From a virus, in the IMG/VR virus record IMGVR_UViG_3300030019_000003, positions 1-64,000 of that record: a DNA stretch of 64,000 nucleotides. One strand, 5' to 3'. The position numbers and the translations under genes are program-made. This document shows, in pieces, positions 1 through 64,000 of this stretch. Position 1 is the stretch's first letter. Each line of letters starts with the position of its first letter. The notes beneath the pieces are model-generated. The model did no database searches. It was not told where the DNA came from and was given only the letters and a program-made list of their open reading frames with translations.

Positions 1-352
1 AATCAATACCTTCTGTTATTGAAAAGTAGACATCTCTTATAAGTTTCACAGTAGCTTTAAGACAAGTGTCTCTTTCTTCAAAACTAATAACAAGAGTGTT
101 TAACGATTTAACGATAGAAGCCTGTAAAGCACGCTGACCCATACTGATGGCTTGTTGACGTGTGAACTCTCCATTTAGACCCGTTAGAACGCCTTTAAAC
201 GCTATGTTTAAATCTTCATCTCCAAGCAAATGTAACTCGTTAGCCACAGACTCAGGATTATGAGAAAAAGTTTTATAATAAATAATTGTTTTGTTAAGAT
301 TATCGATAGCCTTATTGATGCCAGCTAACATATCTTTATACGTATTCTCCAT
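1..352 (-). CDS. Hypothetical protein, C-terminus cut by window edge
   Basis: The reading frame opens at an ATG on the minus strand (position 352) and runs off the left edge, giving 117 visible residues beginning MENTYKDMLAGINK. An AAAGGT ribosome binding site lies just upstream of the start. The protein is mostly helical in composition, without signal peptide or membrane segment, and I recognise no domain. It is the last gene seen of a leftward series of virion-type genes, so a structural or assembly role is an inference from context only. Confidence 0.7.
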   Translation of the reverse strand, partial: MENTYKDMLAGINKAIDNLNKTIIYYKTFSHNPESVANELHLLGDEDLNIAFKGVLTGLNGEFTRQQAISMGQRALQASIVKSLNTLVISFEERDTCLKATVKLIRDVYFSITEGID

Positions 353-393
353 GGTAGACCTTTGTTATTTTTTAATTTATAGCAGTATAACTA

Positions 394-1047
394 CTATTTA
401 AAATGTGACTCTCTATAGGCAGTATTAACATCAAAACTTGGTGTATTACCGAAGCTTGTTCTATCATCTCTATAACGAGATGGATCAAACCTATCTACAG
501 AACGTGATTCACCGCGAACAGGATTAGGTTGTGATAAAGCTGGTCCAGCATTTAAGAAACCACCACCAAATATAAGAGTATTAACATCTGTAGTGGAAGC
601 ATCCTCAACCAGAGTATGTTTACCAACGTTAAACAGTAAGTCTCCAAACTCATCCAGTGCCTTAATATAAGCCACTTCAACAGGTAAACTATGAATACTA
701 CGTGAACCATAGTTCTTATATTTTTCTAAGAGTTCCTGTGTGATAGAGTATATCTTAATTGTAGCTTCTTTAATCTCTTCTTGAGTTCCCCAAAGTGACA
801 TAGTAACACCACCTTCTTTAAACAACTGTATCAGTCTAAAGAACTGCCAACATACTTTAACAGGTTCGTTAAAGTTATTAGCAACGGCTTGACCATTAAC
901 GGTTGATATAGGAGAACCCATGGTTTCAATCTCACGAGTTGATATCGTATAGATATAAGGTATTCTTATTTTAAATCGTGTATAATTAAGAAACTTTATT
1001 TCTTGTGTCAACTCGAGTATGGCTTTTTCTACTTTTAAATCAGCCAT
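394..1047 (-). CDS. Conserved-type hypothetical, probable virion protein
   Basis: This 217-residue protein has an AAGGT ribosome binding site before its ATG and follows the next gene with a 1-nt gap, so the two are likely translated together. The first 150 residues are a compact mixed fold. The last 55 or so are low complexity, rich in Arg, Ser, Asp and Pro, and look disordered. I see no catalytic motif. The neighbouring leftward genes suggest a structural or head-tail assembly role, but no family is recognised. Confidence 0.65.
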   Translation of the reverse strand: MADLKVEKAILELTQEIKFLNYTRFKIRIPYIYTISTREIETMGSPISTVNGQAVANNFNEPVKVCWQFFRLIQLFKEGGVTMSLWGTQEEIKEATIKIYSITQELLEKYKNYGSRSIHSLPVEVAYIKALDEFGDLLFNVGKHTLVEDASTTDVNTLIFGGGFLNAGPALSQPNPVRGESRSVDRFDPSRYRDDRTSFGNTPSFDVNTAYRESHFK

Positions 1048-1048
1048 A

Positions 1049-2377
1049 TCAATACCTTCTAAATGTTTTTAATAAGGCATCTTTAATAAGAGTTATCACG
1101 ATTGGAATGTAATAATACTGTTCCATAGTAGTCCATCTAGGATAATCTTCTATAAGCTTATCAATGCTTGTGATATCAAATTTCCTATTGTTAAGAAAAT
1201 CAATAACCATTGCCTCTAAAAGAGTATAGGAAGTGACGTTACCAGAATAAAAATTATTCGATAGGACATAACTTAAATCATTAATATCTTTAGCAGGTAG
1301 TATTCGTTTAGTAACATCCACTGCCAGCTCATTAACAACAGGTGGTACAGGTTTAATATAGTCGCCAATATGATTAACAATATAGTCTATATTAAGATAT
1401 TGAACACTACGTGTCAATGGGTCCATATAAACAGAGCTAGCATACATAAAGCCTATGTTCTTATCACATAGTTTTAAAAGATTAATATCTCTAGCAGCTA
1501 GGACATCCCAAAAGGTATAACGTATTGTATCATCCGCTACAGTGTTAAGACGTGTTACTTTCATTAATCCAGGATTATCAATACTGTTTATGATCTTAAA
1601 CAAATACTCTGTTAAAAAGGTATCGGTATAAACAACACCTGTGGTAGGTGGTGCAAATACTCTAGCTCTAGGGTGTAAGAAGCTACGCAGATAGTAATCT
1701 ACTAAGGTAGGAATAGCTTCTCTTAACTCGATCTTCCTAACAAATTCTTGTTTTGTAAGAACAGGTGATGACATTTCTGTTAAGTAGCTAGCATCATAAA
1801 CTTCTTCTTTTACAGTTTTCATAATGAGATCATTATACGTAGTTGTATCTTGATCTACAAACATAGCAAATTTAAAAGTTACTGTGTATACTTCACGATT
1901 GTTATAATGTTTCTGTACAACATTGGTAACATCAAATTTTGCTTCACGTCCTAAACCTGTAAACATGATACAAACATCGCCATGGGTAGGTGATATACCT
2001 GCATCTATGGTAGCATCAAAAGTAACATTCTCATAAGCATCCTGATTAAAAGGACTATCCATGAATAAGATAAGTTTATCAATTCGGCTGTACTGTCTAA
2101 GAGTTGTCGATACAGATGTATCTGAAATACCGTTAGCATCATTAGGATCAACCAGTTGAAGGAAATAAGTTACTTCTAACTTATAACCTCCAAGTTGATG
2201 CATAATACTATCAATAGAGTGATCACGAGAATATACGGTAGATATGCCTGTAACATCTTCTCCTGGAAAGTATTTTTCATGGGTATCTATATCTTCAGGA
2301 TTCTTAGGTAATACTGATTCAGCCTCATCAGCTTCGTCGAAAAACATAGAAGTAGGCTGTACTGGAGTATAACTCAT
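1049..2377 (-). CDS. Hypothetical virion-type protein
   Basis: A 442-residue soluble protein with an acidic first 35 residues (repeated Glu/Asp around EADEAESVLP) and a beta-rich centre. A GAAGGATG ribosome binding site precedes the ATG. The start overlaps the stop of the upstream gene by 4 nt (ATGA), so the pair is translationally coupled. No enzyme motif is visible. Size, coupling and position in a block of leftward genes fit a baseplate or neck component, but this is an inference. Confidence 0.65.
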   Translation of the reverse strand: MSYTPVQPTSMFFDEADEAESVLPKNPEDIDTHEKYFPGEDVTGISTVYSRDHSIDSIMHQLGGYKLEVTYFLQLVDPNDANGISDTSVSTTLRQYSRIDKLILFMDSPFNQDAYENVTFDATIDAGISPTHGDVCIMFTGLGREAKFDVTNVVQKHYNNREVYTVTFKFAMFVDQDTTTYNDLIMKTVKEEVYDASYLTEMSSPVLTKQEFVRKIELREAIPTLVDYYLRSFLHPRARVFAPPTTGVVYTDTFLTEYLFKIINSIDNPGLMKVTRLNTVADDTIRYTFWDVLAARDINLLKLCDKNIGFMYASSVYMDPLTRSVQYLNIDYIVNHIGDYIKPVPPVVNELAVDVTKRILPAKDINDLSYVLSNNFYSGNVTSYTLLEAMVIDFLNNRKFDITSIDKLIEDYPRWTTMEQYYYIPIVITLIKDALLKTFRRY

Positions 2378-3948
2378 GTTTCATCCTTCAATTGTTTAAA
2401 CGCATATACAGTAGTACCATATATTTGTTTTGTTTTGAATTTGCTAAAAGCCCATTCAAAAAGTTTAAAGATAACCTGATCTGGTTTTGTACGGTCATCT
2501 ATAATAGACTTAATAGCATCATCAGGTATATTTAAGATTGCTATTAGTACTTGTGTTAATGAGTCATCTTTAGTACTATGAACATCCATAAGATTGAGTA
2601 TGTCATCTCCAAAGTATTTTTTAATACGATTCCTAGCTTCATCGGTTAAAGCATCCAGATCCGTAACTATGGAGAATGAGAGATGGTATAAACCTTCTAC
2701 GGCTAATGGCTTATCACTATAGATATTACCTAATTCATCCATAGATAATACTATACTTCTATCAGGTTTAAAATTCTTGAATATCTCAATACTAATAAGA
2801 CCTCTATTAACAGAGCTAATATAAAATCTTTCAGAAGCTATAAGATAATTAACAATACTATCTCTTAAGGCTACTGTCTTACTCGGTAAGTTCTTAATAC
2901 TCCCTAATAGTGTACCACCAGGTGATACTTTAAGAAGTACTGTTAAAAATCTTATATAGGTAGATTGTGACACCGGTAATGTTGCTGGATCATACTCTGG
3001 TAATGTTATGTATGTTTTATCAGTTGGATAAAAAATCTTATTATACGGAAGACCTGATCTGTAAAGAGAATCATATCCTGGATTAAATTTAGACTTACTG
3101 GATATTAACCAATCACGTCTTTCGTTAATAAAAGTTCTGAATTTCTTTTTGATAAGAGTATTGTAAATAAGAATAGGGTATTTAGACATAACCGCAATAG
3201 GTTTAGAATAGGTAAAGATATAATTAAACTCTATAAACCACATACCCTTGTCACCATCTTCTTCTACTTCTATCGAAGAAATATCACCATCATAATGTCC
3301 TTCAACATACTCTTGTATCATATGGATAACCAAGTCATACTTTTGGATAACGTTATCTTTAGGTATAACAAGATCCAATCTATCGTCAAATCCTGCTTTA
3401 CAATACTCTTCAAAACTAACAGGAGCTGTAAAACGTAGATTCTTTAAAGTATTAATATGGTCTAAGAATTCTATCGTTACATTAGGTAATACATAATGAT
3501 AAGGTAAAGCGTGTATATTATTAGCAGTACCTAGTGCATTCATATTGCGAATACGGTTAGCTATCTTATTAACAGCACTTCTAGATTTGTTATAATACTT
3601 AAATCCTAAGGTACACGTGTGATCTATCTCAACAGGATAAATAGTTGTTAATATGCTATTATCTTTAAAGATAGGTGACTTATTTGTATATAAGGCTGTT
3701 AGTGCTAAATCATTACCCTCCACATTCTTCTCATCGAAGGTAACGTCAACCAGTTCAACTACTGGACCGTTAAGTCCAGCAATTGTTCCATCTTTATTTT
3801 TCTTTTTTAAAGTAGTGTTCGGATCTTTCCGGATAGGTACATCGTGAGAAATACTGTAGGATCTTAATAGATCTTTAGTAACAGTAATAAAAACACTGTT
3901 AGTAACTGTTTCAGTTATACCATCCAGCTCCACTTGTGTGCTAATCAT
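2374..3948 (-). CDS. Hypothetical virion-type protein
   Basis: A 524-residue protein. I place the start at the internal ATG (MISTQVELDG), which overlaps the stop of the preceding gene in the arrangement ATGATTAG, rather than at a GTG four codons upstream. The sequence is beta-rich with a long Lys/Arg-rich middle, no membrane segments and no recognisable catalytic residues. It sits in a four-gene chain of overlapping or abutting reading frames (about 394-4465), implying one transcript and possibly one assembled substructure. Function is unknown. Confidence 0.65.
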   Translation of the reverse strand: MISTQVELDGITETVTNSVFITVTKDLLRSYSISHDVPIRKDPNTTLKKKNKDGTIAGLNGPVVELVDVTFDEKNVEGNDLALTALYTNKSPIFKDNSILTTIYPVEIDHTCTLGFKYYNKSRSAVNKIANRIRNMNALGTANNIHALPYHYVLPNVTIEFLDHINTLKNLRFTAPVSFEEYCKAGFDDRLDLVIPKDNVIQKYDLVIHMIQEYVEGHYDGDISSIEVEEDGDKGMWFIEFNYIFTYSKPIAVMSKYPILIYNTLIKKKFRTFINERRDWLISSKSKFNPGYDSLYRSGLPYNKIFYPTDKTYITLPEYDPATLPVSQSTYIRFLTVLLKVSPGGTLLGSIKNLPSKTVALRDSIVNYLIASERFYISSVNRGLISIEIFKNFKPDRSIVLSMDELGNIYSDKPLAVEGLYHLSFSIVTDLDALTDEARNRIKKYFGDDILNLMDVHSTKDDSLTQVLIAILNIPDDAIKSIIDDRTKPDQVIFKLFEWAFSKFKTKQIYGTTVYAFKQLKDET

Positions 3949-4465
3949 TTTTATAAACACCGTATCCTACGTTACGGATAGCAACAAGTATTTCTACTAC
4001 TTCTCTAATAGAGTATTTAGCAAAAAGAATAAAGAGTTCATCTACGAACATTAAAGTACTGATGTTACCTGTAATGATATTACGAATAGGTTGACTAAAC
4101 GCACTATCTTGTTTACGTAAAGCAACATGTCCTGTAAAACGAATCTGAGAGTCACTTGTGATACCAAGTATGATATCTTTTAACAAGATAGCTGTTGTAG
4201 GATTGACAGTTTCACCATCTATTACTAACTTTTTAATAAAGCTTGTAATAGACCCTAATTGACTATCATACCTATCGATTCTAAAAGCCATCTTAAAAGC
4301 TTGTTTAACTTTCATTACATTTCCAGCAAAATCTTTCTCAAGCATATTTGCTAACATTAATGTTTCTAATTCATTAATAAGTGTGATTGTTTTTTCATTG
4401 CCGCCTAAGATAGTTTCTACTTTAACAGTATTTCCGTCACTATCTTTAATACTAAACGTTGTCAT
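3941..4465 (-). CDS. Small hypothetical virion-type protein
   Basis: A 174-residue, largely helical protein starting at an ATG preceded by AAGGA (MTTFSIKDSDGNTVK). It is the first gene of the leftward chain that continues to position 394, and its stop overlaps the next start by 8 nt. A perfect inverted repeat lies about 105 bp upstream and separates it from the internal head protein gene. No domain is recognised. Confidence 0.65.
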   Translation of the reverse strand: MTTFSIKDSDGNTVKVETILGGNEKTITLINELETLMLANMLEKDFAGNVMKVKQAFKMAFRIDRYDSQLGSITSFIKKLVIDGETVNPTTAILLKDIILGITSDSQIRFTGHVALRKQDSAFSQPIRNIITGNISTLMFVDELFILFAKYSIREVVEILVAIRNVGYGVYKND

Positions 4466-4570
4466 GGTAGTCCTTATGTAAGTATATAGCTAAAACTATA
4501 CCTCAATAGGTAAAGATGTAGCTATACCTTGGTATGATTATGATTCATAAAAACAACTGAGCACAAAAAC

Positions 4571-4602
4571 TAGAACACTACTGGTTTCCCAGTAGTGTTC
4601 TA
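4571..4602 (-). terminator. Inverted repeat, likely terminator
   Basis: A 13-14 bp nearly perfect stem (AGAACACTACTGG and its complement) with a 4-nt loop lies just after the stop of the leftward gene at 4626. It separates that gene from the downstream leftward chain. There is no long U-run. Confidence 0.6.
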
Positions 4603-4625
4603 AGTATAATGTACTTAAAAGATTA

Positions 4626-5975
4626 TTAAGCTTTAGGAGCTTCACCGGCGCCAGCAGCAGGCTCAGTTTTAGCAGGCTCACCGCCGGCTTTTTTAAGAGC
4701 AGCAGAAGCGTAGCTAATAAGATTACGGTTAGCGTAGACCAAACCGTTGATAGATTGAACAGCAACACCTGTAGCGTATGTATTAGCAAGTTTGCTTGCA
4801 GCCTTAGAAGCAGCAGCTTTTTCTTTATCGCCTTCAACAACACTTGCAGCAACTTTTGCATTGTCACTAACAATACCTTCACCAACTTTTCTAATCTCAT
4901 CCGCAAATGCTTTTGTTTTACCGATAACAGCTTTAGCCTCAGTAAGAATAGCAATGACACCAGCTTTGTTAGGGAACACCACTTTAAACGCTTCAACAGT
5001 CTCAGTTTTAAATGTTACTTTAGTTGCATTTCCAGCAGGAGCATCTGGGTTATCACCCAATAAAAGACCTGATAGAGTCATACCGTTAAAAGTAATAGGT
5101 AAATACGCACCTGTAAGTTCTTGGTCAATAGCACCAGGATTCTTAGTAAGATATTCTGATACTGCTTTAACCGTAGGATCAGCTATTTTTTCAAGAGCAC
5201 TAGCAGCAGAAGACATATTACCTGTGGCAACGTCACCTGTAGCTTTACCAATAGCTTTAAACACATAACCACTTGTAGCAGCACCTAGGTATGCTTTAAC
5301 ATGACTTGCGCCAGCATCAACTGTACCACCGCCAAGAATTGCGAGAACAGGGAATTGTTTAGCCCATTTTTTAGACTCATCTTCAGACCAAGTAGCATCA
5401 GCAGCAAATGTCATTTTGTTAGCTTTCTCAAGAAGACCTGTAACAGCTTTAACATCAGTGTTGAACGCAACAAGGATTTTACTCATAAGATCTTTGATTT
5501 TAAGCATAAGAGATGCAAAAAGTTTTTTAATGGTATCAACCATTGCTTTAGCAACTTCTTTAAAACCCTCAGTTGAAATTTTATATGCTGTAGCAGGACC
5601 AGTTTCAATCGTACCATAGTCTTCTTTAGCAATAACGTGATCAGACACAGAACGTCTACCATTAAGACCAGCAAATTCAACAAGAGCTCTTAGTTGTTCA
5701 GTTGCGACTGCAGCTTCAACTGGAGTAATAGGCTCACCTGATTCAATTTTCTCAGTTTGCTCTTCTGCTTGATCGTCAGCTTGCTCTTGAACCTCTTCTG
5801 CTTCTTCAATACCAGCAGCATCGTCTTCAGCATCATCAAATGCTTCAGCCATTTCATCTTCAGCTTCAGTTGCTTCAACAAGTTGTTCTGGCTCTAATGG
5901 AGTCTCTTCTACGATAGGATCTGCACATTCAGCGTCTTCTCTACCTAAAATACGTTGTAGTCTATTGCTCTTCAT
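4626..5975 (-). CDS. Internal head (ejection) protein, acidic paralogue family
   Basis: This 449-residue protein opens with a short basic leader (MKSNRLQRILGRE). A stretch of about 85 residues made almost wholly of Glu, Asp, Ala and Gln follows. A conserved module comes next in which a TEGF segment leads into an amphipathic helix of the pattern KLFASLMLKIKDL (about residues 135-185). The C-terminal 40 residues are Ala/Pro/Gly-rich. The same layout occurs in five other proteins in this window. Giant phages of the phiKZ group carry comparable abundant inner-head proteins that are trimmed at S/A/G-x-E by a prohead protease. Candidate GRE and STE sites are present here. The role is inferred from architecture. 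Confidence 0.6.
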   Translation of the reverse strand: MKSNRLQRILGREDAECADPIVEETPLEPEQLVEATEAEDEMAEAFDDAEDDAAGIEEAEEVQEQADDQAEEQTEKIESGEPITPVEAAVATEQLRALVEFAGLNGRRSVSDHVIAKEDYGTIETGPATAYKISTEGFKEVAKAMVDTIKKLFASLMLKIKDLMSKILVAFNTDVKAVTGLLEKANKMTFAADATWSEDESKKWAKQFPVLAILGGGTVDAGASHVKAYLGAATSGYVFKAIGKATGDVATGNMSSAASALEKIADPTVKAVSEYLTKNPGAIDQELTGAYLPITFNGMTLSGLLLGDNPDAPAGNATKVTFKTETVEAFKVVFPNKAGVIAILTEAKAVIGKTKAFADEIRKVGEGIVSDNAKVAASVVEGDKEKAAASKAASKLANTYATGVAVQSINGLVYANRNLISYASAALKKAGGEPAKTEPAAGAGEAPKA

Positions 5976-6034
5976 TTTAACACCTTTTTTATTTGTTTTT
6001 TTTTTATTAATTTTTTTGCAAAAAAATCTGCATG

Positions 6035-6919
6035 TTATTTATTACGAAGTTTAGAGATTTTATACTCTAGCTCTGTAATTTCATCCTCATAGATTCCAAT
6101 TTGTTTTTGGAGTTCGTCCGTAGGAGCTTTATCTTGTTGTTGCTGTAATTCAAGAACTCTTAATGCGATTAAATCTCTTTTACGCTTTAAGTCTTCCATG
6201 TTACTTATATCCTTATCTACCAGCCACATGCCTATATGGTAGAGAGGATTTCCTATGAACCCATGAGTACTAGGAAGCATAGGTGTTTTCTCAGCACCTA
6301 AGGCAAACGCTAATACATCACTTTCGTTCTTACTTACATCTAGACTAACAGTGGTCATGGTAGAAATTTCTTCAAGCAATGACTCAAATCGTTTCCAATC
6401 ACCATATGTTTTATAGAGCTCTCCAAATGTACTGATATTATTCTTAATATCTTCGATACGTATCTTAGGAATGTTGGTGTTATTCGTTCCGATACTTATA
6501 AGATTCAAGAGATCAAGAATATACACACCCATACTACCAAGGTCACTTACTAATCTTACGATAGCAGCGTCTTTAGCACGTATAGATCTATCTGTTGAGA
6601 CAGAAGCTAGTTCCTTCTCAACTAAAGTCAATAGTTGTCTTTTATACCTAAGTATATTTTCAAACGTTGTCTTTAGTTTTGTTAGAACTGACTTTGAATC
6701 TTTAGGCGAGATATCACACGCCGTTGCCAATGCAGTTATCAAAGTACTATTCTTAATACTTGCAAGAGTGACCGCTGATAAGAGCGTATCAATACTTGGC
6801 AACACATTAGTTTCGTAGTTGGCCATAACACTTTCAAGTGTCTTGGCGACGTCATCTTTTTTAATCGTGTGATATCCATTGCTAAAAAATGAAATAATGC
6901 TGTTAATAAAATTGTTCAT
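6035..6919 (-). CDS. Hypothetical protein with C-terminal coiled coil
   Basis: A 294-residue protein with a GGAGGA-type ribosome binding site. The N-terminal 230 residues are helical, starting with a hydrophobic patch (NNFINSIISFF). Roughly residues 240-294 form a charged heptad-like region (LQQQQDKAPTDELQKQIG and onward) that should be a coiled coil. It lies 11 nt downstream of the next leftward gene's stop and is probably co-transcribed with it. It could be a virion or scaffold-type component, but nothing in the sequence identifies it. Confidence 0.6.
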   Translation of the reverse strand: MNNFINSIISFFSNGYHTIKKDDVAKTLESVMANYETNVLPSIDTLLSAVTLASIKNSTLITALATACDISPKDSKSVLTKLKTTFENILRYKRQLLTLVEKELASVSTDRSIRAKDAAIVRLVSDLGSMGVYILDLLNLISIGTNNTNIPKIRIEDIKNNISTFGELYKTYGDWKRFESLLEEISTMTTVSLDVSKNESDVLAFALGAEKTPMLPSTHGFIGNPLYHIGMWLVDKDISNMEDLKRKRDLIALRVLELQQQQDKAPTDELQKQIGIYEDEITELEYKISKLRNK

Positions 6920-6930
6920 TGCTTCCTCCG

Positions 6931-8136
6931 CTAAAATACTGGGGGCTTATTGCCCAACAGCGCTCTGACTATTTCACTTAGATCTACTTGACTATCTTTT
7001 CTTTTACCAAGACTTTTAAGGCTAAACATAGACTCACCTGGAAGGTCCTTAAGGAAAAGATGTCCACGCTCCCAATCATTATCAATGATAGTACAGCTCA
7101 TTCCTAAAAGTTGCTCAAGCATCTCTTGTCTTGCGCGCTCATTTTTAAGAATGTCTCCGTTAACTTGTTTTTTAAACATAAGTAACTCATCTGAGTTAAG
7201 AATGTACATTTGATAATATTTTTCAAAACCAACTGTCTTATCATACGTGATCTTAGAGTTAGCAGATATAACCCTATTGTTAATAGCGTCCAATAGTCCA
7301 GCTTTATCTTTAAACTTATTTTCTTTGTACTCTTTTATAAGATCAGAGGCAGTAAGTAATTCTCTCCAGCTAACGACACCTGCTTTATGATCAAGCCAAC
7401 GCATAGCAAGAGTTTTCTCAGCACTGTTAGGTTTCATAATAAGCAAGATATTATCAGGGCTGGCAAATCTAACATCAGCGCGAATCATCAGTGGTAGAAT
7501 AATGTTATAGTCAGATGGCTTATCACCGATTTTAATTTTAATCGTGGTAGCAATATTTAAATTTCTGTAAACGATAACCGAATTATTAGAGGCCCCGTCT
7601 TTACCAAACTCAGTTGGTTTCACAGCAGCATAGGCTTTGACGTTACCATTTTTAGTAGTATCGTCTTCAATAGCGATATCCAATGATTCATTACTAAAGA
7701 GTTCTCTAATATAGTCTTTCTCGTAAGATTCTGAAGATCCTTTTAAGAAATTTAAAGAATTAAGACCACCCTTAATAAGGCTTCCGTTTCCTGTACCTAG
7801 GATATCAACTGTCGTTAGTACATCTTTACCGAACATGGTTCTTAATGTTTCAAATGACTGCATATAGAATGCCGCAAAGACATCCATATTCAAATCAATG
7901 ACCTTATCTATATTTTGTGTATTGCGTAAAGATTCAGATACGACGATCATAGGTTGTATCATGAATTTTGATGCTAACTTAGTGGTAGAACCATTCATAA
8001 TCAGCAGTTGTGAATCAGTAGCGCCGAACTCATTAATAACGGCTGCACCTATTTCGCCATAGCTGTCATACTGTTTAGAGGTAACCGTGCTGATAATGCG
8101 GCTGATAATACTTAGACCTACAGCGACTCCATACAT
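6931..8136 (-). CDS. Hypothetical virion-type protein
   Basis: A 401-residue protein. An upstream in-frame ATG at 8172 exists, but an AAGGAG ribosome binding site sits immediately before the ATG at 8136 (MYGVAVGLSIISRI), so I use that start. The protein is soluble and mixed alpha/beta, with no catalytic motif recognised. It is divergent from the plus-strand virion gene at 8226, and the 89-bp gap should carry promoters for both directions. A structural role is inferred from its neighbours. Confidence 0.6.
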   Translation of the reverse strand: MYGVAVGLSIISRIISTVTSKQYDSYGEIGAAVINEFGATDSQLLIMNGSTTKLASKFMIQPMIVVSESLRNTQNIDKVIDLNMDVFAAFYMQSFETLRTMFGKDVLTTVDILGTGNGSLIKGGLNSLNFLKGSSESYEKDYIRELFSNESLDIAIEDDTTKNGNVKAYAAVKPTEFGKDGASNNSVIVYRNLNIATTIKIKIGDKPSDYNIILPLMIRADVRFASPDNILLIMKPNSAEKTLAMRWLDHKAGVVSWRELLTASDLIKEYKENKFKDKAGLLDAINNRVISANSKITYDKTVGFEKYYQMYILNSDELLMFKKQVNGDILKNERARQEMLEQLLGMSCTIIDNDWERGHLFLKDLPGESMFSLKSLGKRKDSQVDLSEIVRALLGNKPPVF

Positions 8137-8225
8137 TTTCTTCTCCTTATAAATACTATACTTATCATACAAAATAGTATTAATACCTAACGAAGAGGTT
8201 AAATGATTAAAAATAAGGATGAAAT

Positions 8226-9266
8226 ATGGCTAATGACATTATGAAAGATGTAACTACCATAGATGGTTTTCTACAGAAAACACAACCTATGGGTAGCCAG
8301 GCTAAGGCTATTTCTAATAATATATGGGGATTAAATCACCAAGGAGCTCCAGCCTTTGTTCCTAATAGTAAAGACGTCTATGGTTTAGCTTTGTTCACAA
8401 GACCACAACTTAATCTTAAAACAACGAACTTAAGAAATGATAGAAAGATGTACAGTTTTTTAACAAAACTAACTTCTAAATTATCTTATGCTATCAGAGG
8501 TTGGTTAGATCCAAGATTACACTATAATGAAAATGGTAGTAGCCCGCTAGTAGATTCACAGCAGGCATTTATTTCTATATTAACAAATGATCTTTTATCT
8601 ATGTCTGGGTGGCCTGATGAGGTATTACCAACATTTACTTCTAAAGAAGGAACCCGTAGGGAACAATGGATCATAGGTGATGGTACCGTAGATATTTATG
8701 ATAATTTCAATATAGAAACAACCCATCGTAACACTATTAACGAACCAATCACGGCTATGATTCATATTTGGATACGGTATATCTCTAATGTATTCGAAGG
8801 TATCATGTCACCTTATATGGATTTTATATTAGAAAATGAAATTGATTATAATACACGTATCTATAGGTTGGTTCTAGATGAGTCACGGAGGTATGTTAAA
8901 AAGATAGCCGCAACAGGTGTCAGCTTCCCTGTTAATAATCCGATAGGTAGATTCTTCGATTTTAATGCCAATGTTAAATATTCAGATCAAACTAAGGATA
9001 TGAATATACGTTTCTATAGTATCGGTGCTTTATATCTTGATGATATTCTTATTAAAGAATTTAATGCAGCATCAGGTATCTTTTGTAGTGGTATTCGTGA
9101 CCTTATAGCAAACGGGTCAACTTCATTATGGAAAGTACCAGAGGAATTTAAAATAAGATTAAATAACAGAGGGTATCTATATATTAACCCTAAAACTTAT
9201 GAGTTGGAAATCTATGTTAGTAAAGATTCCCCAGAAGTACAAGCAATCATCTCAGAGATGAGTTAG
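8226..9266 (+). CDS. Virion structural protein of jumbo-phage type
   Basis: A 346-residue protein with an AAGGATG ribosome binding site. Recognisable features are the segment GLALFTRPQLNL near residues 50-65, a central Trp-rich stretch (IHIWIRYISNVFEG), and a segment around NEIDYNTRIYRLVLDE followed by AATGVSFPVNNP. From memory, proteins with these features recur among structural proteins of giant myoviruses, but I cannot name the exact homologue. The next gene begins 9 nt after its stop, and the two likely act in the same tail or baseplate substructure. Confidence 0.6.
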   Translation: MANDIMKDVTTIDGFLQKTQPMGSQAKAISNNIWGLNHQGAPAFVPNSKDVYGLALFTRPQLNLKTTNLRNDRKMYSFLTKLTSKLSYAIRGWLDPRLHYNENGSSPLVDSQQAFISILTNDLLSMSGWPDEVLPTFTSKEGTRREQWIIGDGTVDIYDNFNIETTHRNTINEPITAMIHIWIRYISNVFEGIMSPYMDFILENEIDYNTRIYRLVLDESRRYVKKIAATGVSFPVNNPIGRFFDFNANVKYSDQTKDMNIRFYSIGALYLDDILIKEFNAASGIFCSGIRDLIANGSTSLWKVPEEFKIRLNNRGYLYINPKTYELEIYVSKDSPEVQAIISEMS

Positions 9267-9275
9267 AGGTAAAAA

Positions 9276-12143
9276 ATGGCAATAACTATAACTTCAGCCG
9301 ATATGGCTGCAATGATCTATGACCCTACACGGGTTATTAAAACAGTGATAGCAGGGATACAGAGTGATGGCGGCATCAATATTACTAACGCTACTAATCC
9401 TTTTACGATGCTTATTGAAACAGCAGCTACAACCTCTAATGGGTCTACAATATCTGTTAAAAATGACATTAGAAAAATACTACCAAGTTTAGCAGAAACA
9501 GTTGACCAATTATACACACATCTTACAGATGATACATTAGCAAATATGTTTTCAGTTCCTTCAAAAACAAGTATGTTTTTTTATGTCAATACGATGGATC
9601 TGAAACAGTCTGGTTATAGATCTCCTGGCGCTAACTATGTCGAGATGACGATACCTGCTAATACGTACATCACTATTATGAAACAAACTATCGTAACCTT
9701 ACTTAATGATATTGTTGTTAGACTTTATGACGATAATAATATTGTTATTGAGCAGCAAGCTAACAATAGCGATATTGCTATTAATGATATAGGTCTCTTA
9801 ACCTACGATATCTATAACGATGAAGAGGCTGTAAGCTGGATCGTATTCATTACGAATGTTAAACAGGTTAAGGTAACAACATTATCACCTGCTATTAGTG
9901 CAGATGAAGGTGTGAGTGTTACTGTTGATACAACTGATGCTTATTTCTATTGTGAAGTATCCTATGCTAATAACAGTACAAACAATGAGTACATTAGAAT
10001 ACCTATAACACATGCTGAAGAGTTTATAGATCCTACTACCCCTATGGCGTATGTTCAATTAGGTACTAATATGGTGACTGTTAAAATACCGGATGTTTAT
10101 ACAGTAACAGGCATGATAAGCGGAACTTTAAAAATAAATGTATATGAAACAAAAGGTGGGCTATATTTACCTATTAACAAATATCAATTTGCAGATTTTG
10201 TATTAACAAAAGGTGATGCTGGCTCATCATTATCTAAAGCAGCTTGTAAAAATATTGCTCTTCTCGCTAATGCAGGAACACCTATAAGTGGTGGTAGTGA
10301 TGGATTAACATTATCAGAATTAAGGGACAGTATTATTAATAGCACCACAGGTGATATTGACATACCTACTTCTGATTTACAGGTAAGCAGGCTAGGTAGC
10401 ATGGACGGCTATTATGTCTACCTTGCTAAAGATATTATTGGCGATAGAATTTATGTTGCTACTAAAAATCTACCTACTGTAGATAGTACACTTGTAAAGT
10501 GTAAACAAGATGTTCTGTTTAATACAGCAAGTGTCATTCTTAGTGAAGTAAGTGATAATGAAGCTGTTACTATTATGGAAGATTATTTTATTATTAAATC
10601 TGGAACATTGTTCAAGGTTAACAATGGTGTTGTCTCCATACTTACAAACTCAGAGGTTAGTTATTTAACAACTCTTTCCGATGCAGAGAAGATAACGTAT
10701 CTTAAAGCTAATAAGTTTTATTATACCCCTTACCAGTATATTATTAGTAGCGTTAATGGTAATACAGATATGCGCGTTTATAGTTTGGATAATCCTAGTA
10801 TAGCAGGTTTTAGAATTATGTCTCAGAACCCAAGTATGTCTCAAAACGTTAATACTTCTAAATACGTGTTGTCTAGGACAACTACAGGATATAAATTATC
10901 TATTAGTCTAAAAACAGATAGTAATTTTGATGCTCTTGATAAGAATTATGTTAACGTACAATTAGCAATACCTTTAAAAGGTGGCGAAGTAAATGTCTAT
11001 ATTAATGGCAGTTATGATGTTGTTAATGATGTTTATCATTTCCCTATTGAAAGTTCAATGTATGTTGATGCCGACGATTATCTAACAGTTGTTAATGGAC
11101 TATCAACATTAACAAGTAAAACAGTGTCGTTAAGTAGCGATTGTTATTTATACGTTTATACCACAGATGCTACTATTACTGATCCTACTAAGTTCTTAGT
11201 CGGTGAGGTTTACAGAGAAAATGGTTCACGTACTCACGTAGTCTTCTCTAAAGAAAAGATATCATTACAGTTTGGTAAACATGTCGAGAACTTATGGAAT
11301 AGAGTTTACAATACCTATACTGGAAGAAAATATAAAACATACGCGTTTGATTATCCTAAACGTTATACCGAAGATGTTTATGTTACTAATGCCAATGGCA
11401 GTATTTATACAAGTTCAACCGTTAACGGTGAAACAGTATTGGTTAAAAATCTTCTTTATAGCAAAGGTGATATTGTTGTTGACGAAAATGGTAATACTGT
11501 CTATGAACATAAAGTAGGCGATACAATATTGGATGGTAATAACAATCCTATCGTAGATGTTTATTCTGGTATACAACGTTTTATAGATATTATCATGCTA
11601 GAGTATGAATTCAAAGTAGCTAATTCTTCACCGTATGTTGAATATCTATCAACCTGCTTAGATATATTGGATATGTATATCTTTACAGATATGGTAGGTT
11701 ATAATAAAACATTTATAGATCAGACTCAACTGGTTTATAAGTCTTTGAAAAGTTGTTTGGATGTTACCCTTACGAATACAAGTTTAACCTATAACGTGGG
11801 TTATCTTATATCACCTACAGTAACACTGTATTTAAATACATCTGAGTCTCCAACCTCTGTAGAGTTAAATAACTATAGAGATACTGTTGGTAAGATTATT
11901 GATGGTTATTTAGATAAAAGTGTTATTTATCTAAGTGATATTAAAAATGATATTATTGCTAAACTTGGTTCTAATGTACTAAGTGTAAAAATAGCAGGAA
12001 TGGATACCTCTAATAACTCAGAGGTTATTACCGTTGGTAAGTCTTCTAATAAGTTAGTATTAAGTAAGCTCCTTGAGTTTAGTGCTACTAATGATTTAGA
12101 AGTAAAATACGATATAAATATTGTAGCGATTAATCTTGCATAG
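9276..12143 (+). CDS. Large virion protein, likely baseplate or tail
   Basis: A 955-residue, beta-rich protein with a GAGGT-type ribosome binding site. The N-terminal 150 residues contain a helical segment and a PGANYVEMTIPANTYITI stretch of a kind seen in baseplate-associated phage proteins. The centre has several Thr/Val-rich beta domains. The last 250 residues are more helical and include a long stretch without Gly or Pro. There is no signal peptide, membrane segment or enzyme motif. Its size and coupling to the 8226 gene favour a baseplate or tail component. It ends in the hairpin that separates it from convergent genes. Confidence 0.55.
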   Translation: MAITITSADMAAMIYDPTRVIKTVIAGIQSDGGINITNATNPFTMLIETAATTSNGSTISVKNDIRKILPSLAETVDQLYTHLTDDTLANMFSVPSKTSMFFYVNTMDLKQSGYRSPGANYVEMTIPANTYITIMKQTIVTLLNDIVVRLYDDNNIVIEQQANNSDIAINDIGLLTYDIYNDEEAVSWIVFITNVKQVKVTTLSPAISADEGVSVTVDTTDAYFYCEVSYANNSTNNEYIRIPITHAEEFIDPTTPMAYVQLGTNMVTVKIPDVYTVTGMISGTLKINVYETKGGLYLPINKYQFADFVLTKGDAGSSLSKAACKNIALLANAGTPISGGSDGLTLSELRDSIINSTTGDIDIPTSDLQVSRLGSMDGYYVYLAKDIIGDRIYVATKNLPTVDSTLVKCKQDVLFNTASVILSEVSDNEAVTIMEDYFIIKSGTLFKVNNGVVSILTNSEVSYLTTLSDAEKITYLKANKFYYTPYQYIISSVNGNTDMRVYSLDNPSIAGFRIMSQNPSMSQNVNTSKYVLSRTTTGYKLSISLKTDSNFDALDKNYVNVQLAIPLKGGEVNVYINGSYDVVNDVYHFPIESSMYVDADDYLTVVNGLSTLTSKTVSLSSDCYLYVYTTDATITDPTKFLVGEVYRENGSRTHVVFSKEKISLQFGKHVENLWNRVYNTYTGRKYKTYAFDYPKRYTEDVYVTNANGSIYTSSTVNGETVLVKNLLYSKGDIVVDENGNTVYEHKVGDTILDGNNNPIVDVYSGIQRFIDIIMLEYEFKVANSSPYVEYLSTCLDILDMYIFTDMVGYNKTFIDQTQLVYKSLKSCLDVTLTNTSLTYNVGYLISPTVTLYLNTSESPTSVELNNYRDTVGKIIDGYLDKSVIYLSDIKNDIIAKLGSNVLSVKIAGMDTSNNSEVITVGKSSNKLVLSKLLEFSATNDLEVKYDINIVAINLA

Positions 12144-12170
12144 CTATAGCCCTTTCGGGCTATAGCTATG
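12139..12170. terminator. Bidirectional terminator
   Basis: A perfect 14-bp inverted repeat (CATAGCTATAGCCC, loop TTTC, complement) lies between convergent genes and overlaps the last codon and stop of the rightward gene. It is suited to stopping transcription from both sides. Confidence 0.7.
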
Positions 12171-12173
12171 CTA

Positions 12174-13094
12174 TTAACACAATGATCTAAACATTCTTAG
12201 AATAGTAAGTGACTCGAAGTCATTCTTTAGTACATTTGTAATGTTACTGAGTGTTGTATAACCCGTTTTAGTTTTAGCTGCTGCTGACTCGGGAGCCCAA
12301 TAGTACATACCGTTATCAACATAGTTTAAAGGTATGCCGTCACCGTATCCAGTAGATCCTAATGCATCGGGATTAGCCGATACATAACAACGATTTAATA
12401 ACTCAATAATTGTTGGTAGATTAGAAATGATCTGTTGCATGTCACAAAGTGTGAACTCCTTTTTACAATAAAGTTCACCTCTACTAATAGCCCCTATAAA
12501 GCCTTCAGTATCTAACAATGATCCTAACAACGTAGGCATGTTAGTAATTGTATTGGAAGACTGGAGGATCATTTCGCTAAACCATTCATAGATAGCATCA
12601 TAGGCATGCATACCTTTTGAAGTTGTACCGCACAAACTAAGAACAAAATCTTTATGATTTTCAAAGACGTCAAAGATACCTTTTTCTTTAGCAATATCTA
12701 TAAGGGTGTTTTCTAAGAAGTATGATGTATACTTAATGTCAACCATTCTAGATAATGTCTCAGGTTTTATCTCAAGAAGTTGTTTAAATAAATAGATATA
12801 ATCTCCCAAGTATTTATTATAAGTAGTAGCTAAGTTAACAGCATCATTAGCGGTAATAAGATCTGTTATCTTACATGTATCTCTTGCTTCTTTTAAGATC
12901 TCCATAACTCTTGCGTAGTTGGTGCTAGTACCAAACTCTGTTAATCGTGCTGTACTTACTTTATCAGTGACAATATTAACACCGATAGACTCTTCAAGAC
13001 TCTGTACAAGATTCTTAGAGACTAACTTAGTAGCCTCTAGATCATCAATGTAGCTTTCCAGTGTGAATTTTTGATGTTGTGTCAATTCAAACAT
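12174..13094 (-). CDS. Hypothetical protein
   Basis: A 306-residue, predominantly helical soluble protein (MFELTQHQKFTLESYIDD at its start), with a Gly/Tyr-rich loop near residues 255-285. It is the third gene of a leftward set after the metalloprotease at 13550 and the small protein at 13098, with a gap of 3 nt. The set is probably one operon. No domain is recognised. Association with the head or with internal proteins is possible because of the linked protease. Confidence 0.6.
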   Translation of the reverse strand: MFELTQHQKFTLESYIDDLEATKLVSKNLVQSLEESIGVNIVTDKVSTARLTEFGTSTNYARVMEILKEARDTCKITDLITANDAVNLATTYNKYLGDYIYLFKQLLEIKPETLSRMVDIKYTSYFLENTLIDIAKEKGIFDVFENHKDFVLSLCGTTSKGMHAYDAIYEWFSEMILQSSNTITNMPTLLGSLLDTEGFIGAISRGELYCKKEFTLCDMQQIISNLPTIIELLNRCYVSANPDALGSTGYGDGIPLNYVDNGMYYWAPESAAAKTKTGYTTLSNITNVLKNDFESLTILRMFRSLC

Positions 13095-13097
13095 AGG

Positions 13098-13553
13098 TTA
13101 TTCTTCATAGTTTGCTTTAATAAGTTCTTTAAATACATTTGAAATAATAACATATGTATCTGAAAACTCATTAAAATTTGCATTGATCATAGCGATCTCA
13201 GCTGGCGCATAATACTTAGTAAGTCCTACGTAATCTTCAAAAGAACCTGCTCCTAAAATACTGGTAGTCATGCCATTTTTGATTTCAATTTTAAACTCAA
13301 CTGCTTTGCGCAATTTGCTTTGAAAGAAATCTCTATCAATAACAGCTAGTTCATTAAGAGAATCTACTACACGTAGAATGTCCACCATAACACCATCCGT
13401 AGTTTCTTTATTAAGAACTTCAACATAAACATCTGCAATAGCTGCTGCTGTTGCTGTGTATACTACATCTTTATTACCAGCTACAGCTGCTGTTAACTTT
13501 TTCCTAAGAGTACTAAAACGTACGTCTCTTGGGTCTAGGTATCCTATAATCAT
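13098..13553 (-). CDS. Small hypothetical protein
   Basis: A 151-residue protein whose ATG overlaps the stop of the metalloprotease gene (ATGA), so it should be translated by coupling. It is helical, with an Ala/Thr-rich stretch near residues 25-45, and has no Cys cluster, membrane helix or catalytic motif. A partner or assembly factor for the metalloprotease is conceivable purely from coupling. Confidence 0.6.
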   Translation of the reverse strand: MIIGYLDPRDVRFSTLRKKLTAAVAGNKDVVYTATAAAIADVYVEVLNKETTDGVMVDILRVVDSLNELAVIDRDFFQSKLRKAVEFKIEIKNGMTTSILGAGSFEDYVGLTKYYAPAEIAMINANFNEFSDTYVIISNVFKELIKANYEE

Positions 13554-14998
13554 GACTTAACTCCCATTGTTTTAAATTTTAAACTTGATATATAAAGTGG
13601 ATTTTCCATTAGATTTTCTATGGCCTCTTCTATTCTTTTAGCCTCAAAACCATTTCTAGCAGACTCGCTAAATTTAAGATAAAGCTTTTCAAAAAAGTTA
13701 AGGTCATCAATTGGCATTTCTTCTACTAAACGAGCTATCTTATTATAATTATCGAGATAAGCTTTAGCTGTATCTTTATCTAAGTTTAATAAGCGTACTT
13801 GCCTAACAAGATCATTTCTTAAACGAGCTATACGTTGTCTACCGGTATCGTATGTCTGAAAGGTTGAAAGTTGTTTTGATGTACTGCTAACATTACTAAG
13901 CTCGCCTAAAACCGTCATGATAAAAGCAAAAGAAAATAATATAACACCACCACCTGTAGCAGCCAATATAGAAAATCCCGATACGAGCATCAGAACAAAT
14001 CCGTATACGCCAACAAAAGATGACATTATCTTAATATTTTCCATAGGATCATAGACACCATAGTAGATAGCTGCTAATTTTTGATATTTAACAAGTCCTG
14101 ATGATAGCGCACCACCTAGTCCGAATCTGCTTGCAAATTGATCTGCTAATTGTTCGCAATCTGTTGTAACATGATTGCTCAACCCAAAACCATATCCACT
14201 TACATAAATTTCATTAACAGCTGCTAAGAAGACAGTATTAATGTTTTTATCTTTTAATTCAGAACCTGATTTCTTAAATGTCTTTTCATAAGCTAATAAC
14301 AACGATTCTTTAGCATCTTTATTTTGTTTAATAACAGAGTCGCCAATACTTTCTAAAAGAACAGTTGTATTGTAGATAGTTCTATAACTAGCTTCAATAG
14401 TTGTCCACGCATGACCCATCTCATGTATAAAGGTAGCGGCTATCTCTTCAGATGTCTTTTTAACTTCATTAATATAAAACGCTAAGTCGCCTGTAACATA
14501 AACTTTATATTCCTCAGGTAGGTTTTTCATCACAGCATTTTTTCTATCAATAAGAATACCATCTGTATTAAGGGCCTTATTCATTCCTTCTAATGACTTC
14601 ATCATCTTGTACCACATAACGTTATCAGAAGTAGTAGGATTCTTACTAAAGTAAACCTGCATGTCTTTATACCAATCATTAACATCGCCATCAATGATAT
14701 TAAAACGTGGAGGTGGTAATGTAACCACACCAAAGTTATAATATTCATCTGCCAGTTTAATATAGGGTCGTATCCCGATTCGTTTTTTAGTCATATCCTC
14801 AATATCTTCTAGAAGTTTAACATTATCAGGAGATTTTAAAAACCCGGCATTGGTAACATAACCATTATTAATAAAGGCGTTACGTATTTCGTCAAATTTA
14901 GCGATCAGGTCTTTAGTAAATTTATCATTAACCTGTGGATCGATCATTTCGAGTGATAATGTTTCAGAAATAGTTCTTAATCTTTTACTTGTAAGCAT
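13550..14998 (-). CDS. Membrane-associated zinc metalloprotease (HExxH)
   Basis: A 482-residue protein with the zinc-binding motif HEMGH at residues 192-196 (His192, Glu193, His196). A downstream EQLAD (Glu282, Asp286) matches the ExxAD third-ligand pattern of the M48-type gluzincins. A hydrophobic Gly-rich region at about residues 325-365 looks like one or two membrane helices. A charged helical C-terminus follows. The N-terminus, MLTSKRLRTISETLSLE, resembles the basic leaders of the internal head proteins in this window and includes an S-x-E site. I therefore infer a protease packaged in the head and possibly ejected, rather than the prohead protease itself. Substrate unknown. Confidence 0.75.
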   Translation of the reverse strand: MLTSKRLRTISETLSLEMIDPQVNDKFTKDLIAKFDEIRNAFINNGYVTNAGFLKSPDNVKLLEDIEDMTKKRIGIRPYIKLADEYYNFGVVTLPPPRFNIIDGDVNDWYKDMQVYFSKNPTTSDNVMWYKMMKSLEGMNKALNTDGILIDRKNAVMKNLPEEYKVYVTGDLAFYINEVKKTSEEIAATFIHEMGHAWTTIEASYRTIYNTTVLLESIGDSVIKQNKDAKESLLLAYEKTFKKSGSELKDKNINTVFLAAVNEIYVSGYGFGLSNHVTTDCEQLADQFASRFGLGGALSSGLVKYQKLAAIYYGVYDPMENIKIMSSFVGVYGFVLMLVSGFSILAATGGGVILFSFAFIMTVLGELSNVSSTSKQLSTFQTYDTGRQRIARLRNDLVRQVRLLNLDKDTAKAYLDNYNKIARLVEEMPIDDLNFFEKLYLKFSESARNGFEAKRIEEAIENLMENPLYISSLKFKTMGVKS

Positions 14999-15041
14999 GC
15001 TTTTCTCCGTGGTTATATGTCATTCAATGCACGTAAAAAGG

Positions 15042-15071
15042 TAGAGGTTAGTGGATATCCACTAACCTCTA
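15042..15071 (-). terminator. Inverted repeat, likely terminator
   Basis: A 13-bp perfect stem (TAGAGGTTAGTGG, loop ATAT, complement) directly follows the stop of the leftward Kelch-like gene at 15077 and precedes the metalloprotease gene. Confidence 0.65.
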
Positions 15072-15076
15072 TTGTT

Positions 15077-17569
15077 CTACATGTACACACTATGTGTCAT
15101 ATCTAGATTCATGACATTTGTATATTCAGCTGCATTAACAGTATCTGCAACTAACTTATCACTACGTGTTACCCATAAGGTATCATAATAGAAAGAGGTA
15201 GTGATGTATTTATCTTCCCAGATAAGTGTTCCTGTATCTTCCATACTGGTACCTTCAACAATAATCTTAGTATACTGATAAGGGTCAAAGATAGTCACTG
15301 TTTCATACATAGGAACAATTAATATATTCTCAGGTTCAGCATAGGTTGCGACCATAGAAGAGTTACCAATAATGACGACCTCTGAATATTTCTTAGAAGA
15401 AATAATATCAGTACCAATCGTGTCATCTCTAGTAACCAATAGTGTTTTATAGTTATATTCTATCGTCTCTTCATCTTGTACCCAACGTAGGATACCAGTA
15501 TCAGCTTCTGTTGTACCAAGAATAGTGATAGAGTCGTATAACCAAGGTTCTTCAACGGTAATGATCTCTTTATAGCCAATAACAAGATCTTTAATATTAG
15601 AAGTAATAACCGTATTAGTATCGATAGCAGCTTCACCCATAGTATCACTGATGTATCTATAAACAACTTGTGGATCAAGTTCTCTATTAGAGATACGAAG
15701 AATATCACCACTACGTAACACTAGGCTATTTCTATAAACAAGGTTATCTGGCATATCATTGTTGTTAATAGTAATACTACTATCAGCAGTGTTAATAACA
15801 AAAGTACGCTGGTCACCTACGCTAACATAATCTGGAACCGCGTTAAACACAACAATCTTACCATCTCTTCTTAAGAAGGATTGAAAACGATACATTGTAT
15901 AAGGTAGTGCTGATATATCACCTATCTTACTAAATGTTTTACTAATAGTATTGAAAACATAGATGTTGTGATTTGTACGAAATGTTTTAATACCATCATA
16001 TTCAGTACTAATGCCAGTCCCGCCTGTACCACCAATAACAACGAGATTATTGTTTCGTGTTATAGCTAAAGAGACATTTTCTATAGCTGTGAATGGAAGA
16101 TCGGCTACCTTATCACGTGTGAATGTTGTTGTATTAAATTTGTATAATGCTAAGGGTTGTTCAGCTCCATTTGCATCAATAGACTTTGCTGGAATGTAAT
16201 AAACATTGTCATCTCTATCTACAACAGCAGAACCTGATAAAGCTGTACTGTAAAGTTCATCTTTATTAACAAGTTTTCCTAACAAGGTTACCTTATTAGA
16301 AGAAGCATTATAGCTATAGACATTAAACACGGAATAAGCTTCATCACCACCAGCGTTATCATAACAGTAGTTTACTGTAAACTTACCAGAATGCATAGGT
16401 AGCACATTAAGATAAGGAATACCAATGTTACTGTCATTTGCTGTTTCAATATCTACAAGCTTACCAATCTCTACTAACTTATCACCATAGATTCTATATC
16501 TAAAAAGAGATTTTGAATCATGCTTACTAAGAATAATAGCCCCATTATAAAACTCACTTGTAGCCTGAACAGTTTGACCGTTCAATAAGAGTTCTTGAGT
16601 ATAATCAAACTTACCAAGATAGTTTAGATTGTCTTTAGGAAGAACTAAAAAGTTTTCTTCAAGTACGTTGGTAGAAACAAGCCTGTAAGGCGTAACGTAA
16701 GAATTCTTTAGTTTTATTCTAGCATAAACAGTGTAGGTATCATAAGGTGTTAATTCACCAATGGCAACACTCGGAACAACTGTTTTTTGGTTCATACCTT
16801 GTGCTACGATATTACCATATCTATCTTTAACAATAATATCAATCGTATCAAACATAGCTGTATAAAGCATCAATTTAAAATAGAGTAACCTGTTTGTTAC
16901 CATGGCACCTATCTGTTTGATATCATAAAGTTTAGCTTCTTTAATATGAAGTGTAAAGTTTAATTTACCTTTTAAAGAAACACCACCTGTCTCGGTAGTA
17001 TGAATAGCAGATAAGATATAGTTCTTATCAGCATCTAGGATCTTACTATTAAATTTAAAAGAGAGTAAGTTAGTCTCATCTCTATCTCTAAAGATAATAA
17101 TGTTACCATCAGTATCCGTTATAGCCCAGCTGGTTGATTTATGAGAACCTATACCAGCGTACATCTTAAAGTCAGAGGTTCTTGCTTCAAAGTTAAAAGT
17201 ACCATCCATAAGTGGAGATCTAGTAAGAATAACAGTTGGTGTTGAGACAATAATATCTGAAAGAGTGAATCCTTCTTGATCTGATCTGAAACTAACAAAT
17301 CTACTAAAGTTATCATCTGTTACTTCACCAGTAACAGTATCTTTAAAATGATAACGTGTTCTAGCATAGATGACGTCACCTAGTTTAAGATCTAATTCTA
17401 CTCTAGAAATCAAAAGATTAACAGTATCCCTATCAGTAAGATGTAATATAGTAGTATCATCATTAACAACAGGTTTATTCCTAATCTCGTAGGAAGTTGC
17501 ATAATGTATCTTGGTAGAATCTGCATCCAAGATAGGAGCATCTATTTTTAGCGTTATAAGTTTAATCAT
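15077..17569 (-). CDS. Tail/adhesin protein with FN3-like and Kelch-like domains
   Basis: An 830-residue protein with an AAGGA ribosome binding site. Residues 1-310 are beta sandwich-like repeats of fibronectin/Ig style (segments around YEIRNKP and TSWAITDTDG). About residues 315-620 contain repeated units ending in small-hydrophobic and Gly doublets, for example LVVIGGTGGTG and NIYVFNTISKTF. These are typical of Kelch beta-propeller blades. The C-terminus carries two tandem copies of a roughly 75-residue module (SITILGTTEADTG and KIIVEGTSMEDTG). The gene at 19807 is a paralogue with one copy of that module. Receptor binding or capsid/tail decoration is the likely role. Confidence 0.65.
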   Translation of the reverse strand: MIKLITLKIDAPILDADSTKIHYATSYEIRNKPVVNDDTTILHLTDRDTVNLLISRVELDLKLGDVIYARTRYHFKDTVTGEVTDDNFSRFVSFRSDQEGFTLSDIIVSTPTVILTRSPLMDGTFNFEARTSDFKMYAGIGSHKSTSWAITDTDGNIIIFRDRDETNLLSFKFNSKILDADKNYILSAIHTTETGGVSLKGKLNFTLHIKEAKLYDIKQIGAMVTNRLLYFKLMLYTAMFDTIDIIVKDRYGNIVAQGMNQKTVVPSVAIGELTPYDTYTVYARIKLKNSYVTPYRLVSTNVLEENFLVLPKDNLNYLGKFDYTQELLLNGQTVQATSEFYNGAIILSKHDSKSLFRYRIYGDKLVEIGKLVDIETANDSNIGIPYLNVLPMHSGKFTVNYCYDNAGGDEAYSVFNVYSYNASSNKVTLLGKLVNKDELYSTALSGSAVVDRDDNVYYIPAKSIDANGAEQPLALYKFNTTTFTRDKVADLPFTAIENVSLAITRNNNLVVIGGTGGTGISTEYDGIKTFRTNHNIYVFNTISKTFSKIGDISALPYTMYRFQSFLRRDGKIVVFNAVPDYVSVGDQRTFVINTADSSITINNNDMPDNLVYRNSLVLRSGDILRISNRELDPQVVYRYISDTMGEAAIDTNTVITSNIKDLVIGYKEIITVEEPWLYDSITILGTTEADTGILRWVQDEETIEYNYKTLLVTRDDTIGTDIISSKKYSEVVIIGNSSMVATYAEPENILIVPMYETVTIFDPYQYTKIIVEGTSMEDTGTLIWEDKYITTSFYYDTLWVTRSDKLVADTVNAAEYTNVMNLDMTHSVYM

Positions 17570-17579
17570 AATTTTTTCC

Positions 17580-17975
17580 TTAAATCATTCCGATTGCTAT
17601 TGATGTTGTATAGATAGTGTCTTCACCGTCTTCGGTAATGATGACGTCTTGAATATTTTGATTCTTAGTATCTAAAATAAACCAATCTGATTCATTATCG
17701 TCTACAAAAACCTTAACCCTTGAATAGAGAGAATTTAGATCGGCATAATAACCAGAGCCATCCTGTTTTGGTAGCATACTATACCATATTGCTACTATAG
17801 GTTTTCCTGTTGCAGGAATAGGATAGTTAATAGCATCAAGAACAGGTTGTTTATTTTTATAGGTAGAGTCTATAAGTTTTGTAAATGCGGCATCTTCGGC
17901 AATTTCAACGCTGATAGCGTTAGGGTAACCACCTGTACCAACGTCGATAACGTCATTTATAATAATGTGTGCCAT
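17580..17975 (-). CDS. Small FN3/Ig-like accessory protein
   Basis: A 131-residue protein starting at the ATG (MAHIIINDVIDVG) preceded by AAAGGG, rather than at a TTG two codons upstream. Its beta-strand pattern and the segment EIAEDAAFTKLIDSTYKNK resemble single beta-sandwich units of the adjacent Kelch-like protein, which starts 10 nt downstream. It may be a detached domain or a cap for that protein. No other function can be read. Confidence 0.55.
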   Translation of the reverse strand: MAHIIINDVIDVGTGGYPNAISVEIAEDAAFTKLIDSTYKNKQPVLDAINYPIPATGKPIVAIWYSMLPKQDGSGYYADLNSLYSRVKVFVDDNESDWFILDTKNQNIQDVIITEDGEDTIYTTSIAIGMI

Positions 17976-18064
17976 TAGCAACCCTTTAATAGTGTGTCTT
18001 CAAGAAAAGTCCAAATTACAAGCTTTTTGATTAAATGAAAGATTAAAAAAACAAGGAATATCTT

Positions 18065-19777
18065 ATGATAAAGAAATATAAAACCGGTGACTTAGTGTTT
18101 AATTCAAACATAACAATAGCACCCATACCCGTACAAAAACTTACTCAATTTAAGATTGCCTTTGTTTCTGCTATAGAAAAATATAACAAAGAAAATGTAA
18201 ATGATACCATATCTTATAACATAAACACTAAAAGTATTAGTCTGTTATATACAAAATGGGAGTACGATATAGAAAAATCCATAAAAAACTATTTTCTAAA
18301 TAATTTACAAAATCTATTTGAAATTTCTGATATAGAATATGCCGGTGAGAATGAAATAGTGTTATTTAAAAAGTCTAAAGATAGCGTATATGACGTATAT
18401 CTACATATTGATAGCCAAACAGATTTACTTAAATTAACATTTATCACTAGTGGAAGTGCCCTAAAGAGTTTACTACTGGATATGTTTCCGGACGATAGTG
18501 ATGATTTTATAGATAACTATAACATCTTAGATAGTTTAAAAATTATGTATACTAATAATGAATTAGTTTTTTCAAGTGAGGATATAAATATGGGAAAAAA
18601 TAAAACAGTTTCTAAAGAAAATACAGATCAAAACGAGAATAACGAAGAAGCTCTAGAAGACGGAGATGCGATATCACAACATGTGGTTACTTTTGACGAA
18701 TTATCAAAGTATAATGGAACAGGTAAAACAGATGATTCGAATGTTGGTATCTCTAAAGAAGAACTTTTCTCTTATGATGAACTTATTCGTAAGAACAGGA
18801 TGGCTATGATGTCGCCTGCACATACTACTATCGGCTCTGCTATTAATTTTGATAAACTTGAAAAAGAGTTAACAAAGTATATCACCAGTACCAATAATAG
18901 AATGCTAGGTTATGAGTTTATTTCAGGACCAGATAGAGATGATAAAGAAACCAATAATCGTCTAGTTATTATTACGGGTTGTGATGATGATGAAAAAGCG
19001 TTACCTATTTTTGACCACCCTGTCATCGCACACGATCTTAAAAAGAACGTTTATGTTTGTGTTGATGTCAGAAAGTATATTAAGACTATTACTGACCAAC
19101 CTACAGATATCTTACCACTTGCTAAAGATACTGGTGCGGTTACGTTTATTATCTTAAGAGGTCTTATCACTTTAGACTATATCTTTGGTGTTCAACATTA
19201 TATTGGTAATAATAAAACGATAGCAGCTGCCTATGGTATGTTCATAGCTGCGCTTATTAATACTATTATACCTTTGAATCCTGTTGAATCTATGAATGTC
19301 GAAATTGTAGCTGCCTATTTTGGAACTATTATGTTTTATAAAGATAGTGAAATTGAAGATAGCTACAGTAATATTATCGGCAGATTAAGTACAACAGATT
19401 TTCCAGCTAAGATAACAGCATCTTATGTTGAAGAAATACTAGGTAAGATTGATATTTATGGTAGAAACTTAGAAGCTTTAGTTACTAACATTAAAGCAGT
19501 TCTTAATAGTGGTAAAGAATCTCTTGTAGATAGAGCTTCACTGCTAGCTAAATTATCATCATTATGGTATGGACCAGGTGAGAACATGGCCATGGGTATA
19601 GGTTTGGAAAATGGACCTACCTGGGTAGCTTTAATGTATGGTTCTTTAGTAGACAAGAACTTTAAGAAATCTAGACTAGGTGGAATGCTGGATAAATTCA
19701 GTAGATATATTAAACCTCTTGAATTTGATAAATTCATAAATCAATACATCGAACAACATAAACATGAAGAACTATGA
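18065..19777 (+). CDS. Hypothetical protein with acidic linker
   Basis: A 570-residue protein with an AAGGA ribosome binding site. Residues 1-175 form a mixed domain. Residues 176-225 are a Glu/Asp/Asn-rich linker. Residues 250-570 form a second domain with a moderately hydrophobic centre (AAYGMFIAALINTIIPLNP) and several Asp/Lys-rich loops. It is flanked on both sides by leftward Kelch-like tail genes and ends inside a bidirectional hairpin. No TATATTAC-like element is seen upstream. I recognise no family. Confidence 0.6.
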   Translation: MIKKYKTGDLVFNSNITIAPIPVQKLTQFKIAFVSAIEKYNKENVNDTISYNINTKSISLLYTKWEYDIEKSIKNYFLNNLQNLFEISDIEYAGENEIVLFKKSKDSVYDVYLHIDSQTDLLKLTFITSGSALKSLLLDMFPDDSDDFIDNYNILDSLKIMYTNNELVFSSEDINMGKNKTVSKENTDQNENNEEALEDGDAISQHVVTFDELSKYNGTGKTDDSNVGISKEELFSYDELIRKNRMAMMSPAHTTIGSAINFDKLEKELTKYITSTNNRMLGYEFISGPDRDDKETNNRLVIITGCDDDEKALPIFDHPVIAHDLKKNVYVCVDVRKYIKTITDQPTDILPLAKDTGAVTFIILRGLITLDYIFGVQHYIGNNKTIAAAYGMFIAALINTIIPLNPVESMNVEIVAAYFGTIMFYKDSEIEDSYSNIIGRLSTTDFPAKITASYVEEILGKIDIYGRNLEALVTNIKAVLNSGKESLVDRASLLAKLSSLWYGPGENMAMGIGLENGPTWVALMYGSLVDKNFKKSRLGGMLDKFSRYIKPLEFDKFINQYIEQHKHEEL

Positions 19778-19797
19778 CCCTAGGGTCATAGTTCTTC
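19766..19797. terminator. Bidirectional terminator
   Basis: A perfect palindrome (GAAGAACTATGACCCT and its complement) overlaps the stop codon of the rightward gene and sits 10 bp from the end of the convergent leftward gene. A short T-run follows on the plus strand. Confidence 0.75.
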
Positions 19798-19806
19798 TTT
19801 TTAGTC

Positions 19807-21993
19807 TTAAAGTGTAATGGTTAGCTCTGCATTATAAAGTTTATAGACATCTGAATACCCGCCAGCGTTAAAATCAGCAGAAGATATTGTTGTATCCCTA
19901 GTGATAATATAGTCAGCACTTGTAAAGGTTTTAACAGCATCGTTATACTGCCAGTTAAGTACACCTGTTCCATTAATGGTAACAGATTCATATAGCTGTA
20001 AATCTTCTACATCAATAACTTCACCGTTATTAACAACCAAATTGATAACCGGTGTTAATGGATTAGGATTAGATACTAAATCATTCTCAGTTTTAGTATT
20101 ACTAATATAAGTATACACAAACTGAGGATCTTTAGTATTTGTACTAATACGAATAAAGTCACCTGAATTCAAAGGTATCGTTGTTCTGTACGGTAGAATA
20201 TCAATGGTATGATCGTTAAGCTCTACAGTAACTGTTTTAAGATCTAGATCAATTACATATGATTTTTGATCACCTTGTGAAAGTCCAGTACGGGTAGCGT
20301 TAAACAATACAACTTTACCATCACGACGTAGATAACCTTGGAAGTTATAAATCTCGATAGGTAAGGTATCTGGTAATGAAAGCAATAGAGAAAATGATGA
20401 CGTTGCCGTATCATAAAGATAGATATCGTTATTAGTTCTAGACCAAGCAAAATATCCATTAACAACTGTAGATGATTGCGTACCACCGAGTACTAAAAAC
20501 TTAGTAGCGCTATAAGGAACTAGCGTAACATGTTTATAAGCCTCAAATGGTAAATCCTGTGATGTAAGAGTTCCTGTTGCCATATCAAGTTTTTGTAGAC
20601 TTAATTTAACATAAGCCTCGTTTTCATCAACAGCAGCCGCAGGTACAAAATACACACCACCACCAAAGATACTTACAAGTGAAGAAGAAACTGCAGATGA
20701 TAACCAGAACTGATCAAAGCTGTATTCATTTACTTTTGTAAGTGTTTTAGAAGCACTGTTATAACTAAATTCTATAAACACACTGTGTTGATCTTCTAGT
20801 GTAGCCGTATTAGCACCATAGTTAACTAATAGATTACCATTGTACAACGGAATCAATGTGAAATATTGTAAAACAATATGGGAATCTAGACCTAGATCAA
20901 AAATAGGACCTTCTTCAACAAGCGCGTCATTAACGTAGGTATAACGAAATAGTTTACTACTATTTGCTTTACCAAGAATAATACTACCGTCTCCTAGTTG
21001 ATAAGAAGATTGTGCTGTGATACCATTAAGACTAATATTACCAGCATAACTGTATTTACCAAGATAAACCATTGATTTGTCAATATTGATAATATTGAAC
21101 CCGCTTACGGTTGCAGAATAAATAAGTGTATATGCAGTAGTACTACCATCTTTAAAGTTTAATTTACATTGAACTGTAACAGGAACATTACCTGTATTTT
21201 CAGGAAGTGTAATAGAAGGTGTAATTGTTTTTTGACCTTTTACTTCTGCAAGTTTAGTGCCTGTTATTGTTGACAATAATAGATCATAAGACTCAAAGTT
21301 AGTGGTCAATGGTAATACTTTAAAGAAAGCTTTCTGTGTCTCTTGTAGACCTGCAGGAAGCTGAGCTACTTTAAAATAAACACCATTCATAATTTGTGTA
21401 TCGAAAACACTCAATCCTGTACCACTAACATTGCCATTAGCATCAATATACTTAGCAGAAACTGTATAAGAATGATCGTCCTCTAAATAGCTAACAGGGA
21501 CGCTAACGCTTGTTAATTCAGTAGAACTAACTTTTGAAAATACTTCTGTATCTAATTTGTCACCTACACGCCACTCTGTTTTATCATGTGAACCTGTGCC
21601 AGAATAATAGCTAATAGGAGGAATACTAATAACCAATGCGCCGTTAGTATCAGCGGCATAGTCTAATGTTTTAGTACAAACAGGTGTTTCAATAAGAACA
21701 CGATCAATCATAGGTTGTGTTGTATCAGCAGCACGCTTGATAGTATCTGACCAACCTGAAGTAGTACCATCGCTATAGAATAAAGCATATCTAAAATAAA
21801 CAGCGTTATCTCTTACATTATCGATATCTAAGGTAATAGTTGTTTTATTATCCTTATCAAAAAGACTTGTTTTACCAACAAATGACTTATGAGAAAAGTC
21901 AGGAAATGTTGATAACTGCCAACTGGTTGCTTCGTGTGTTTCACCCGTAGGTGGCGTTACGGTTATACCGCTTAAATCTAAACTAACGTTCAT
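19807..21993 (-). CDS. Tail/adhesin protein with FN3-like and Kelch-like domains
   Basis: A 728-residue paralogue of the protein at 15077. It has an N-terminal beta-sandwich region (ATSWQLSTFPDFSHKSFVG), then from about residue 306 a Kelch-like propeller that begins MVYLGKYSYAGNISLNG, against LNYLGKFDYTQELLLNG in the partner. Propeller-like segments include FLVLGGTQSSTV and NDIYLYDTATSSF. It ends in a single copy of the C-terminal module present twice in the partner. An AGGAG ribosome binding site precedes the ATG. The two proteins probably decorate the same part of the particle or recognise different receptors. Confidence 0.65.
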   Translation of the reverse strand: MNVSLDLSGITVTPPTGETHEATSWQLSTFPDFSHKSFVGKTSLFDKDNKTTITLDIDNVRDNAVYFRYALFYSDGTTSGWSDTIKRAADTTQPMIDRVLIETPVCTKTLDYAADTNGALVISIPPISYYSGTGSHDKTEWRVGDKLDTEVFSKVSSTELTSVSVPVSYLEDDHSYTVSAKYIDANGNVSGTGLSVFDTQIMNGVYFKVAQLPAGLQETQKAFFKVLPLTTNFESYDLLLSTITGTKLAEVKGQKTITPSITLPENTGNVPVTVQCKLNFKDGSTTAYTLIYSATVSGFNIINIDKSMVYLGKYSYAGNISLNGITAQSSYQLGDGSIILGKANSSKLFRYTYVNDALVEEGPIFDLGLDSHIVLQYFTLIPLYNGNLLVNYGANTATLEDQHSVFIEFSYNSASKTLTKVNEYSFDQFWLSSAVSSSLVSIFGGGVYFVPAAAVDENEAYVKLSLQKLDMATGTLTSQDLPFEAYKHVTLVPYSATKFLVLGGTQSSTVVNGYFAWSRTNNDIYLYDTATSSFSLLLSLPDTLPIEIYNFQGYLRRDGKVVLFNATRTGLSQGDQKSYVIDLDLKTVTVELNDHTIDILPYRTTIPLNSGDFIRISTNTKDPQFVYTYISNTKTENDLVSNPNPLTPVINLVVNNGEVIDVEDLQLYESVTINGTGVLNWQYNDAVKTFTSADYIITRDTTISSADFNAGGYSDVYKLYNAELTITL

Positions 21994-22103
21994 AGTTACT
22001 CCTAGTGGTTTTAACTCACCTATTTAACAACGGGTTCGTTACATTTTTTTATAACCTTGTCATAATCTTTAGTCATGAAATCTAATTTTTTATAAGAAAA
22101 TAG

Positions 22104-22136
22104 CTATAGGATGATCCTTAAAGGATCATCCTATAG
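22104..22136 (-). terminator. Inverted repeat, likely terminator
   Basis: A perfect stem (CTATAGGATGATCCTT and complement) lies two bases past the stop of the leftward internal head protein gene and upstream of the next leftward gene. Confidence 0.65.
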
Positions 22137-22138
22137 TA

Positions 22139-23491
22139 TTACGCTTTTGGATACATTTTGTTAGCAATATCAAAAATCAATGTACCTGAATCAAGATGTG
22201 ATTTCTTAAGATGAAGAAGAGATCTTATAACGCCTTCAACCCAATAATTTCTACAATTATTCCAGTTAGCAGCGGCAGGGCCATTGATAATTGAACCCAT
22301 TAGATTTCCAGACATTAAACTGTTTTTAACATTATTGTACATAGTCTCTCTGAATTTCTTCCAATACTCTGCTTTACCAACTTCAGCAAGTTTAATACCC
22401 TTAGGAGCTAAGTCGATGCCGGCTTTTAAAAGTTTAACAATGTCTTGTTGTTTTAACATAGGCGTTTCTTTTTTAGCATACATTTCAGATGGAACAGTAT
22501 AATAGTCATTTCTACAATCTGTTTCAGATGCATTTTGATACACTGAAGTGATGTTAAATTTATGTCCTATAAATTCACTAACAACGGCTGCCTTTGTGTC
22601 TCTATTTAACCATTTTCGTATTTCAGGTAACGTAAATTTGTCAACAACATCTATAGATGGTTTAAACACAGGAATTTCTTTAGCATCTTCCCATCCAACA
22701 GACAATGCCTCAACGACATATTTACAACCGTCTGTAAATAACTTTTTCTCAACAATAAGGTTATACGCCATGTTAATTTGTGTAATAACAGAGTTAACAT
22801 CAAAATTTTGATTACCCATTGCGTAATAAATAGCGAGTTTTTTAGAAACAGCTGTGTTAACAGGATTGTAACTACTAGATGGTTTTCTAGCGCCAGATTC
22901 AATCTCTGCTAAGATATCTTTAAGTTTCTTCTCGTTAAAAGAACGTAATATTTTTGCAGTAGCGTCAAGGTCACTAAACGTTGCTGTTAGACCTTCCCAA
23001 CCATTTTTAAAACTTTTAGTAATACGAGCTAAAAGACCTTGTCTTCCACCATCAAGAGCCTCAATTGCTAATGTTACACCATCGGCACTTTCAAAACTTA
23101 AAGATTCAAATGCCGGGGCGTAATTATACCCTAAATCAGATGACATTGTCATAAAGGATTCTATACTAACGGCTAAATGTTCTTTTGAGAACTTACCAGC
23201 TTTTAATAGCTCAGCGTCTACATTCATACTCGTTTGGAGTTTATTACCAATAGCGCTTAGCCGTACTAGCTCTTGAAGAGCCTCTTGTGCTACTTCTACT
23301 TCTTCATCGAACTTCTCTTGTAACTCATCCTCAGATGCATCTGGTTCAACACCTTCAACACCTTCTAAAACGGCACTTACTTCTTCAGGGTTTTCGGTAT
23401 CGATAATCTCGGTATCAGGAACAAGTCCATCTCCTCCCTCGTCTTCTTTGCATCCATCCAATTTTTCTAAACTTAAACGCTTGCTTCGCAT
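22139..23491 (-). CDS. Internal head (ejection) protein, acidic paralogue family
   Basis: A 450-residue protein. I choose the second ATG (MRSKRLSLEKLDG) because AAAGG then has proper spacing. It has a basic leader with an S-L-E site, an acidic stretch of about 75 residues, and then several candidate S/A-x-E sites in a row (SIE, SFE, AIE) around residues 125-145. A domain of about 300 residues follows, with a Trp/Lys-containing amphipathic helix (ITKSFKNGWEGL). The architecture matches the proteins at 4626, 28208, 31399, 32604 and 33784. By analogy with phiKZ-type inner-head proteins it is likely packaged, processed and perhaps ejected. This is inferred from architecture. Confidence 0.6.
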   Translation of the reverse strand: MRSKRLSLEKLDGCKEDEGGDGLVPDTEIIDTENPEEVSAVLEGVEGVEPDASEDELQEKFDEEVEVAQEALQELVRLSAIGNKLQTSMNVDAELLKAGKFSKEHLAVSIESFMTMSSDLGYNYAPAFESLSFESADGVTLAIEALDGGRQGLLARITKSFKNGWEGLTATFSDLDATAKILRSFNEKKLKDILAEIESGARKPSSSYNPVNTAVSKKLAIYYAMGNQNFDVNSVITQINMAYNLIVEKKLFTDGCKYVVEALSVGWEDAKEIPVFKPSIDVVDKFTLPEIRKWLNRDTKAAVVSEFIGHKFNITSVYQNASETDCRNDYYTVPSEMYAKKETPMLKQQDIVKLLKAGIDLAPKGIKLAEVGKAEYWKKFRETMYNNVKNSLMSGNLMGSIINGPAAANWNNCRNYWVEGVIRSLLHLKKSHLDSGTLIFDIANKMYPKA

Positions 23492-23563
23492 ATTCATCCT
23501 TTATATGTATAATTTCATAAAAACATAAAACGGCATTCTTTAGTCTCCACTTTTTTATAACCG

Positions 23564-23571
23564 TATATTAT
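23564..23571 (+). promoter_or_regulatory. TATATTAC-like promoter element
   Basis: TATATTAT lies 28 bp before the ATG of the gene at 23599. Similar octamers precede three other plus-strand genes. The early promoters of phiKZ have TATATTAC as their AT-rich element, so an early phage promoter is proposed. Confidence 0.4.
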
Positions 23572-23598
23572 AAAAGTAACAAACACAAGGAGTATCCT

Positions 23599-24021
23599 AT
23601 GCTAAAAGAAGAAGAGAGACATTCCGATATCTATATTGATGTCTGCTTTAAAGAGGAAGACTATGAACATGTTATCAAAGTCTTGAAAGATGTTTATATC
23701 AAAATGTTATTAGGTATTAAAGAAGTTGCTGTAACAGGTGACTATTCCTATTTACAACGTGTCGTTACAGATCTTAAATCTAGAAAGATGACATGCGGTG
23801 CGTTATCTAAGATAGCGTTTAAATTGTTCTACAGTGATTCTGAGTGTATCCTTAACATAGGTAGAGAGTGTATCACTAGTAAGCCCTATGCTGTATTAAT
23901 GGTAGATGAGATTGAGAACCTTATTAACAGATTCCAAGAAGAAAAAGTAGTATATTCATTTCAACACGATGCCTATTATGTTATAAACGACTGTTCCGGA
24001 TTACACAAAAAAGAATTATAA
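23599..24021 (+). CDS. Small hypothetical protein, probably early
   Basis: A 140-residue protein with a canonical AAGGAG ribosome binding site (MLKEEERHSDIYIDVCFKEE). It is charged and soluble, with four Cys residues scattered rather than paired, so a metal site is not evident. It follows a TATATTAC-like element and is 19 nt from the next gene, so both are probably expressed together early in infection. No family is recognised. Confidence 0.6.
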   Translation: MLKEEERHSDIYIDVCFKEEDYEHVIKVLKDVYIKMLLGIKEVAVTGDYSYLQRVVTDLKSRKMTCGALSKIAFKLFYSDSECILNIGRECITSKPYAVLMVDEIENLINRFQEEKVVYSFQHDAYYVINDCSGLHKKEL

Positions 24022-24040
24022 AAAACCAAAAGGATATAAA

Positions 24041-24718
24041 ATGTTAGAAAAAGACAATGCTAAAATAACTAAAATAAAAGATGTTGTTACAGCATATACA
24101 AAATTATGTACCGCTTGTATTCAGGCTATCAACACTAGCGATGCCATCGTTGTTAAATTAACGATTAAAGATCTTAAAGAACAATCTGATATTAACCCTG
24201 AGGTTAACTATACGCCGTTCTTTATCAATGGCGAGGGTTGGATCAAAATGATCAACCATGTTATCAAAAATACCAACACTCGTGACGCTAAGATCACAGC
24301 AAGAGAAATGTTTGAAACCTATATTAGCGTGGTTGAAGCTGATCTAGAAAAATACATCATGGCAGACTGTGATCCTGAAATAGGTATCACTTTCTATAAT
24401 GCGGATAATGATGTAATTACAACAGATCTCGAGAAAGAAATTGAAGCCATTACCAATGAACCAATTGGTGAACAGATCGACGCTATGTATAACGAACATG
24501 TTAAGAATGAAAAAGCTCCTACTGAAAATGAAGAGCAGGAACAGCCTAAAACAGAATCTACTAAAGAGAGTACTTCTTACGAGTCAACCTTCTTAAAAAA
24601 TGTTGGTATCGGATTCGCTATTTGCGCAGGTGCTGTTGCTATTGGATTTGCTGTTGTAAAGTTAATTGCAGCTATTAAAGATGCGAGTGAAGGCGATATT
24701 GTTATTCTTGATGAGTAA
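24041..24718 (+). CDS. Hypothetical protein with C-terminal membrane anchor
   Basis: A 225-residue protein. The first 170 residues are soluble and acidic (ending EEQEQPKTESTKESTSYES). A single strong transmembrane helix lies at about residues 187-212 (VGIGFAICAGAVAIGFAVV), followed by a short charged tail. With no signal peptide it is a tail-anchored protein facing the cytoplasm. It is the second gene of the unit starting at 23599. It might act at the inner membrane early in infection, but the function is unknown. Confidence 0.6.
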   Translation: MLEKDNAKITKIKDVVTAYTKLCTACIQAINTSDAIVVKLTIKDLKEQSDINPEVNYTPFFINGEGWIKMINHVIKNTNTRDAKITAREMFETYISVVEADLEKYIMADCDPEIGITFYNADNDVITTDLEKEIEAITNEPIGEQIDAMYNEHVKNEKAPTENEEQEQPKTESTKESTSYESTFLKNVGIGFAICAGAVAIGFAVVKLIAAIKDASEGDIVILDE

Positions 24719-24719
24719 A

Positions 24720-24754
24720 ACTAGAGAGTGCTGGCTTATGCCGCACTCTCTAGT
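24720..24754. terminator. Bidirectional terminator
   Basis: A 12-bp perfect stem (ACTAGAGAGTGC and complement) with an inner GGC/GCC pairing. It serves the convergent ends of the rightward gene at 24041 and the DNA polymerase gene. The polymerase stop codon lies within the hairpin loop. Confidence 0.7.
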
Positions 24755-26942
24755 GTTTCTTTTTCTTTTTCTATCAGATACATAACACGTTTATTCAATT
24801 CAGGAAGCTGCGGAAAGTTCATCATATTAGTAGTATATTCAATCGTGTTTACTTTACCAAAAAGAATATTCATATTTTGGTTTTTAAAATCATTCTTGTC
24901 AACACCATCGATATCAACGATCTCTCTTGTAGTTGTTTCCTTACTAACATTAGCCGATTGTCCATCGCTTGGGTAGCCACTGACCTGATCGACATCCAAA
25001 ACGTGCCCGCGCACATTGGTCATTAACCCAGTACCCTCATTAATAACTTCCATACCCTTATTAGTAACCAGATGGCTCTCTAATATTGCTCGATTTGTTC
25101 AGATAGTTCGTTAAGCTATCCCGCACCATGATGTGCTACGCTATGCCTTTCGTTAAGGTGTACTCTGCACACCGCATAGACCAGACTATATCATTACCCT
25201 CTGCTATCATCTCAGTAGGGTAGAAACTGTTTTGAAGTCACTTGACCTCTACTCCCAATATGGGATAGTCGTTGAACACACTCCACTGCCTAAGCATAGA
25301 GGAGCTTCGCTGCGCCGATTGCCCATTACACTTCCAGTAAGTATATCTATCTACTAGCAATTGATAACATCGCCTAGGTATAGTATATGTGTAGGTGTTA
25401 ACCATCTAAGGTTATATGTTAACGTTTTCACTATTCTTCACAGCATTACCTGTTAAGTTTCACGTTCTATTTATAGACGTGAGTAGTAGTTAACATCTTT
25501 AGGGGTTCCCCGCAATTAAGTATCTTTGCTGTACTAATTTCGTAGTACAGGGACTGCGCTATCGCTTATTAAGCAGCAGCTTTAATCCATCGGTCAAGTC
25601 CTAGTATCTTGTCGTCATCAACACGACTAGGTTTAGAACCAAGAACCTTACCTCTATCAAGATAGAAGAAGTGTAACCCATCTACGATACGCTTAGGACC
25701 TGAGTTAAAGACATCAAATGTTGATGATCCAGATAACGTAGGTACGTTCGTAGAAAGATCTTTTGTTTTATTATCCAGTACCAACATAGACAAACAGTCC
25801 CACTGGTTATAGATAACATATTCTAAAGGTTTATTAGCTAACATATAGCGATGCCAATCGATACTATAAAGATTAGCAGTCTCGTCTGATTTAAAGGTTA
25901 ATTTTTTATATTCAACCCCTAACTCATGCTCTAGGATATTTGTTAAACTATACCCTCCTGGAACAGCTTTAGCACCTACACGTACATAGTTATACGACGC
26001 CATAGCATCTATGATATAGAACCTAGAAGCTGAAGTATATCTGTTCCACTTCTCATGTGGATCATAAGGTCTATACTTACCAGATTCTGTTAATTTAGAA
26101 GTAGCCCCATATGTAAGTTTAAAGTATCTTAACTCCTTAGGAAGTGAAGGGTCTGAGAAGATATCTTCATGTTTTACACCCGCCCTATCACATGCTGCCA
26201 TCACATGCTCAATATCATAACTGGCATTCCACATTGCTAATACATCTGGATCCCATTGATGTGCTGTAGCCATGGATTCTTTTACGATATCTATTTCAGT
26301 TTTACAAATAATATATTCGATATCTATACCTTCTGAAAAAGGTGTTTTAGGAATATATTTATCATAAAGATATTGTAACCTTGAAATAATATCACGTTTA
26401 TTATCAAAGAGCCGTTCATGAATATAAGTTTTTATTTTACCTTTCATAGCTACCGTAGCTATGACTATTTCTTCTGTATAGGTATCAACCTCTGTATCAT
26501 AAACACAGATGGACAATGGTGAAATAGCGTCAGGATATTTTACACGATATTGCTCTTTAATCATTGTAGCAGCTCTAACATCAAGCCCGTAAATAAATGG
26601 TGAGTCACAGACATCTCTAATATGAGTTTTACCTACATAGCGTTGTCCTAATCTAGAAGCAACTGATTTACCGAGATCTGTTTCTGTCGATGTGTACTTA
26701 GTAACTTTCTCTAATGATTCTGATTCTTTCTTTTGTTTATGATTTTGAAATGCTGGCTTTGTTATCCAAAAAGGTCTTTGATAGTTTTTAACTACCCTGA
26801 AAAAAGGTTTTACTGTTCCATCGGCATAATGCCACTTCTCTTTTATAAGATGGGTATCATCCCTAAGTCCAGTTACCGCGGGTAAATGTGTTACAAAAAC
26901 ACATTCCTTACCGACAACTACATTATTAGCGGGTTCGGACAT
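24736..26942 (-). CDS. Family B DNA polymerase (exonuclease plus motif A part), split by group I intron
   Basis: The coding sequence is best read as complement(24736..25088, 25571..26942), which joins in frame to 574 residues. Exonuclease motifs are all present: Exo I with Asp149 and Glu151 (YDTEVD), Exo II NASYD, and Exo III YNQWD. After the splice junction (reading ...IKAAA-SILESHLV...) comes a motif A-like DVDQVSGYPSD, residues 489-499. The protein ends only about 75 residues later. No motif B (KxxxNSxYG) or motif C (DTD) was found, so the rest of the palm and thumb must be encoded elsewhere or be diverged. The role is phage genome replication. The splice sites are inferred from group I rules and frame. 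Confidence 0.75.
25089..25570 (-). ncRNA. Group I self-splicing intron
   Basis: This 482-nt non-coding insert sits inside the DNA polymerase gene and carries the conserved group I core on the minus strand. P element TTAATTGCGGGGAACCCC lies at about 25498-25519. The Q element AATCGGCGCAGCGAAGC lies within 25301-25324. R is GTTCAACGACTA, ending near 25277, and S is GATATAGTC near 25184-25192. GACTA of R can pair with TAGTC of S (P7). The 5' exon ends in T and can pair with GCGCAG near the intron start to form P1 with a terminal U-G. The intron ends in G. No homing endonuclease frame is present, so it is probably immobile on its own. Confidence 0.85.
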
Positions 26943-27014
26943 TGTATTCCCTTCATACTTCGTTTCTAATTAAATTTTGAAAATAGAAAAATTACTCAAT
27001 ATAAAAAATAACGA

Positions 27015-27022
27015 TATATTAC
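27015..27022 (+). promoter_or_regulatory. TATATTAC promoter element
   Basis: An exact TATATTAC, preceded by GA, lies 50 bp before the start of the gene at 27072. It is identical to the AT-rich core described for phiKZ early promoters. Transcription by the virion RNA polymerase is inferred. Confidence 0.45.
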
Positions 27023-27071
27023 TTAATTGTACCTAAGAGTACAAATCTAAAAAAAATCACAAGGAGTTACC

Positions 27072-28160
27072 ATGTTACCAGATACCATAATGGGTAAAAC
27101 GTCGAAAGACTTACGTATTACAATAGTTCTTTCCGAGGAGTCCAAACAACATCTTTTTAACAAAAAGATGATAAACCCCGAGGGTGTTGTTACTATGTCG
27201 TTTGTAGACTACAGTAATGTAGTAAAACCTCTTCAGAATAAAGTTATAAATAGCACAGCGTTAGTTGGATATGAGATTGAAGGTATATATGCTCAGTCAG
27301 CTCTAAGTAAAGAAATACCGCATGTGGAATTTCATATTGATCTGCAAATAAGTGATGCCTATGAGGGCATTAAAGATTTCACTGTGCGTGAGGTGCGCAC
27401 TAACCTTTTAGGAGACGGTGTTTGTCAAAATCTTCAAATACCCAATGTTATTAAGCCGGCTACAGTACATGCCAATTATTATGACACATGCGTGTTAACA
27501 AAGAATATTTTGATAGGCGCTTTATCAAAATTACAACCCGGACGTAAGATCGGAAATAATATCATAGCTGACTATGTACCTATAGTTCATGGTGATGTAA
27601 GTAATAGGTATGCCAAGGTTCTTTTTATGGTATACACGGACACTTATAGATATTTCACAGTTGTTCATCATATAGATGATGCGCTTGGTATAAGACACAC
27701 TACTGATGTGTATTTAGACTATCTAAAAAAATATCTGACTGGTAGTGATATTTATGAAATTAATTTTACCAACCTCGTCCAGGATATAGACTATAGGTTA
27801 CATGCCATGCTTAAAGTAACTTCAGGGGCTGAACCATCGGAACTGCTAGATGACAGTGAAAAGACTAACGTTTTATGTTTTGAAATTTATTTGGATCATT
27901 ACCGACTAAGTAGGTTAAAAGAGCAAAAGTATGTTACCCCAAAAATATATAACGCTGTTAATAATTTTGGATATTTTAATATCAAAACAACTTATAGTAA
28001 AATGCTGTTAGCCGCGCTTAACAGTTCCTTAAAACAAACTGATAGTGTTGCCAGTAAAAATGCCGAGATTCTAAGTGCTTATGCGCATGTAAAAGATTCC
28101 ATCGGGTTGGATGATTTCATTAAGTACGCGAGAAATGGTTGTGAACAGGGTGTAGAATAA
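27072..28160 (+). CDS. Hypothetical protein, probably early
   Basis: A 362-residue soluble protein with AAGGAG spaced well from the ATG (MLPDTIMGKTSKDLRITI). It is mixed alpha/beta with a Tyr- and Asp-rich centre (FMVYTDTYRYFTVVHH). No membrane helix, signal peptide or enzyme motif was found. It is divergent from the DNA polymerase gene and has the TATATTAC element upstream, so a role in takeover or replication is possible from context only. Confidence 0.6.
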   Translation: MLPDTIMGKTSKDLRITIVLSEESKQHLFNKKMINPEGVVTMSFVDYSNVVKPLQNKVINSTALVGYEIEGIYAQSALSKEIPHVEFHIDLQISDAYEGIKDFTVREVRTNLLGDGVCQNLQIPNVIKPATVHANYYDTCVLTKNILIGALSKLQPGRKIGNNIIADYVPIVHGDVSNRYAKVLFMVYTDTYRYFTVVHHIDDALGIRHTTDVYLDYLKKYLTGSDIYEINFTNLVQDIDYRLHAMLKVTSGAEPSELLDDSEKTNVLCFEIYLDHYRLSRLKEQKYVTPKIYNAVNNFGYFNIKTTYSKMLLAALNSSLKQTDSVASKNAEILSAYAHVKDSIGLDDFIKYARNGCEQGVE

Positions 28161-28166
28161 GATAAA

Positions 28167-28200
28167 CTAAGAGTAACTCACAAGTGTGAGTTACTCTTAG
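28167..28200. terminator. Bidirectional terminator
   Basis: A perfect stem of about 15 bp (CTAAGAGTAACTCAC, loop AAGT, complement) lies between convergent genes. Confidence 0.75.
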
Positions 28201-28207
28201 AAGTTAT

Positions 28208-29611
28208 TTATTTTTTACTTTCTGCCTGCCTGTCAAGAGACTTATTAGCCAGTGCAAGAATTCTTAATACGGCCTTGTTTGTATAAATACAAGATAGTAT
28301 AATATCTACAACTAGTTCATTTTTAATACTAATCATTTTTTGAAGTTCTCTAAGCTTACGAGTAGCCTCAGTATCTGTTTTATCGACCTTATTAGCAGCT
28401 TCAAGTTCCTTAAGCACTTTATCAAAATCTGCATCAAGAGGTTCATATTCTTTAAAAATATGTTTCATGGCTTCGCTTGATTTAGAAATAGCGGCGCTCA
28501 TTTTCACAAGCGTACCTAAATCAAATTTGCGTATAAGTTTTATTGTTTCATCTGAACTTTCCATAGCGCCATCTCGTCTGCTATATGTGATATTAGAACC
28601 ATGGTTTTCTACAAGATCAATAACACGGTGTTTACTATAGGTAACCCTCCACGCAATATTTGTTTCTTCGTTCCTGTCAATGGTTATCACGCCAAAATAC
28701 TGACCTTTACACCAGATTAAATATTGTCCTGACCCACTACTATGGGGGTCTATGTCAGGAAGTTTAGGGTCTATATCGCCTTTAACATCTTTAGCGTTAA
28801 TTTTTTTCTGCCCAAATTTATCAAAATTACCACCAATTCTTATGGAGTTAAACCCTTGGAAATCTTTAGTCTCTATACCAATAGCTCTAAGATTATCTAC
28901 TATGTCAATATATTCCTCATAGATATCAAATACGCATTTTGAATTGACAGGATTAAAAAATTCGATCGCGGATACACTTTTATAAATATTTTTTAAGGTA
29001 TTTGTATTTACAAAAATCCCGCCGTTTTTTAAATTAGCGACATAGTCATCACCGACTTCAGAAACAAAATTTTTACCAGTATTTTTTAAATTAAATTCCT
29101 GAAACTTAGCTTTTATTTCATCTTCAATACTTTGAGCTTTTTTAACATCTATTTGAGTAACTATTAATATTTTAGCCCACCACATTTTAATCTTAATGAT
29201 GATAGCTTTGATAAATTCTTTAATGTTGCGAATTATAGTCAACACGGTGTCCCTAAAATCTTCATTAGAAAAACTATCAAAAGATTCAACACTCATGATA
29301 CTTTTCTTAAGCTGACAGCCACTAATGTTACAAGCAGTGATATAACTGATCTTAAGATCATTCATCATCTCTGTTGTTACTTCAGTTCCAGCTGACTCAA
29401 CGATCTCAACATTCGTTATAAGATCATCTACAGCCTCACCAGAGTCATTAACATGCTGTGTCGCAGCTTCAATATCTCGCTCATCTTCAACAGCACTGTC
29501 TTCTTGTTCATCACCCTCTATAACATCTGTTGTTGTTAATGGTTCTAGAATCTCTTCGTCGGCATCTTCTTTGCTAAGGCGATTTAAGACACTAATAAGT
29601 TTACTTTTCAC
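28208..29611 (-). CDS. Internal head (ejection) protein, acidic paralogue family
   Basis: A 467-residue protein. The start is taken as GTG at 29611 (MKSKLISVLNRLSKED), because AAAGGAG lies just upstream of it. A longer TTG start would leave that site inside the gene. It has a basic leader with an S-K-E site, about 80 acidic residues, a conserved segment IMSVESFDSFSNEDF containing S-V-E, and then the amphipathic helix module (IKEFIKAIIIKIKMWWAKI). The C-terminal 150 residues are helical and align in style with the ends of the paralogues at 31399, 32604 and 33784. Inner-head role inferred as for 4626. Confidence 0.6.
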   Translation of the reverse strand: MKSKLISVLNRLSKEDADEEILEPLTTTDVIEGDEQEDSAVEDERDIEAATQHVNDSGEAVDDLITNVEIVESAGTEVTTEMMNDLKISYITACNISGCQLKKSIMSVESFDSFSNEDFRDTVLTIIRNIKEFIKAIIIKIKMWWAKILIVTQIDVKKAQSIEDEIKAKFQEFNLKNTGKNFVSEVGDDYVANLKNGGIFVNTNTLKNIYKSVSAIEFFNPVNSKCVFDIYEEYIDIVDNLRAIGIETKDFQGFNSIRIGGNFDKFGQKKINAKDVKGDIDPKLPDIDPHSSGSGQYLIWCKGQYFGVITIDRNEETNIAWRVTYSKHRVIDLVENHGSNITYSRRDGAMESSDETIKLIRKFDLGTLVKMSAAISKSSEAMKHIFKEYEPLDADFDKVLKELEAANKVDKTDTEATRKLRELQKMISIKNELVVDIILSCIYTNKAVLRILALANKSLDRQAESKK

Positions 29612-29680
29612 ATGTACTCCTTTTTTATTATTACCTATATTCAAAAAAATGCCTTAGAAGATTCTAAAACATCATAATGA

Positions 29681-29688
29681 TACATTAT
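29681..29688 (+). promoter_or_regulatory. TATATTAC-like promoter element
   Basis: TACATTAT within the 15-mer ATAATGATACATTAT. The identical 15-mer also occurs upstream of the gene at 40028. It lies 27 bp before the ATG of the gene at 29715 and is proposed as an early promoter. Confidence 0.4.
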
Positions 29689-29714
29689 TAAATTAGAAAA
29701 CCAAGGAGTATACA

Positions 29715-30212
29715 ATGAATAATCCACTCGTATTTATATCAACTTTTCTAGGTGAAACTAGAGAACACCAAGCCTCTATAGGTTGGGATACTAAAAGGTT
29801 GATAGAAACTATTTGTGATGAAGTAAGATGTGAGTTAAAACCAAAAGGATTAACTAATCTTACTAAAACCTTTGTTATAGACGAAGAGGTCTATGAACTG
29901 CATTTATTTATCGGTTTAACCGGTGTTAGATTTACACGTATGAATCAATTTGGTGTTGATATTAATAAGGCTATTATATCAACGTATATTACTGTTAACC
30001 CAGAGGACAAAAGACCTGGTATAACATGTCCAAACTTTAATACCGTGGGCATTACTACGTTAGAAGATCTTTTTGATGCACGAAGTGATTGTTGGCATAA
30101 GCTATTAACAAGTTTTAATATCTATATGAGCAACAAGAGACATACGACACCAGAAGGTGGTAAAATAAAATTAAAAAGAAGAGAATCTCTTCTAGTTAAG
30201 ATTCAAAAATAA
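29715..30212 (+). CDS. Small hypothetical protein, probably early
   Basis: A 165-residue protein with an AAGGAG ribosome binding site, first of a three-gene rightward unit that ends at the hairpin at 31195. It starts MNNPLVFISTFLGETREHQ. The composition is mixed with a basic C-terminus (KIKLKRRESLLVKIQK), which could contact nucleic acid, but no domain is recognised. The opening strand pattern (FISTFLGETRE) is weakly reminiscent of the protein at 30639 (VKTIFLGKETT). Confidence 0.6.
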   Translation: MNNPLVFISTFLGETREHQASIGWDTKRLIETICDEVRCELKPKGLTNLTKTFVIDEEVYELHLFIGLTGVRFTRMNQFGVDINKAIISTYITVNPEDKRPGITCPNFNTVGITTLEDLFDARSDCWHKLLTSFNIYMSNKRHTTPEGGKIKLKRRESLLVKIQK

Positions 30213-30238
30213 AGTGTAAACTGTGCGAGGTATACGAA

Positions 30239-30604
30239 ATGAAATCTAAATATAATAAACGTAGTGTTTGGCTTGTGCCAAAAGACTTCTTAACAGGTAG
30301 GTATCTGCAGCTTAGAATAGTTACTAATACTTTCATCAGGGCACCTAAAATAAGCATTTATAATAAAGAAGGCGAGTTACCCTTCCTTATAACACGCTTT
30401 GCCAGTTATGGTGGTTTAAAGTGCTATAGATCAGCTACTATCTTTATTAATAAATCTTTATTAGATAAAGATGTTATGCTAAGGTTATATGGTGAGAGAG
30501 TTAATACCAAAAGTTATCTGGATCCTGTATCTATCTTTAACGATGATACTTTTGAAGCAGATAAAGCTTATGGTAGGAAACGTAACCTAGTTGCTAAATA
30601 TTAG
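30239..30604 (+). CDS. Small basic hypothetical protein
   Basis: A 121-residue, strongly basic protein (MKSKYNKRSVWLVPKDF at the start, YGRKRNLVAKY at the end) with a GAGGT ribosome binding site. It is the second gene of the unit beginning at 29715 (26-nt gap). The basic charge would suit a nucleic-acid or ribosome partner, but no fold is recognised. Confidence 0.55.
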   Translation: MKSKYNKRSVWLVPKDFLTGRYLQLRIVTNTFIRAPKISIYNKEGELPFLITRFASYGGLKCYRSATIFINKSLLDKDVMLRLYGERVNTKSYLDPVSIFNDDTFEADKAYGRKRNLVAKY

Positions 30605-30638
30605 CGAGTTATTAAAAAATAAACATAAGGAAAATCCT

Positions 30639-31196
30639 ATGATCGAAGTTAAAACAATATTCTTGGGTAAAGAAACAACAAAAGAGTTTGAAGACGCGAA
30701 TGCCGTTCTATCCTACTTGTCAAGAAGTAGTAATGAGAAATATGATTCATTCAGTAACATCTTACAGCCTGTTAGTTTAACTAAAAGTTGTATCGGCGGT
30801 ATGATCAATACCAGTGTTGATTTTACACTCTCTTCTGAGTTAAAACAAGTTGGTGAAACCTATGAGGTTGAGATTAGAATTTCTAAAATTGAAGGTCTGA
30901 TCAGAACACCTTGGGGTAATAAACAGTTTACCTATACTGATATTAAACAAAATGTTAAAAGCCCCGTAGAAGCTTTTGAGCTTATCTGCGACTCTATGTA
31001 TCAGAATGTAACAGATAAATCATTAGAGTTGTTCTACTATAGCCGTGGAACAGGTAATGCTGTTAAAGGTATCATGTCTGGTAAGGTACAAGTAGTTAAA
31101 AGCTATTGGTACAGCGTATTATTTAATGCAGGTACAAGAGTACTTAATAAGGTATCCAGCCTTATTAATCAGTTTAGAGAAGTAGCGGGTATATAG
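30639..31196 (+). CDS. Small hypothetical protein
   Basis: A 185-residue protein. I start it at the ATG preceded by AAGGA (MIEVKTIFLGKETTKEF). An in-frame upstream ATG at 30591 lies inside the previous gene and has no ribosome binding site. Soluble, mixed alpha/beta, no catalytic motif. It is the last gene of the 29715 unit. Its stop coincides with the start of a bidirectional hairpin. Confidence 0.6.
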   Translation: MIEVKTIFLGKETTKEFEDANAVLSYLSRSSNEKYDSFSNILQPVSLTKSCIGGMINTSVDFTLSSELKQVGETYEVEIRISKIEGLIRTPWGNKQFTYTDIKQNVKSPVEAFELICDSMYQNVTDKSLELFYYSRGTGNAVKGIMSGKVQVVKSYWYSVLFNAGTRVLNKVSSLINQFREVAGI

Positions 31197-31226
31197 TAAC
31201 AGAGTAGCCTAGGCTACTCTGTTACT
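31195..31226. terminator. Bidirectional terminator
   Basis: A perfect 32-nt palindrome (AGTAACAGAGTAGCCT and complement) lies between the rightward unit ending at 31196 and the leftward frame-shifted extension ending at 31229. Confidence 0.75.
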
Positions 31227-31228
31227 TA

Positions 31229-31412
31229 TTATTTTTTATTTTTTAAAGCATCTTCAATAAGCTTTATTAGATCAGGATATTTTTTAACTCTAGAATCTAA
31301 AAGCTCCTCAAGAGACTGCCAATCTTTATTTTTTATAGCCGTCTCGATAATTTCTTTGTATCCGTCATATTTAACATCATCATCAATTAGTTTTCTAATT
31401 ACTTTTTTTTTT
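31229..31412 (-). other. Minus-1 frame extension after an A10 slippery tract
   Basis: The leftward gene at 31399-32604 ends ...VVEKKK-stop within a run of ten A (31403-31412 on the minus strand). In the minus-1 frame the reading continues without a stop for 57 more residues (VIRKLIDDDVKYDG... to ...LIEDALKNKK), ending at 31229 just before a hairpin. The extension has a plausible helical, charged composition. It may be produced by transcriptional slippage or ribosomal frameshifting on the A-run. Alternatively a one-base change in the run truncated a longer gene. Paralogues end near the unshifted stop, so both forms could be real. Confidence 0.5.
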
Positions 31413-32604
31413 CGACAACACTAATTTGTGCTTCTATTAACCAAGCGATATTTTTCATGGTATAAAAATAATTAAGCAAACACCCATTTCCAGCTTTACC
31501 TGTTATGACAATAGACTTGTTTATAACTGATAATGTGCTTTTAATATCGTGACTATCAAATTTTTTACTTAAGCTTTCAGTCATTTTTAAAAGGGCTTTT
31601 CCATCGGCAACATCGTTATCAACGCCACCCTTGTACTTATTAAAATTAGACAACATTTTTTCTAATTCTAAAAGTAGATTGCTAACCTGCTGTTTACTGT
31701 ACCTAGGTAATGGTAATGACTCTTGGCCACTATTTGTAGCTGCGGTATGAAATCCTATTTTACCCGTATCCTCTATAATATATAAACCTGTTAGTTTATT
31801 ATCATGAAACTCTATAGGAATAATAACCACGGATGTATTAGAATTGGGAACTATGCCATCATCCACTAGTGATTGTTTCAATTTACCGGTGATAGTATTT
31901 TTAACATTGTTAAGATGATTATTAAAATAATCAAAAGCTCTTTTAACGTAAAAATTCAATAAGTCACTCTCAGGGACATCTTCTTCTTTAATATGGTACT
32001 CTTTGTCAAACGTATCCTGATTTGTTATACCCCAGGCTATTGAATTATTAAGTTCTCCTATATTTCTAGGAGTTGTCGCTATCTTAATAGCATCTAAAAT
32101 TCTTTCATAACTTAATTGGTTATTTTGAACAAGCCCTGAGAGGCAAATCATTGCAAATTTTCTAGTGAAAGCGGGAGATTCAATACCGCCCTTAGTTTCT
32201 TTAAAATCTGGTAATGTACCTAATGTTGATTTTAACTCAGCTACGTGTTTTTCAAGAAGTTTTGTACCAGTCACAATGCTAACAATGAGACGTTTAATAG
32301 CGGCAATGATACTTTGAAATAACTTATACATATTAGCAATGATCGTATTAATAACATCTTTAAACGATTCTTTACTAAGTTCTTCAAATGTTACTTGTTT
32401 ACCATGAGGTACTGTAATATCTGTAAAAGCTAAAATAGTTCTTAAAGCCTCAGTAGTAATGGTACCATCATCATTAACAACATCCATTACGATATCTGCA
32501 TCGCCCATAACATCAGTAGCCTCGCCAATGAACTCGCTTTCATCATTTATGCCACTCTCGGCATCTTGTAATTCTGATTCTTCCTCAAATGATAAACCTA
32601 ACAT
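31399..32604 (-). CDS. Internal head protein, acidic paralogue family
   Basis: A 401-residue protein whose ATG overlaps the stop of the upstream paralogue (TAATG) and is preceded by GAGGAG. The leader is short (MLGLSFEEESELQD, with an S-F-E site), then about 40 acidic residues, then a conserved module FKDVINTIIANMYKLFQSI followed by IAAIKRLIVSI. The rest is helical. It is the third of three consecutive, overlapping paralogues. Inner-head packaging is inferred. The stop lies in an A10 tract that allows a longer frame-shifted product. Confidence 0.6.
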   Translation of the reverse strand: MLGLSFEEESELQDAESGINDESEFIGEATDVMGDADIVMDVVNDDGTITTEALRTILAFTDITVPHGKQVTFEELSKESFKDVINTIIANMYKLFQSIIAAIKRLIVSIVTGTKLLEKHVAELKSTLGTLPDFKETKGGIESPAFTRKFAMICLSGLVQNNQLSYERILDAIKIATTPRNIGELNNSIAWGITNQDTFDKEYHIKEEDVPESDLLNFYVKRAFDYFNNHLNNVKNTITGKLKQSLVDDGIVPNSNTSVVIIPIEFHDNKLTGLYIIEDTGKIGFHTAATNSGQESLPLPRYSKQQVSNLLLELEKMLSNFNKYKGGVDNDVADGKALLKMTESLSKKFDSHDIKSTLSVINKSIVITGKAGNGCLLNYFYTMKNIAWLIEAQISVVEKKK

Positions 32605-33791
32605 TATCTCTCCTCATCTTGGTCTACAATACTTAGACATAGTTGTCCATAATGTAAAATATTTTTAATCTGCATATAGTAATTTGCCATATCAGAATTA
32701 CCTATTCTTGGTGCCGTTACACTGTACTCTTGTATAAAGTGCATATTGTCGTTGAACATAGTTTGACTTGTGTCTTCATCGTCAATAACACGATCAGCTT
32801 TATTAAAATTAAAGACAATCTTTTTACAGGTTTCAATATCATTATCAACAAGATCTTTAAATCCATCTAGTCTCATACAGAGGCGTTTAGCCATCTTTAG
32901 AACATTTAGTAATGTTGTCCTAGAAGGTAATTCTTTAAAGGCTGTTAATGTATTACTATAGGTTACTGAACCTTTAGTATATTGAAACTTACCTGTTCTA
33001 GCAATGATACCGGCACAACGATTACCATAGTATTCAACTACAATCACATGATCTTTTTCAACGGTACTTTGTATCTGCTCTGGTATATGATCATAAAGGT
33101 ATTTATTTAATACGGCGTTAACACCTAGTCCAGGTTTCATACCTTTAGCAACAGCTTCTGTTGTAAAAACTATCTTATCAAAGTTAATACGTTGTAACCC
33201 GGATTGTATTACGTTGGTCATAGGAGCTGTTAACTTAGGAGATCCTATACTTTGTTCTGCTTTTAATAAGAATTTACAAAGATTCTCATTCGTATCGATA
33301 TTACCACCTGCTCTTATCATCGTTGAGAAATAACGATATACTGAAGTAATGTCCATCTCAGAGAGATATTTATAAAAATGTTCGGTGTTCATCTTTTCAA
33401 GACGTTCTATCATACCTTCTATATTGGATTCTATAATTCCTATAGAATGAACAATACGTGTGAAGAGCTCTTTAAACATGTTCATAACAACGTTAATAGC
33501 ATCACTAATGATCTTACCCGTTCGTTCCAAAATACCATGTCTGTCCTCTTCTAAAGACAGAGTATTATCTTCATGAGTGTATTCCATCTCAGATAGGATT
33601 GCTTTATAAGATTCTAAACCAACAACATGTTCTAAACTGTTAGGTTCGCTCTTATCAATACGATCGACACTCTCTTCAAGCTGACCATAGTTTTCTAACT
33701 CTTTATCAATTTCATCACAAAGAGTATCGATTTTTAATTTCTGTTCTAAGAACTCTTCATGGGCTATAAAAAAGTTATAGTTCTTATCCAT
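32604..33791 (-). CDS. Internal head protein, paralogue family
   Basis: A 395-residue protein starting at an ATG (MDKNYNFFIAHEEFLE) with AAAGG upstream. This start overlaps the end of the preceding paralogue. The FFIAHEE segment near residue 10 includes an A-H-E site, reminiscent of the short head-targeting peptides that end in FIAE in T4 internal proteins. It has an acidic middle, an S-L-E at about residue 80, then the amphipathic helix region (INVVMNMFKELFTRIVHSI). The C-terminal half resembles 33784, for example the segments VVEYYGNRCAGIIAR and CIEYYGTTCKGIIVR. Inner-head role inferred. Confidence 0.6.
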   Translation of the reverse strand: MDKNYNFFIAHEEFLEQKLKIDTLCDEIDKELENYGQLEESVDRIDKSEPNSLEHVVGLESYKAILSEMEYTHEDNTLSLEEDRHGILERTGKIISDAINVVMNMFKELFTRIVHSIGIIESNIEGMIERLEKMNTEHFYKYLSEMDITSVYRYFSTMIRAGGNIDTNENLCKFLLKAEQSIGSPKLTAPMTNVIQSGLQRINFDKIVFTTEAVAKGMKPGLGVNAVLNKYLYDHIPEQIQSTVEKDHVIVVEYYGNRCAGIIARTGKFQYTKGSVTYSNTLTAFKELPSRTTLLNVLKMAKRLCMRLDGFKDLVDNDIETCKKIVFNFNKADRVIDDEDTSQTMFNDNMHFIQEYSVTAPRIGNSDMANYYMQIKNILHYGQLCLSIVDQDEER

Positions 33792-35052
33792 TGTAACCAA
33801 CCTTTACTGTTTCTGGTTTACTTACGTTATCAAAACACGTACTTGCTAGCCAATACATATTCTTTAAGAAGTTAAAGTAGTTAATGATATTAGCATTTCC
33901 AAGTTTAGGAACAGTTCGAGTATATTGATTAACAATTCTCATACTGTAGTCCAGTTTCTTAACTTCACTATGTTCCATAGCATTGACATTAGTAACCATG
34001 ATATGCGCTAACATAACATCACATAGTATGATACTATTATCTATAGCTTTTTTAAAGTTACTATAGTTTCTATCCATGTTATTAAGATCTCGCATGAAGC
34101 CTCTAAGATGAGTAACTGTAATATCGCTGGTCATCTCTTCTTTACCTGTTTTAGTACAGAATACACCATACAACTCAGTAGCACCAAGATTCTTATATGC
34201 CTCAGTATACTGTATAGCACCATCTCTAACAATGATGCCTTTACAGGTAGTACCATAGTACTCTATACATGCGCTGTGTTTTGTTTCAGCATCATTATAG
34301 CCTTCTAGCATATTGTTAAAGTGCTCTTTCAGTTTTCGACTATTAACACCGCTATTGATCTCATCGATCTCAGTATCGATGATCTCTTGACCATCTTCAT
34401 CCAGTTTATCATAATCCGCGCTATGGGTTACCGTAACATTAATAATATCAACGATACGCTTACCCGCATTAATAGTAATCTTAGGAGAAGATATATCTTC
34501 AAGAACATCATTAATATTACGCATAACGTCTTTAACCGTTAATGTTCTAGTATTGGTCTGTATGATTGTCCCAAAGCGTTTAAACACTTTTAAAGTATCA
34601 CTACTATTAAAATCACTAATAGGATTACTAGCAGGTAACGTCATTATCTTACTACTCAGTCTTTTTATCATTTGACTGTAAATAACAGTACTGTTTGTAA
34701 TATTAATAAATATCTTCTTAATAGCAGCAACAATCTTATTAAAGGTTGCAAGTATGATACCCATTAATGTTTTAAAAGCTTCTTTAAACTTAGTACCTTC
34801 ATCAACACTCTCAACAGAGAGTTCTTCTAACCCTATACTCTCAACACTAAGATTATACGATTCTATAATATACTTTGCAGTAGTAGGTTTATAACTTTCA
34901 CTTGTTACAGCAGTAATACAATCGTTTATGTTATCCTTAGCATCTATCATGTCTGTTAACTCAGTATCAAGATAGTTATACTCTTCTAGGTCATCATGTA
35001 GTTCTTCCAGAGATGCTGTTAGCTCTCTGGTCTCAGCATCGGTTATCGTCAT
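33784..35052 (-). CDS. Internal head protein, paralogue family
   Basis: A 422-residue protein started at the ATG preceded by AAGGGAG (MTITDAETRELTASLEE). It has an acidic leader, two closely spaced S-V-E sites near residues 80-95 (NLSVESIGLEELSVES), then the conserved helix module (FKEAFKTLMGIILATFNKI followed by VAAIKKIF). The C-terminal half shares the EYYGTTCKGIIVR segment with the next gene. It is the first gene of a leftward trio of paralogues with overlapping ends, so all three should be co-expressed, probably late. Confidence 0.6.
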   Translation of the reverse strand: MTITDAETRELTASLEELHDDLEEYNYLDTELTDMIDAKDNINDCITAVTSESYKPTTAKYIIESYNLSVESIGLEELSVESVDEGTKFKEAFKTLMGIILATFNKIVAAIKKIFINITNSTVIYSQMIKRLSSKIMTLPASNPISDFNSSDTLKVFKRFGTIIQTNTRTLTVKDVMRNINDVLEDISSPKITINAGKRIVDIINVTVTHSADYDKLDEDGQEIIDTEIDEINSGVNSRKLKEHFNNMLEGYNDAETKHSACIEYYGTTCKGIIVRDGAIQYTEAYKNLGATELYGVFCTKTGKEEMTSDITVTHLRGFMRDLNNMDRNYSNFKKAIDNSIILCDVMLAHIMVTNVNAMEHSEVKKLDYSMRIVNQYTRTVPKLGNANIINYFNFLKNMYWLASTCFDNVSKPETVKVGYNG

Positions 35053-35478
35053 GGTATCTCCCTTATGGCTCATTCTATCATTGAAGTGTCTCGCCACTAA
35101 CATCCTATTCGCACCTATGGTCTATCTACAACTATACCTTAGAGTATAGTTGTTATTCGTTAATAACTATATTAATATGTATATATTATATATAATAACA
35201 ACTCACACCTAGCACAACCCCCTATCCCCCCATACGTATTATGTTGTTATCATATATAATATTATATCTTTACATCTCTCCCCGGATACTTTCATCACTT
35301 CGTTCTTCAAGTATCCGACCCTCTCTTAATAAAAGTTAAGATACTCATCTAATATAATTTTGTAATTATTATTAAAAACATATTATTCATCTATAAGGGA
35401 GAATAAAATACTGTTGTCTACATATTTAAATAATAATCTAAAAAGAGGTAATCAAATGATTAATCATAAGGGAGTGAT
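35053..35478. promoter_or_regulatory. Divergent AT-rich control region
   Basis: About 425 bp without a credible gene lie between the leftward head-protein trio and the rightward RNA polymerase gene. It holds a weak inverted repeat (AACTATAC/GTATAGTT near 35131-35152), a long alternating AT stretch containing TATATTAT (35182-35189), a run of C residues (near 35218-35231), and a 9-bp stem CGGATACTT/AAGTATCCG with a 17-nt loop (35283-35317). It likely carries promoters for both directions. No specific promoter can be assigned. Confidence 0.4.
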
Positions 35479-37536
35479 ATGAGCAGTTCATCTGTAACTA
35501 ATAACGTTGTATCTAACAGTGATGTAGTTAACGCAGTTCCTGTACGAGAGTTGATGGGGTTTAAACCTGAAGAGTTATTAAAGGGATTACGTAAGAATCT
35601 TGATGTACTCTTTGAGGACAATGTCGTTATAAAGATGCGGTGGGCTGAGGTTGTACTTAACCGGTATGTCTTCATACTTTTAGATTATGCTCCGAATATT
35701 CCTATTCTTAGCAAGTATTGTATTAAGAACTATTATAACAACGGAATTTATACTTCCAAGACTATTAATAAAGTCTTGGAAAAGATATTTGAAAGTATCG
35801 TAAAGAATATCTGTGTTCCGATGGGTAATAGAGATCTTATCCCAGTCTTAGCCAAGACAATTTATCAACTTCATAATCGTATCTATAATGAAGTAGTTTA
35901 TGAGTTATTGGAATACGCTGGATCCGTTGATATCGTTGACTTCTTGGAGATACAAAAAGATCCAAGACTTCTAAAAGCAATACAAAAAGTAGATGAAAAT
36001 AAAGATGCTCGTTCTATTAATGAAGCTTATGATGTACTTGAGACAGTTATTAAAGAAACACCTGATAACATTATCTCTAAAGGGTATATTGGAACAACGT
36101 TTAATCCTAATCAGGTTAAACAACTACTAGGACCACGTGGACATATTACAGAAATCAATAGTGATATTTTCAAATTCCCTGTAGCTTCTTCATTTGTTCT
36201 TGGTATGAACTCTATGACAGATATTGCTATGGAATCAAGAGCAGCCGCTAAAGCATTACACCTATCTTCTACAGCAGTACAACAATCTGAGTATATTGCT
36301 AGAGAGATGCAAATGGTCTCTATGTATATTCAAGGTCTATGGTATGGTGATTGTGGTACTAAGACATATACAGATTGGTACGTTCGTGGTGATGAACCCG
36401 GTGTTAAATCGGATATACCTTCTTTAACAGGTAAATGGTTCTTAAACGATGCAGGTGTTGAGGAATGTATCACATCAGATCATAAGTATTTAGAAGGTAA
36501 AACTATCAAACTACGTATGATTCATAACTGTAGACTTCCTGATAAACGTTGTGTATGTTCTAGATGTTATGGTGAGCTATCATGGTCTATACCTAAGCAT
36601 GCTAATATTGGTCACTATAGTTCAACGTACATAACTCAAAAGTTAACACAGGCTATCTTATCTACGAAGCATCATACTTCTTCTGCTGTATCTTCTACGA
36701 TTGTTCTAGATGACTTGAGTAAACAATATATGGTAGTTAAACAAGGTGCTAGTTATGCATTTAGACCTAATCTATTAGGTAAAGTAAAAACGAAGTACTA
36801 TATGATTGTTACTCAAGCTGAAGCTCCAGGTATTAAAGATTTTGATTATCGTACCAATGTTAATAAACTTAGACCTAATCGTGTAAGTCGTATTCGTAAG
36901 ATCATCTTGATGGAAGAAAGTGAACAAGCTACTAAGTTCATCGATCTTCCGATTAAAGATGGCAATCGTATAGGAAGTTTCACATATAAGTTCTTAGAAC
37001 ATATTCGTGATGTTGGTTATAGTCTTGATAAGAAAAATAGGTTTGTTATTAGTCTTGAAGGTTGGGGGAATAAAACGTTTATTGATTTACCTAACCTAGA
37101 GTTTAATCACCTTGAAATGATCAAGATGATCCGTACAGAGTTAAAGTATATGAAAACAGAAAAAGCAGGATTTAAAGCAGAAACAATTGAATCATTTGTT
37201 GTTAAGCTTAATGATATGCTAAACAGTAAACTAGATGTTCCATTGATTCATACTGAAATTGTTGTTGCAGCGCATACTGTAGCTAATCCAGAAAATAGAA
37301 ATTACGATATGGCTAGAAATAACGCTGAATCAGGGTTAGCTAACTATCGTAACATATTAAGTGGTAGGTCGCTAGGTGCTGGCTATGCTTGGGAACGTGT
37401 TATGGGTATGATGCTTAAAACACCTTTAGGGTATGGTAACCAAAGAACAACAAGTCATCCTATGGATGTATTCATTAGACCTAATGAAGCTATATCTGAA
37501 TATGAACGACGTGGTAAATACTTAGCAAGAAGTTAA
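35479..37536 (+). CDS. Phage RNA polymerase beta-prime subunit, C-terminal part
   Basis: A 685-residue protein with AGGGAG before the ATG. GPRG at residues 218-221 starts a stretch that tracks the bridge-helix/trigger-loop region of bacterial beta-prime (SDIFKFPVASSFVLGMNS, then ESRAAAKALHLSSTA), ending in DCGT at 291-294 as in bacteria. A zinc-type cluster follows (Cys351, Cys358/Cys360, Cys363, then YGEL), and then a segment equivalent to the beta-prime QSIGEPGTQLT region (ITQKLTQAILSTKHHTSS). The catalytic DFDGD-bearing N-terminal part is absent, as expected for the split subunits of phiKZ-type RNA polymerases. Whether it belongs to the virion or the non-virion enzyme cannot be decided here. 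Confidence 0.85.
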   Translation: MSSSSVTNNVVSNSDVVNAVPVRELMGFKPEELLKGLRKNLDVLFEDNVVIKMRWAEVVLNRYVFILLDYAPNIPILSKYCIKNYYNNGIYTSKTINKVLEKIFESIVKNICVPMGNRDLIPVLAKTIYQLHNRIYNEVVYELLEYAGSVDIVDFLEIQKDPRLLKAIQKVDENKDARSINEAYDVLETVIKETPDNIISKGYIGTTFNPNQVKQLLGPRGHITEINSDIFKFPVASSFVLGMNSMTDIAMESRAAAKALHLSSTAVQQSEYIAREMQMVSMYIQGLWYGDCGTKTYTDWYVRGDEPGVKSDIPSLTGKWFLNDAGVEECITSDHKYLEGKTIKLRMIHNCRLPDKRCVCSRCYGELSWSIPKHANIGHYSSTYITQKLTQAILSTKHHTSSAVSSTIVLDDLSKQYMVVKQGASYAFRPNLLGKVKTKYYMIVTQAEAPGIKDFDYRTNVNKLRPNRVSRIRKIILMEESEQATKFIDLPIKDGNRIGSFTYKFLEHIRDVGYSLDKKNRFVISLEGWGNKTFIDLPNLEFNHLEMIKMIRTELKYMKTEKAGFKAETIESFVVKLNDMLNSKLDVPLIHTEIVVAAHTVANPENRNYDMARNNAESGLANYRNILSGRSLGAGYAWERVMGMMLKTPLGYGNQRTTSHPMDVFIRPNEAISEYERRGKYLARS

Positions 37537-37562
37537 AGACTTCTTGCACAATGGAGATAACT

Positions 37563-39965
37563 GTGGAAAAATTGATTATTAATGTGCATAACACTAACTT
37601 TGAAGTTATCGTCAAAGATAGCATCGTGTATAGAGTTATTGATATGCTAAAGAACCGATATACAACCCATAGTTATCTCTATTCTAAGTCTCCCTTTAAA
37701 GGAGCTAGACCAAAGCTAACTATGGTTCCGGATAAGATGTATTTTTCAGAGAACAAAAAAGATAAATCTTATCGTTTTTCTATATCTGTATTAAAAGACT
37801 TTATTATTCTTCTTGGGCAACAACGTATTAGAAAAGAAGATATTGTTGTTAATAAAGATAAAGACTATGAGATAGCTCCTTTAGATGTTAATATTAAAAA
37901 TGGTTATACGCCTAAAGATTACCAGTATCGGTATATTGATGCACTTCTTGGCGAAAAAGCTAAGAAGATAGCATTGATAGATCTTATCATGGGTTATGGT
38001 AAGGCACAACCTTTAGATTCAGGAATACTGATACCAACGGGTTGGACAACAATGGGTAGCATCGAAGTAGGTGAGCCTATTATTAATCCAGATGGCTCTA
38101 TAGGTAAGGTTACAGGTAAATACCCACAAGGTAAGAAAAAAGTTTATAAACTTACTTTTGAAGATGGTAGAACCTGTAGAACATCAGGCGAGCATCTATG
38201 GAAAGTATATACTTCAGAAGATAACGAAATAGGATGTGTTATTGATACCCACAGGTTAATGGAATTAATGTATCGTCCTGAAGGAAGTAGTAGGATCTTT
38301 ATAGATCTTATTGTTCCACATGAGTATCTTCCAGATATCATTGTTAATGAGTCACTTTATGATGTAGGTACTAAGTTTGCTAAAGGCGAACTTGAAGTAT
38401 TTAAAGATGAATATCATAGGTGCAGTTTAAAACAACGTATCGAAATTCTTCAAGGATTATTTTTTAATAAAAAATGGAATTTTAACTTTAACGAGATTGT
38501 GGTAAGGGTTGAAAATATTAAAGTAGCAGAACTCATTGTTGCCTTAAGCAGGTCTATAGGCGATATTGCAGAGTTCACTCTTAACGCAGCTCTTAACTAC
38601 GACTTTGAAGAATACAGTCCCGTTGTTAGGATCTATACTAGTAAACCGTACTGTTATTTTATTAAAGATGATACAACGGATTATGATTTAAAAATTAACA
38701 CGTACTTAAAAGAAATGTTACAGCTAGAAGATTTTAAAATTGAAAACTTTGAAGAGGACCCTATTCGATTAGAGTTGAAGAAAGTAAAAATAGATAGTTA
38801 TGAAGAAACATGCTGTATCTCTGTAGATCATCAAGATCAACTCTATATAACAGATAACTTTGTTGTAACGCATAATACTTTTATTTCAGTCTTTACGATT
38901 GTTAAATTAAATATGCGAACTTTGATCATTATACTTCCAAAGTATATTGATAAATGGATCAACGACTTAAAAGAATATACAGATGTTGATATTAAAAACG
39001 ATGTATATATTGTAAAAGGTGGCGACAGCCTTATTGATCTTATGAGTAAAGATGAGATACCTTATAAATTTATCATTTGCTCAATGCGTACAGTTTCTAA
39101 CTATATCAAAGAGTTTGAAGACGGGAGCACGTTATATCCTGTTAGACCTGAAAACTTTATACGTAAGTTAAAAGTAGGTGTTATACTTAATGATGAAACC
39201 CATCAAGAGTTTCATGCTTTATTTAAAGCAAGTCTATATTTTGATCCTCCTAAACTCATAGGTATGACGGCAACAATAGAAACAAAAGACACGGTGATGG
39301 ATAGGATGTATAAAACATTATTTCCTCCTGATGTTAGAATTTCTAATCTTGTTGAGTACATAAGGTATGTTGATGTTAAAGCAACTGCATATACTATGGA
39401 TTCAACACGTGGTATCAAATGTAGAAGACCTGCCGGTTATAACCATGTTCTTTTTGAGCAAACACTAATGCGTAATAAATTAGCGCTCCGTGAGTATATC
39501 GGCATGATCGTGTATTATATAGAGTTAGATTTTATTAGGCGTAGAAAAGTAGGAGAACGCGCTATTATATTTGCAGCAACTGTAGATTTCTGTAGTATCT
39601 TAACAAACCATCTTAAATCAAGATATCCTAACTTAGATGTTAGGAGATATGTTGAGGATGACCCTCTTGAAAATATACTTGTCGCTGACTTAACATGTAG
39701 CACTGTCATCTCGGCGGGCACAGCTATAGACGTCAAAAAGCTTATTTATGTGCTACAGACAATATGTATTTCAAGCATGCAATCTAACCTACAAGCATTT
39801 GGTAGATTAAGAGATTTAGAAGGATCTGAGAAAGTATTTAGATATTTCTATTCCAGAAATATACCAGATCAATATCGTTTACATATCGATAGAAGAGCTG
39901 CATTGTATAAGTTATCTAAGACTTATGAACATGAAGAGTATCCTCATATCTTAAGAGTAAAATAG
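37563..39965 (+). CDS. SF2 DETH-box helicase interrupted by an intein
   Basis: An 800-residue precursor, about 509 after protein splicing. I favour the GTG at 37563 because GGAG lies six bases upstream, whereas the ATG at 37551 lacks a ribosome binding site. Helicase motifs: Walker A MGYGK|T, split by the intein; motif II as DETH in VILNDETHQEF; motif III GMTATI; and motif VI QAFGRLRD. The N-terminal 120 residues are specific to this protein. UvsW-like or other phage DNA/RNA helicases are the nearest comparison. It follows the RNA polymerase gene by 26 nt, suggesting co-expression. Activity would require splicing, since the insertion splits the ATP-binding loop. Confidence 0.85.
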   Translation: MEKLIINVHNTNFEVIVKDSIVYRVIDMLKNRYTTHSYLYSKSPFKGARPKLTMVPDKMYFSENKKDKSYRFSISVLKDFIILLGQQRIRKEDIVVNKDKDYEIAPLDVNIKNGYTPKDYQYRYIDALLGEKAKKIALIDLIMGYGKAQPLDSGILIPTGWTTMGSIEVGEPIINPDGSIGKVTGKYPQGKKKVYKLTFEDGRTCRTSGEHLWKVYTSEDNEIGCVIDTHRLMELMYRPEGSSRIFIDLIVPHEYLPDIIVNESLYDVGTKFAKGELEVFKDEYHRCSLKQRIEILQGLFFNKKWNFNFNEIVVRVENIKVAELIVALSRSIGDIAEFTLNAALNYDFEEYSPVVRIYTSKPYCYFIKDDTTDYDLKINTYLKEMLQLEDFKIENFEEDPIRLELKKVKIDSYEETCCISVDHQDQLYITDNFVVTHNTFISVFTIVKLNMRTLIIILPKYIDKWINDLKEYTDVDIKNDVYIVKGGDSLIDLMSKDEIPYKFIICSMRTVSNYIKEFEDGSTLYPVRPENFIRKLKVGVILNDETHQEFHALFKASLYFDPPKLIGMTATIETKDTVMDRMYKTLFPPDVRISNLVEYIRYVDVKATAYTMDSTRGIKCRRPAGYNHVLFEQTLMRNKLALREYIGMIVYYIELDFIRRRKVGERAIIFAATVDFCSILTNHLKSRYPNLDVRRYVEDDPLENILVADLTCSTVISAGTAIDVKKLIYVLQTICISSMQSNLQAFGRLRDLEGSEKVFRYFYSRNIPDQYRLHIDRRAALYKLSKTYEHEEYPHILRVK
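38004..38876 (+). mobile_element. Class 3 intein in the helicase Walker A motif
   Basis: A 291-residue in-frame insertion runs between Lys147 and Thr439 of the precursor. It begins with Ala (AQPLDSGILIPTGW), not Cys or Ser. It contains a block B with Trp (TSGEHLWKV, His211 and Trp213) and a block F with Cys (CISVDHQDQLYITD, Cys418), ends THN, and is followed by Thr. That Ala1 plus Trp-Cys-Thr triad is the signature of class 3 inteins. The middle of about 160 residues includes RIEILQGLFFNKKW and a LIVALSRSIG segment. These resemble a LAGLIDADG endonuclease with its acidic residue lost, so homing is probably dead. Confidence 0.9.
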
Positions 39966-39992
39966 TAGGATACTTCTAATCTTTTATAATGA

Positions 39993-40000
39993 TACATTAT
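39993..40000 (+). promoter_or_regulatory. TATATTAC-like promoter element
   Basis: TACATTAT within ATAATGATACATTAT, the same 15-mer found at 29674-29688, lies 28 bp before the GTG start at 40028. Confidence 0.4.
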
Positions 40001-40027
40001 AAAGGTACTAACTTAAAGGAGTATCCT

Positions 40028-40537
40028 GTGTACTGTAAAGTAAAACGTGTTGTTCTTATTGTAAAAGTAGGTACTGGCATATGTGAGTCAGTTGTGGAAT
40101 TAGATATTCCTGGTAATCATAAAGTTAATCTCGGCTTAATTACCACTAATGGAACAGAGATGCCTGAGAAGATCATCGAGATGTTAACAAGCAGATCTTT
40201 AACAGGTAATGAATTTACTCTTGTTTCTAATTATGGTAATCTAATTCAGGCATTTGTAGATTTAGATCACGATAATCTTATCACTGCAACATCTTCATCA
40301 GGTGTAGTATTGACAACAGATGAAAGTTCTTTTTTAGCTGTACGTAATGATGCTGATTTTGATGGCAAGAGATTACGTTATAACTCAGGATCTTTAGCAG
40401 TTCCTGAGGCAGACGAATTAGAAATTACTATTACTACAAAACCTATTGCGAGTATTATGACAGGTACTTCAACTTTTTCGATCTATAAACTGCGTGATGG
40501 TATGCAAGTTCTTTATACATTTCCAAAATCTGAATAA
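40028..40537 (+). CDS. Small hypothetical protein, probably early
   Basis: A 169-residue protein read from a GTG (MYCKVKRVVLIVKVG) with AAAGGAG correctly spaced. An in-frame ATG at 39989 overlaps the promoter-like element and lacks a ribosome binding site, so I reject it. Beta-rich and soluble, with Thr/Ser-rich loops. It stands as a single-gene unit between a promoter-like element and a strong hairpin with T-run. No family is recognised. Confidence 0.6.
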   Translation: MYCKVKRVVLIVKVGTGICESVVELDIPGNHKVNLGLITTNGTEMPEKIIEMLTSRSLTGNEFTLVSNYGNLIQAFVDLDHDNLITATSSSGVVLTTDESSFLAVRNDADFDGKRLRYNSGSLAVPEADELEITITTKPIASIMTGTSTFSIYKLRDGMQVLYTFPKSE

Positions 40538-40566
40538 GTAACAAGACTCGTACGAGTCTTGTTACT
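40537..40566 (+). terminator. Rho-independent terminator
   Basis: A perfect 15-bp inverted repeat (AGTAACAAGACTCGT and complement) immediately follows the stop codon. A seven-T tract is a few bases downstream. Confidence 0.8.
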
Positions 40567-40682
40567 ATCATTCTTTTTTTCTTTTATTTTTGATCAATTT
40601 TTCTAACAGACTTAATTGATATTTAGGCGTTAAAAATATGGGCAAGTGTGCCGATAGGCGTCTTATAGAGAGAAGGGGTAAC

Positions 40683-41165
40683 ATGGAGAATTACGAATCG
40701 GTGATAGAGTCACTTGGTAGAGTTGTGGACAAGCTTGAAAACATGCGAGAAGACTTATACGATATTAACGATTTTCTAGGTGTTGACGAGACCCTTTATA
40801 AGATTGTTAAACTTGAAGATCTTGATAATGAAACAAGAGAAATCATAGTATTACTTTACAGTAAGTTTAAAGCGGATGCGCAGTTATTAAAGAATGATAG
40901 TTATAAATCAACTTCTAAAACAGTTGATAGTCTGTTAGAGTTAACAAAAGCATGTAAGTATATTGCTGAGGCTATTAGCGCAGCAAATGATGCTAAGTCT
41001 AAAAGAGCTGGGTTCTTTGGTAAAATAGGTTTAGTAGGTGGTGTTATTCTTGTAATACTTGTAACATCATTTACTTTATTCAGTCGAGATCACATAGCCG
41101 GGCAGCTAGTGGTAAATTTGTTTTCAGCTATAGGTAGTACTGTTAAATCAATTTTTGGATTATAG
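40683..41165 (+). CDS. Small membrane protein, first gene of signalling operon
   Basis: A 160-residue protein started at the ATG preceded by AAGGGG (MENYESVIESLGRVVDK). Residues 1-105 are charged and helical, probably coiled coil. One or two transmembrane helices lie at about residues 112-135 (VGGVILVILVTSFTLFS) and 140-158. It precedes the response regulator by 9 nt and should be co-transcribed with it. Its position suggests a membrane partner or adaptor for the two-component pair, but there is no diagnostic domain. Confidence 0.6.
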   Translation: MENYESVIESLGRVVDKLENMREDLYDINDFLGVDETLYKIVKLEDLDNETREIIVLLYSKFKADAQLLKNDSYKSTSKTVDSLLELTKACKYIAEAISAANDAKSKRAGFFGKIGLVGGVILVILVTSFTLFSRDHIAGQLVVNLFSAIGSTVKSIFGL

Positions 41166-41174
41166 GATCAACGT

Positions 41175-41864
41175 ATGAAAGATATTATTAAAAGAGTATT
41201 ATATCTCGTGATTACGAACATGATACGTATTATTAAGAAAGTATCAAAGCAACCCATCACTGGGACTAATGCCTGTGATGTTCCTGATACCACACAACGT
41301 AATCATACCCGAGATGAACTATTAGGGATGTTTGATTTTAGTAAAGTCCCAGAAGTTAAGACTGGAGAAGGTACGGGTCCTAATTTACTTATAGTAGATG
41401 ACATACCCGAAACAATGTACCTGATGAAGTCTACAAGTAATGAATTAAGAAGAAGACACACTCATGATTTTTTTACTGACTTTGCGGTAACACCTATCCT
41501 TATGATAGGGTGTGGTTTTACCACCTATAAATATGTTATGACACCGGGAGTTAAAATAGATTATGCGCTATTAGATATCTCTATAGCTACTAGAGCTAGT
41601 GTACAGAAAATAGATATTCTGGAACTAGACGGTATTGATATTGCAGATATCATTCTTAAGAAGAATCCTGAGGCTAAAGTACGTTTCTTTACAGCTCATA
41701 CTTTGGGTAGAGATGACAAGCGTATGGATGGTTATTATAAAAAATGTAAGGCTCTATTAGGTACAGATCTATTAGATATGACTATCTTTAAAAATAGTGA
41801 TAGATTCGATAGTCTTAACACATTTCTTTATGGTGCTGAAGAGGTTACTGACAATGAGCGGTAA
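41175..41864 (+). CDS. Response regulator with receiver domain and N-terminal hydrophobic helix
   Basis: A 229-residue protein. Receiver-domain residues are all present: Asp75-Asp76 (LLIVDDIPE), phospho-acceptor Asp134 (YALLDISI), Thr173 (FFTAHT) and Lys206 (MTIFKNSD). The first 25 residues are hydrophobic-basic (MKDIIKRVLYLVITNMIRII) and could anchor it to the membrane. There is no DNA-binding or other output domain after the receiver. A roughly 15-residue insertion follows the phospho-acceptor. It overlaps the histidine kinase gene by 11 nt. It should receive phosphate from that kinase and act by protein contact. This pair is unusual for a phage. Confidence 0.85.
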   Translation: MKDIIKRVLYLVITNMIRIIKKVSKQPITGTNACDVPDTTQRNHTRDELLGMFDFSKVPEVKTGEGTGPNLLIVDDIPETMYLMKSTSNELRRRHTHDFFTDFAVTPILMIGCGFTTYKYVMTPGVKIDYALLDISIATRASVQKIDILELDGIDIADIILKKNPEAKVRFFTAHTLGRDDKRMDGYYKKCKALLGTDLLDMTIFKNSDRFDSLNTFLYGAEEVTDNER

Positions 41865-43284
41865 TCTTAGAATGCTTATTAATGGCACTGATGTTAAGAA
41901 TAGCATCATGTCAAGTATATTGGTAAGCGTAGGGGTAAGTTTAATGTTTATTATATCCATCGTCTATATGTACGATGGAGTTGTAAATGATTACAAGAAT
42001 CGTTTAAAGAGTGTTGCCTATACTGAAGGTATAGACATCAGCTTAATGTGTAACATAGTCTCTTGCAAGTATGCTACGGTTAATATCCATGGTGACACCA
42101 AGACTTATGTTAACAATAATAGTATACTGGAACCTGCTAAGATTGCAGTATCGGATAAACCTCATTTTTATTTTAAACATATTACAGATGATGGTTTAAC
42201 AAATGTTATTTATACCGATGGTGTTACTAAAATTATTTATACGTTTTATATCGATGACTATATCTATTATGATATGGCTTATGCTATTATTCGTAATATT
42301 TTTTTAGTATTAACTATCATGTTGTTTATAGGTTTTATTAACATTGCAAGTAAGCGTAATAAACTTGCAGCGCAAGATGTTAAGACCTTTAAAGATACTA
42401 CAAGAGCGGAGTTTAGACACAACCTGATGGAGTCTCTAAATCATGAATTAAGATTACCTGTCGAAATAGTTAAAGCGTTGCTACGCGAAATGTTTATTAT
42501 GCTATACCCATGTCAATATACTGAAACAGGAATATGTGAATATCAAGATGATACTCCTGTTACTGAAAGTTGCTCTGGATGTAAATACGCACATTCTAAA
42601 AGGGCTGTTGATAAAATAGCTATCGATTACTATCATAAGATGTTATCTCAGACGGATAGAATAGATGCTATTATGAACATATTAGCCGATGGTAAAGAGA
42701 TTAAGTATTCTAATGGAACAGTAAGTATACATGCTATATTACAAAATGTTATGAGCACGTTAAACACATTTACATATCCAAAGTTAGGATGTACCTTTAT
42801 TAATGATGATTTGTTTTTAAATTATGCTACAGGCGGTACTCTTCATAATGGAGATACACAAGGGTTATTTAATATTATGATTAACAATAGTATTGAAGCT
42901 AAAGCCAGTAACATGACATTTAAAGCAGAGAAAGTAGAAAATGGATTTTTAACAATGTATATTACTGATGATGGTCGTGGTATACGAGATCTTTTGGATA
43001 AAATATCCAAAGATGATAAGGTATTCATGTACGGATACTCTAACAAAGATATTTATGGTAATGGATTACGTGCTGTAGGATTCTTAGAAAGAATCATCGT
43101 TAGATGGAATCTTGTGGAAGAGGGTAACTCACCAAGGGGTGTAGGTCTTTCGCATAATAAAGGGTTGCTCAGTGCCACTGGTGGCGGTATTTTTATACAC
43201 GATACGAGTCCTTCAGGTACAACGTTTAAAATTGTTTTACCGGTTAAGGAGAAAAGAAATGGAGAAAAAACTACTAAACTGTAG
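41854..43284 (+). CDS. Membrane sensor histidine kinase
   Basis: A 476-residue protein started at the ATG (MSGNLRMLINGTDV) with GAGG upstream. Transmembrane helix 1 is at about 18-40, a periplasmic sensor domain at 41-142 (with Cys66 and Cys71), and helix 2 at 143-166. The H-box is LMESLNHELRLP with His197. The two DHp helices are separated by an insertion containing Cys220, Cys228, Cys240 and Cys243. The ATPase domain has N-box FNIMINNSIEA (Asn340, Asn344, Asn345), G1 DDGRGI at 372-377, G2 around YGNGLRAVGF (401-410) and the closing GTTFKIVLP. All catalytic elements are intact. It is coupled to the response regulator upstream and the secreted protein downstream. Confidence 0.88.
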   Translation: MSGNLRMLINGTDVKNSIMSSILVSVGVSLMFIISIVYMYDGVVNDYKNRLKSVAYTEGIDISLMCNIVSCKYATVNIHGDTKTYVNNNSILEPAKIAVSDKPHFYFKHITDDGLTNVIYTDGVTKIIYTFYIDDYIYYDMAYAIIRNIFLVLTIMLFIGFINIASKRNKLAAQDVKTFKDTTRAEFRHNLMESLNHELRLPVEIVKALLREMFIMLYPCQYTETGICEYQDDTPVTESCSGCKYAHSKRAVDKIAIDYYHKMLSQTDRIDAIMNILADGKEIKYSNGTVSIHAILQNVMSTLNTFTYPKLGCTFINDDLFLNYATGGTLHNGDTQGLFNIMINNSIEAKASNMTFKAEKVENGFLTMYITDDGRGIRDLLDKISKDDKVFMYGYSNKDIYGNGLRAVGFLERIIVRWNLVEEGNSPRGVGLSHNKGLLSATGGGIFIHDTSPSGTTFKIVLPVKEKRNGEKTTKL

Positions 43285-43552
43285 TTTATTTATCATATTG
43301 CTTATGACCATTACATTGAACTCCGGTCAAATGGCTGAGCAAAGTAAATGTCTCATACTGCTTGATAGATACGGCATACGCCCTGATTTAAAATCTAACT
43401 CAGGCTGGGCTAGGGTGTGTAATAATGATAAACTAGATTTATATACCTCTAACGGCTTGAGTACTACTGAAAAAGAGGCTATTTGTAAATGCCTTGTATT
43501 CGGAGTAAAAGACAGATCAATTGAAGTTTTCAAGGACGGCAAAAATGAGTAG
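43259..43552 (+). CDS. Small secreted protein
   Basis: A 97-residue protein read from the ATG preceded by AAGGAG. An in-frame longer reading would lie inside the kinase gene without a ribosome binding site. The N-terminus (MEKKLLNCSLFIILLMTITL) is a signal peptide. The mature part has four Cys residues (two as CKC), which could form disulphides in the periplasm. It overlaps the kinase gene by 26 nt and the porin gene by 8 nt. It may be a periplasmic ligand or modulator of the kinase or porin. This is inferred from context. Confidence 0.65.
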   Translation: MEKKLLNCSLFIILLMTITLNSGQMAEQSKCLILLDRYGIRPDLKSNSGWARVCNNDKLDLYTSNGLSTTEKEAICKCLVFGVKDRSIEVFKDGKNE

Positions 43553-44789
43553 AGTATTAGTACTACTAATAATACTTATGCAAATGGTATATGCCGATGT
43601 AACTTATAAGAATTCTGGTAGTTTAGATTACAGTCTAACTAACATGAACAATAAGAATGTCAACATGGTTGATGTGATTATTAATAATGATTTTTACATC
43701 GGTGATAATACTAAAATAGTGTTCTCACCAGGGGTTCTTACAGATGACAGAGGTACTTATAATAGTATCGTCAAAAGTAATGTTAACAAAATATCGGAAG
43801 TTTATATTAATGAACTTTATGTAAGCTATCTTTTAACCGATAACTTAAGTATAGCCGTAGGTGTATTCCCCTTTAGAAAGGGTGCGTTTTATGAATACGG
43901 ATTTAATGGATATAGAGCAGGAAATGGTTTATATAGTATAACGGATAATGTGTTACAAGGATTTGTAGTTTCATACACATTAGCAGATACTGTATTTCAA
44001 ATAGGAACTGTTTCCTATCAAAAGTTTTTTAAATCGTCACATGATTATGATGAAAAAGCTAGTCCTATAACCTATGATAGTTATAAAGGTAGCGGGATGG
44101 ATTACTTTGCTATTAAACAGAATCTAGGTAAATGGTATCTAGATCTTGAAGTAGCAAATGTTTATCAGTATATGAATACTGTAGATGTTATTGATAGTAA
44201 TGTATACTCTTTAGGAGTATCGTATGATGAATCGGTAACAACAGGCAGAACCTATTATGCTATAGCATCATGGAGCCAGAGTAAAGGTGACACGGGATCA
44301 CTAGCCTATACCTATGATTATTCATATGGTGTGTATAGTCCTATGTACAAACCAGATCCAGATGGAGGACAACCTGAACCACCTAATGGTTCACAACCTT
44401 TTCATAATGATTCTGCTCAGTATGATAGTTTTAAGACATCAGGTTATTTTGCTCTGATAGGTGTTAAACAAGAGATTGATAACGTTATATTTGGAAAAGA
44501 TCTTGTTTTATCGGCAGAGTATGCCTATCGATCTGGCGGTTATCATAGTTTATTAGCAGGAAGACCTTTATCACCTCATGCTTATGCAGATATAGGTAAT
44601 TTTTATAATTTATCTGCAGGTGTTAGGATCGATAAAAATAATATGATTAAACTACGGTACTATATGTATGATACGAATGGGGCGAGTACAAAATACGGGT
44701 TTACACCTGTTACAACAGACGCCACTAATGTTAATGGTGCGTTAACTCGTTATCAAGCTATCATACTACAATGGTATTATGACTTTTAA
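43545..44789 (+). CDS. Outer-membrane porin-like beta-barrel
   Basis: A 414-residue protein with a signal peptide (MSRVLVLLIILMQMVYA, cut before DVTYK) and AAGGA upstream of the ATG. The mature chain is an alternating beta-strand pattern with aromatic girdles throughout and ends in QWYYDF. A C-terminal Phe is the hallmark of outer-membrane barrels inserted by BamA. The segment VGVFPFRKGAFYEYGFNGY resembles, from memory, porins of Campylobacterota. It lies last in the signalling operon. A phage-borne porin could replace or mask a host channel or receptor, or feed the infected cell. Acquisition from a host is likely. Confidence 0.75.
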   Translation: MSRVLVLLIILMQMVYADVTYKNSGSLDYSLTNMNNKNVNMVDVIINNDFYIGDNTKIVFSPGVLTDDRGTYNSIVKSNVNKISEVYINELYVSYLLTDNLSIAVGVFPFRKGAFYEYGFNGYRAGNGLYSITDNVLQGFVVSYTLADTVFQIGTVSYQKFFKSSHDYDEKASPITYDSYKGSGMDYFAIKQNLGKWYLDLEVANVYQYMNTVDVIDSNVYSLGVSYDESVTTGRTYYAIASWSQSKGDTGSLAYTYDYSYGVYSPMYKPDPDGGQPEPPNGSQPFHNDSAQYDSFKTSGYFALIGVKQEIDNVIFGKDLVLSAEYAYRSGGYHSLLAGRPLSPHAYADIGNFYNLSAGVRIDKNNMIKLRYYMYDTNGASTKYGFTPVTTDATNVNGALTRYQAIILQWYYDF

Positions 44790-44820
44790 GAGGATTATAT
44801 TTTTTATATAAGGAAAAAAC

Positions 44821-47073
44821 ATGGGTAATATAATGACACTACTTGATAATGTCACAGGTAAAACAATTAATGTGAATGTAGGTAGCGACAGCATACAGGA
44901 AGACGCCAATATTATATTTGGTGGCAATGGCGGTACTGTATTAACCTATGAAGAAATGAATGACCCTAGCAATATACCTGATGGCTTTAAAGCAGGTTTA
45001 AAAACATATTTTGATACTTTGTACTCTGCAGGTAGTGGTGGTTCTGGTACTATTACAGGCTCTTCAACAGCTCCTATTTTAACAGGTCCTAATGTTGGTA
45101 ATGAGACGGCAACAATTACTATAAGTGTTGATAACTACGATCCTTCAAGTATTTATACTTTTGATGTATCTGGTGGTAGTTTTTCAAGAGTAGCAGGTGT
45201 TGTTACGTGGATACTTCCACAAGTAACAGATTCAGCCGCACACAAGCTTACTGTAACTGTAACCAATCCTGGTAAAACAGTAACATCAGTATATCACTCT
45301 GTAAATGTTTTTAATATTAACGCGACTGTCGACTCTATGGTTGTTTACCAGGATACGACTATGGCACAGTTTAGTAATTTATATAATGCTAGTATTGTTA
45401 ATAGTAAGCTATTAGCAACAGACGATACTGTGTTATCAGTAGGAAATAATAAGGTTATCGCCGTAGCTGTTATGGAGAAAGGTGACAATATTTATGTTGA
45501 TGGTAATGTGTATAATGTGGACACGTTAACAACAATGTCACCTATCACTAATGGTGCTTATTTATTATCTACAACTAACAGTGTTCCGTTTTTGACTGCT
45601 GCGAATAGTAGTCCTACTATTGGAACTGCTATAGGTAGTGGCAATTGGTCTACATACTACCAACCCTATACAGTATTTGGAACACCACAATATGGTGTAT
45701 GGGCAGATACTAAGTTAACAAATGCGTGGGTAGGATTTACATTTCTAACTGCTAAAGTTATTAACAAGTACCTTATTAAAGGTTTTAAATTGGTAGGTGG
45801 CAGTGGTGTTACAGCTACATGTGCTCCTAAAAGTTGGATGTTACAGGGTAGTAATGATGGTACAAATTGGGCTACACTAGATACTGTTTTAAACCAGCCA
45901 ACATGGAATGATGATGAGGTTAGAATATTCGTATGCGAAAATGGTGTAGCGTACACAAGTTACAGAATTTTCATTACTGCTAATCAAGGTAACACAACTG
46001 TAAGCGGTCTTAGTAATCTTTCATTCGTAGAGGCAGTAGGCTCAGTAACGTTAGTAACCGGAACAACACCAACTCTACCACAGTTTATTACATCTGCTAA
46101 ATTATTAACAAAATATGGTGAGAGTGCCGTTATAACACAAGATACCTATGAAACAGATTTTACAGGGTTAACAGCTATAGAAGCTATTTATGAACAATAC
46201 AATATTGTGTCAGATTCAACTACAGTAACTTCCGCACCTACGGGAAATGTTATCTTAGGGGATACTGTTATTTTTGGAAATACTACAGATGGTGAAAGAT
46301 CATTAACTGTTAATAGCTCTAACTATAGTAATAATATCTTGGATATTTCATCTTTAGGTTTTACAGTTGTACCGACGTATGGGTATAGAAAAGATTCAGT
46401 TTTAAAAATAAATATAGGTGATAATGTATTATTATCAGATACTAGAACAGATGTTATTTTATCAACTCCTATGTTTGTTTCGGATGGTAGCAAGAATACA
46501 TCTGTTGTAAACGCTGTCCCAGTTTTATCAAGTGCAAGTGCTGCTGTATTATTAGGAGCCGTTTATGGTGGGTATACAGGTTGGTATGCCTTTGACTCAG
46601 GTCTTGTTGATACGGTACAGACATGTTTATTAAATGTTACCGCTACAGTACCATCGTGGTTAGGTTACGACTTTACTAGAAAGATCATTATTAATAAGTA
46701 TGGTATTAATTCTAGAGTGAACTGGAGTGGTCCAGGAACATGGAAGTTACAAGCATCTAATGATAATGTTACGTTTATAGACTTAGACACGCAGACAGGT
46801 ATCACTTGGACAACAACTGCTACTACAAAATGGTTTACATTTAACAATGCCGTTGCTTACAGATATTATAGAATATATGTAACAGCCCCTGTTAACTATA
46901 TCGATATTACAGAGTTAATATTTGTAGAGAACAATTCTACTAAGATGCGGATTAAAACTGATTATAGCGATATCATCACTGGTAATTCAGCTAGAACGTT
47001 AAAGTTCAAAGTTAAGTTAAATAAGATTGGTGATGCACTAGCAAAATTAACAGCAACTATACAAAAACTATAA
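44821..47073 (+). CDS. Tail fibre/adhesin with Ig-like and F5/8 type C-like domains
   Basis: A 750-residue protein. The N-terminal 65 residues (TLLDNVTGKTINVNVG, later TYEEMNDPSNIP) form an attachment module shared with 47514 and 49982. An Ig-like domain at about 90-165 (VDNYDPSSIYTFDVSGGSF) is shared with 47514, 57783 and 60744. Two discoidin-like lectin domains occur at about 275-400 and 580-705, each with the pattern NKYxI...PxxWxLQxSNDxxxWxxLDT...YRxYIT. The C-terminal 35 residues (GNSARTLKFKVKLNKIGD) are also conserved in 47514. Carbohydrate-binding receptor recognition is likely. Confidence 0.7.
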   Translation: MGNIMTLLDNVTGKTINVNVGSDSIQEDANIIFGGNGGTVLTYEEMNDPSNIPDGFKAGLKTYFDTLYSAGSGGSGTITGSSTAPILTGPNVGNETATITISVDNYDPSSIYTFDVSGGSFSRVAGVVTWILPQVTDSAAHKLTVTVTNPGKTVTSVYHSVNVFNINATVDSMVVYQDTTMAQFSNLYNASIVNSKLLATDDTVLSVGNNKVIAVAVMEKGDNIYVDGNVYNVDTLTTMSPITNGAYLLSTTNSVPFLTAANSSPTIGTAIGSGNWSTYYQPYTVFGTPQYGVWADTKLTNAWVGFTFLTAKVINKYLIKGFKLVGGSGVTATCAPKSWMLQGSNDGTNWATLDTVLNQPTWNDDEVRIFVCENGVAYTSYRIFITANQGNTTVSGLSNLSFVEAVGSVTLVTGTTPTLPQFITSAKLLTKYGESAVITQDTYETDFTGLTAIEAIYEQYNIVSDSTTVTSAPTGNVILGDTVIFGNTTDGERSLTVNSSNYSNNILDISSLGFTVVPTYGYRKDSVLKINIGDNVLLSDTRTDVILSTPMFVSDGSKNTSVVNAVPVLSSASAAVLLGAVYGGYTGWYAFDSGLVDTVQTCLLNVTATVPSWLGYDFTRKIIINKYGINSRVNWSGPGTWKLQASNDNVTFIDLDTQTGITWTTTATTKWFTFNNAVAYRYYRIYVTAPVNYIDITELIFVENNSTKMRIKTDYSDIITGNSARTLKFKVKLNKIGDALAKLTATIQKL

Positions 47074-47079
47074 GGAAGT

Positions 47080-47412
47080 ATGATGCAAATTATAGAAACA
47101 TTAAAACAAACAGGTGCCTTTATTAGAAAAGTTTATCAGGAGATTCCTGATACCTATAGTAGTACTAAAGGTAAACGTATGCTAGACGTTAGCCGTATTA
47201 AGGTCACTATTACTATTGATGGTCAAGAGATAGCATTTGATGGTGATGAGCGATCTCAAGATAGGCTTAATCGGGCTTATACAGTAGCTAAAGGTAAGAA
47301 TAAACTTGCTAAATGGAAAACCTACGACAATGCTGATGTTATGCTAACAGCTGATCAAATACTTGATATACTTGATGCAGCCGGAATGGAACAAACTAGT
47401 TTATGGTTTTAA
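47080..47412 (+). CDS. DUF4376-like tail-fibre accessory protein
   Basis: A 110-residue protein. The segment FDGDERSQDRLNRAYTVAK followed by KWKTYDNADVMLTADQ matches the pattern (D-x-SQ-x-R, then W-x-T-x-DN-x-x-V-x-LT) of DUF4376-type domains found in phage tail-fibre and fibre-assembly genes. Two adjacent ATG codons exist, and the second (47083) has better spacing from AAGGA. It starts 6 nt after the fibre gene, so it probably helps fold or attach it. A hairpin follows. Confidence 0.65.
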   Translation: MMQIIETLKQTGAFIRKVYQEIPDTYSSTKGKRMLDVSRIKVTITIDGQEIAFDGDERSQDRLNRAYTVAKGKNKLAKWKTYDNADVMLTADQILDILDAAGMEQTSLWF

Positions 47413-47450
47413 CATACTGCCCAGTATAGTTAGTATATAAAAATTATTAT

Positions 47451-47480
47451 CATACTTATGGTCTAAAAGCCATAAGTATG
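47451..47480 (+). terminator. Inverted repeat, likely terminator
   Basis: An 11-bp stem (CATACTTATGG, loop TCTAAAAG, complement) lies after the DUF4376-like gene and 33 bp before the next fibre gene. Confidence 0.6.
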
Positions 47481-47513
47481 AATTTTAAATAAAAAAGAGA
47501 GAGAGGAATAATA

Positions 47514-49886
47514 ATGAATAATGTTATGACACTAACAGACCCTATTACCAATAACAATATAAACATTAGTGTAGAGGGTGATAGTATCGTGAAGAGTGTA
47601 GATATTGTTTTTGGAAAAGATGGTGGTAAGGTTATAACTTTTGAAGAGTTATCCGATCCAGCAAAATTGCCAGCTGAATTCTTAGCAGCGGTCAGTGGTA
47701 CTGATGCCGATGGTGTGATTTCTATATTTACAAACGCTACAAGTGATAATGTAATAGCTGATACAGATAAGATACCATTTGTAAATGTTGGTGATGGTAC
47801 TAATGAGAGTATTAACAATATACCATTTGGAAGTTTTAAAACAGAATTAAAAACATATTTTGATACGCAGTATGCCGGTAAAAATGCTGATGGTACCACA
47901 GTAGGTTCATCTGCTGCCCCAGTGATATCAGGACCAGATATTGGTAATGAAACAGCTACTATTGTGCTAACCGTTGACAATTACAATACGAGTAGCATTT
48001 ATACTTTTGATGTAAGTGGTGGTAGTTTCTCTAGATCAGGTGGCGTAGTAACCTGGTTATTACCACAAGTAACAGATTCAACAGCGCATAAGTTAACGGT
48101 GACAGTTACTGATGCTGGTAAGACTCCTACGACTGTTTTTCATTCTGTTAACGTTTTTAATATTAACACTACAGTAGACTCTATGGTACTTTATGAAGGA
48201 AGCACATTAAGCGAGTTTAGCAATTTATACAACATGAGTGTTGTAGCTAGTCGACTACTAGCTACAGGTGATACTATTTTAACTGTTGCTAATAATAAAA
48301 TAGCTACAATTCCAACAATGGAAAGTGGCGATAAGATTTTAGTAGACGGCATAACATATGAAATATCATCTTTTGCCCTTGGTGAAGATGGCGCTAGTAA
48401 TACCTCTTTATTAAGCGCAGTGCCGGTATTAACAAGTAACACTAGTAGCACACTAGGTACAGCTATTTGTAGCAATGCTTACTCTGGTCATGCGGCATTT
48501 AATAGTTTTAATATGGGTAATATAGCTAATAGCTGGATAACGAATAGTTTTGCGGGAACCGACTATTTGGGATTTAATTTTATAGCACCCATAGTTATTA
48601 ACAAGTACACTATGATTGGAAATGGGTATGATAAGGTTTCATCTCCTAAAAGTTGGATATTACAAGCATCTAATGATGGCACAACCTGGGTAAATTTAGA
48701 TACTAGACTTAATCAACCAGTGTGGGTTAATTCAGAGTCAAGAACATACACATTTCTAAACTCAGTACCTTATAAAATTTATAGGGTATACATTACAGCT
48801 AATCAAGGTGGCGTATACGCTCAAATAGGTTACCTATCGTTAATACAGCAAGGTACCGTGATTTCAGCGACATTACCAGTATTACCACAATTTATTACAG
48901 CTGCAAAGTTATTAACTAAATTCGCAGAAACTAATACTATTACACAAGATACATATGAAACAGATTTTACAGGTGTATCAGGGTTGACTGCTGTGTATGA
49001 GCAATACAATTTAATAACAGCTGGTGCAACAGTAACCTCTATTCCAACAGTATCTGCCAATGTGGGCGATATAATTATACTTGGAAATAGCGCAGATGGT
49101 GTTAAAACACTAGAACTTACAACTAGTAATTATACTAATGGCGTTATTGATATTTCATCTTTAGGATTCGCAACTGTACCAACATACGGTTATCGCAAAG
49201 ATGCAAAATTACAAGTTGGGATAGGTAGTAATTCATTTGTAGCAGATAATAGAGTAGATACGATATTATCTTCACCTCTTTTTATAGGTGATGGTGCACA
49301 AAACACATCAACAATTAACGCAATACCATTATTAACAACGGATACCCCAGCTTTAACCAATAGTGCCCTGTACAATGCTACCTACCCAGCATGGCATATT
49401 GCAGATGGTGTACTAGTAGACACTGCGTCAACATGTTTAATACAAGTAGCTGCTGGTGCCCCAGCGTGGTTAAAATATGATTTTAGTAGGCCTATCGTTA
49501 TTAATAAATATGGTATTAATTCTAGAGTAAACTGGTCTGCGCCTACAGCATGGACACTACAAGCATCTGATGATAATATCAATTTTGTTATATTAGACAC
49601 TAGAGTAAATATTGTTTATACCGCAACCGCTGAGACTAAATGGTTTACGTTTAATAACGCAAAAGGTTATAGGTATTATAAACTTGTTATTACGGCGCCT
49701 ATAGCTTCTTATGTGGATATTACAGAATTAATTCTTGTAGAGAATAACTCTTCTAAGATGCAAATTAAGACTGTCTATGACGATATCATTACAGGTAACT
49801 CTGCTAGAACACTTAAGTTTCGTGTTAAACTTAATCAAATCGGAGATGCTGTAGAGAAGATTTCTGGAACAATAGAAAAGTTATAA
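47514..49886 (+). CDS. Tail fibre/adhesin with Ig-like and F5/8 type C-like domains
   Basis: A 790-residue paralogue of the protein at 44821, with the same order: N-terminal attachment module, about 40 extra residues of fibre linker (DADGVISIFTNATSDNV), Ig-like domain, and discoidin-like domains at about 322-445 and 622-745. The C-terminal tail is nearly the same (GNSARTLKFRVKLNQIGD). The attachment and Ig parts are almost identical to the partner, while the lectin domains differ more. This is the pattern expected if receptor specificity is under selection. GAGAGG lies upstream of the ATG. Confidence 0.7.
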   Translation: MNNVMTLTDPITNNNINISVEGDSIVKSVDIVFGKDGGKVITFEELSDPAKLPAEFLAAVSGTDADGVISIFTNATSDNVIADTDKIPFVNVGDGTNESINNIPFGSFKTELKTYFDTQYAGKNADGTTVGSSAAPVISGPDIGNETATIVLTVDNYNTSSIYTFDVSGGSFSRSGGVVTWLLPQVTDSTAHKLTVTVTDAGKTPTTVFHSVNVFNINTTVDSMVLYEGSTLSEFSNLYNMSVVASRLLATGDTILTVANNKIATIPTMESGDKILVDGITYEISSFALGEDGASNTSLLSAVPVLTSNTSSTLGTAICSNAYSGHAAFNSFNMGNIANSWITNSFAGTDYLGFNFIAPIVINKYTMIGNGYDKVSSPKSWILQASNDGTTWVNLDTRLNQPVWVNSESRTYTFLNSVPYKIYRVYITANQGGVYAQIGYLSLIQQGTVISATLPVLPQFITAAKLLTKFAETNTITQDTYETDFTGVSGLTAVYEQYNLITAGATVTSIPTVSANVGDIIILGNSADGVKTLELTTSNYTNGVIDISSLGFATVPTYGYRKDAKLQVGIGSNSFVADNRVDTILSSPLFIGDGAQNTSTINAIPLLTTDTPALTNSALYNATYPAWHIADGVLVDTASTCLIQVAAGAPAWLKYDFSRPIVINKYGINSRVNWSAPTAWTLQASDDNINFVILDTRVNIVYTATAETKWFTFNNAKGYRYYKLVITAPIASYVDITELILVENNSSKMQIKTVYDDIITGNSARTLKFRVKLNQIGDAVEKISGTIEKL

Positions 49887-49898
49887 TAAAACTTTTAT

Positions 49899-49928
49899 AG
49901 AACATATGAGGCATGCCTCATATGTTCT
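49899..49928 (+). terminator. Inverted repeat, likely terminator
   Basis: A perfect palindrome (AGAACATATGAGGCA and complement) lies 13 bp after the stop of the fibre gene. Confidence 0.65.
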
Positions 49929-49981
49929 TGAATTGTTCATCTCGTTTTTATTGATATTTAATCTATTTAGTAGGAGTAATC

Positions 49982-50968
49982 ATGCCAGTCGTAAGTGTTT
50001 CGTTCCACGATAAAACAAGCAGAAAAATATTAACTTTAAAATCTAAGAATACGGTTTTAACAGAGGACGTGGTGTTATATTTTAATAACATTGGAGGGAC
50101 ACTCATAACGTATGAAGAGTTACAGAATCCTGATAGCTTACCAGCTGAATTTATAGCAGCCTGTAAAGGTGATGAGGGTAGAGGTATTAGCTCTATTGAT
50201 TTTGATTCAACAACCGATGTTTCTGGTAAAGCAGGCATACCTGGCGCTACAGATACCTATCGTATTAAATACAGTGATGGTAACTTTTCATTCTATAGCC
50301 TCTATAACGGGCTAAGAGTAAGTGATACGATGACAGTAGCACAAATAAACGCAGCTATTGCTTCTGCTATTGATATTGTGGTAGGCGGGGCACCTACACT
50401 TATGGATACTCTAAAAGAATTAGCCGATATGTTTGGGGATGATCCTAACGCATTTAATGCCTTAGTAGCTACAGTTGGTAAAAAAGCGGATCTAACTACA
50501 GTACAAGCTATAAGAGATACATTACAAACTAACATTGATAAAAAAGCAGATACCTCGGCTGTTAATGCACTTGTTAACAATTTAAACAATGCTGATATTG
50601 CTTTACAAAATAATATTAATGCGTTATCCAATAGTACTGCTGCCTCTGTTGCTAAATTATCCATGTTGCCGCAACTTTATAAAATAGCTGATTATCAATT
50701 AGCTTCAGGAGACCAAGCGTGTTCTGTAGATAGTGCTGCTAACATTTATATACCAACTGATGCTGCTGTTGCTTTACCAGTAGGAACTGTTATCGGGTTT
50801 ACCAATATGTCAGGTGGAACAACATATGTAGTTCCTCAAGCTGGTGTAACTTTAATATTATCAGGTACAACAAGTACTGGTAATAGAACATTAAAAACAT
50901 GGGCTACAGGTACATTCCATAAAGTAGGCGCTAACGTCTGGATCATTTCTGGCTCAGGTGTGCTATAA
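49982..50968 (+). CDS. Trimeric tail fibre protein
   Basis: A 328-residue protein with the shared N-terminal attachment module (IGGTLITYEELQNPDSLPAEF). Residues 110-225 form heptad-rich segments with repeated KKADxxxVxxI units and an Asn/Ala-rich coil typical of trimeric phage fibres. The C-terminal globular domain (QLASGDQACSVDSAANIYI and later GTFHKVGANVWIISGSG) is of the type that ends many fibre proteins. It begins a run with the accessory gene at 51000 and the glycine-rich gene at 51902. Receptor binding or fibre shaft role. Confidence 0.7.
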   Translation: MPVVSVSFHDKTSRKILTLKSKNTVLTEDVVLYFNNIGGTLITYEELQNPDSLPAEFIAACKGDEGRGISSIDFDSTTDVSGKAGIPGATDTYRIKYSDGNFSFYSLYNGLRVSDTMTVAQINAAIASAIDIVVGGAPTLMDTLKELADMFGDDPNAFNALVATVGKKADLTTVQAIRDTLQTNIDKKADTSAVNALVNNLNNADIALQNNINALSNSTAASVAKLSMLPQLYKIADYQLASGDQACSVDSAANIYIPTDAAVALPVGTVIGFTNMSGGTTYVVPQAGVTLILSGTTSTGNRTLKTWATGTFHKVGANVWIISGSGVL

Positions 50969-50999
50969 TGAAACATGTAAAAAATGATGAGGAGAATCT

Positions 51000-51902
51000 A
51001 TGAAAGTTCTTATTTATAAGAATAATAAACTAACTGTTGTTAACGATAATAAATCTGTATTTGAGATTACAGCAGAAAAGCCAGCGTACCTAACAGCAGA
51101 TGAAATTCATTACGATGTTTTTGTAAAAACGATTACTACTAATGGTGTGACGACAGATATGACAGAAAATGAAATGGCTGTCGCTGAGGCATTTATTACC
51201 AGTTATTCTTTTACAGTGGCTGCTGCTGATATAACTCCTGATAATAAAGTTTATTGTATCAATACTTATGGTGACTATATAGGATTTAAAGTACTCACTG
51301 CTAATGAAGTAGCTGTTGCAAGTATGCCACCACAAGATGGTAAACATTATTTTTGGGATGGTACAGATTGGAAACTAGCTATGGCTGTAAATGCATCAGG
51401 CACGTTAGCAGGTTTAGGTATAGTGGCTACTGGTACACAATTTTATATCGACGCCTCATTAGTGACTACAACTGGTTTAACAGCAGCCCAGACTTATGAT
51501 ATTGCAACTAAAACTATCGTCACAAACATGAGTGTAGCTAGAACAACTATTCTAAAATACATCCAACGCAGCATGTTTAACATTTATAATGACAATGTTG
51601 GTATATTGGGGATAAATGAAGTTAGCTCATTCACAACACAGGCTGCTGAAGCCAATGCCTGGAAAGCTGACAATACGTCTTTAACTCCATTTATAGACGT
51701 ATTGCTAATTAGACGTAGACAGAATGAAACTAAAGAAGAGTTGGTAAATAAGATTATTGCCAAGTCATCAGTTTACACACCGGTATCTGCTGGCATTACA
51801 GGTGATTTTCAATATTATAAAAAACGTATTGAAGATGCTACAGATTTACCTAGCTTAATAGTAATTCGTGATGAGTGGGATAAACTAGTGGAGGTAGCCT
51901 AA
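51000..51902 (+). CDS. Tail-fibre accessory protein, paralogue of 56741
   Basis: A 300-residue protein with a GAGGAG ribosome binding site. It begins MKVLIYKNNKLTVVND and has a central HYFWDGTDWKLA segment of the kind seen in tail-fibre assembly proteins. A C-terminal helical part follows (ITGDFQYYKKRIEDATDLP). The protein at 56741 shares start, middle and end. Its stop overlaps the next start (TAATG). It lies between the fibre and the glycine-rich protein, so a chaperone or connector is likely. Confidence 0.6.
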   Translation: MKVLIYKNNKLTVVNDNKSVFEITAEKPAYLTADEIHYDVFVKTITTNGVTTDMTENEMAVAEAFITSYSFTVAAADITPDNKVYCINTYGDYIGFKVLTANEVAVASMPPQDGKHYFWDGTDWKLAMAVNASGTLAGLGIVATGTQFYIDASLVTTTGLTAAQTYDIATKTIVTNMSVARTTILKYIQRSMFNIYNDNVGILGINEVSSFTTQAAEANAWKADNTSLTPFIDVLLIRRRQNETKEELVNKIIAKSSVYTPVSAGITGDFQYYKKRIEDATDLPSLIVIRDEWDKLVEVA

Positions 51903-52612
51903 TGTCTGGAATACTTGCTGACCTTGCCGGAAGTTCCGGCGGTATACCTACCTATACATTTACAAGTAACTATGACTGGGGTGATTTCAATCTTGCTACA
52001 GTATTTGATGCGCTAACGGTTGCTAATAGTAATAAATTCATAATCAACATACCTGCTGGTATTACAGTGTCAGGTGGTGGTGGCTCAGGTGTTCTTTCTG
52101 CTTTTAACTTTTCATATACTGAAGGTAAAACTATCACCATTAATAATGCTGGGGTTATTGCAGCCGGTAAGGGACAAGTTATTAACCAATATTTACGCGG
52201 AACACTTGGTAGCTATAACAACTATCAGTATGGTCCTTTTAATTGCTGGGGCGCTATGGCTAACCCTAATGGCGGATATGGTGGGTGTAGCGGTAATGGA
52301 TACTATATGATAGCAGATTCTGGACGGGCTTATGCTATTTGTGGAAATAAAGAGGTATATGCTGCGATGTCGTGGTCTTGGACTGATAATTCATCCATGC
52401 CGTCAATGCCTGCTAGTGGGTGCACTGGAATCTGGGGGTGGACATTGGTACAGGTTACAGGTGGCGAGGTGGTGAGTGACATTATCACAGGAAATAATAC
52501 TGTTAATGTTGGCGGCGCCAGGTATAATGGGTCTACCAGTGCTAATAATTATTATGAGTCTAATGAAAGTGCCAGATGTGATTGCGACTGTTGCGATTAT
52601 ACCAGCGGGTAA
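51902..52612 (+). CDS. Glycine-rich adhesin-like protein with Cys-rich tail
   Basis: A 236-residue protein. The N-terminal 90 residues are beta-rich (YTFTSNYDWGDFNLATVFD). Several glycine-rich stretches follow (SGGGGSG, PNGGYGGCSGNGYY), as in distal fibre adhesins of the T-even gp38 type. The last 20 residues hold CDCDCC, giving a striking Cys/Asp cluster (Cys residues at about 226, 228, 230 and 231). It is coupled to the accessory gene upstream and is followed by a hairpin, then the radical SAM gene 27 nt later. Most likely a fibre tip. A modified-peptide substrate of the downstream enzymes is a speculative alternative. Confidence 0.55.
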   Translation: MSGILADLAGSSGGIPTYTFTSNYDWGDFNLATVFDALTVANSNKFIINIPAGITVSGGGGSGVLSAFNFSYTEGKTITINNAGVIAAGKGQVINQYLRGTLGSYNNYQYGPFNCWGAMANPNGGYGGCSGNGYYMIADSGRAYAICGNKEVYAAMSWSWTDNSSMPSMPASGCTGIWGWTLVQVTGGEVVSDIITGNNTVNVGGARYNGSTSANNYYESNESARCDCDCCDYTSG

Positions 52613-52637
52613 TTCTAAATAAATAATTTAAACATAA

Positions 52638-52665
52638 TAGCGTCAGGGAGTATACTCCCTGACGC
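52638..52665 (+). terminator. Inverted repeat, likely terminator
   Basis: A perfect 28-nt palindrome (AGCGTCAGGGAGTA and complement) separates the glycine-rich protein gene from the radical SAM gene. Confidence 0.7.
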
Positions 52666-52692
52666 TGTAATAAGAAATTCAAAGGATGATTT

Positions 52693-53715
52693 ATGGAGGA
52701 GATTAAGACACCTACTGGTGGGACGGTTGTTATGTTAGTAGATACTTTTTGTGCAACAGGATGTAGCTATTGTCATTTAGCTACTAGAGAGAAAAACCCT
52801 GCTAGTTATGGTTATGAAAAATTGAATAATCTAATGAAATATATTAGACCAAAGTCTATTACGGTATATGCAGGGGATACATTTTATAATCACGATAACA
52901 TTAAGAAAGCCTATGAGTATGCGTTGTCTATACCTTCAGTACTTAAGGTCCAGTCTGTATCAGAAATTCAAAAGCTCTACAGGGATTTTGATATTAGAAC
53001 AGAAATTTTCGATATGTGCCTTTCTAGAGGTAAAAACTGTGGTGTGGAATTTAGTTTAGATCTGGCTGGTACTAAATCTGGAAACTATGTAGATTTATTA
53101 AATGCTTTTTATGCTGAAACGGGTACACCGATTTCTTTCACATGTGTTCTAACAATGGAACAAGTTTTGACACCAGATATTGATATTATTATTAAAGAGT
53201 ATATGAACACTTATAAAGGATTAAATTTTCTAGGCACTGTAGGGATTGCTCTAGATTATAATTCTGCTTTAACAAGGAGTTCTGATTATAACACCATTTT
53301 AAATCAGGTTGAGAAAGTATTTGCAGCTTTTTATGGGTCAGTCGATATTATGTCTTTTAAAGGTTTAAGACCGCAATTACTAAGTCAACGAGGATGTTTA
53401 TCTAGGCAAGCTCAAACATTAGTTAAATACGATGGTATGCTGTCAACATGTGGTAAAGTAAGACCTGATTTAGATATAACACCAATTTCTGCTTTAGATA
53501 TGTCAAGAGAGAATTATGAGACGTTTTATGACTCTAAATTAGTATTCCAAAAAGAAGTTAACTTTGATATCTGTGAAACGTGTGAAGCAAAGAATATTTG
53601 TGTTAGGTGTCCTAAGTTTATATTGCAGTCTAAGAATTTTGATGGTACCGCGGATACGTGTATGTTTTACAAATCAATGGTCGCTGTTGCAAAGAGACGC
53701 GGCATACTACTTTAA
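52693..53715 (+). CDS. Radical SAM enzyme with SPASM-type C-terminus
   Basis: A 340-residue protein with AAAGGATG upstream of the ATG. The SAM-binding [4Fe-4S] motif CxxxCxxC is at Cys20, Cys24 and Cys27 (CATGCSYC). Seven further Cys residues form a SPASM-like set: Cys235, then 12 residues, Gly248, four residues, Cys253, then Cys294, Cys297, Cys303, Cys306 and finally Cys323. The CX2CX5CX2C spacing is one residue shorter than the usual last step. SPASM enzymes modify peptides or proteins, and some act on sugars. It heads a run with a PP-loop enzyme, a methyltransferase and a symporter. The substrate is unknown. Confidence 0.85.
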   Translation: MEEIKTPTGGTVVMLVDTFCATGCSYCHLATREKNPASYGYEKLNNLMKYIRPKSITVYAGDTFYNHDNIKKAYEYALSIPSVLKVQSVSEIQKLYRDFDIRTEIFDMCLSRGKNCGVEFSLDLAGTKSGNYVDLLNAFYAETGTPISFTCVLTMEQVLTPDIDIIIKEYMNTYKGLNFLGTVGIALDYNSALTRSSDYNTILNQVEKVFAAFYGSVDIMSFKGLRPQLLSQRGCLSRQAQTLVKYDGMLSTCGKVRPDLDITPISALDMSRENYETFYDSKLVFQKEVNFDICETCEAKNICVRCPKFILQSKNFDGTADTCMFYKSMVAVAKRRGILL

Positions 53716-53738
53716 ACTGGTTAAGGGAGGGAGTTTAA

Positions 53739-54707
53739 ATGTACGATAAATGGGAAAATACCTTAAGGTATATGTTTAATGCCGCACAAGATAATAGTGC
53801 TCAATTTAAGTTAGCTAGGTTATTACATTTGAAATTAGCAGAGCATACCCTAGATAGAACAGGGACAACAGAGACTGAAAAAGACTATGTTATATGCAGC
53901 CCTATTTCAGAAGTATCTCTTAATCCAATTCCACTATCGGATATAATGGTAACTAGAGGATTAGAAATAATGAAAGACGAAACTAGAGATATTTATCTCA
54001 TGTGGAGTGGTGGCATGGATTCAACAGGAGCCTTTTATGCCTTATTGAATACTGGAAAACATTTTAATGTTATTTTTAATTCAAAATCTGTTAATGAGTA
54101 TGCTGATTTAGGTAACAAATTAATTAATGGTTATTTTGAAAATGTTACTACTATGTACAATCCTAAGAAATTTGATCTTCCTGAGTTTATAGCGAGTCAT
54201 CCTAATGCTACTATAGTAACAGGTGAACTTGGTGATCAAACCTTTGGTAGTGACAGTATGTTTAAATATTATCCTGAAGAAAGAAAACTAAATGTTCTAA
54301 CCGCTGTTGAAAATGAACTTTTAGATAAAGATGTTTTTGAATACACGGCACCCAAGGTTATGCTAGCTCTTGGATTACAAGATTTTAGTAATACAACTCT
54401 GGCAGCTTATTTGTGGGCATTAAACTTTATTTTTAAATATCAAAATGTACAGTTACGTTTTGGATATCTTAACATAATGACAAATGATCCATCTGGCAAA
54501 AATAACGGGCTACATTTCTACGACACAAAAGAATTTAATAGCTATGCTATGCTTAATTATAAAAATAATGCCAATTTTGAGAAAGATACTGATTACAAGA
54601 TGCCGTTAAAAGAATATATCTTTAGTCAAAACAATGATGCCGTCTACCGCGATACCAAAATTAAATTAGGTTCACTACGCTATACTGACTATAGTATAAG
54701 GAAATAG
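53739..54707 (+). CDS. PP-loop ATP pyrophosphatase, asparagine-synthase-like
   Basis: A 322-residue protein with AGGGAGG upstream of the ATG. The ATP-binding PP-loop SGGMDST spans residues 90-96, preceded by the strand DIYLMW. A second conserved loop, TGELGDQTFGS (161-171), corresponds to the acidic loop of asparagine-synthase-type enzymes. The N-terminal 80 residues do not form a glutaminase domain (there is no Cys2), so ammonia or another amine would be the donor. Such enzymes adenylate a carboxylate or amide to form amide, lactam or similar bonds. It sits 24 nt after the radical SAM gene and 2 nt before the methyltransferase gene. Confidence 0.8.
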   Translation: MYDKWENTLRYMFNAAQDNSAQFKLARLLHLKLAEHTLDRTGTTETEKDYVICSPISEVSLNPIPLSDIMVTRGLEIMKDETRDIYLMWSGGMDSTGAFYALLNTGKHFNVIFNSKSVNEYADLGNKLINGYFENVTTMYNPKKFDLPEFIASHPNATIVTGELGDQTFGSDSMFKYYPEERKLNVLTAVENELLDKDVFEYTAPKVMLALGLQDFSNTTLAAYLWALNFIFKYQNVQLRFGYLNIMTNDPSGKNNGLHFYDTKEFNSYAMLNYKNNANFEKDTDYKMPLKEYIFSQNNDAVYRDTKIKLGSLRYTDYSIRK

Positions 54708-54709
54708 AC

Positions 54710-55444
54710 ATGATTCAGAATATACCATCTGAATTTATTTTATCGGATCCTAGAAAAGATAGAGGTAATGCTAAATTAACCACACATAGTTTAATGGCTC
54801 GTTGGGAGGGGTTCACAAATAATATAAATCTTAAAGATAAGGTAATTCTTGATTTAGGTTGCGCTAACGCTGCTTTCGGTTATTTATCACTTGAGGCTGG
54901 CTGCAAGAATTATACTGGTGTTGAGGTTCAAAATGAATACTATAATACTGGTACGCACCTATTAAAAAAATACTACCCTGCGGGAAAATGGTCTATTAAA
55001 AAAACGGATATTACATCTTTTTTTAATACGCAACAGGGTGAATATGATATAGTTTTTGCCTGTGGTGTGATATACGGGGTATTTGATATAATAAGCTTAC
55101 TTAAAAACTTATTTAAAGTTACAAAAGAAACCCTAATAATAGAAAGCGTGAACCCACTTTCTGAAATAGATAGCCCGGCTATTGAGGTAACCTATGCAAC
55201 TATGGTAGATCACACGGATATTTTATACCCACTCCATGGTATTGGTTTTTTACCTAATTTTAAAGCACTAGCTTTAATTTCAGCTGTTTTTGGATTTGAA
55301 GCAGAGCTTATTGATTTATATCTACCAGAATATAATCAGATTCGCCGTAAGAAAAACAAAAGATATTTTTGTAAGTTTACTAATAAAAAACACCAAACAG
55401 CATGCGCACTAGAGACAATGATAATAAATAGGGGGAAAGAGTGA
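54710..55444 (+). CDS. Class I SAM-dependent methyltransferase
   Basis: A 244-residue protein. Motif I is VILDLGCANAAFG (45-57), followed by the acidic ribose-binding residue in VEVQ (Glu72). Motif IV-like YDIVFACGVIYGV and a downstream TLIIESVNP strand complete a Rossmann methyltransferase. The layout resembles the family that includes CmoB-like and sugar- or peptide-modifying methyltransferases. The substrate cannot be deduced. It overlaps the symporter start by 4 nt and follows the PP-loop gene by 2 nt. Confidence 0.8.
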   Translation: MIQNIPSEFILSDPRKDRGNAKLTTHSLMARWEGFTNNINLKDKVILDLGCANAAFGYLSLEAGCKNYTGVEVQNEYYNTGTHLLKKYYPAGKWSIKKTDITSFFNTQQGEYDIVFACGVIYGVFDIISLLKNLFKVTKETLIIESVNPLSEIDSPAIEVTYATMVDHTDILYPLHGIGFLPNFKALALISAVFGFEAELIDLYLPEYNQIRRKKNKRYFCKFTNKKHQTACALETMIINRGKE

Positions 55445-56721
55445 ATATAGAGAAATTCTTAGTTGCAAACAGAACATTAACATTCTTGTTAACATCCATT
55501 TCTATTGCATCTGCGTGGATATGGGCACCTGCATTATTTGTGTCTGCAACGGTAGCCTATAAATGGGGACTAGAAGGGTTATTGTGGTTTCTTATACCTA
55601 ACGTTTTAACATTAGTATTATTTGCTTTTGTTGGAAAAGTTCTAAGAGATAAGGATGAACGTGGGTATACCCTTTCGCAGTATATAAAAGAAAGAACCTC
55701 AAACAGATTACAGTATTTTTATATATTTGAATTACTGCTAATATCGGTATGCTGTATCGCAGTTCAACTGATTGCGGGTGGTAAACTACTATCTGGATTA
55801 TTACCTGTACTAAGTTATTTTGAATGGGTTGCAGTTCTTGGTGGCGTACCTGCTTTATATACTTTCTTTTATGGGATTAAGTCATCTGTTCTTATGGATA
55901 TTATACATTACACACTAATGTTCATATGCCTGGTAGGGATTACATTATTTTTAATATTTAGTAAACATTTAAGCAGTATACCTTTTACAGGTGTTGTTAA
56001 TACATCCAGTCTTAGTATCGCTTTAAGTTTTGGAATACCTACTGCTATAGGGCTATTAGCCGGAGCATTTGGTTCACAGGACTTTTATCAGCGTGCGTAT
56101 GCCGTTGTTAAAGAAGATGTTTTTAAATCCTATCTTGCTGGAGCAGGATTATTTATAGTCATACCTATCATGGTATCATTATTAGGCTTTACAGCTATTA
56201 ACGAAGGTTTTACTATTAAAGATATTGGTATGGTTAACTTTGAAACACTAGGATTTTTAAATATACCTTTAGCATCAACAGCACTAGCTATTGCCATTCT
56301 CTGTGGATTAACGTCGACTATTGATTCTTCTCAAACTTCGGTATCGGCTATATTCGGAAATGATATTTCAAAAATATTTTACGGTGACAGCAAGGTTTGG
56401 TTAGCAAGACTGGGTATTATCATAGTTACGGTGTTAGCTATCATTATTGCTAATACGGGTATTACTATTTTACAACTGTTCTTAACTTATGGTGCTATAA
56501 GATCATCGGTATTCTTAGTCTCATTGATGGCGGTATTAACAGATAGGATACTAAATAGCAACGCTGTTGTATACTCATTATTAGCTGTTGTTTTAATATT
56601 AGTACCTATTAATATTTATGCTATCCTAAATAAGATAGAAATACTACAGACAACGATGGCTATTTTGATTGTTGGCATACCAGGTATTGTTACCTATATA
56701 ACAAGTAAACAAAAAATATAA
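55441..56721 (+). CDS. Sodium:solute symporter (SSS family)
   Basis: A 426-residue integral membrane protein, read from a GTG preceded by GGGGGAAAGA, with about 11-12 hydrophobic helices. Family hallmarks are the GSQDFYQRAYAVVKED segment near residue 210 (SSS proteins have a D-x-x-Q-R motif after a helix) and TSTIDSSQTSVSAIFGND near 290, matching the conserved Ser/Asp pattern of helix 8 that lines the sodium site. It would import a small solute into the infected cell with Na+. Being coupled to three enzymes, it may supply their substrate. A symporter is very unusual in a phage. Confidence 0.8.
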   Translation: MNIEKFLVANRTLTFLLTSISIASAWIWAPALFVSATVAYKWGLEGLLWFLIPNVLTLVLFAFVGKVLRDKDERGYTLSQYIKERTSNRLQYFYIFELLLISVCCIAVQLIAGGKLLSGLLPVLSYFEWVAVLGGVPALYTFFYGIKSSVLMDIIHYTLMFICLVGITLFLIFSKHLSSIPFTGVVNTSSLSIALSFGIPTAIGLLAGAFGSQDFYQRAYAVVKEDVFKSYLAGAGLFIVIPIMVSLLGFTAINEGFTIKDIGMVNFETLGFLNIPLASTALAIAILCGLTSTIDSSQTSVSAIFGNDISKIFYGDSKVWLARLGIIIVTVLAIIIANTGITILQLFLTYGAIRSSVFLVSLMAVLTDRILNSNAVVYSLLAVVLILVPINIYAILNKIEILQTTMAILIVGIPGIVTYITSKQKI

Positions 56722-56740
56722 ATTAAGATAGGATTACATC

Positions 56741-57688
56741 ATGGCTATAAAAGTACTTATATACGAAAATGGCTTACTTACAGTAACACGTGACTACAGA
56801 AGTGCTGTTAGGATACCAGCAGAAAAACCTAATTTTATTATTGGTGACAGATTTTATTACAGTTCTGAAAAGAAAAGTATCGTTGAAGACTGGAATAATA
56901 CAGCTGAGCTAACAGAGTGTGAAATAAACGCTGCAGAAGAGTTTATCAATAGTTATGTTTTCGCTCCTATTGTTACTATCCCTACTACGATGCCGATGAG
57001 CGACATTAAGGAGCTTGTATTGGTAGATAGCAAGGGTGCCTATAAAGGTACCAGTTTTGCTAATCCTGGGCTTATAGTTGTTCCATTGATGCCTACAGAT
57101 CCTAATAAGTATTATTGGGATTTTGAAACAAATAACTGGATAGAAGGATATACTATAGTAACTGAAACAGGGATGCTAGTAGGAAGCACTATTCTCACAG
57201 GGGAGACCTATTCTTATATACCCGCTTCGTTAGTAGATAAAAATCTGTGTTCTATGTGCCAAGTCTATGATGCCACTCTTAAGAGAGTAGTCATTGACAT
57301 CGCTAAGTATAAGATGAAAGCTTATAAAACAGTATCCGAGGCTATGAGTAAAGCCATTGATACACGTTTAGATAAACCTGGTAAATATGAGGTAGTATCA
57401 TTCTTTGTACAAGTGGCTGAAGCTAAATCTTATTTAACCTTTAAAGATTTTCCAACACCTTATTTAAGTACGTTATTAGCTAGAAGAAAACGTATAATAG
57501 AGGGTAGACCTGAAACCATGGATGATCTTGTTGATAAGATCATTAAGAAGTCAATTCCGTTTGAAATATTTCATGCTGGTGTACTTGGTGAATACCACAG
57601 GCTAAAAGATCTTATTGATAATGCCGAGACGGTAGAAGAGATAGATGCCATAACAGAGACAATGGATTTTTTAGAAAACAAAGAATAA
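56741..57688 (+). CDS. Tail-fibre accessory protein, paralogue of 51000
   Basis: A 315-residue protein that parallels the one at 51000 along its length: start VLIYENGLLTVTRDYRS, middle YYWDFETNNWIEG, and C-terminal helical part LGEYHRLKDLIDNAETVEE. It follows the symporter by 19 nt. A hairpin separates it from the next giant fibre gene. The two paralogues flank the enzyme cassette. A fibre chaperone or connector role is inferred. Confidence 0.6.
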   Translation: MAIKVLIYENGLLTVTRDYRSAVRIPAEKPNFIIGDRFYYSSEKKSIVEDWNNTAELTECEINAAEEFINSYVFAPIVTIPTTMPMSDIKELVLVDSKGAYKGTSFANPGLIVVPLMPTDPNKYYWDFETNNWIEGYTIVTETGMLVGSTILTGETYSYIPASLVDKNLCSMCQVYDATLKRVVIDIAKYKMKAYKTVSEAMSKAIDTRLDKPGKYEVVSFFVQVAEAKSYLTFKDFPTPYLSTLLARRKRIIEGRPETMDDLVDKIIKKSIPFEIFHAGVLGEYHRLKDLIDNAETVEEIDAITETMDFLENKE

Positions 57689-57694
57689 TTAAAC

Positions 57695-57728
57695 TTAACA
57701 AGAAACACGTAATCGTGTTTCTTGTTAA
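57695..57728 (+). terminator. Inverted repeat, likely terminator
   Basis: A 15-bp perfect stem (TTAACAAGAAACACG, loop TAAT, complement) follows the stop of the accessory gene. Confidence 0.7.
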
Positions 57729-57782
57729 GACTGTTTTCTATGATTAAACGCGGTTTAATAAGACTTTTATTAGGAGAAATCA

Positions 57783-60734
57783 ATGGCGTCATGTACTTTA
57801 ACCGATGAAAAAACCGGCAGTGAAATAAATCTAGAGATGAATGGCCTAACACTGCAAGACAGTGTTTTTTTATTGCCAGTGGTATCTGGACAGATTGCCA
57901 GAGAAGAAGATTATGAAAATGTTGTAAAAAAATATTCAGCTATCCTTAATAAACAAGCATTCTGTATACATACACCTACCATACTTATACCTGAAGATGG
58001 TGCGAAAGATGTTTATGGTGTATTCATGTCAAGTCCATTTTCAACTATCAGTAGTTATAATGGAGAACACCTTGCTTCACAATGGCAGATCGGTATTGAT
58101 TCTACTTTTACTAATAACCTTTATGACTCAGGTGTTAGTACCGACAACTTAACCTCTTGTCTTTTTAACCCTATATTATTTTCAACTACTCATTATGTAA
58201 GGGTACGTTATTTCTCTGCTGAATTTATAAGCAATTGGTCATCAGTAGTCACTTTTGAGAGTAAAGCAACATTGGTTAAAGCTCCAGAGGTTACTACGAA
58301 TGAATCTGCTACAGGAACTTCTTTAACACCTACATTTACAACTAGTGCGTTCTCTGTTCTTAATGGTACAGATACTTTACTAAGTGTAAGCTGGATGATA
58401 GCTAAAGATATCGGGTTCAACCATACTATCCTAGAAAAAACTATCACAGATAACCCAACTATTTTAACACTTGATACACCTTTAGAGATAGGTGTAACCT
58501 ACTTTATTAAAGCACGATTTAACGGTCAGGCATTTACAAGTCCATGGGGCACAGCGTTAATGTTTAAAACAGTAAGTAATACTGAGAAACCTATCTTAAC
58601 AGGTTCATTAGGTATTGTAGAGAATACAACTACAACTGTTAATGTTAGTAACTATAAACCATCTCAAACATATACTTATAGTGTATCACTCGGTGGATGT
58701 ACTTTTTTAGATGGTATCGTAACGTGGAAATTACCACGTGTTAATGGTGATACTGTAGCTGCATTAACAATGACTGCTACGGATACTGTTAATGGTTTAA
58801 ATACCAGTGAAGTAACAGTATTTGCTATTACGGTACTAGATACACCTATGCTAGCAGATAATGTCATTACCTATAATGATACGACAATAGCAGCATCATT
58901 CTTAAATACTAATTTAGAAACAGATAGTAATGAACTTCAACCTGTGTTAGGAGATATTCATGATCTTTATAACAAAAATACTTTAGATAAGATATATGTT
59001 AACACACTTATGTATAACCCTAAATCTGGTGATGTTTTAAAATCTGATAAAGGTGAACTATTTACAGTGGGTAGTATTGGTAATGATGCTGTAGTACCTA
59101 TGATAGGTATTAAAGTTATATCAGGCGGTCTTAGACATTATGCTTGTATAAAAGAAGATGGTTATGTCTATACTGTTGGTGACAATACCTATGGTCAATT
59201 AGGTTTAGGTAACAATGATAATAGTATGGCATGGGTTAATACCGGTATCAAAGCTATACACGTGGTATGCGGATCTTATAGTACTTTTATTATAACTGAA
59301 AATAATGAACTGTTTGCTACAGGTTTAGGAACATCAGGTGAATTCGGTAGTGCTTCTGAAATACGTAACACTTTCTTAACATGTAACATTAATGTTAAAG
59401 CAGTTGATATTAGCGATCGTACTACTGTGATTATTGATCTAAATGATAATGCTATGATTACGGGTAAAAACACTTATGGTCAATGCTCTGATGGTAGTGT
59501 TGTGACACGCTACAGTTGGAATAACACTAATATCAAAGCTAGTAAAGTATTTGCAGGGTTACATAATATAGGCTGTATTGATTCTACGGGTATAACTTAT
59601 ACTGCGGGTAGGAATGATTATAATCAATGTGGTTATGCTAACAATGGTGAAGATACCAGTGTAAAAGCTTTAAATCCTTTAGATGTAACATGTGATACAT
59701 TAGCATTTGGAGACGCGCATCTTGTTATTAAGAAACCGGATAGTACTATATGGGGTATTGGTAGAAATGACCTAGGTCAAGTAGGTTTAAAACATTATGA
59801 TGTTGTAGACGTATTAACACAAACTACTTATACCGCAGCAAGTATTTTTTCAAGAGGAAACTATTCTGCTTTATTAACAAGTGATGGTAAAATTCTAACT
59901 ACAGGTTTCTCTGGTAACGGTGAGACAGGTAAGAATAGTGTTAACAATACAAATGATTACTCGATGGTTCTATCAGGTGCTGTTGCGCTTGCTGGAGGGT
60001 ATTACGGTATACTTATGTTAACATCAACCGGAACACTTTATATAACGGGTAAGAATGATTTAGGTCAATTAGGTGTTAATAGTAAGAATACGGTAATGTA
60101 CCTTATTCCTACTTTGTCATTAATGCAAAAGATCTTTACAAATGTAAATACTAAACCCAATACATGGATAACACCGTTAGGGTCACCTTTAGCATCTCCT
60201 GCTTTAAAAGTGTATATACAAAAGCATTACGGCATTTCATTACCTGTTACACAAGAGGCAGGCGAGAATAACTTCGCGCAGGTATATACATCTTATACAA
60301 CTGAAAGAGTGGTAGACGTGTTAAATCATGATAAGCTTAATGCCCCAGATAGACTCTATATTGATAATAGATTATTAGATAGTGCTATTGGGATGTGGTT
60401 TATTACAGATTATGGCCAAATATTCTATGCTAAAAATGTTGGTACAGATGATGCGGTCATTAGCGTATATTTGGATAAGGAATATTTTGTAACCTATTAT
60501 ATTATTCCTGATAGAGAACTTGCTAAGATACCTTTAGCTGTTTATTCTATTACAACGGTTAGCTACAACGAAGCAACTCCTGCTCCGATAGATGCTACCT
60601 ATTTAAATAATGTACTAGTGGTAACCTATGATATTGCAGATATTACACCAACACAGGTTGTTACAACCACAGTGGTTATTCCTTCTAGCAATATACTAAC
60701 AAGCCTTACAGAGTATTTATACAAATTGAAATAA
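57783..60734 (+). CDS. Large tail protein with FN3/Ig-like and RCC1 propeller domains
   Basis: A 983-residue protein with TAGGAG upstream of the ATG. It has an N-terminal attachment module related to those of the other fibres. Two fibronectin-like domains follow at about 65-270 (SQWQIGIDSTFTNNLYDSG), then an Ig-like domain (VSNYKPSQTYTYSVSLGGC). About residues 440-775 contain RCC1 repeats (VYTVGDNTYGQLGLGN, TYTAGRNDYNQCGY, LYITGKNDLGQLG). These should close into a seven-bladed beta-propeller. A C-terminal domain ends TTVVIPSSNILTSLTEYLYK. Likely a receptor-binding or decoration protein. The next gene is a homologue. Confidence 0.75.
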   Translation: MASCTLTDEKTGSEINLEMNGLTLQDSVFLLPVVSGQIAREEDYENVVKKYSAILNKQAFCIHTPTILIPEDGAKDVYGVFMSSPFSTISSYNGEHLASQWQIGIDSTFTNNLYDSGVSTDNLTSCLFNPILFSTTHYVRVRYFSAEFISNWSSVVTFESKATLVKAPEVTTNESATGTSLTPTFTTSAFSVLNGTDTLLSVSWMIAKDIGFNHTILEKTITDNPTILTLDTPLEIGVTYFIKARFNGQAFTSPWGTALMFKTVSNTEKPILTGSLGIVENTTTTVNVSNYKPSQTYTYSVSLGGCTFLDGIVTWKLPRVNGDTVAALTMTATDTVNGLNTSEVTVFAITVLDTPMLADNVITYNDTTIAASFLNTNLETDSNELQPVLGDIHDLYNKNTLDKIYVNTLMYNPKSGDVLKSDKGELFTVGSIGNDAVVPMIGIKVISGGLRHYACIKEDGYVYTVGDNTYGQLGLGNNDNSMAWVNTGIKAIHVVCGSYSTFIITENNELFATGLGTSGEFGSASEIRNTFLTCNINVKAVDISDRTTVIIDLNDNAMITGKNTYGQCSDGSVVTRYSWNNTNIKASKVFAGLHNIGCIDSTGITYTAGRNDYNQCGYANNGEDTSVKALNPLDVTCDTLAFGDAHLVIKKPDSTIWGIGRNDLGQVGLKHYDVVDVLTQTTYTAASIFSRGNYSALLTSDGKILTTGFSGNGETGKNSVNNTNDYSMVLSGAVALAGGYYGILMLTSTGTLYITGKNDLGQLGVNSKNTVMYLIPTLSLMQKIFTNVNTKPNTWITPLGSPLASPALKVYIQKHYGISLPVTQEAGENNFAQVYTSYTTERVVDVLNHDKLNAPDRLYIDNRLLDSAIGMWFITDYGQIFYAKNVGTDDAVISVYLDKEYFVTYYIIPDRELAKIPLAVYSITTVSYNEATPAPIDATYLNNVLVVTYDIADITPTQVVTTTVVIPSSNILTSLTEYLYKLK

Positions 60735-60743
60735 GGACAAGAC

Positions 60744-63700
60744 GTGAATTCTATTTTAGATAAAATAAAACCTATCATTAGTTTATATCATATTTCTAAA
60801 AAGTTTATGATAAGGGTGTTCTTAACAGATCATCCTACTACTGATATAACCATAACCTTTCCAAGAGAAGATGGAACATTGTTAACAGTAGATGAATTAG
60901 ATACTACTATATTAACAACAGCAGAAATTGCCTCTAATAATATACTTGCTATCGTAAAACCGGCTATTACTTTTCCAGTTAATGGGGCAACAGGTTTCTA
61001 CGGTACTGTTATAGCAACGCCTTACCAGTATAATGGAAACTTTATAGGTGAACATACTGGAACAGATTGGGAGTTTTCTACAGTAGCTGATTTCTCTGTA
61101 AAAGAAACAGCTATTAAGAATGATATGATAAACCTAACAAGTTATCCTATTGATCCTAACCTAACAGATACTCTTTATTATGCTAGAGTTAGATACCGAA
61201 GCGGTACTATCGTTAGTCAGTATTCAGATGTCATTAGTTTTACAACACCTTCTGGATATGCCGTTAAGCCTACAATTTCTGTTAAAAATGATAGATTTAA
61301 AACATCTTTGTTACCTAATCTAGCATTAACAGATCTTAAGATCATTGGTGATAACGATACTATTACTAAAGTAGATTGGGAGGTAAGCGCTAATCTTAAC
61401 TTCACCGATATCAAATTCAGTTCTTATAACGATACTGTGAATCTTACAGGTATCACCGTATCAAGTGGTGTAGCGGTAGGTAACACTTATTTTGCTAGAG
61501 CTAGACAATATGGTGATAAGTATGAAACTAGTTGGTCTGAGCCAACGAGCTTTACAGCGGGTACACAAACTACTGATCCTATATTAGTAGGTGATACAGA
61601 AGCCTATGAAAGAGGCACACTAACTGTTACTATTTCTAACTATGATAGTAACTGTTCATATACCATTACTAATAATGGTGGTAGTGTTACTCGTAGCGAT
61701 GATGTTCTAACATGGGTGCTACCAGGTGTTGTTACAGATCAAGATTATTTTTTAAGTGTTACAGCCAAAGATCTTTTAGGTGGTTTACCTGTAAGTAATA
61801 GTGTTAAACATACTGTTACAGTTATGAATATTGCAACAGGTTATGACCAGATGCTATCGTATAACCCAACTACGATTCCGTTATCTTTTAAAGATACCTC
61901 TTTGAATCTTGTAAATGGTGTATCTGAAAATAGACCTTTCAATCTACATGATAAAAGTATTGCTAGTAGAGTAGATAAGATAGCGATTAATAACTATTAC
62001 TATACACCAGTAGTAGGCGATAAACTCTATACCGATACAGCTGAAGAATTTGAAGTAAAATCGTTTACAGCAAATGTCACTGTTGATCTTACAAATGTAA
62101 TATCCGGGGCATGTGGTTCTGATTATACAATGTTATTAAAAAGTAATGGTGACCTGTATGCAGCTGGATCTAACATGTATGGTCAATTAGGTTTACCCGA
62201 TACTATTGCTGGAGTAGAATATTTTACATTAGTAACAACGGGTGTTAAACAAGTAAGCGCTGGTCTCTATCATACTGTTATTGTTAAAAATGATGGTAAG
62301 GTTTATGTTACAGGAAGAAATAACTTTGGGCAACTAGGGTTAGGAGATAATGTAGATAGGCACGGTTTTACAGAATTGAGTATTGGTAGCTTACTTACAG
62401 TATTTGCTTTTGATAATCAAATAGCTGTATTAAGAACAACAGGTACCGTTGCAACATGTGGGTATAACATGGGTGGCGAGTGTGGTGTAGGTGACCTTAG
62501 TAACAAGATGGCTCTTACGGAAACAAACCTAACAGGTATTACCTTTATTGTTGTAACAGGTAGTGGTATAGCATGTCTTGATGCTGCTGGTAATGGATAT
62601 GTTACTGGATTAAACACACAGGGTATGTTAGGTACTGGAAATACTACTCCAACAACTACTTTTATTAAAACAAGTACTACAGGTTTATTAAACTTAAGCA
62701 TAGGCTATACTCATGGGTTGTTTGTAAAAGCAGATGGTACAGTAGTAGTTGTAGGTTCAAATACTTATGGACAAATTGGTCAAGGCGTGTTACCTAGTTC
62801 AAGTGCGCTATTAACATTACCTATTACTAATATTAAAAAAGCATTTGCCCCTAGATGGAGTAGTTTACTATTAGCTAATGACGGTAGTGTATATGCAGCT
62901 GGATTTAATAACTTTGGTCAAACTGGCCTAGAAGTTACAACTGCTAATATTACAGCATTTACATTAACAGGATATAAAGCTTCTGATATCATAGCTGGTC
63001 CAAACCATACATTAGTTATTAAAGCAGACGGGTCAATACTTTTATTTGGACTAAATGCAAGTAACCAACTTGGTTTTAAATCAAGAGATATTAACAAGAT
63101 TTATATTAACACACCAAGTTTGTATTATCCGGATATGTATGTTACACCTGTTACTAACTTGGGACATGTACCTATTGGTGTACATCGTAAAGATGTTACT
63201 ATTATAGCAGAGCCAGTTGTTCAAAATACAGGTGATTCTGATTTTTCAGCTGTTAATGATTGTGTTATTTCAGAGTCTACTCGTAATGTGATAGACAGTA
63301 CATTACAATCAACGGCTAATAAGCTTTACATCAATAACCAGTATGTTGACTTAAAACTAGGTCAGCAACTTATAACTGAGAATAACGAAATTATTACCAT
63401 AGGTAATATTGGTAGTGATGGTTCTGATACTGCTATATCTGGTATCAAAAGTATTATAGGTGCTACTTCAGGTGTGTTTGCTATTAAAGAAAACTCTGAG
63501 CTTTGGTATATAGGTTTAAACATCTACGGTGAAGCTGGTGTTGGCCATAATAGTAATCTAACGGAATGGGCCTATTGTGGTATTAAAGTTAGTTCAATTG
63601 CTACAGGTAAAGGATTTACATTAGCCATTAGAGATACTGATGGAATGGTTCTTAGTGCAGGTATTAATGTTTATGGCCAATTAGGACTAGGTACCGTTAC

Positions 63701-64000
63701 TGATACTAATATCTGGAAAGAATCTAATTTTTATGCAACTCGTGTAGCTGCTGGTAATAACCATGCTTTAGCACTAGATCTACAAGGATTACTTTATGCT
63801 GTAGGTTTAAATAATCATGGACAACTTGGTATTAACTCATCTACTATTCTTAATAAGACCGTGTGGACAGCTTGTGTTCTTCCTCCTACTGTTTATACTG
63901 TAGCTGCTAGAATCTATTGTGGCGGTGATAGTTCTTACGTTATTAGAACAGATAGTGTGTTATATTCAGCCGGTAGAAATGATTATGGTCAATTAGGTAT
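60744..64000 (+). CDS. Giant tail protein with RCC1 propellers, 3' end cut by window
   Basis: Read from a GTG (MNSILDKIKPIISLYHIS) with AAGGA spaced eight bases upstream, this frame stays open to the right edge (at least 1085 residues). Fibronectin-like domains occur at about 75-170 and 180-270, an Ig-like domain near 285-360 (TISNYDSNCSYTITNNGGS), and a first RCC1 propeller at about 450-790 (LYAAGSNMYGQLGL, VYVTGRNNFGQLGLGD). A linker and a second RCC1 array start near residue 900 and continue to the edge (VLSAGINVYGQLGLGT, LYSAGRNDYGQLG). A two-propeller protein is exceptional among phage tails. It is the paralogue of the gene at 57783. Confidence 0.75.
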   Translation, partial: MNSILDKIKPIISLYHISKKFMIRVFLTDHPTTDITITFPREDGTLLTVDELDTTILTTAEIASNNILAIVKPAITFPVNGATGFYGTVIATPYQYNGNFIGEHTGTDWEFSTVADFSVKETAIKNDMINLTSYPIDPNLTDTLYYARVRYRSGTIVSQYSDVISFTTPSGYAVKPTISVKNDRFKTSLLPNLALTDLKIIGDNDTITKVDWEVSANLNFTDIKFSSYNDTVNLTGITVSSGVAVGNTYFARARQYGDKYETSWSEPTSFTAGTQTTDPILVGDTEAYERGTLTVTISNYDSNCSYTITNNGGSVTRSDDVLTWVLPGVVTDQDYFLSVTAKDLLGGLPVSNSVKHTVTVMNIATGYDQMLSYNPTTIPLSFKDTSLNLVNGVSENRPFNLHDKSIASRVDKIAINNYYYTPVVGDKLYTDTAEEFEVKSFTANVTVDLTNVISGACGSDYTMLLKSNGDLYAAGSNMYGQLGLPDTIAGVEYFTLVTTGVKQVSAGLYHTVIVKNDGKVYVTGRNNFGQLGLGDNVDRHGFTELSIGSLLTVFAFDNQIAVLRTTGTVATCGYNMGGECGVGDLSNKMALTETNLTGITFIVVTGSGIACLDAAGNGYVTGLNTQGMLGTGNTTPTTTFIKTSTTGLLNLSIGYTHGLFVKADGTVVVVGSNTYGQIGQGVLPSSSALLTLPITNIKKAFAPRWSSLLLANDGSVYAAGFNNFGQTGLEVTTANITAFTLTGYKASDIIAGPNHTLVIKADGSILLFGLNASNQLGFKSRDINKIYINTPSLYYPDMYVTPVTNLGHVPIGVHRKDVTIIAEPVVQNTGDSDFSAVNDCVISESTRNVIDSTLQSTANKLYINNQYVDLKLGQQLITENNEIITIGNIGSDGSDTAISGIKSIIGATSGVFAIKENSELWYIGLNIYGEAGVGHNSNLTEWAYCGIKVSSIATGKGFTLAIRDTDGMVLSAGINVYGQLGLGTVTDTNIWKESNFYATRVAAGNNHALALDLQGLLYAVGLNNHGQLGINSSTILNKTVWTACVLPPTVYTVAARIYCGGDSSYVIRTDSVLYSAGRNDYGQLG

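Follow-up and report, generated by a model that had tools for sequence, protein, structure and literature searches.

The peptide-maturing radical SAM enzymes of the SPASM type include the SCIFF/ranthipeptide and sactipeptide maturases, and the SPASM seven-Cys auxiliary-cluster pattern is CX9-15GX4C...CX2CX5CX3C...C. Little work has been done on enzymes that modify the receptor-binding proteins of phages. The jumbo phages Y3 and AD1 have genes for an asparagine synthetase B (AsnB)-like enzyme and a methyltransferase side by side or a short distance apart, and a radical SAM gene at another place in the genome (PMC6143709), and the radical SAM proteins of Campylobacter phages CP220 and CPt10 have been treated as metabolic genes, with no link drawn to a Cys-rich protein (PMC2853527). 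At the locus analyzed here, a radical SAM enzyme, an AsnB-like PP-loop ATP enzyme, a methyltransferase, and a symporter are encoded one after another in a tail fiber region, an arrangement that a previous, sequence-only reading took for one compact pathway. We find that the PP-loop enzyme and the SSF symporter are a recurring, conserved genomic pair in bacteria and phages, whereas a single four-gene pathway is not supported, and the best reading of the cassette is that of two modules joined together, not of one proven pathway.

Layout of the locus

The window, a stretch of 64,000 nucleotides, comes from a 252 kb phiKZ-like phage record (IMG/VR IMGVR_UViG_3300030019_000003, positions 1 to 64,000). 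Consistent with this classification, the phage encodes a multisubunit RNA polymerase (beta subunit phrog_3015, E=1e-136); the best relatives of its helicase are mostly from jumbo phages. The four cassette genes are real and correctly placed. All are on the + strand, in the order radical SAM enzyme with a SPASM-type C-terminus (52693-53715; 340 aa), AsnB-like PP-loop ATP enzyme without a glutaminase domain (53739-54707; 322 aa), class I SAM methyltransferase, distantly CmoB-like (54710-55444; 244 aa), and SSF-family sodium:solute symporter (55441-56721; 426 aa, GTG start). The spacing is 23 nt, 2 nt, and a 4-nt overlap (GTGA), the latter two values being those given by the sequence-only reading.

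Upstream, on the same strand, the gene for a tail-fiber-assembly-like protein (51000-51902) is followed by that of a Gly-rich, Gp38-adhesin-like tail protein of 236 aa (51902-52612), which ends in ARCDCDCCDYTSG and is the candidate radical SAM substrate. Between this gene and the radical SAM gene lies a 12-bp hairpin (52639-52666) that has no T-run 3' of it on the + strand and is not called a + strand terminator. Together with a 16-bp hairpin at the 3' end (57694-57729), it bounds a unit that includes, as an extra and last gene, one for a second tail-fiber-assembly-like protein (56741-57688, + strand). The two tail-fiber-assembly-like products are paralogs (E=6e-38) that belong to phrog_2618; we infer the "Tfa-like" naming from the gene layout, phrog_2618 itself having no assigned function. 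The product of the last gene gives a phmmer match (E=2e-4) to the protein encoded immediately before the PP-loop gene in phage contig L159. Its homology to a ~230-aa partner of bacterial PP-loop proteins was not established (P=0.033, probability 1.5%).

The PP-loop enzyme and the symporter

The PP-loop protein contains the motifs SGGMDST and TGELGDQTFGS, that is, both the PP-loop and the GExxDxxFG signature of synthetases. When its AF2 model (pLDDT 88) is compared with the PDB, asparagine synthetases rank first and beta-lactam and carbapenam synthetases further down, all at 10-14% identity and with low TM-scores (0.3-0.4), in agreement with the original description of an asparagine-synthase-like ATP enzyme. 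No Pfam family was detected at E<=0.1, PF00733 included, and the N-terminal class II glutaminase domain is absent from the 322-aa protein. Across 45 aligned PP-loop sequences, SGGxDST, E120, D166, K287, and K309 are invariant. The same alignment contains no conserved Cys, so that a TtuA-type sulfur-transfer role was judged unlikely.

Scans of the sequence collections for the PP-loop protein alone yielded no relatives until an alignment built from true relatives was used, with which the wider set was recovered. The family has 338 relatives among phage contigs, and no full-length member in ~777 other sampled genomes of Pseudomonadota and Patescibacteria. Fiber adhesins, solute-binding proteins, or cupins are often encoded next to it. 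In L156, L163, L176, L184, and L195, the PP-loop gene is immediately preceded by a Gp38-type adhesin-like gene (cluster 3; PF05268 and tail fiber PHROG matches), and in L155, the PP-loop protein itself is fused to an N-terminal tail-fiber-assembly domain (phrog_4912, E=4.5e-9; phrog_8746).

The fourth gene was correctly recognized as encoding a Na+-coupled transporter: the PF00474 match (61.7 bits against a cut-off of 22.8) spans profile positions 1-399 of 406. The nearest solved structures by sequence are those of DUR3, and the protein scores below the PanF equivalog cut-off. Among 79 bacterial loci picked by SSF similarity alone, the PP-loop family of the window lies beside the symporter gene in 4 (L043, L071, L072, L084), and the PP-loop-linked bacterial symporters form one clade (support 100/99). 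Phage loci picked by the PP-loop gene alone also include the symporter, namely, L123, where a Gly-rich fiber gene, the PP-loop gene, and the SSF gene are consecutive and overlapping, and L155, where one further gene separates the fiber gene from the PP-loop and SSF genes. An SSF gene is close to the PP-loop gene in only 3 of ~49 non-redundant phage PP-loop loci.

The methyltransferase, also correctly identified from the sequence, passes PF13847; its score against CmoB TIGR00452 is 36.5 bits, with the equivalog cut-off at 275, which leaves it a class I methyltransferase only. The single link between this family and the symporter is L030, where a methyltransferase homolog lies near a same-clade SSF gene together with a divergent AsnB-like ORF. 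L150 and L197 have other radical SAM genes in the neighborhood of a PP-loop gene; with these three exceptions, the radical SAM enzyme and the methyltransferase accompany PP-loop/SSF genes in no fetched locus, and none of the fetched loci outside the window has a radical SAM gene adjoining the pair. Thus, the neighborhood search that the sequence-only reading called for recovered the two-gene core elsewhere and the full four-gene set nowhere else.

The radical SAM enzyme and its Cys-rich neighbor

Near its N-terminus, the radical SAM enzyme has the cluster motif CX3CX2C (C20-ATG-C24-SY-C27). The seven C-terminal Cys that had been noticed are all present (C235, C253, C294, C297, C303, C306, C323) and form the pattern CX12GX4C...CX2CX5CX2C...C, which matches that of SPASM domains except that the fourth spacing is X2 rather than X3. 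The label "SPASM-type" is based on this Cys pattern because the scores against Radical_SAM PF04055 (E=3.5e-4; 21.2 bits, curated cut-off 29.5) and SPASM TIGR04085 (E=0.007; 16.8 bits, cut-off 27) are both below the cut-offs. All the radical SAM cluster and SPASM Cys except C306 fall in columns that are invariant with two radical SAM enzymes of L150 (alignment A10). The AF2 model was discarded (pLDDT 45).

The adhesin-like protein encoded at 51902-52612, with its CDCDCC ending, is the most CxC-rich in the genome: of the 259 ORFs, no other has two such motifs. Its residues 16-88 align to Gp38-type adhesins of other phages (hhalign P=0.0014, with a probability of only 18%). In a comparison of Cys-rich partners that was chosen after sight of the window sequence, four further phage settings showed a SPASM enzyme in the vicinity of a Cys-rich virion protein or peptide: in L150, where the radical SAM gene overlaps the gene of an S74-type tail protein carrying DCICNSDCSCNLVCACHNDCGCN; in Campylobacter phage CP220, near a protein with CNYCTCD repeats; in the jumbo phages EaH2 and CR5, near a Cys-rich peptide of 68-69 aa (NCGGSCSWTCSGGC in EaH2); and in the fecal phage L206. 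Several further radical SAM contigs described as "fecal phage" (L207-L211) seem to be bacterial and were left out of the phage evidence; L211, where the same search turned up a SCIFF-like peptide with a SPASM enzyme, serves as an internal comparison. The short precursor peptide gene typical of a RiPP cluster was not found beside the enzyme, as no small ORF fits the 80-nt or 23-nt gaps.

Proposed fiber maturation, rival explanations, and known systems

Because both the PP-loop/symporter pair and its links to tail fiber genes recur, modification of a fiber protein, one of the roles first suggested for the cassette, is reasonable. We tentatively favor the possibility that the cassette acts in the infected cell to mature the tail fiber tip, the amide-forming enzyme being fed by an imported solute. 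The symporter would import a small solute, and the PP-loop enzyme would adenylate a carboxylate with ATP and join it to an amine, as asparagine and beta-lactam synthetases do, but with no ammonia supplied from glutamine. The methyltransferase might then methylate the product, with the fiber tip as the putative target or acceptor of the PP-loop chemistry. Separately, the SPASM enzyme could act on the CDCDCC tail of the upstream adhesin-like protein, perhaps introducing thioether or related cross-links. A more specific version, in which the AsnB-like enzyme, guided by a fiber-assembly domain, attaches an imported environmental small molecule to the adhesin while the SPASM enzyme cross-links the Cys-rich tail, seems unlikely. 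Counting against fiber maturation are the small share of phage PP-loop loci with an SSF gene nearby, the lack of a radical SAM gene next to the pair in other loci, and the weak statistics for the adhesin identity and for the homology of the last gene's product to the bacterial partner.

The chief rival, itself quite possible, is that the cassette serves small-molecule metabolism in the infected cell and that the fiber region is merely a variable slot for cargo. An organic acid, amine, or similar compound would be imported, amidated by the AsnB-like enzyme, and modified by the methyltransferase and the radical SAM enzyme. Cupin_2 proteins, which account for 11 of the 77 scanned PP-loop neighbors, the DctP and TctC solute-binding proteins, an aminotransferase, and an epimerase fit such metabolism as well as they fit fiber maturation, or better. 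Moreover, in ~60 of the 79 SSF loci, the symporter is paired with PAPS-reductase/ParB genes, which involve a different PP-loop enzyme and for which no link to fibers was seen, and the host-recognition clusters of pelagimyophages have gained radical SAM cassettes along with glycosyltransferases (PMC7029224). However, the fusion in L155 and the adhesin-like genes directly upstream of the PP-loop gene in several lineages point to fibers, and a profile search of the window phage's genome recovered no cupin or DctP relative. A second PP-loop gene was likewise looked for in this genome and not found.

It is improbable that the locus is a chance assembly of unrelated morons, with the radical SAM enzyme and the methyltransferase performing jobs separate from that of the PP-loop/SSF pair. 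The uniqueness of the four-gene set fits this view, as do the searches for the radical SAM enzyme: it is absent from the 21 genomes tested, and neither tblastn nor degenerate-pattern scans of phage, plasmid, viral, and bacterial collections turned up a relative. Y3_274, too, was rejected as its ortholog. Yet, the tight same-strand spacing with its 4-nt overlap, the bounding hairpins, and the methyltransferase homolog of L030 suggest a more than casual association. Still less probable is modification of host surface glycans that would exclude competing phages: known surface-altering genes are carried by pelagimyophage host-recognition clusters (PMC7029224), but the unit has no glycosyltransferase, acyltransferase, or flippase, and its symporter is from an importer family. 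Nucleic acid base modification, with a queuosine-type PP-loop enzyme, a radical SAM enzyme, and a CmoB-like methyltransferase acting in phage DNA protection or tRNA change, is highly improbable, notwithstanding a weak PHROG match of the PP-loop protein to QueC-like proteins (E=4e-5) and the distant CmoB likeness of the methyltransferase, given that asparagine synthetases are the first matches of the PP-loop fold, that the genes sit in a fiber region, and that, to our knowledge, QueE has no SPASM C-terminus and an SSF symporter is no part of known base-modification pathways of the queuosine type.

A receptor-binding tip both decorated and cross-linked, as in the more specific version above, would represent virion protein modification of a new class. 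The amide-forming enzymes, a family widespread in phages and tied to fiber genes, sometimes with a paired transporter and once through fusion to a fiber-assembly domain, offer a concrete, testable lead, with consequences for the many phage auxiliary genes annotated as "asparagine synthase" or "QueC-like". In several groups of phages, some of them cultured, SPASM enzymes recur in the neighborhood of virion proteins rich in Cys, so that the question of radical-SAM-modified virions is directly testable.

Among the known systems, asparagine synthetase B and the beta-lactam and carbapenam synthetases share with the PP-loop enzyme the AANH/PP-loop fold, SGGxDS, and GExxDxxFG, and differ from this protein of ~320 aa in the N-terminal glutaminase domain that it lacks. 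The asparagine synthase genes of Y3 and AD1 belong to another PP-loop family (phrog_26038), and neither these nor the accompanying methyltransferases were retained as homologs of the window proteins, with which they have no usable similarity. Symporters of the PanF/DUR3 type have the SSF domain in common with the window protein over nearly its full length, except for the first transmembrane helix of these relatives, which it lacks. The radical SAM enzymes of CP220/CPt10, EaH2, and CR5 are SPASM-type and near Cys-rich virion proteins or peptides, with no PP-loop/SSF pair seen alongside. Finally, the SPASM maturases act on short precursor peptides, whereas the candidate substrate here is a 236-aa tail protein. 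In sequence, the window enzyme resembles named maturases only very weakly; what it shares with them is the seven-Cys pattern and a Cys-rich partner.

Layout of the cassette and its genomic setting

The four genes that the sequence-only reading had interpreted as a compact biosynthetic pathway are all present as + strand ORFs exactly where it placed them: a radical SAM gene (52693-53715), a PP-loop gene encoding an AsnB-like ATP enzyme (53739-54707), a methyltransferase gene (54710-55444), and a gene of the sodium:solute symporter family (SSF; 55441-56721), spaced by 23 nt, 2 nt, and then a 4-nt overlap. A phrog_2618 protein gene (56741-57688, + strand) prolongs the same-strand run, which, from 52693 through 57688, is flanked by two strong hairpins, neither of them a clear + strand terminator. 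Fibre genes (F5/8 type C, RCC1 repeats, tail-fibre PHROGs) surround the cassette, whose base composition is the same as that of the remaining window. The source record, a 252,159-bp virus contig, carries a multisubunit RNA polymerase gene, which points to a phiKZ-like jumbo phage. The cassette is real, and for two of the four genes, the PP-loop/symporter pair, it goes beyond chance clustering.

The PP-loop/symporter pair

Bacterial relatives of the symporter, fetched with an alignment of phage symporters, yielded 79 loci chosen on the symporter alone. PAPS-reductase and/or ParB-like (IbrA/IbrB-like) genes lie beside the symporter in about 60 of these, full asparagine-synthase-type genes in four, and the window's own PP-loop family likewise in four. 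This family is rare: with known holders set aside, a scan of about 777 Pseudomonadota and Patescibacteria genomes turned up no full-length member. The four PP-loop-linked bacterial symporters form one clade with the symporter of comparison locus L030 (support 100/99), which makes this one association, passed on by descent or transfer, and not four separate ones. In the reverse direction, phage loci were chosen on the PP-loop family alone (338 relatives, 80 kept); the symporter directly follows the PP-loop gene in L123 and L155 and lies nearby in L197. Because the pair is recovered whichever of the two genes is used for selection, chance is an unlikely explanation. The phage symporters themselves are long branches of unsure placement in the tree.

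The window methyltransferase is a class I, distantly CmoB-like enzyme. A homologue (29%, E=2e-15) lies near the L030 symporter, and between the two, on the opposite strand, is an AsnB-like ORF that is divergent and truncated; no homologue was found beside phage PP-loop genes.

The three phage symporters encoded directly after PP-loop genes (window 55441-56721, L123:10756-11976, L155:10983-12347) all start too late to include the first transmembrane helix seen in their relatives. The phrog_20720-like SSF subfamily (L029-L107, L020-L028) adjoins PAPS-reductase/ParB (IbrA/IbrB-like) genes in most Clostridia, Treponema, and gut-phage loci, where the symporter gene often overlaps the next one. In several bacterial phyla, a zinc-ribbon-like protein with a Toprim-like match (L029:7086-8075, L033:1665-2657, L101:460-1431, L034:8695-9735) stands alongside full asparagine-synthase-type genes and an SSF symporter, and in a Xanthobacteraceae genome (L121:8128-10178), a second PP-loop family member adjoins oxygenase-like and sulfotransferase-like genes.

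Possible roles: fibre maturation or metabolic cargo

Tentatively, we favor maturation of the fibre tip as the most likely role of the cassette; gene order, family membership, the pairing, and one domain fusion are demonstrated, whereas its substrates, transport, modification, and timing are inferred. In L155, an N-terminal domain matching tail-fibre-assembly PHROGs (residues 80-158, E down to 4.5e-9) reads into the PP-loop domain with no stop between them, and the symporter comes next; in L123, the PP-loop gene overlaps both the Gly-rich fibre gene before it and the symporter gene after it. A Gp38-type adhesin-like gene lies directly upstream of the PP-loop gene in L156, L163, L176, L184, and L195, and in L159, the preceding gene matches the window 56741-57688 protein (E=2e-4).

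The radical SAM gene is preceded by that of a Gly-rich protein (51902-52612, + strand) with the C-terminal end ARCDCDCCDYTSG, the only one of the phage's 259 ORFs with two CxC motifs; from composition, four Cys in six residues would be expected about 0.01 times across this proteome. Residues 16-88 align by hhalign with Gp38-type adhesins that neighbor PP-loop genes in other phages (P=0.0014, probability 18%), a likeness that is suggestive, not firm.

Parallel pairs emerged from a search seeded with one radical SAM enzyme of the marine phage contig L150. The second of the two such enzymes in L150 adjoins a tail protein bearing DCICNSDCSCNLVCACHNDCGCN; in Campylobacter phage CP220, a radical SAM gene is about 2.2 kb or less from the gene of a protein that has 35 Cys and CNYCTCD repeats; in each of the jumbo phages EaH2 and CR5, two radical SAM genes lie near a 68-69-aa peptide gene, the peptide being Cys-rich in EaH2 and having just two Cys in CR5; and in faecal phage contig L206, radical SAM is two genes away from a protein with GCRSSCTGLCSSACYSGCSGCSGGCS. 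These associations were spotted post hoc and are a lead rather than a test. The CP220 35-Cys protein is gp140 (L203:3182-4786); a 21-bp repeat unit in its gene encodes the CNYCTCD repeats. In EaH2 and CR5 (L205:4937-6963, L204:4960-6981), the peptide gene is upstream of the radical SAM pair, resembling a small RiPP cassette; the EaH2 peptide has a Cys/Gly/Ser-rich tail, and the first CR5 enzyme is annotated without a cluster motif.

Second in likelihood, and only just behind, is a small-molecule pathway carried as cargo in the variable host-recognition region. Among marine T4-like PP-loop relatives, many adjoin the gene of a DctP solute-binding protein, and a cupin gene stands next to many further relatives, a layout typical of small-molecule metabolism; neither gene was found in the window phage. 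Precedent exists in pelagimyophages, whose host-recognition clusters hold radical SAM cassettes and glycosyltransferases (PMC7029224). The DctP-type proteins in L127, L135, L150, and other marine T4-like contigs have no obvious signal peptide, and the PP-loop genes beside them are often tandem; L197 has a TctC-type protein near its PP-loop genes.

The enzymes and known systems

The window radical SAM enzyme has a complete Cys pattern (CX3CX2C, then CX12GX4C, CX2CX5CX2C, and a final Cys), most columns of which align with the two L150 enzymes. Curated models match it only weakly and single-sequence searches recovered no relative in any collection searched, so it is an isolated, divergent member. 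Its structure model was discarded as too poor.

The genome paper on CP220 counted 11 radical SAM proteins, which it views as metabolic, and remarked on the in-gene repeat (PMC2853527). Neither the pairing of radical SAM with a Cys-rich virion protein nor that of this symporter with PP-loop enzymes is described in the literature searched, incomplete coverage that is not proof of novelty.

Across 45 aligned PP-loop members, invariant residues include the SGGxDST loop, E120, D166, and three lysines, and no Cys is conserved. The PP-loop structure model is good (pLDDT 88); searched against a viral structure library, it aligns with phage proteins that carry the name asparagine synthase (TM 0.6-0.7). 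Among PDB matches, with TM-scores of only 0.2-0.4, human and E. coli asparagine synthetases come first, and beta-lactam and carbapenam synthetases and TtuA-type sulfurtransferases rank lower. The window enzyme lacks a glutaminase domain; it would catalyze ATP-dependent acyl-adenylation and amide formation, the nucleophile probably being something other than ammonia that is derived from glutamine and channelled within the same protein.
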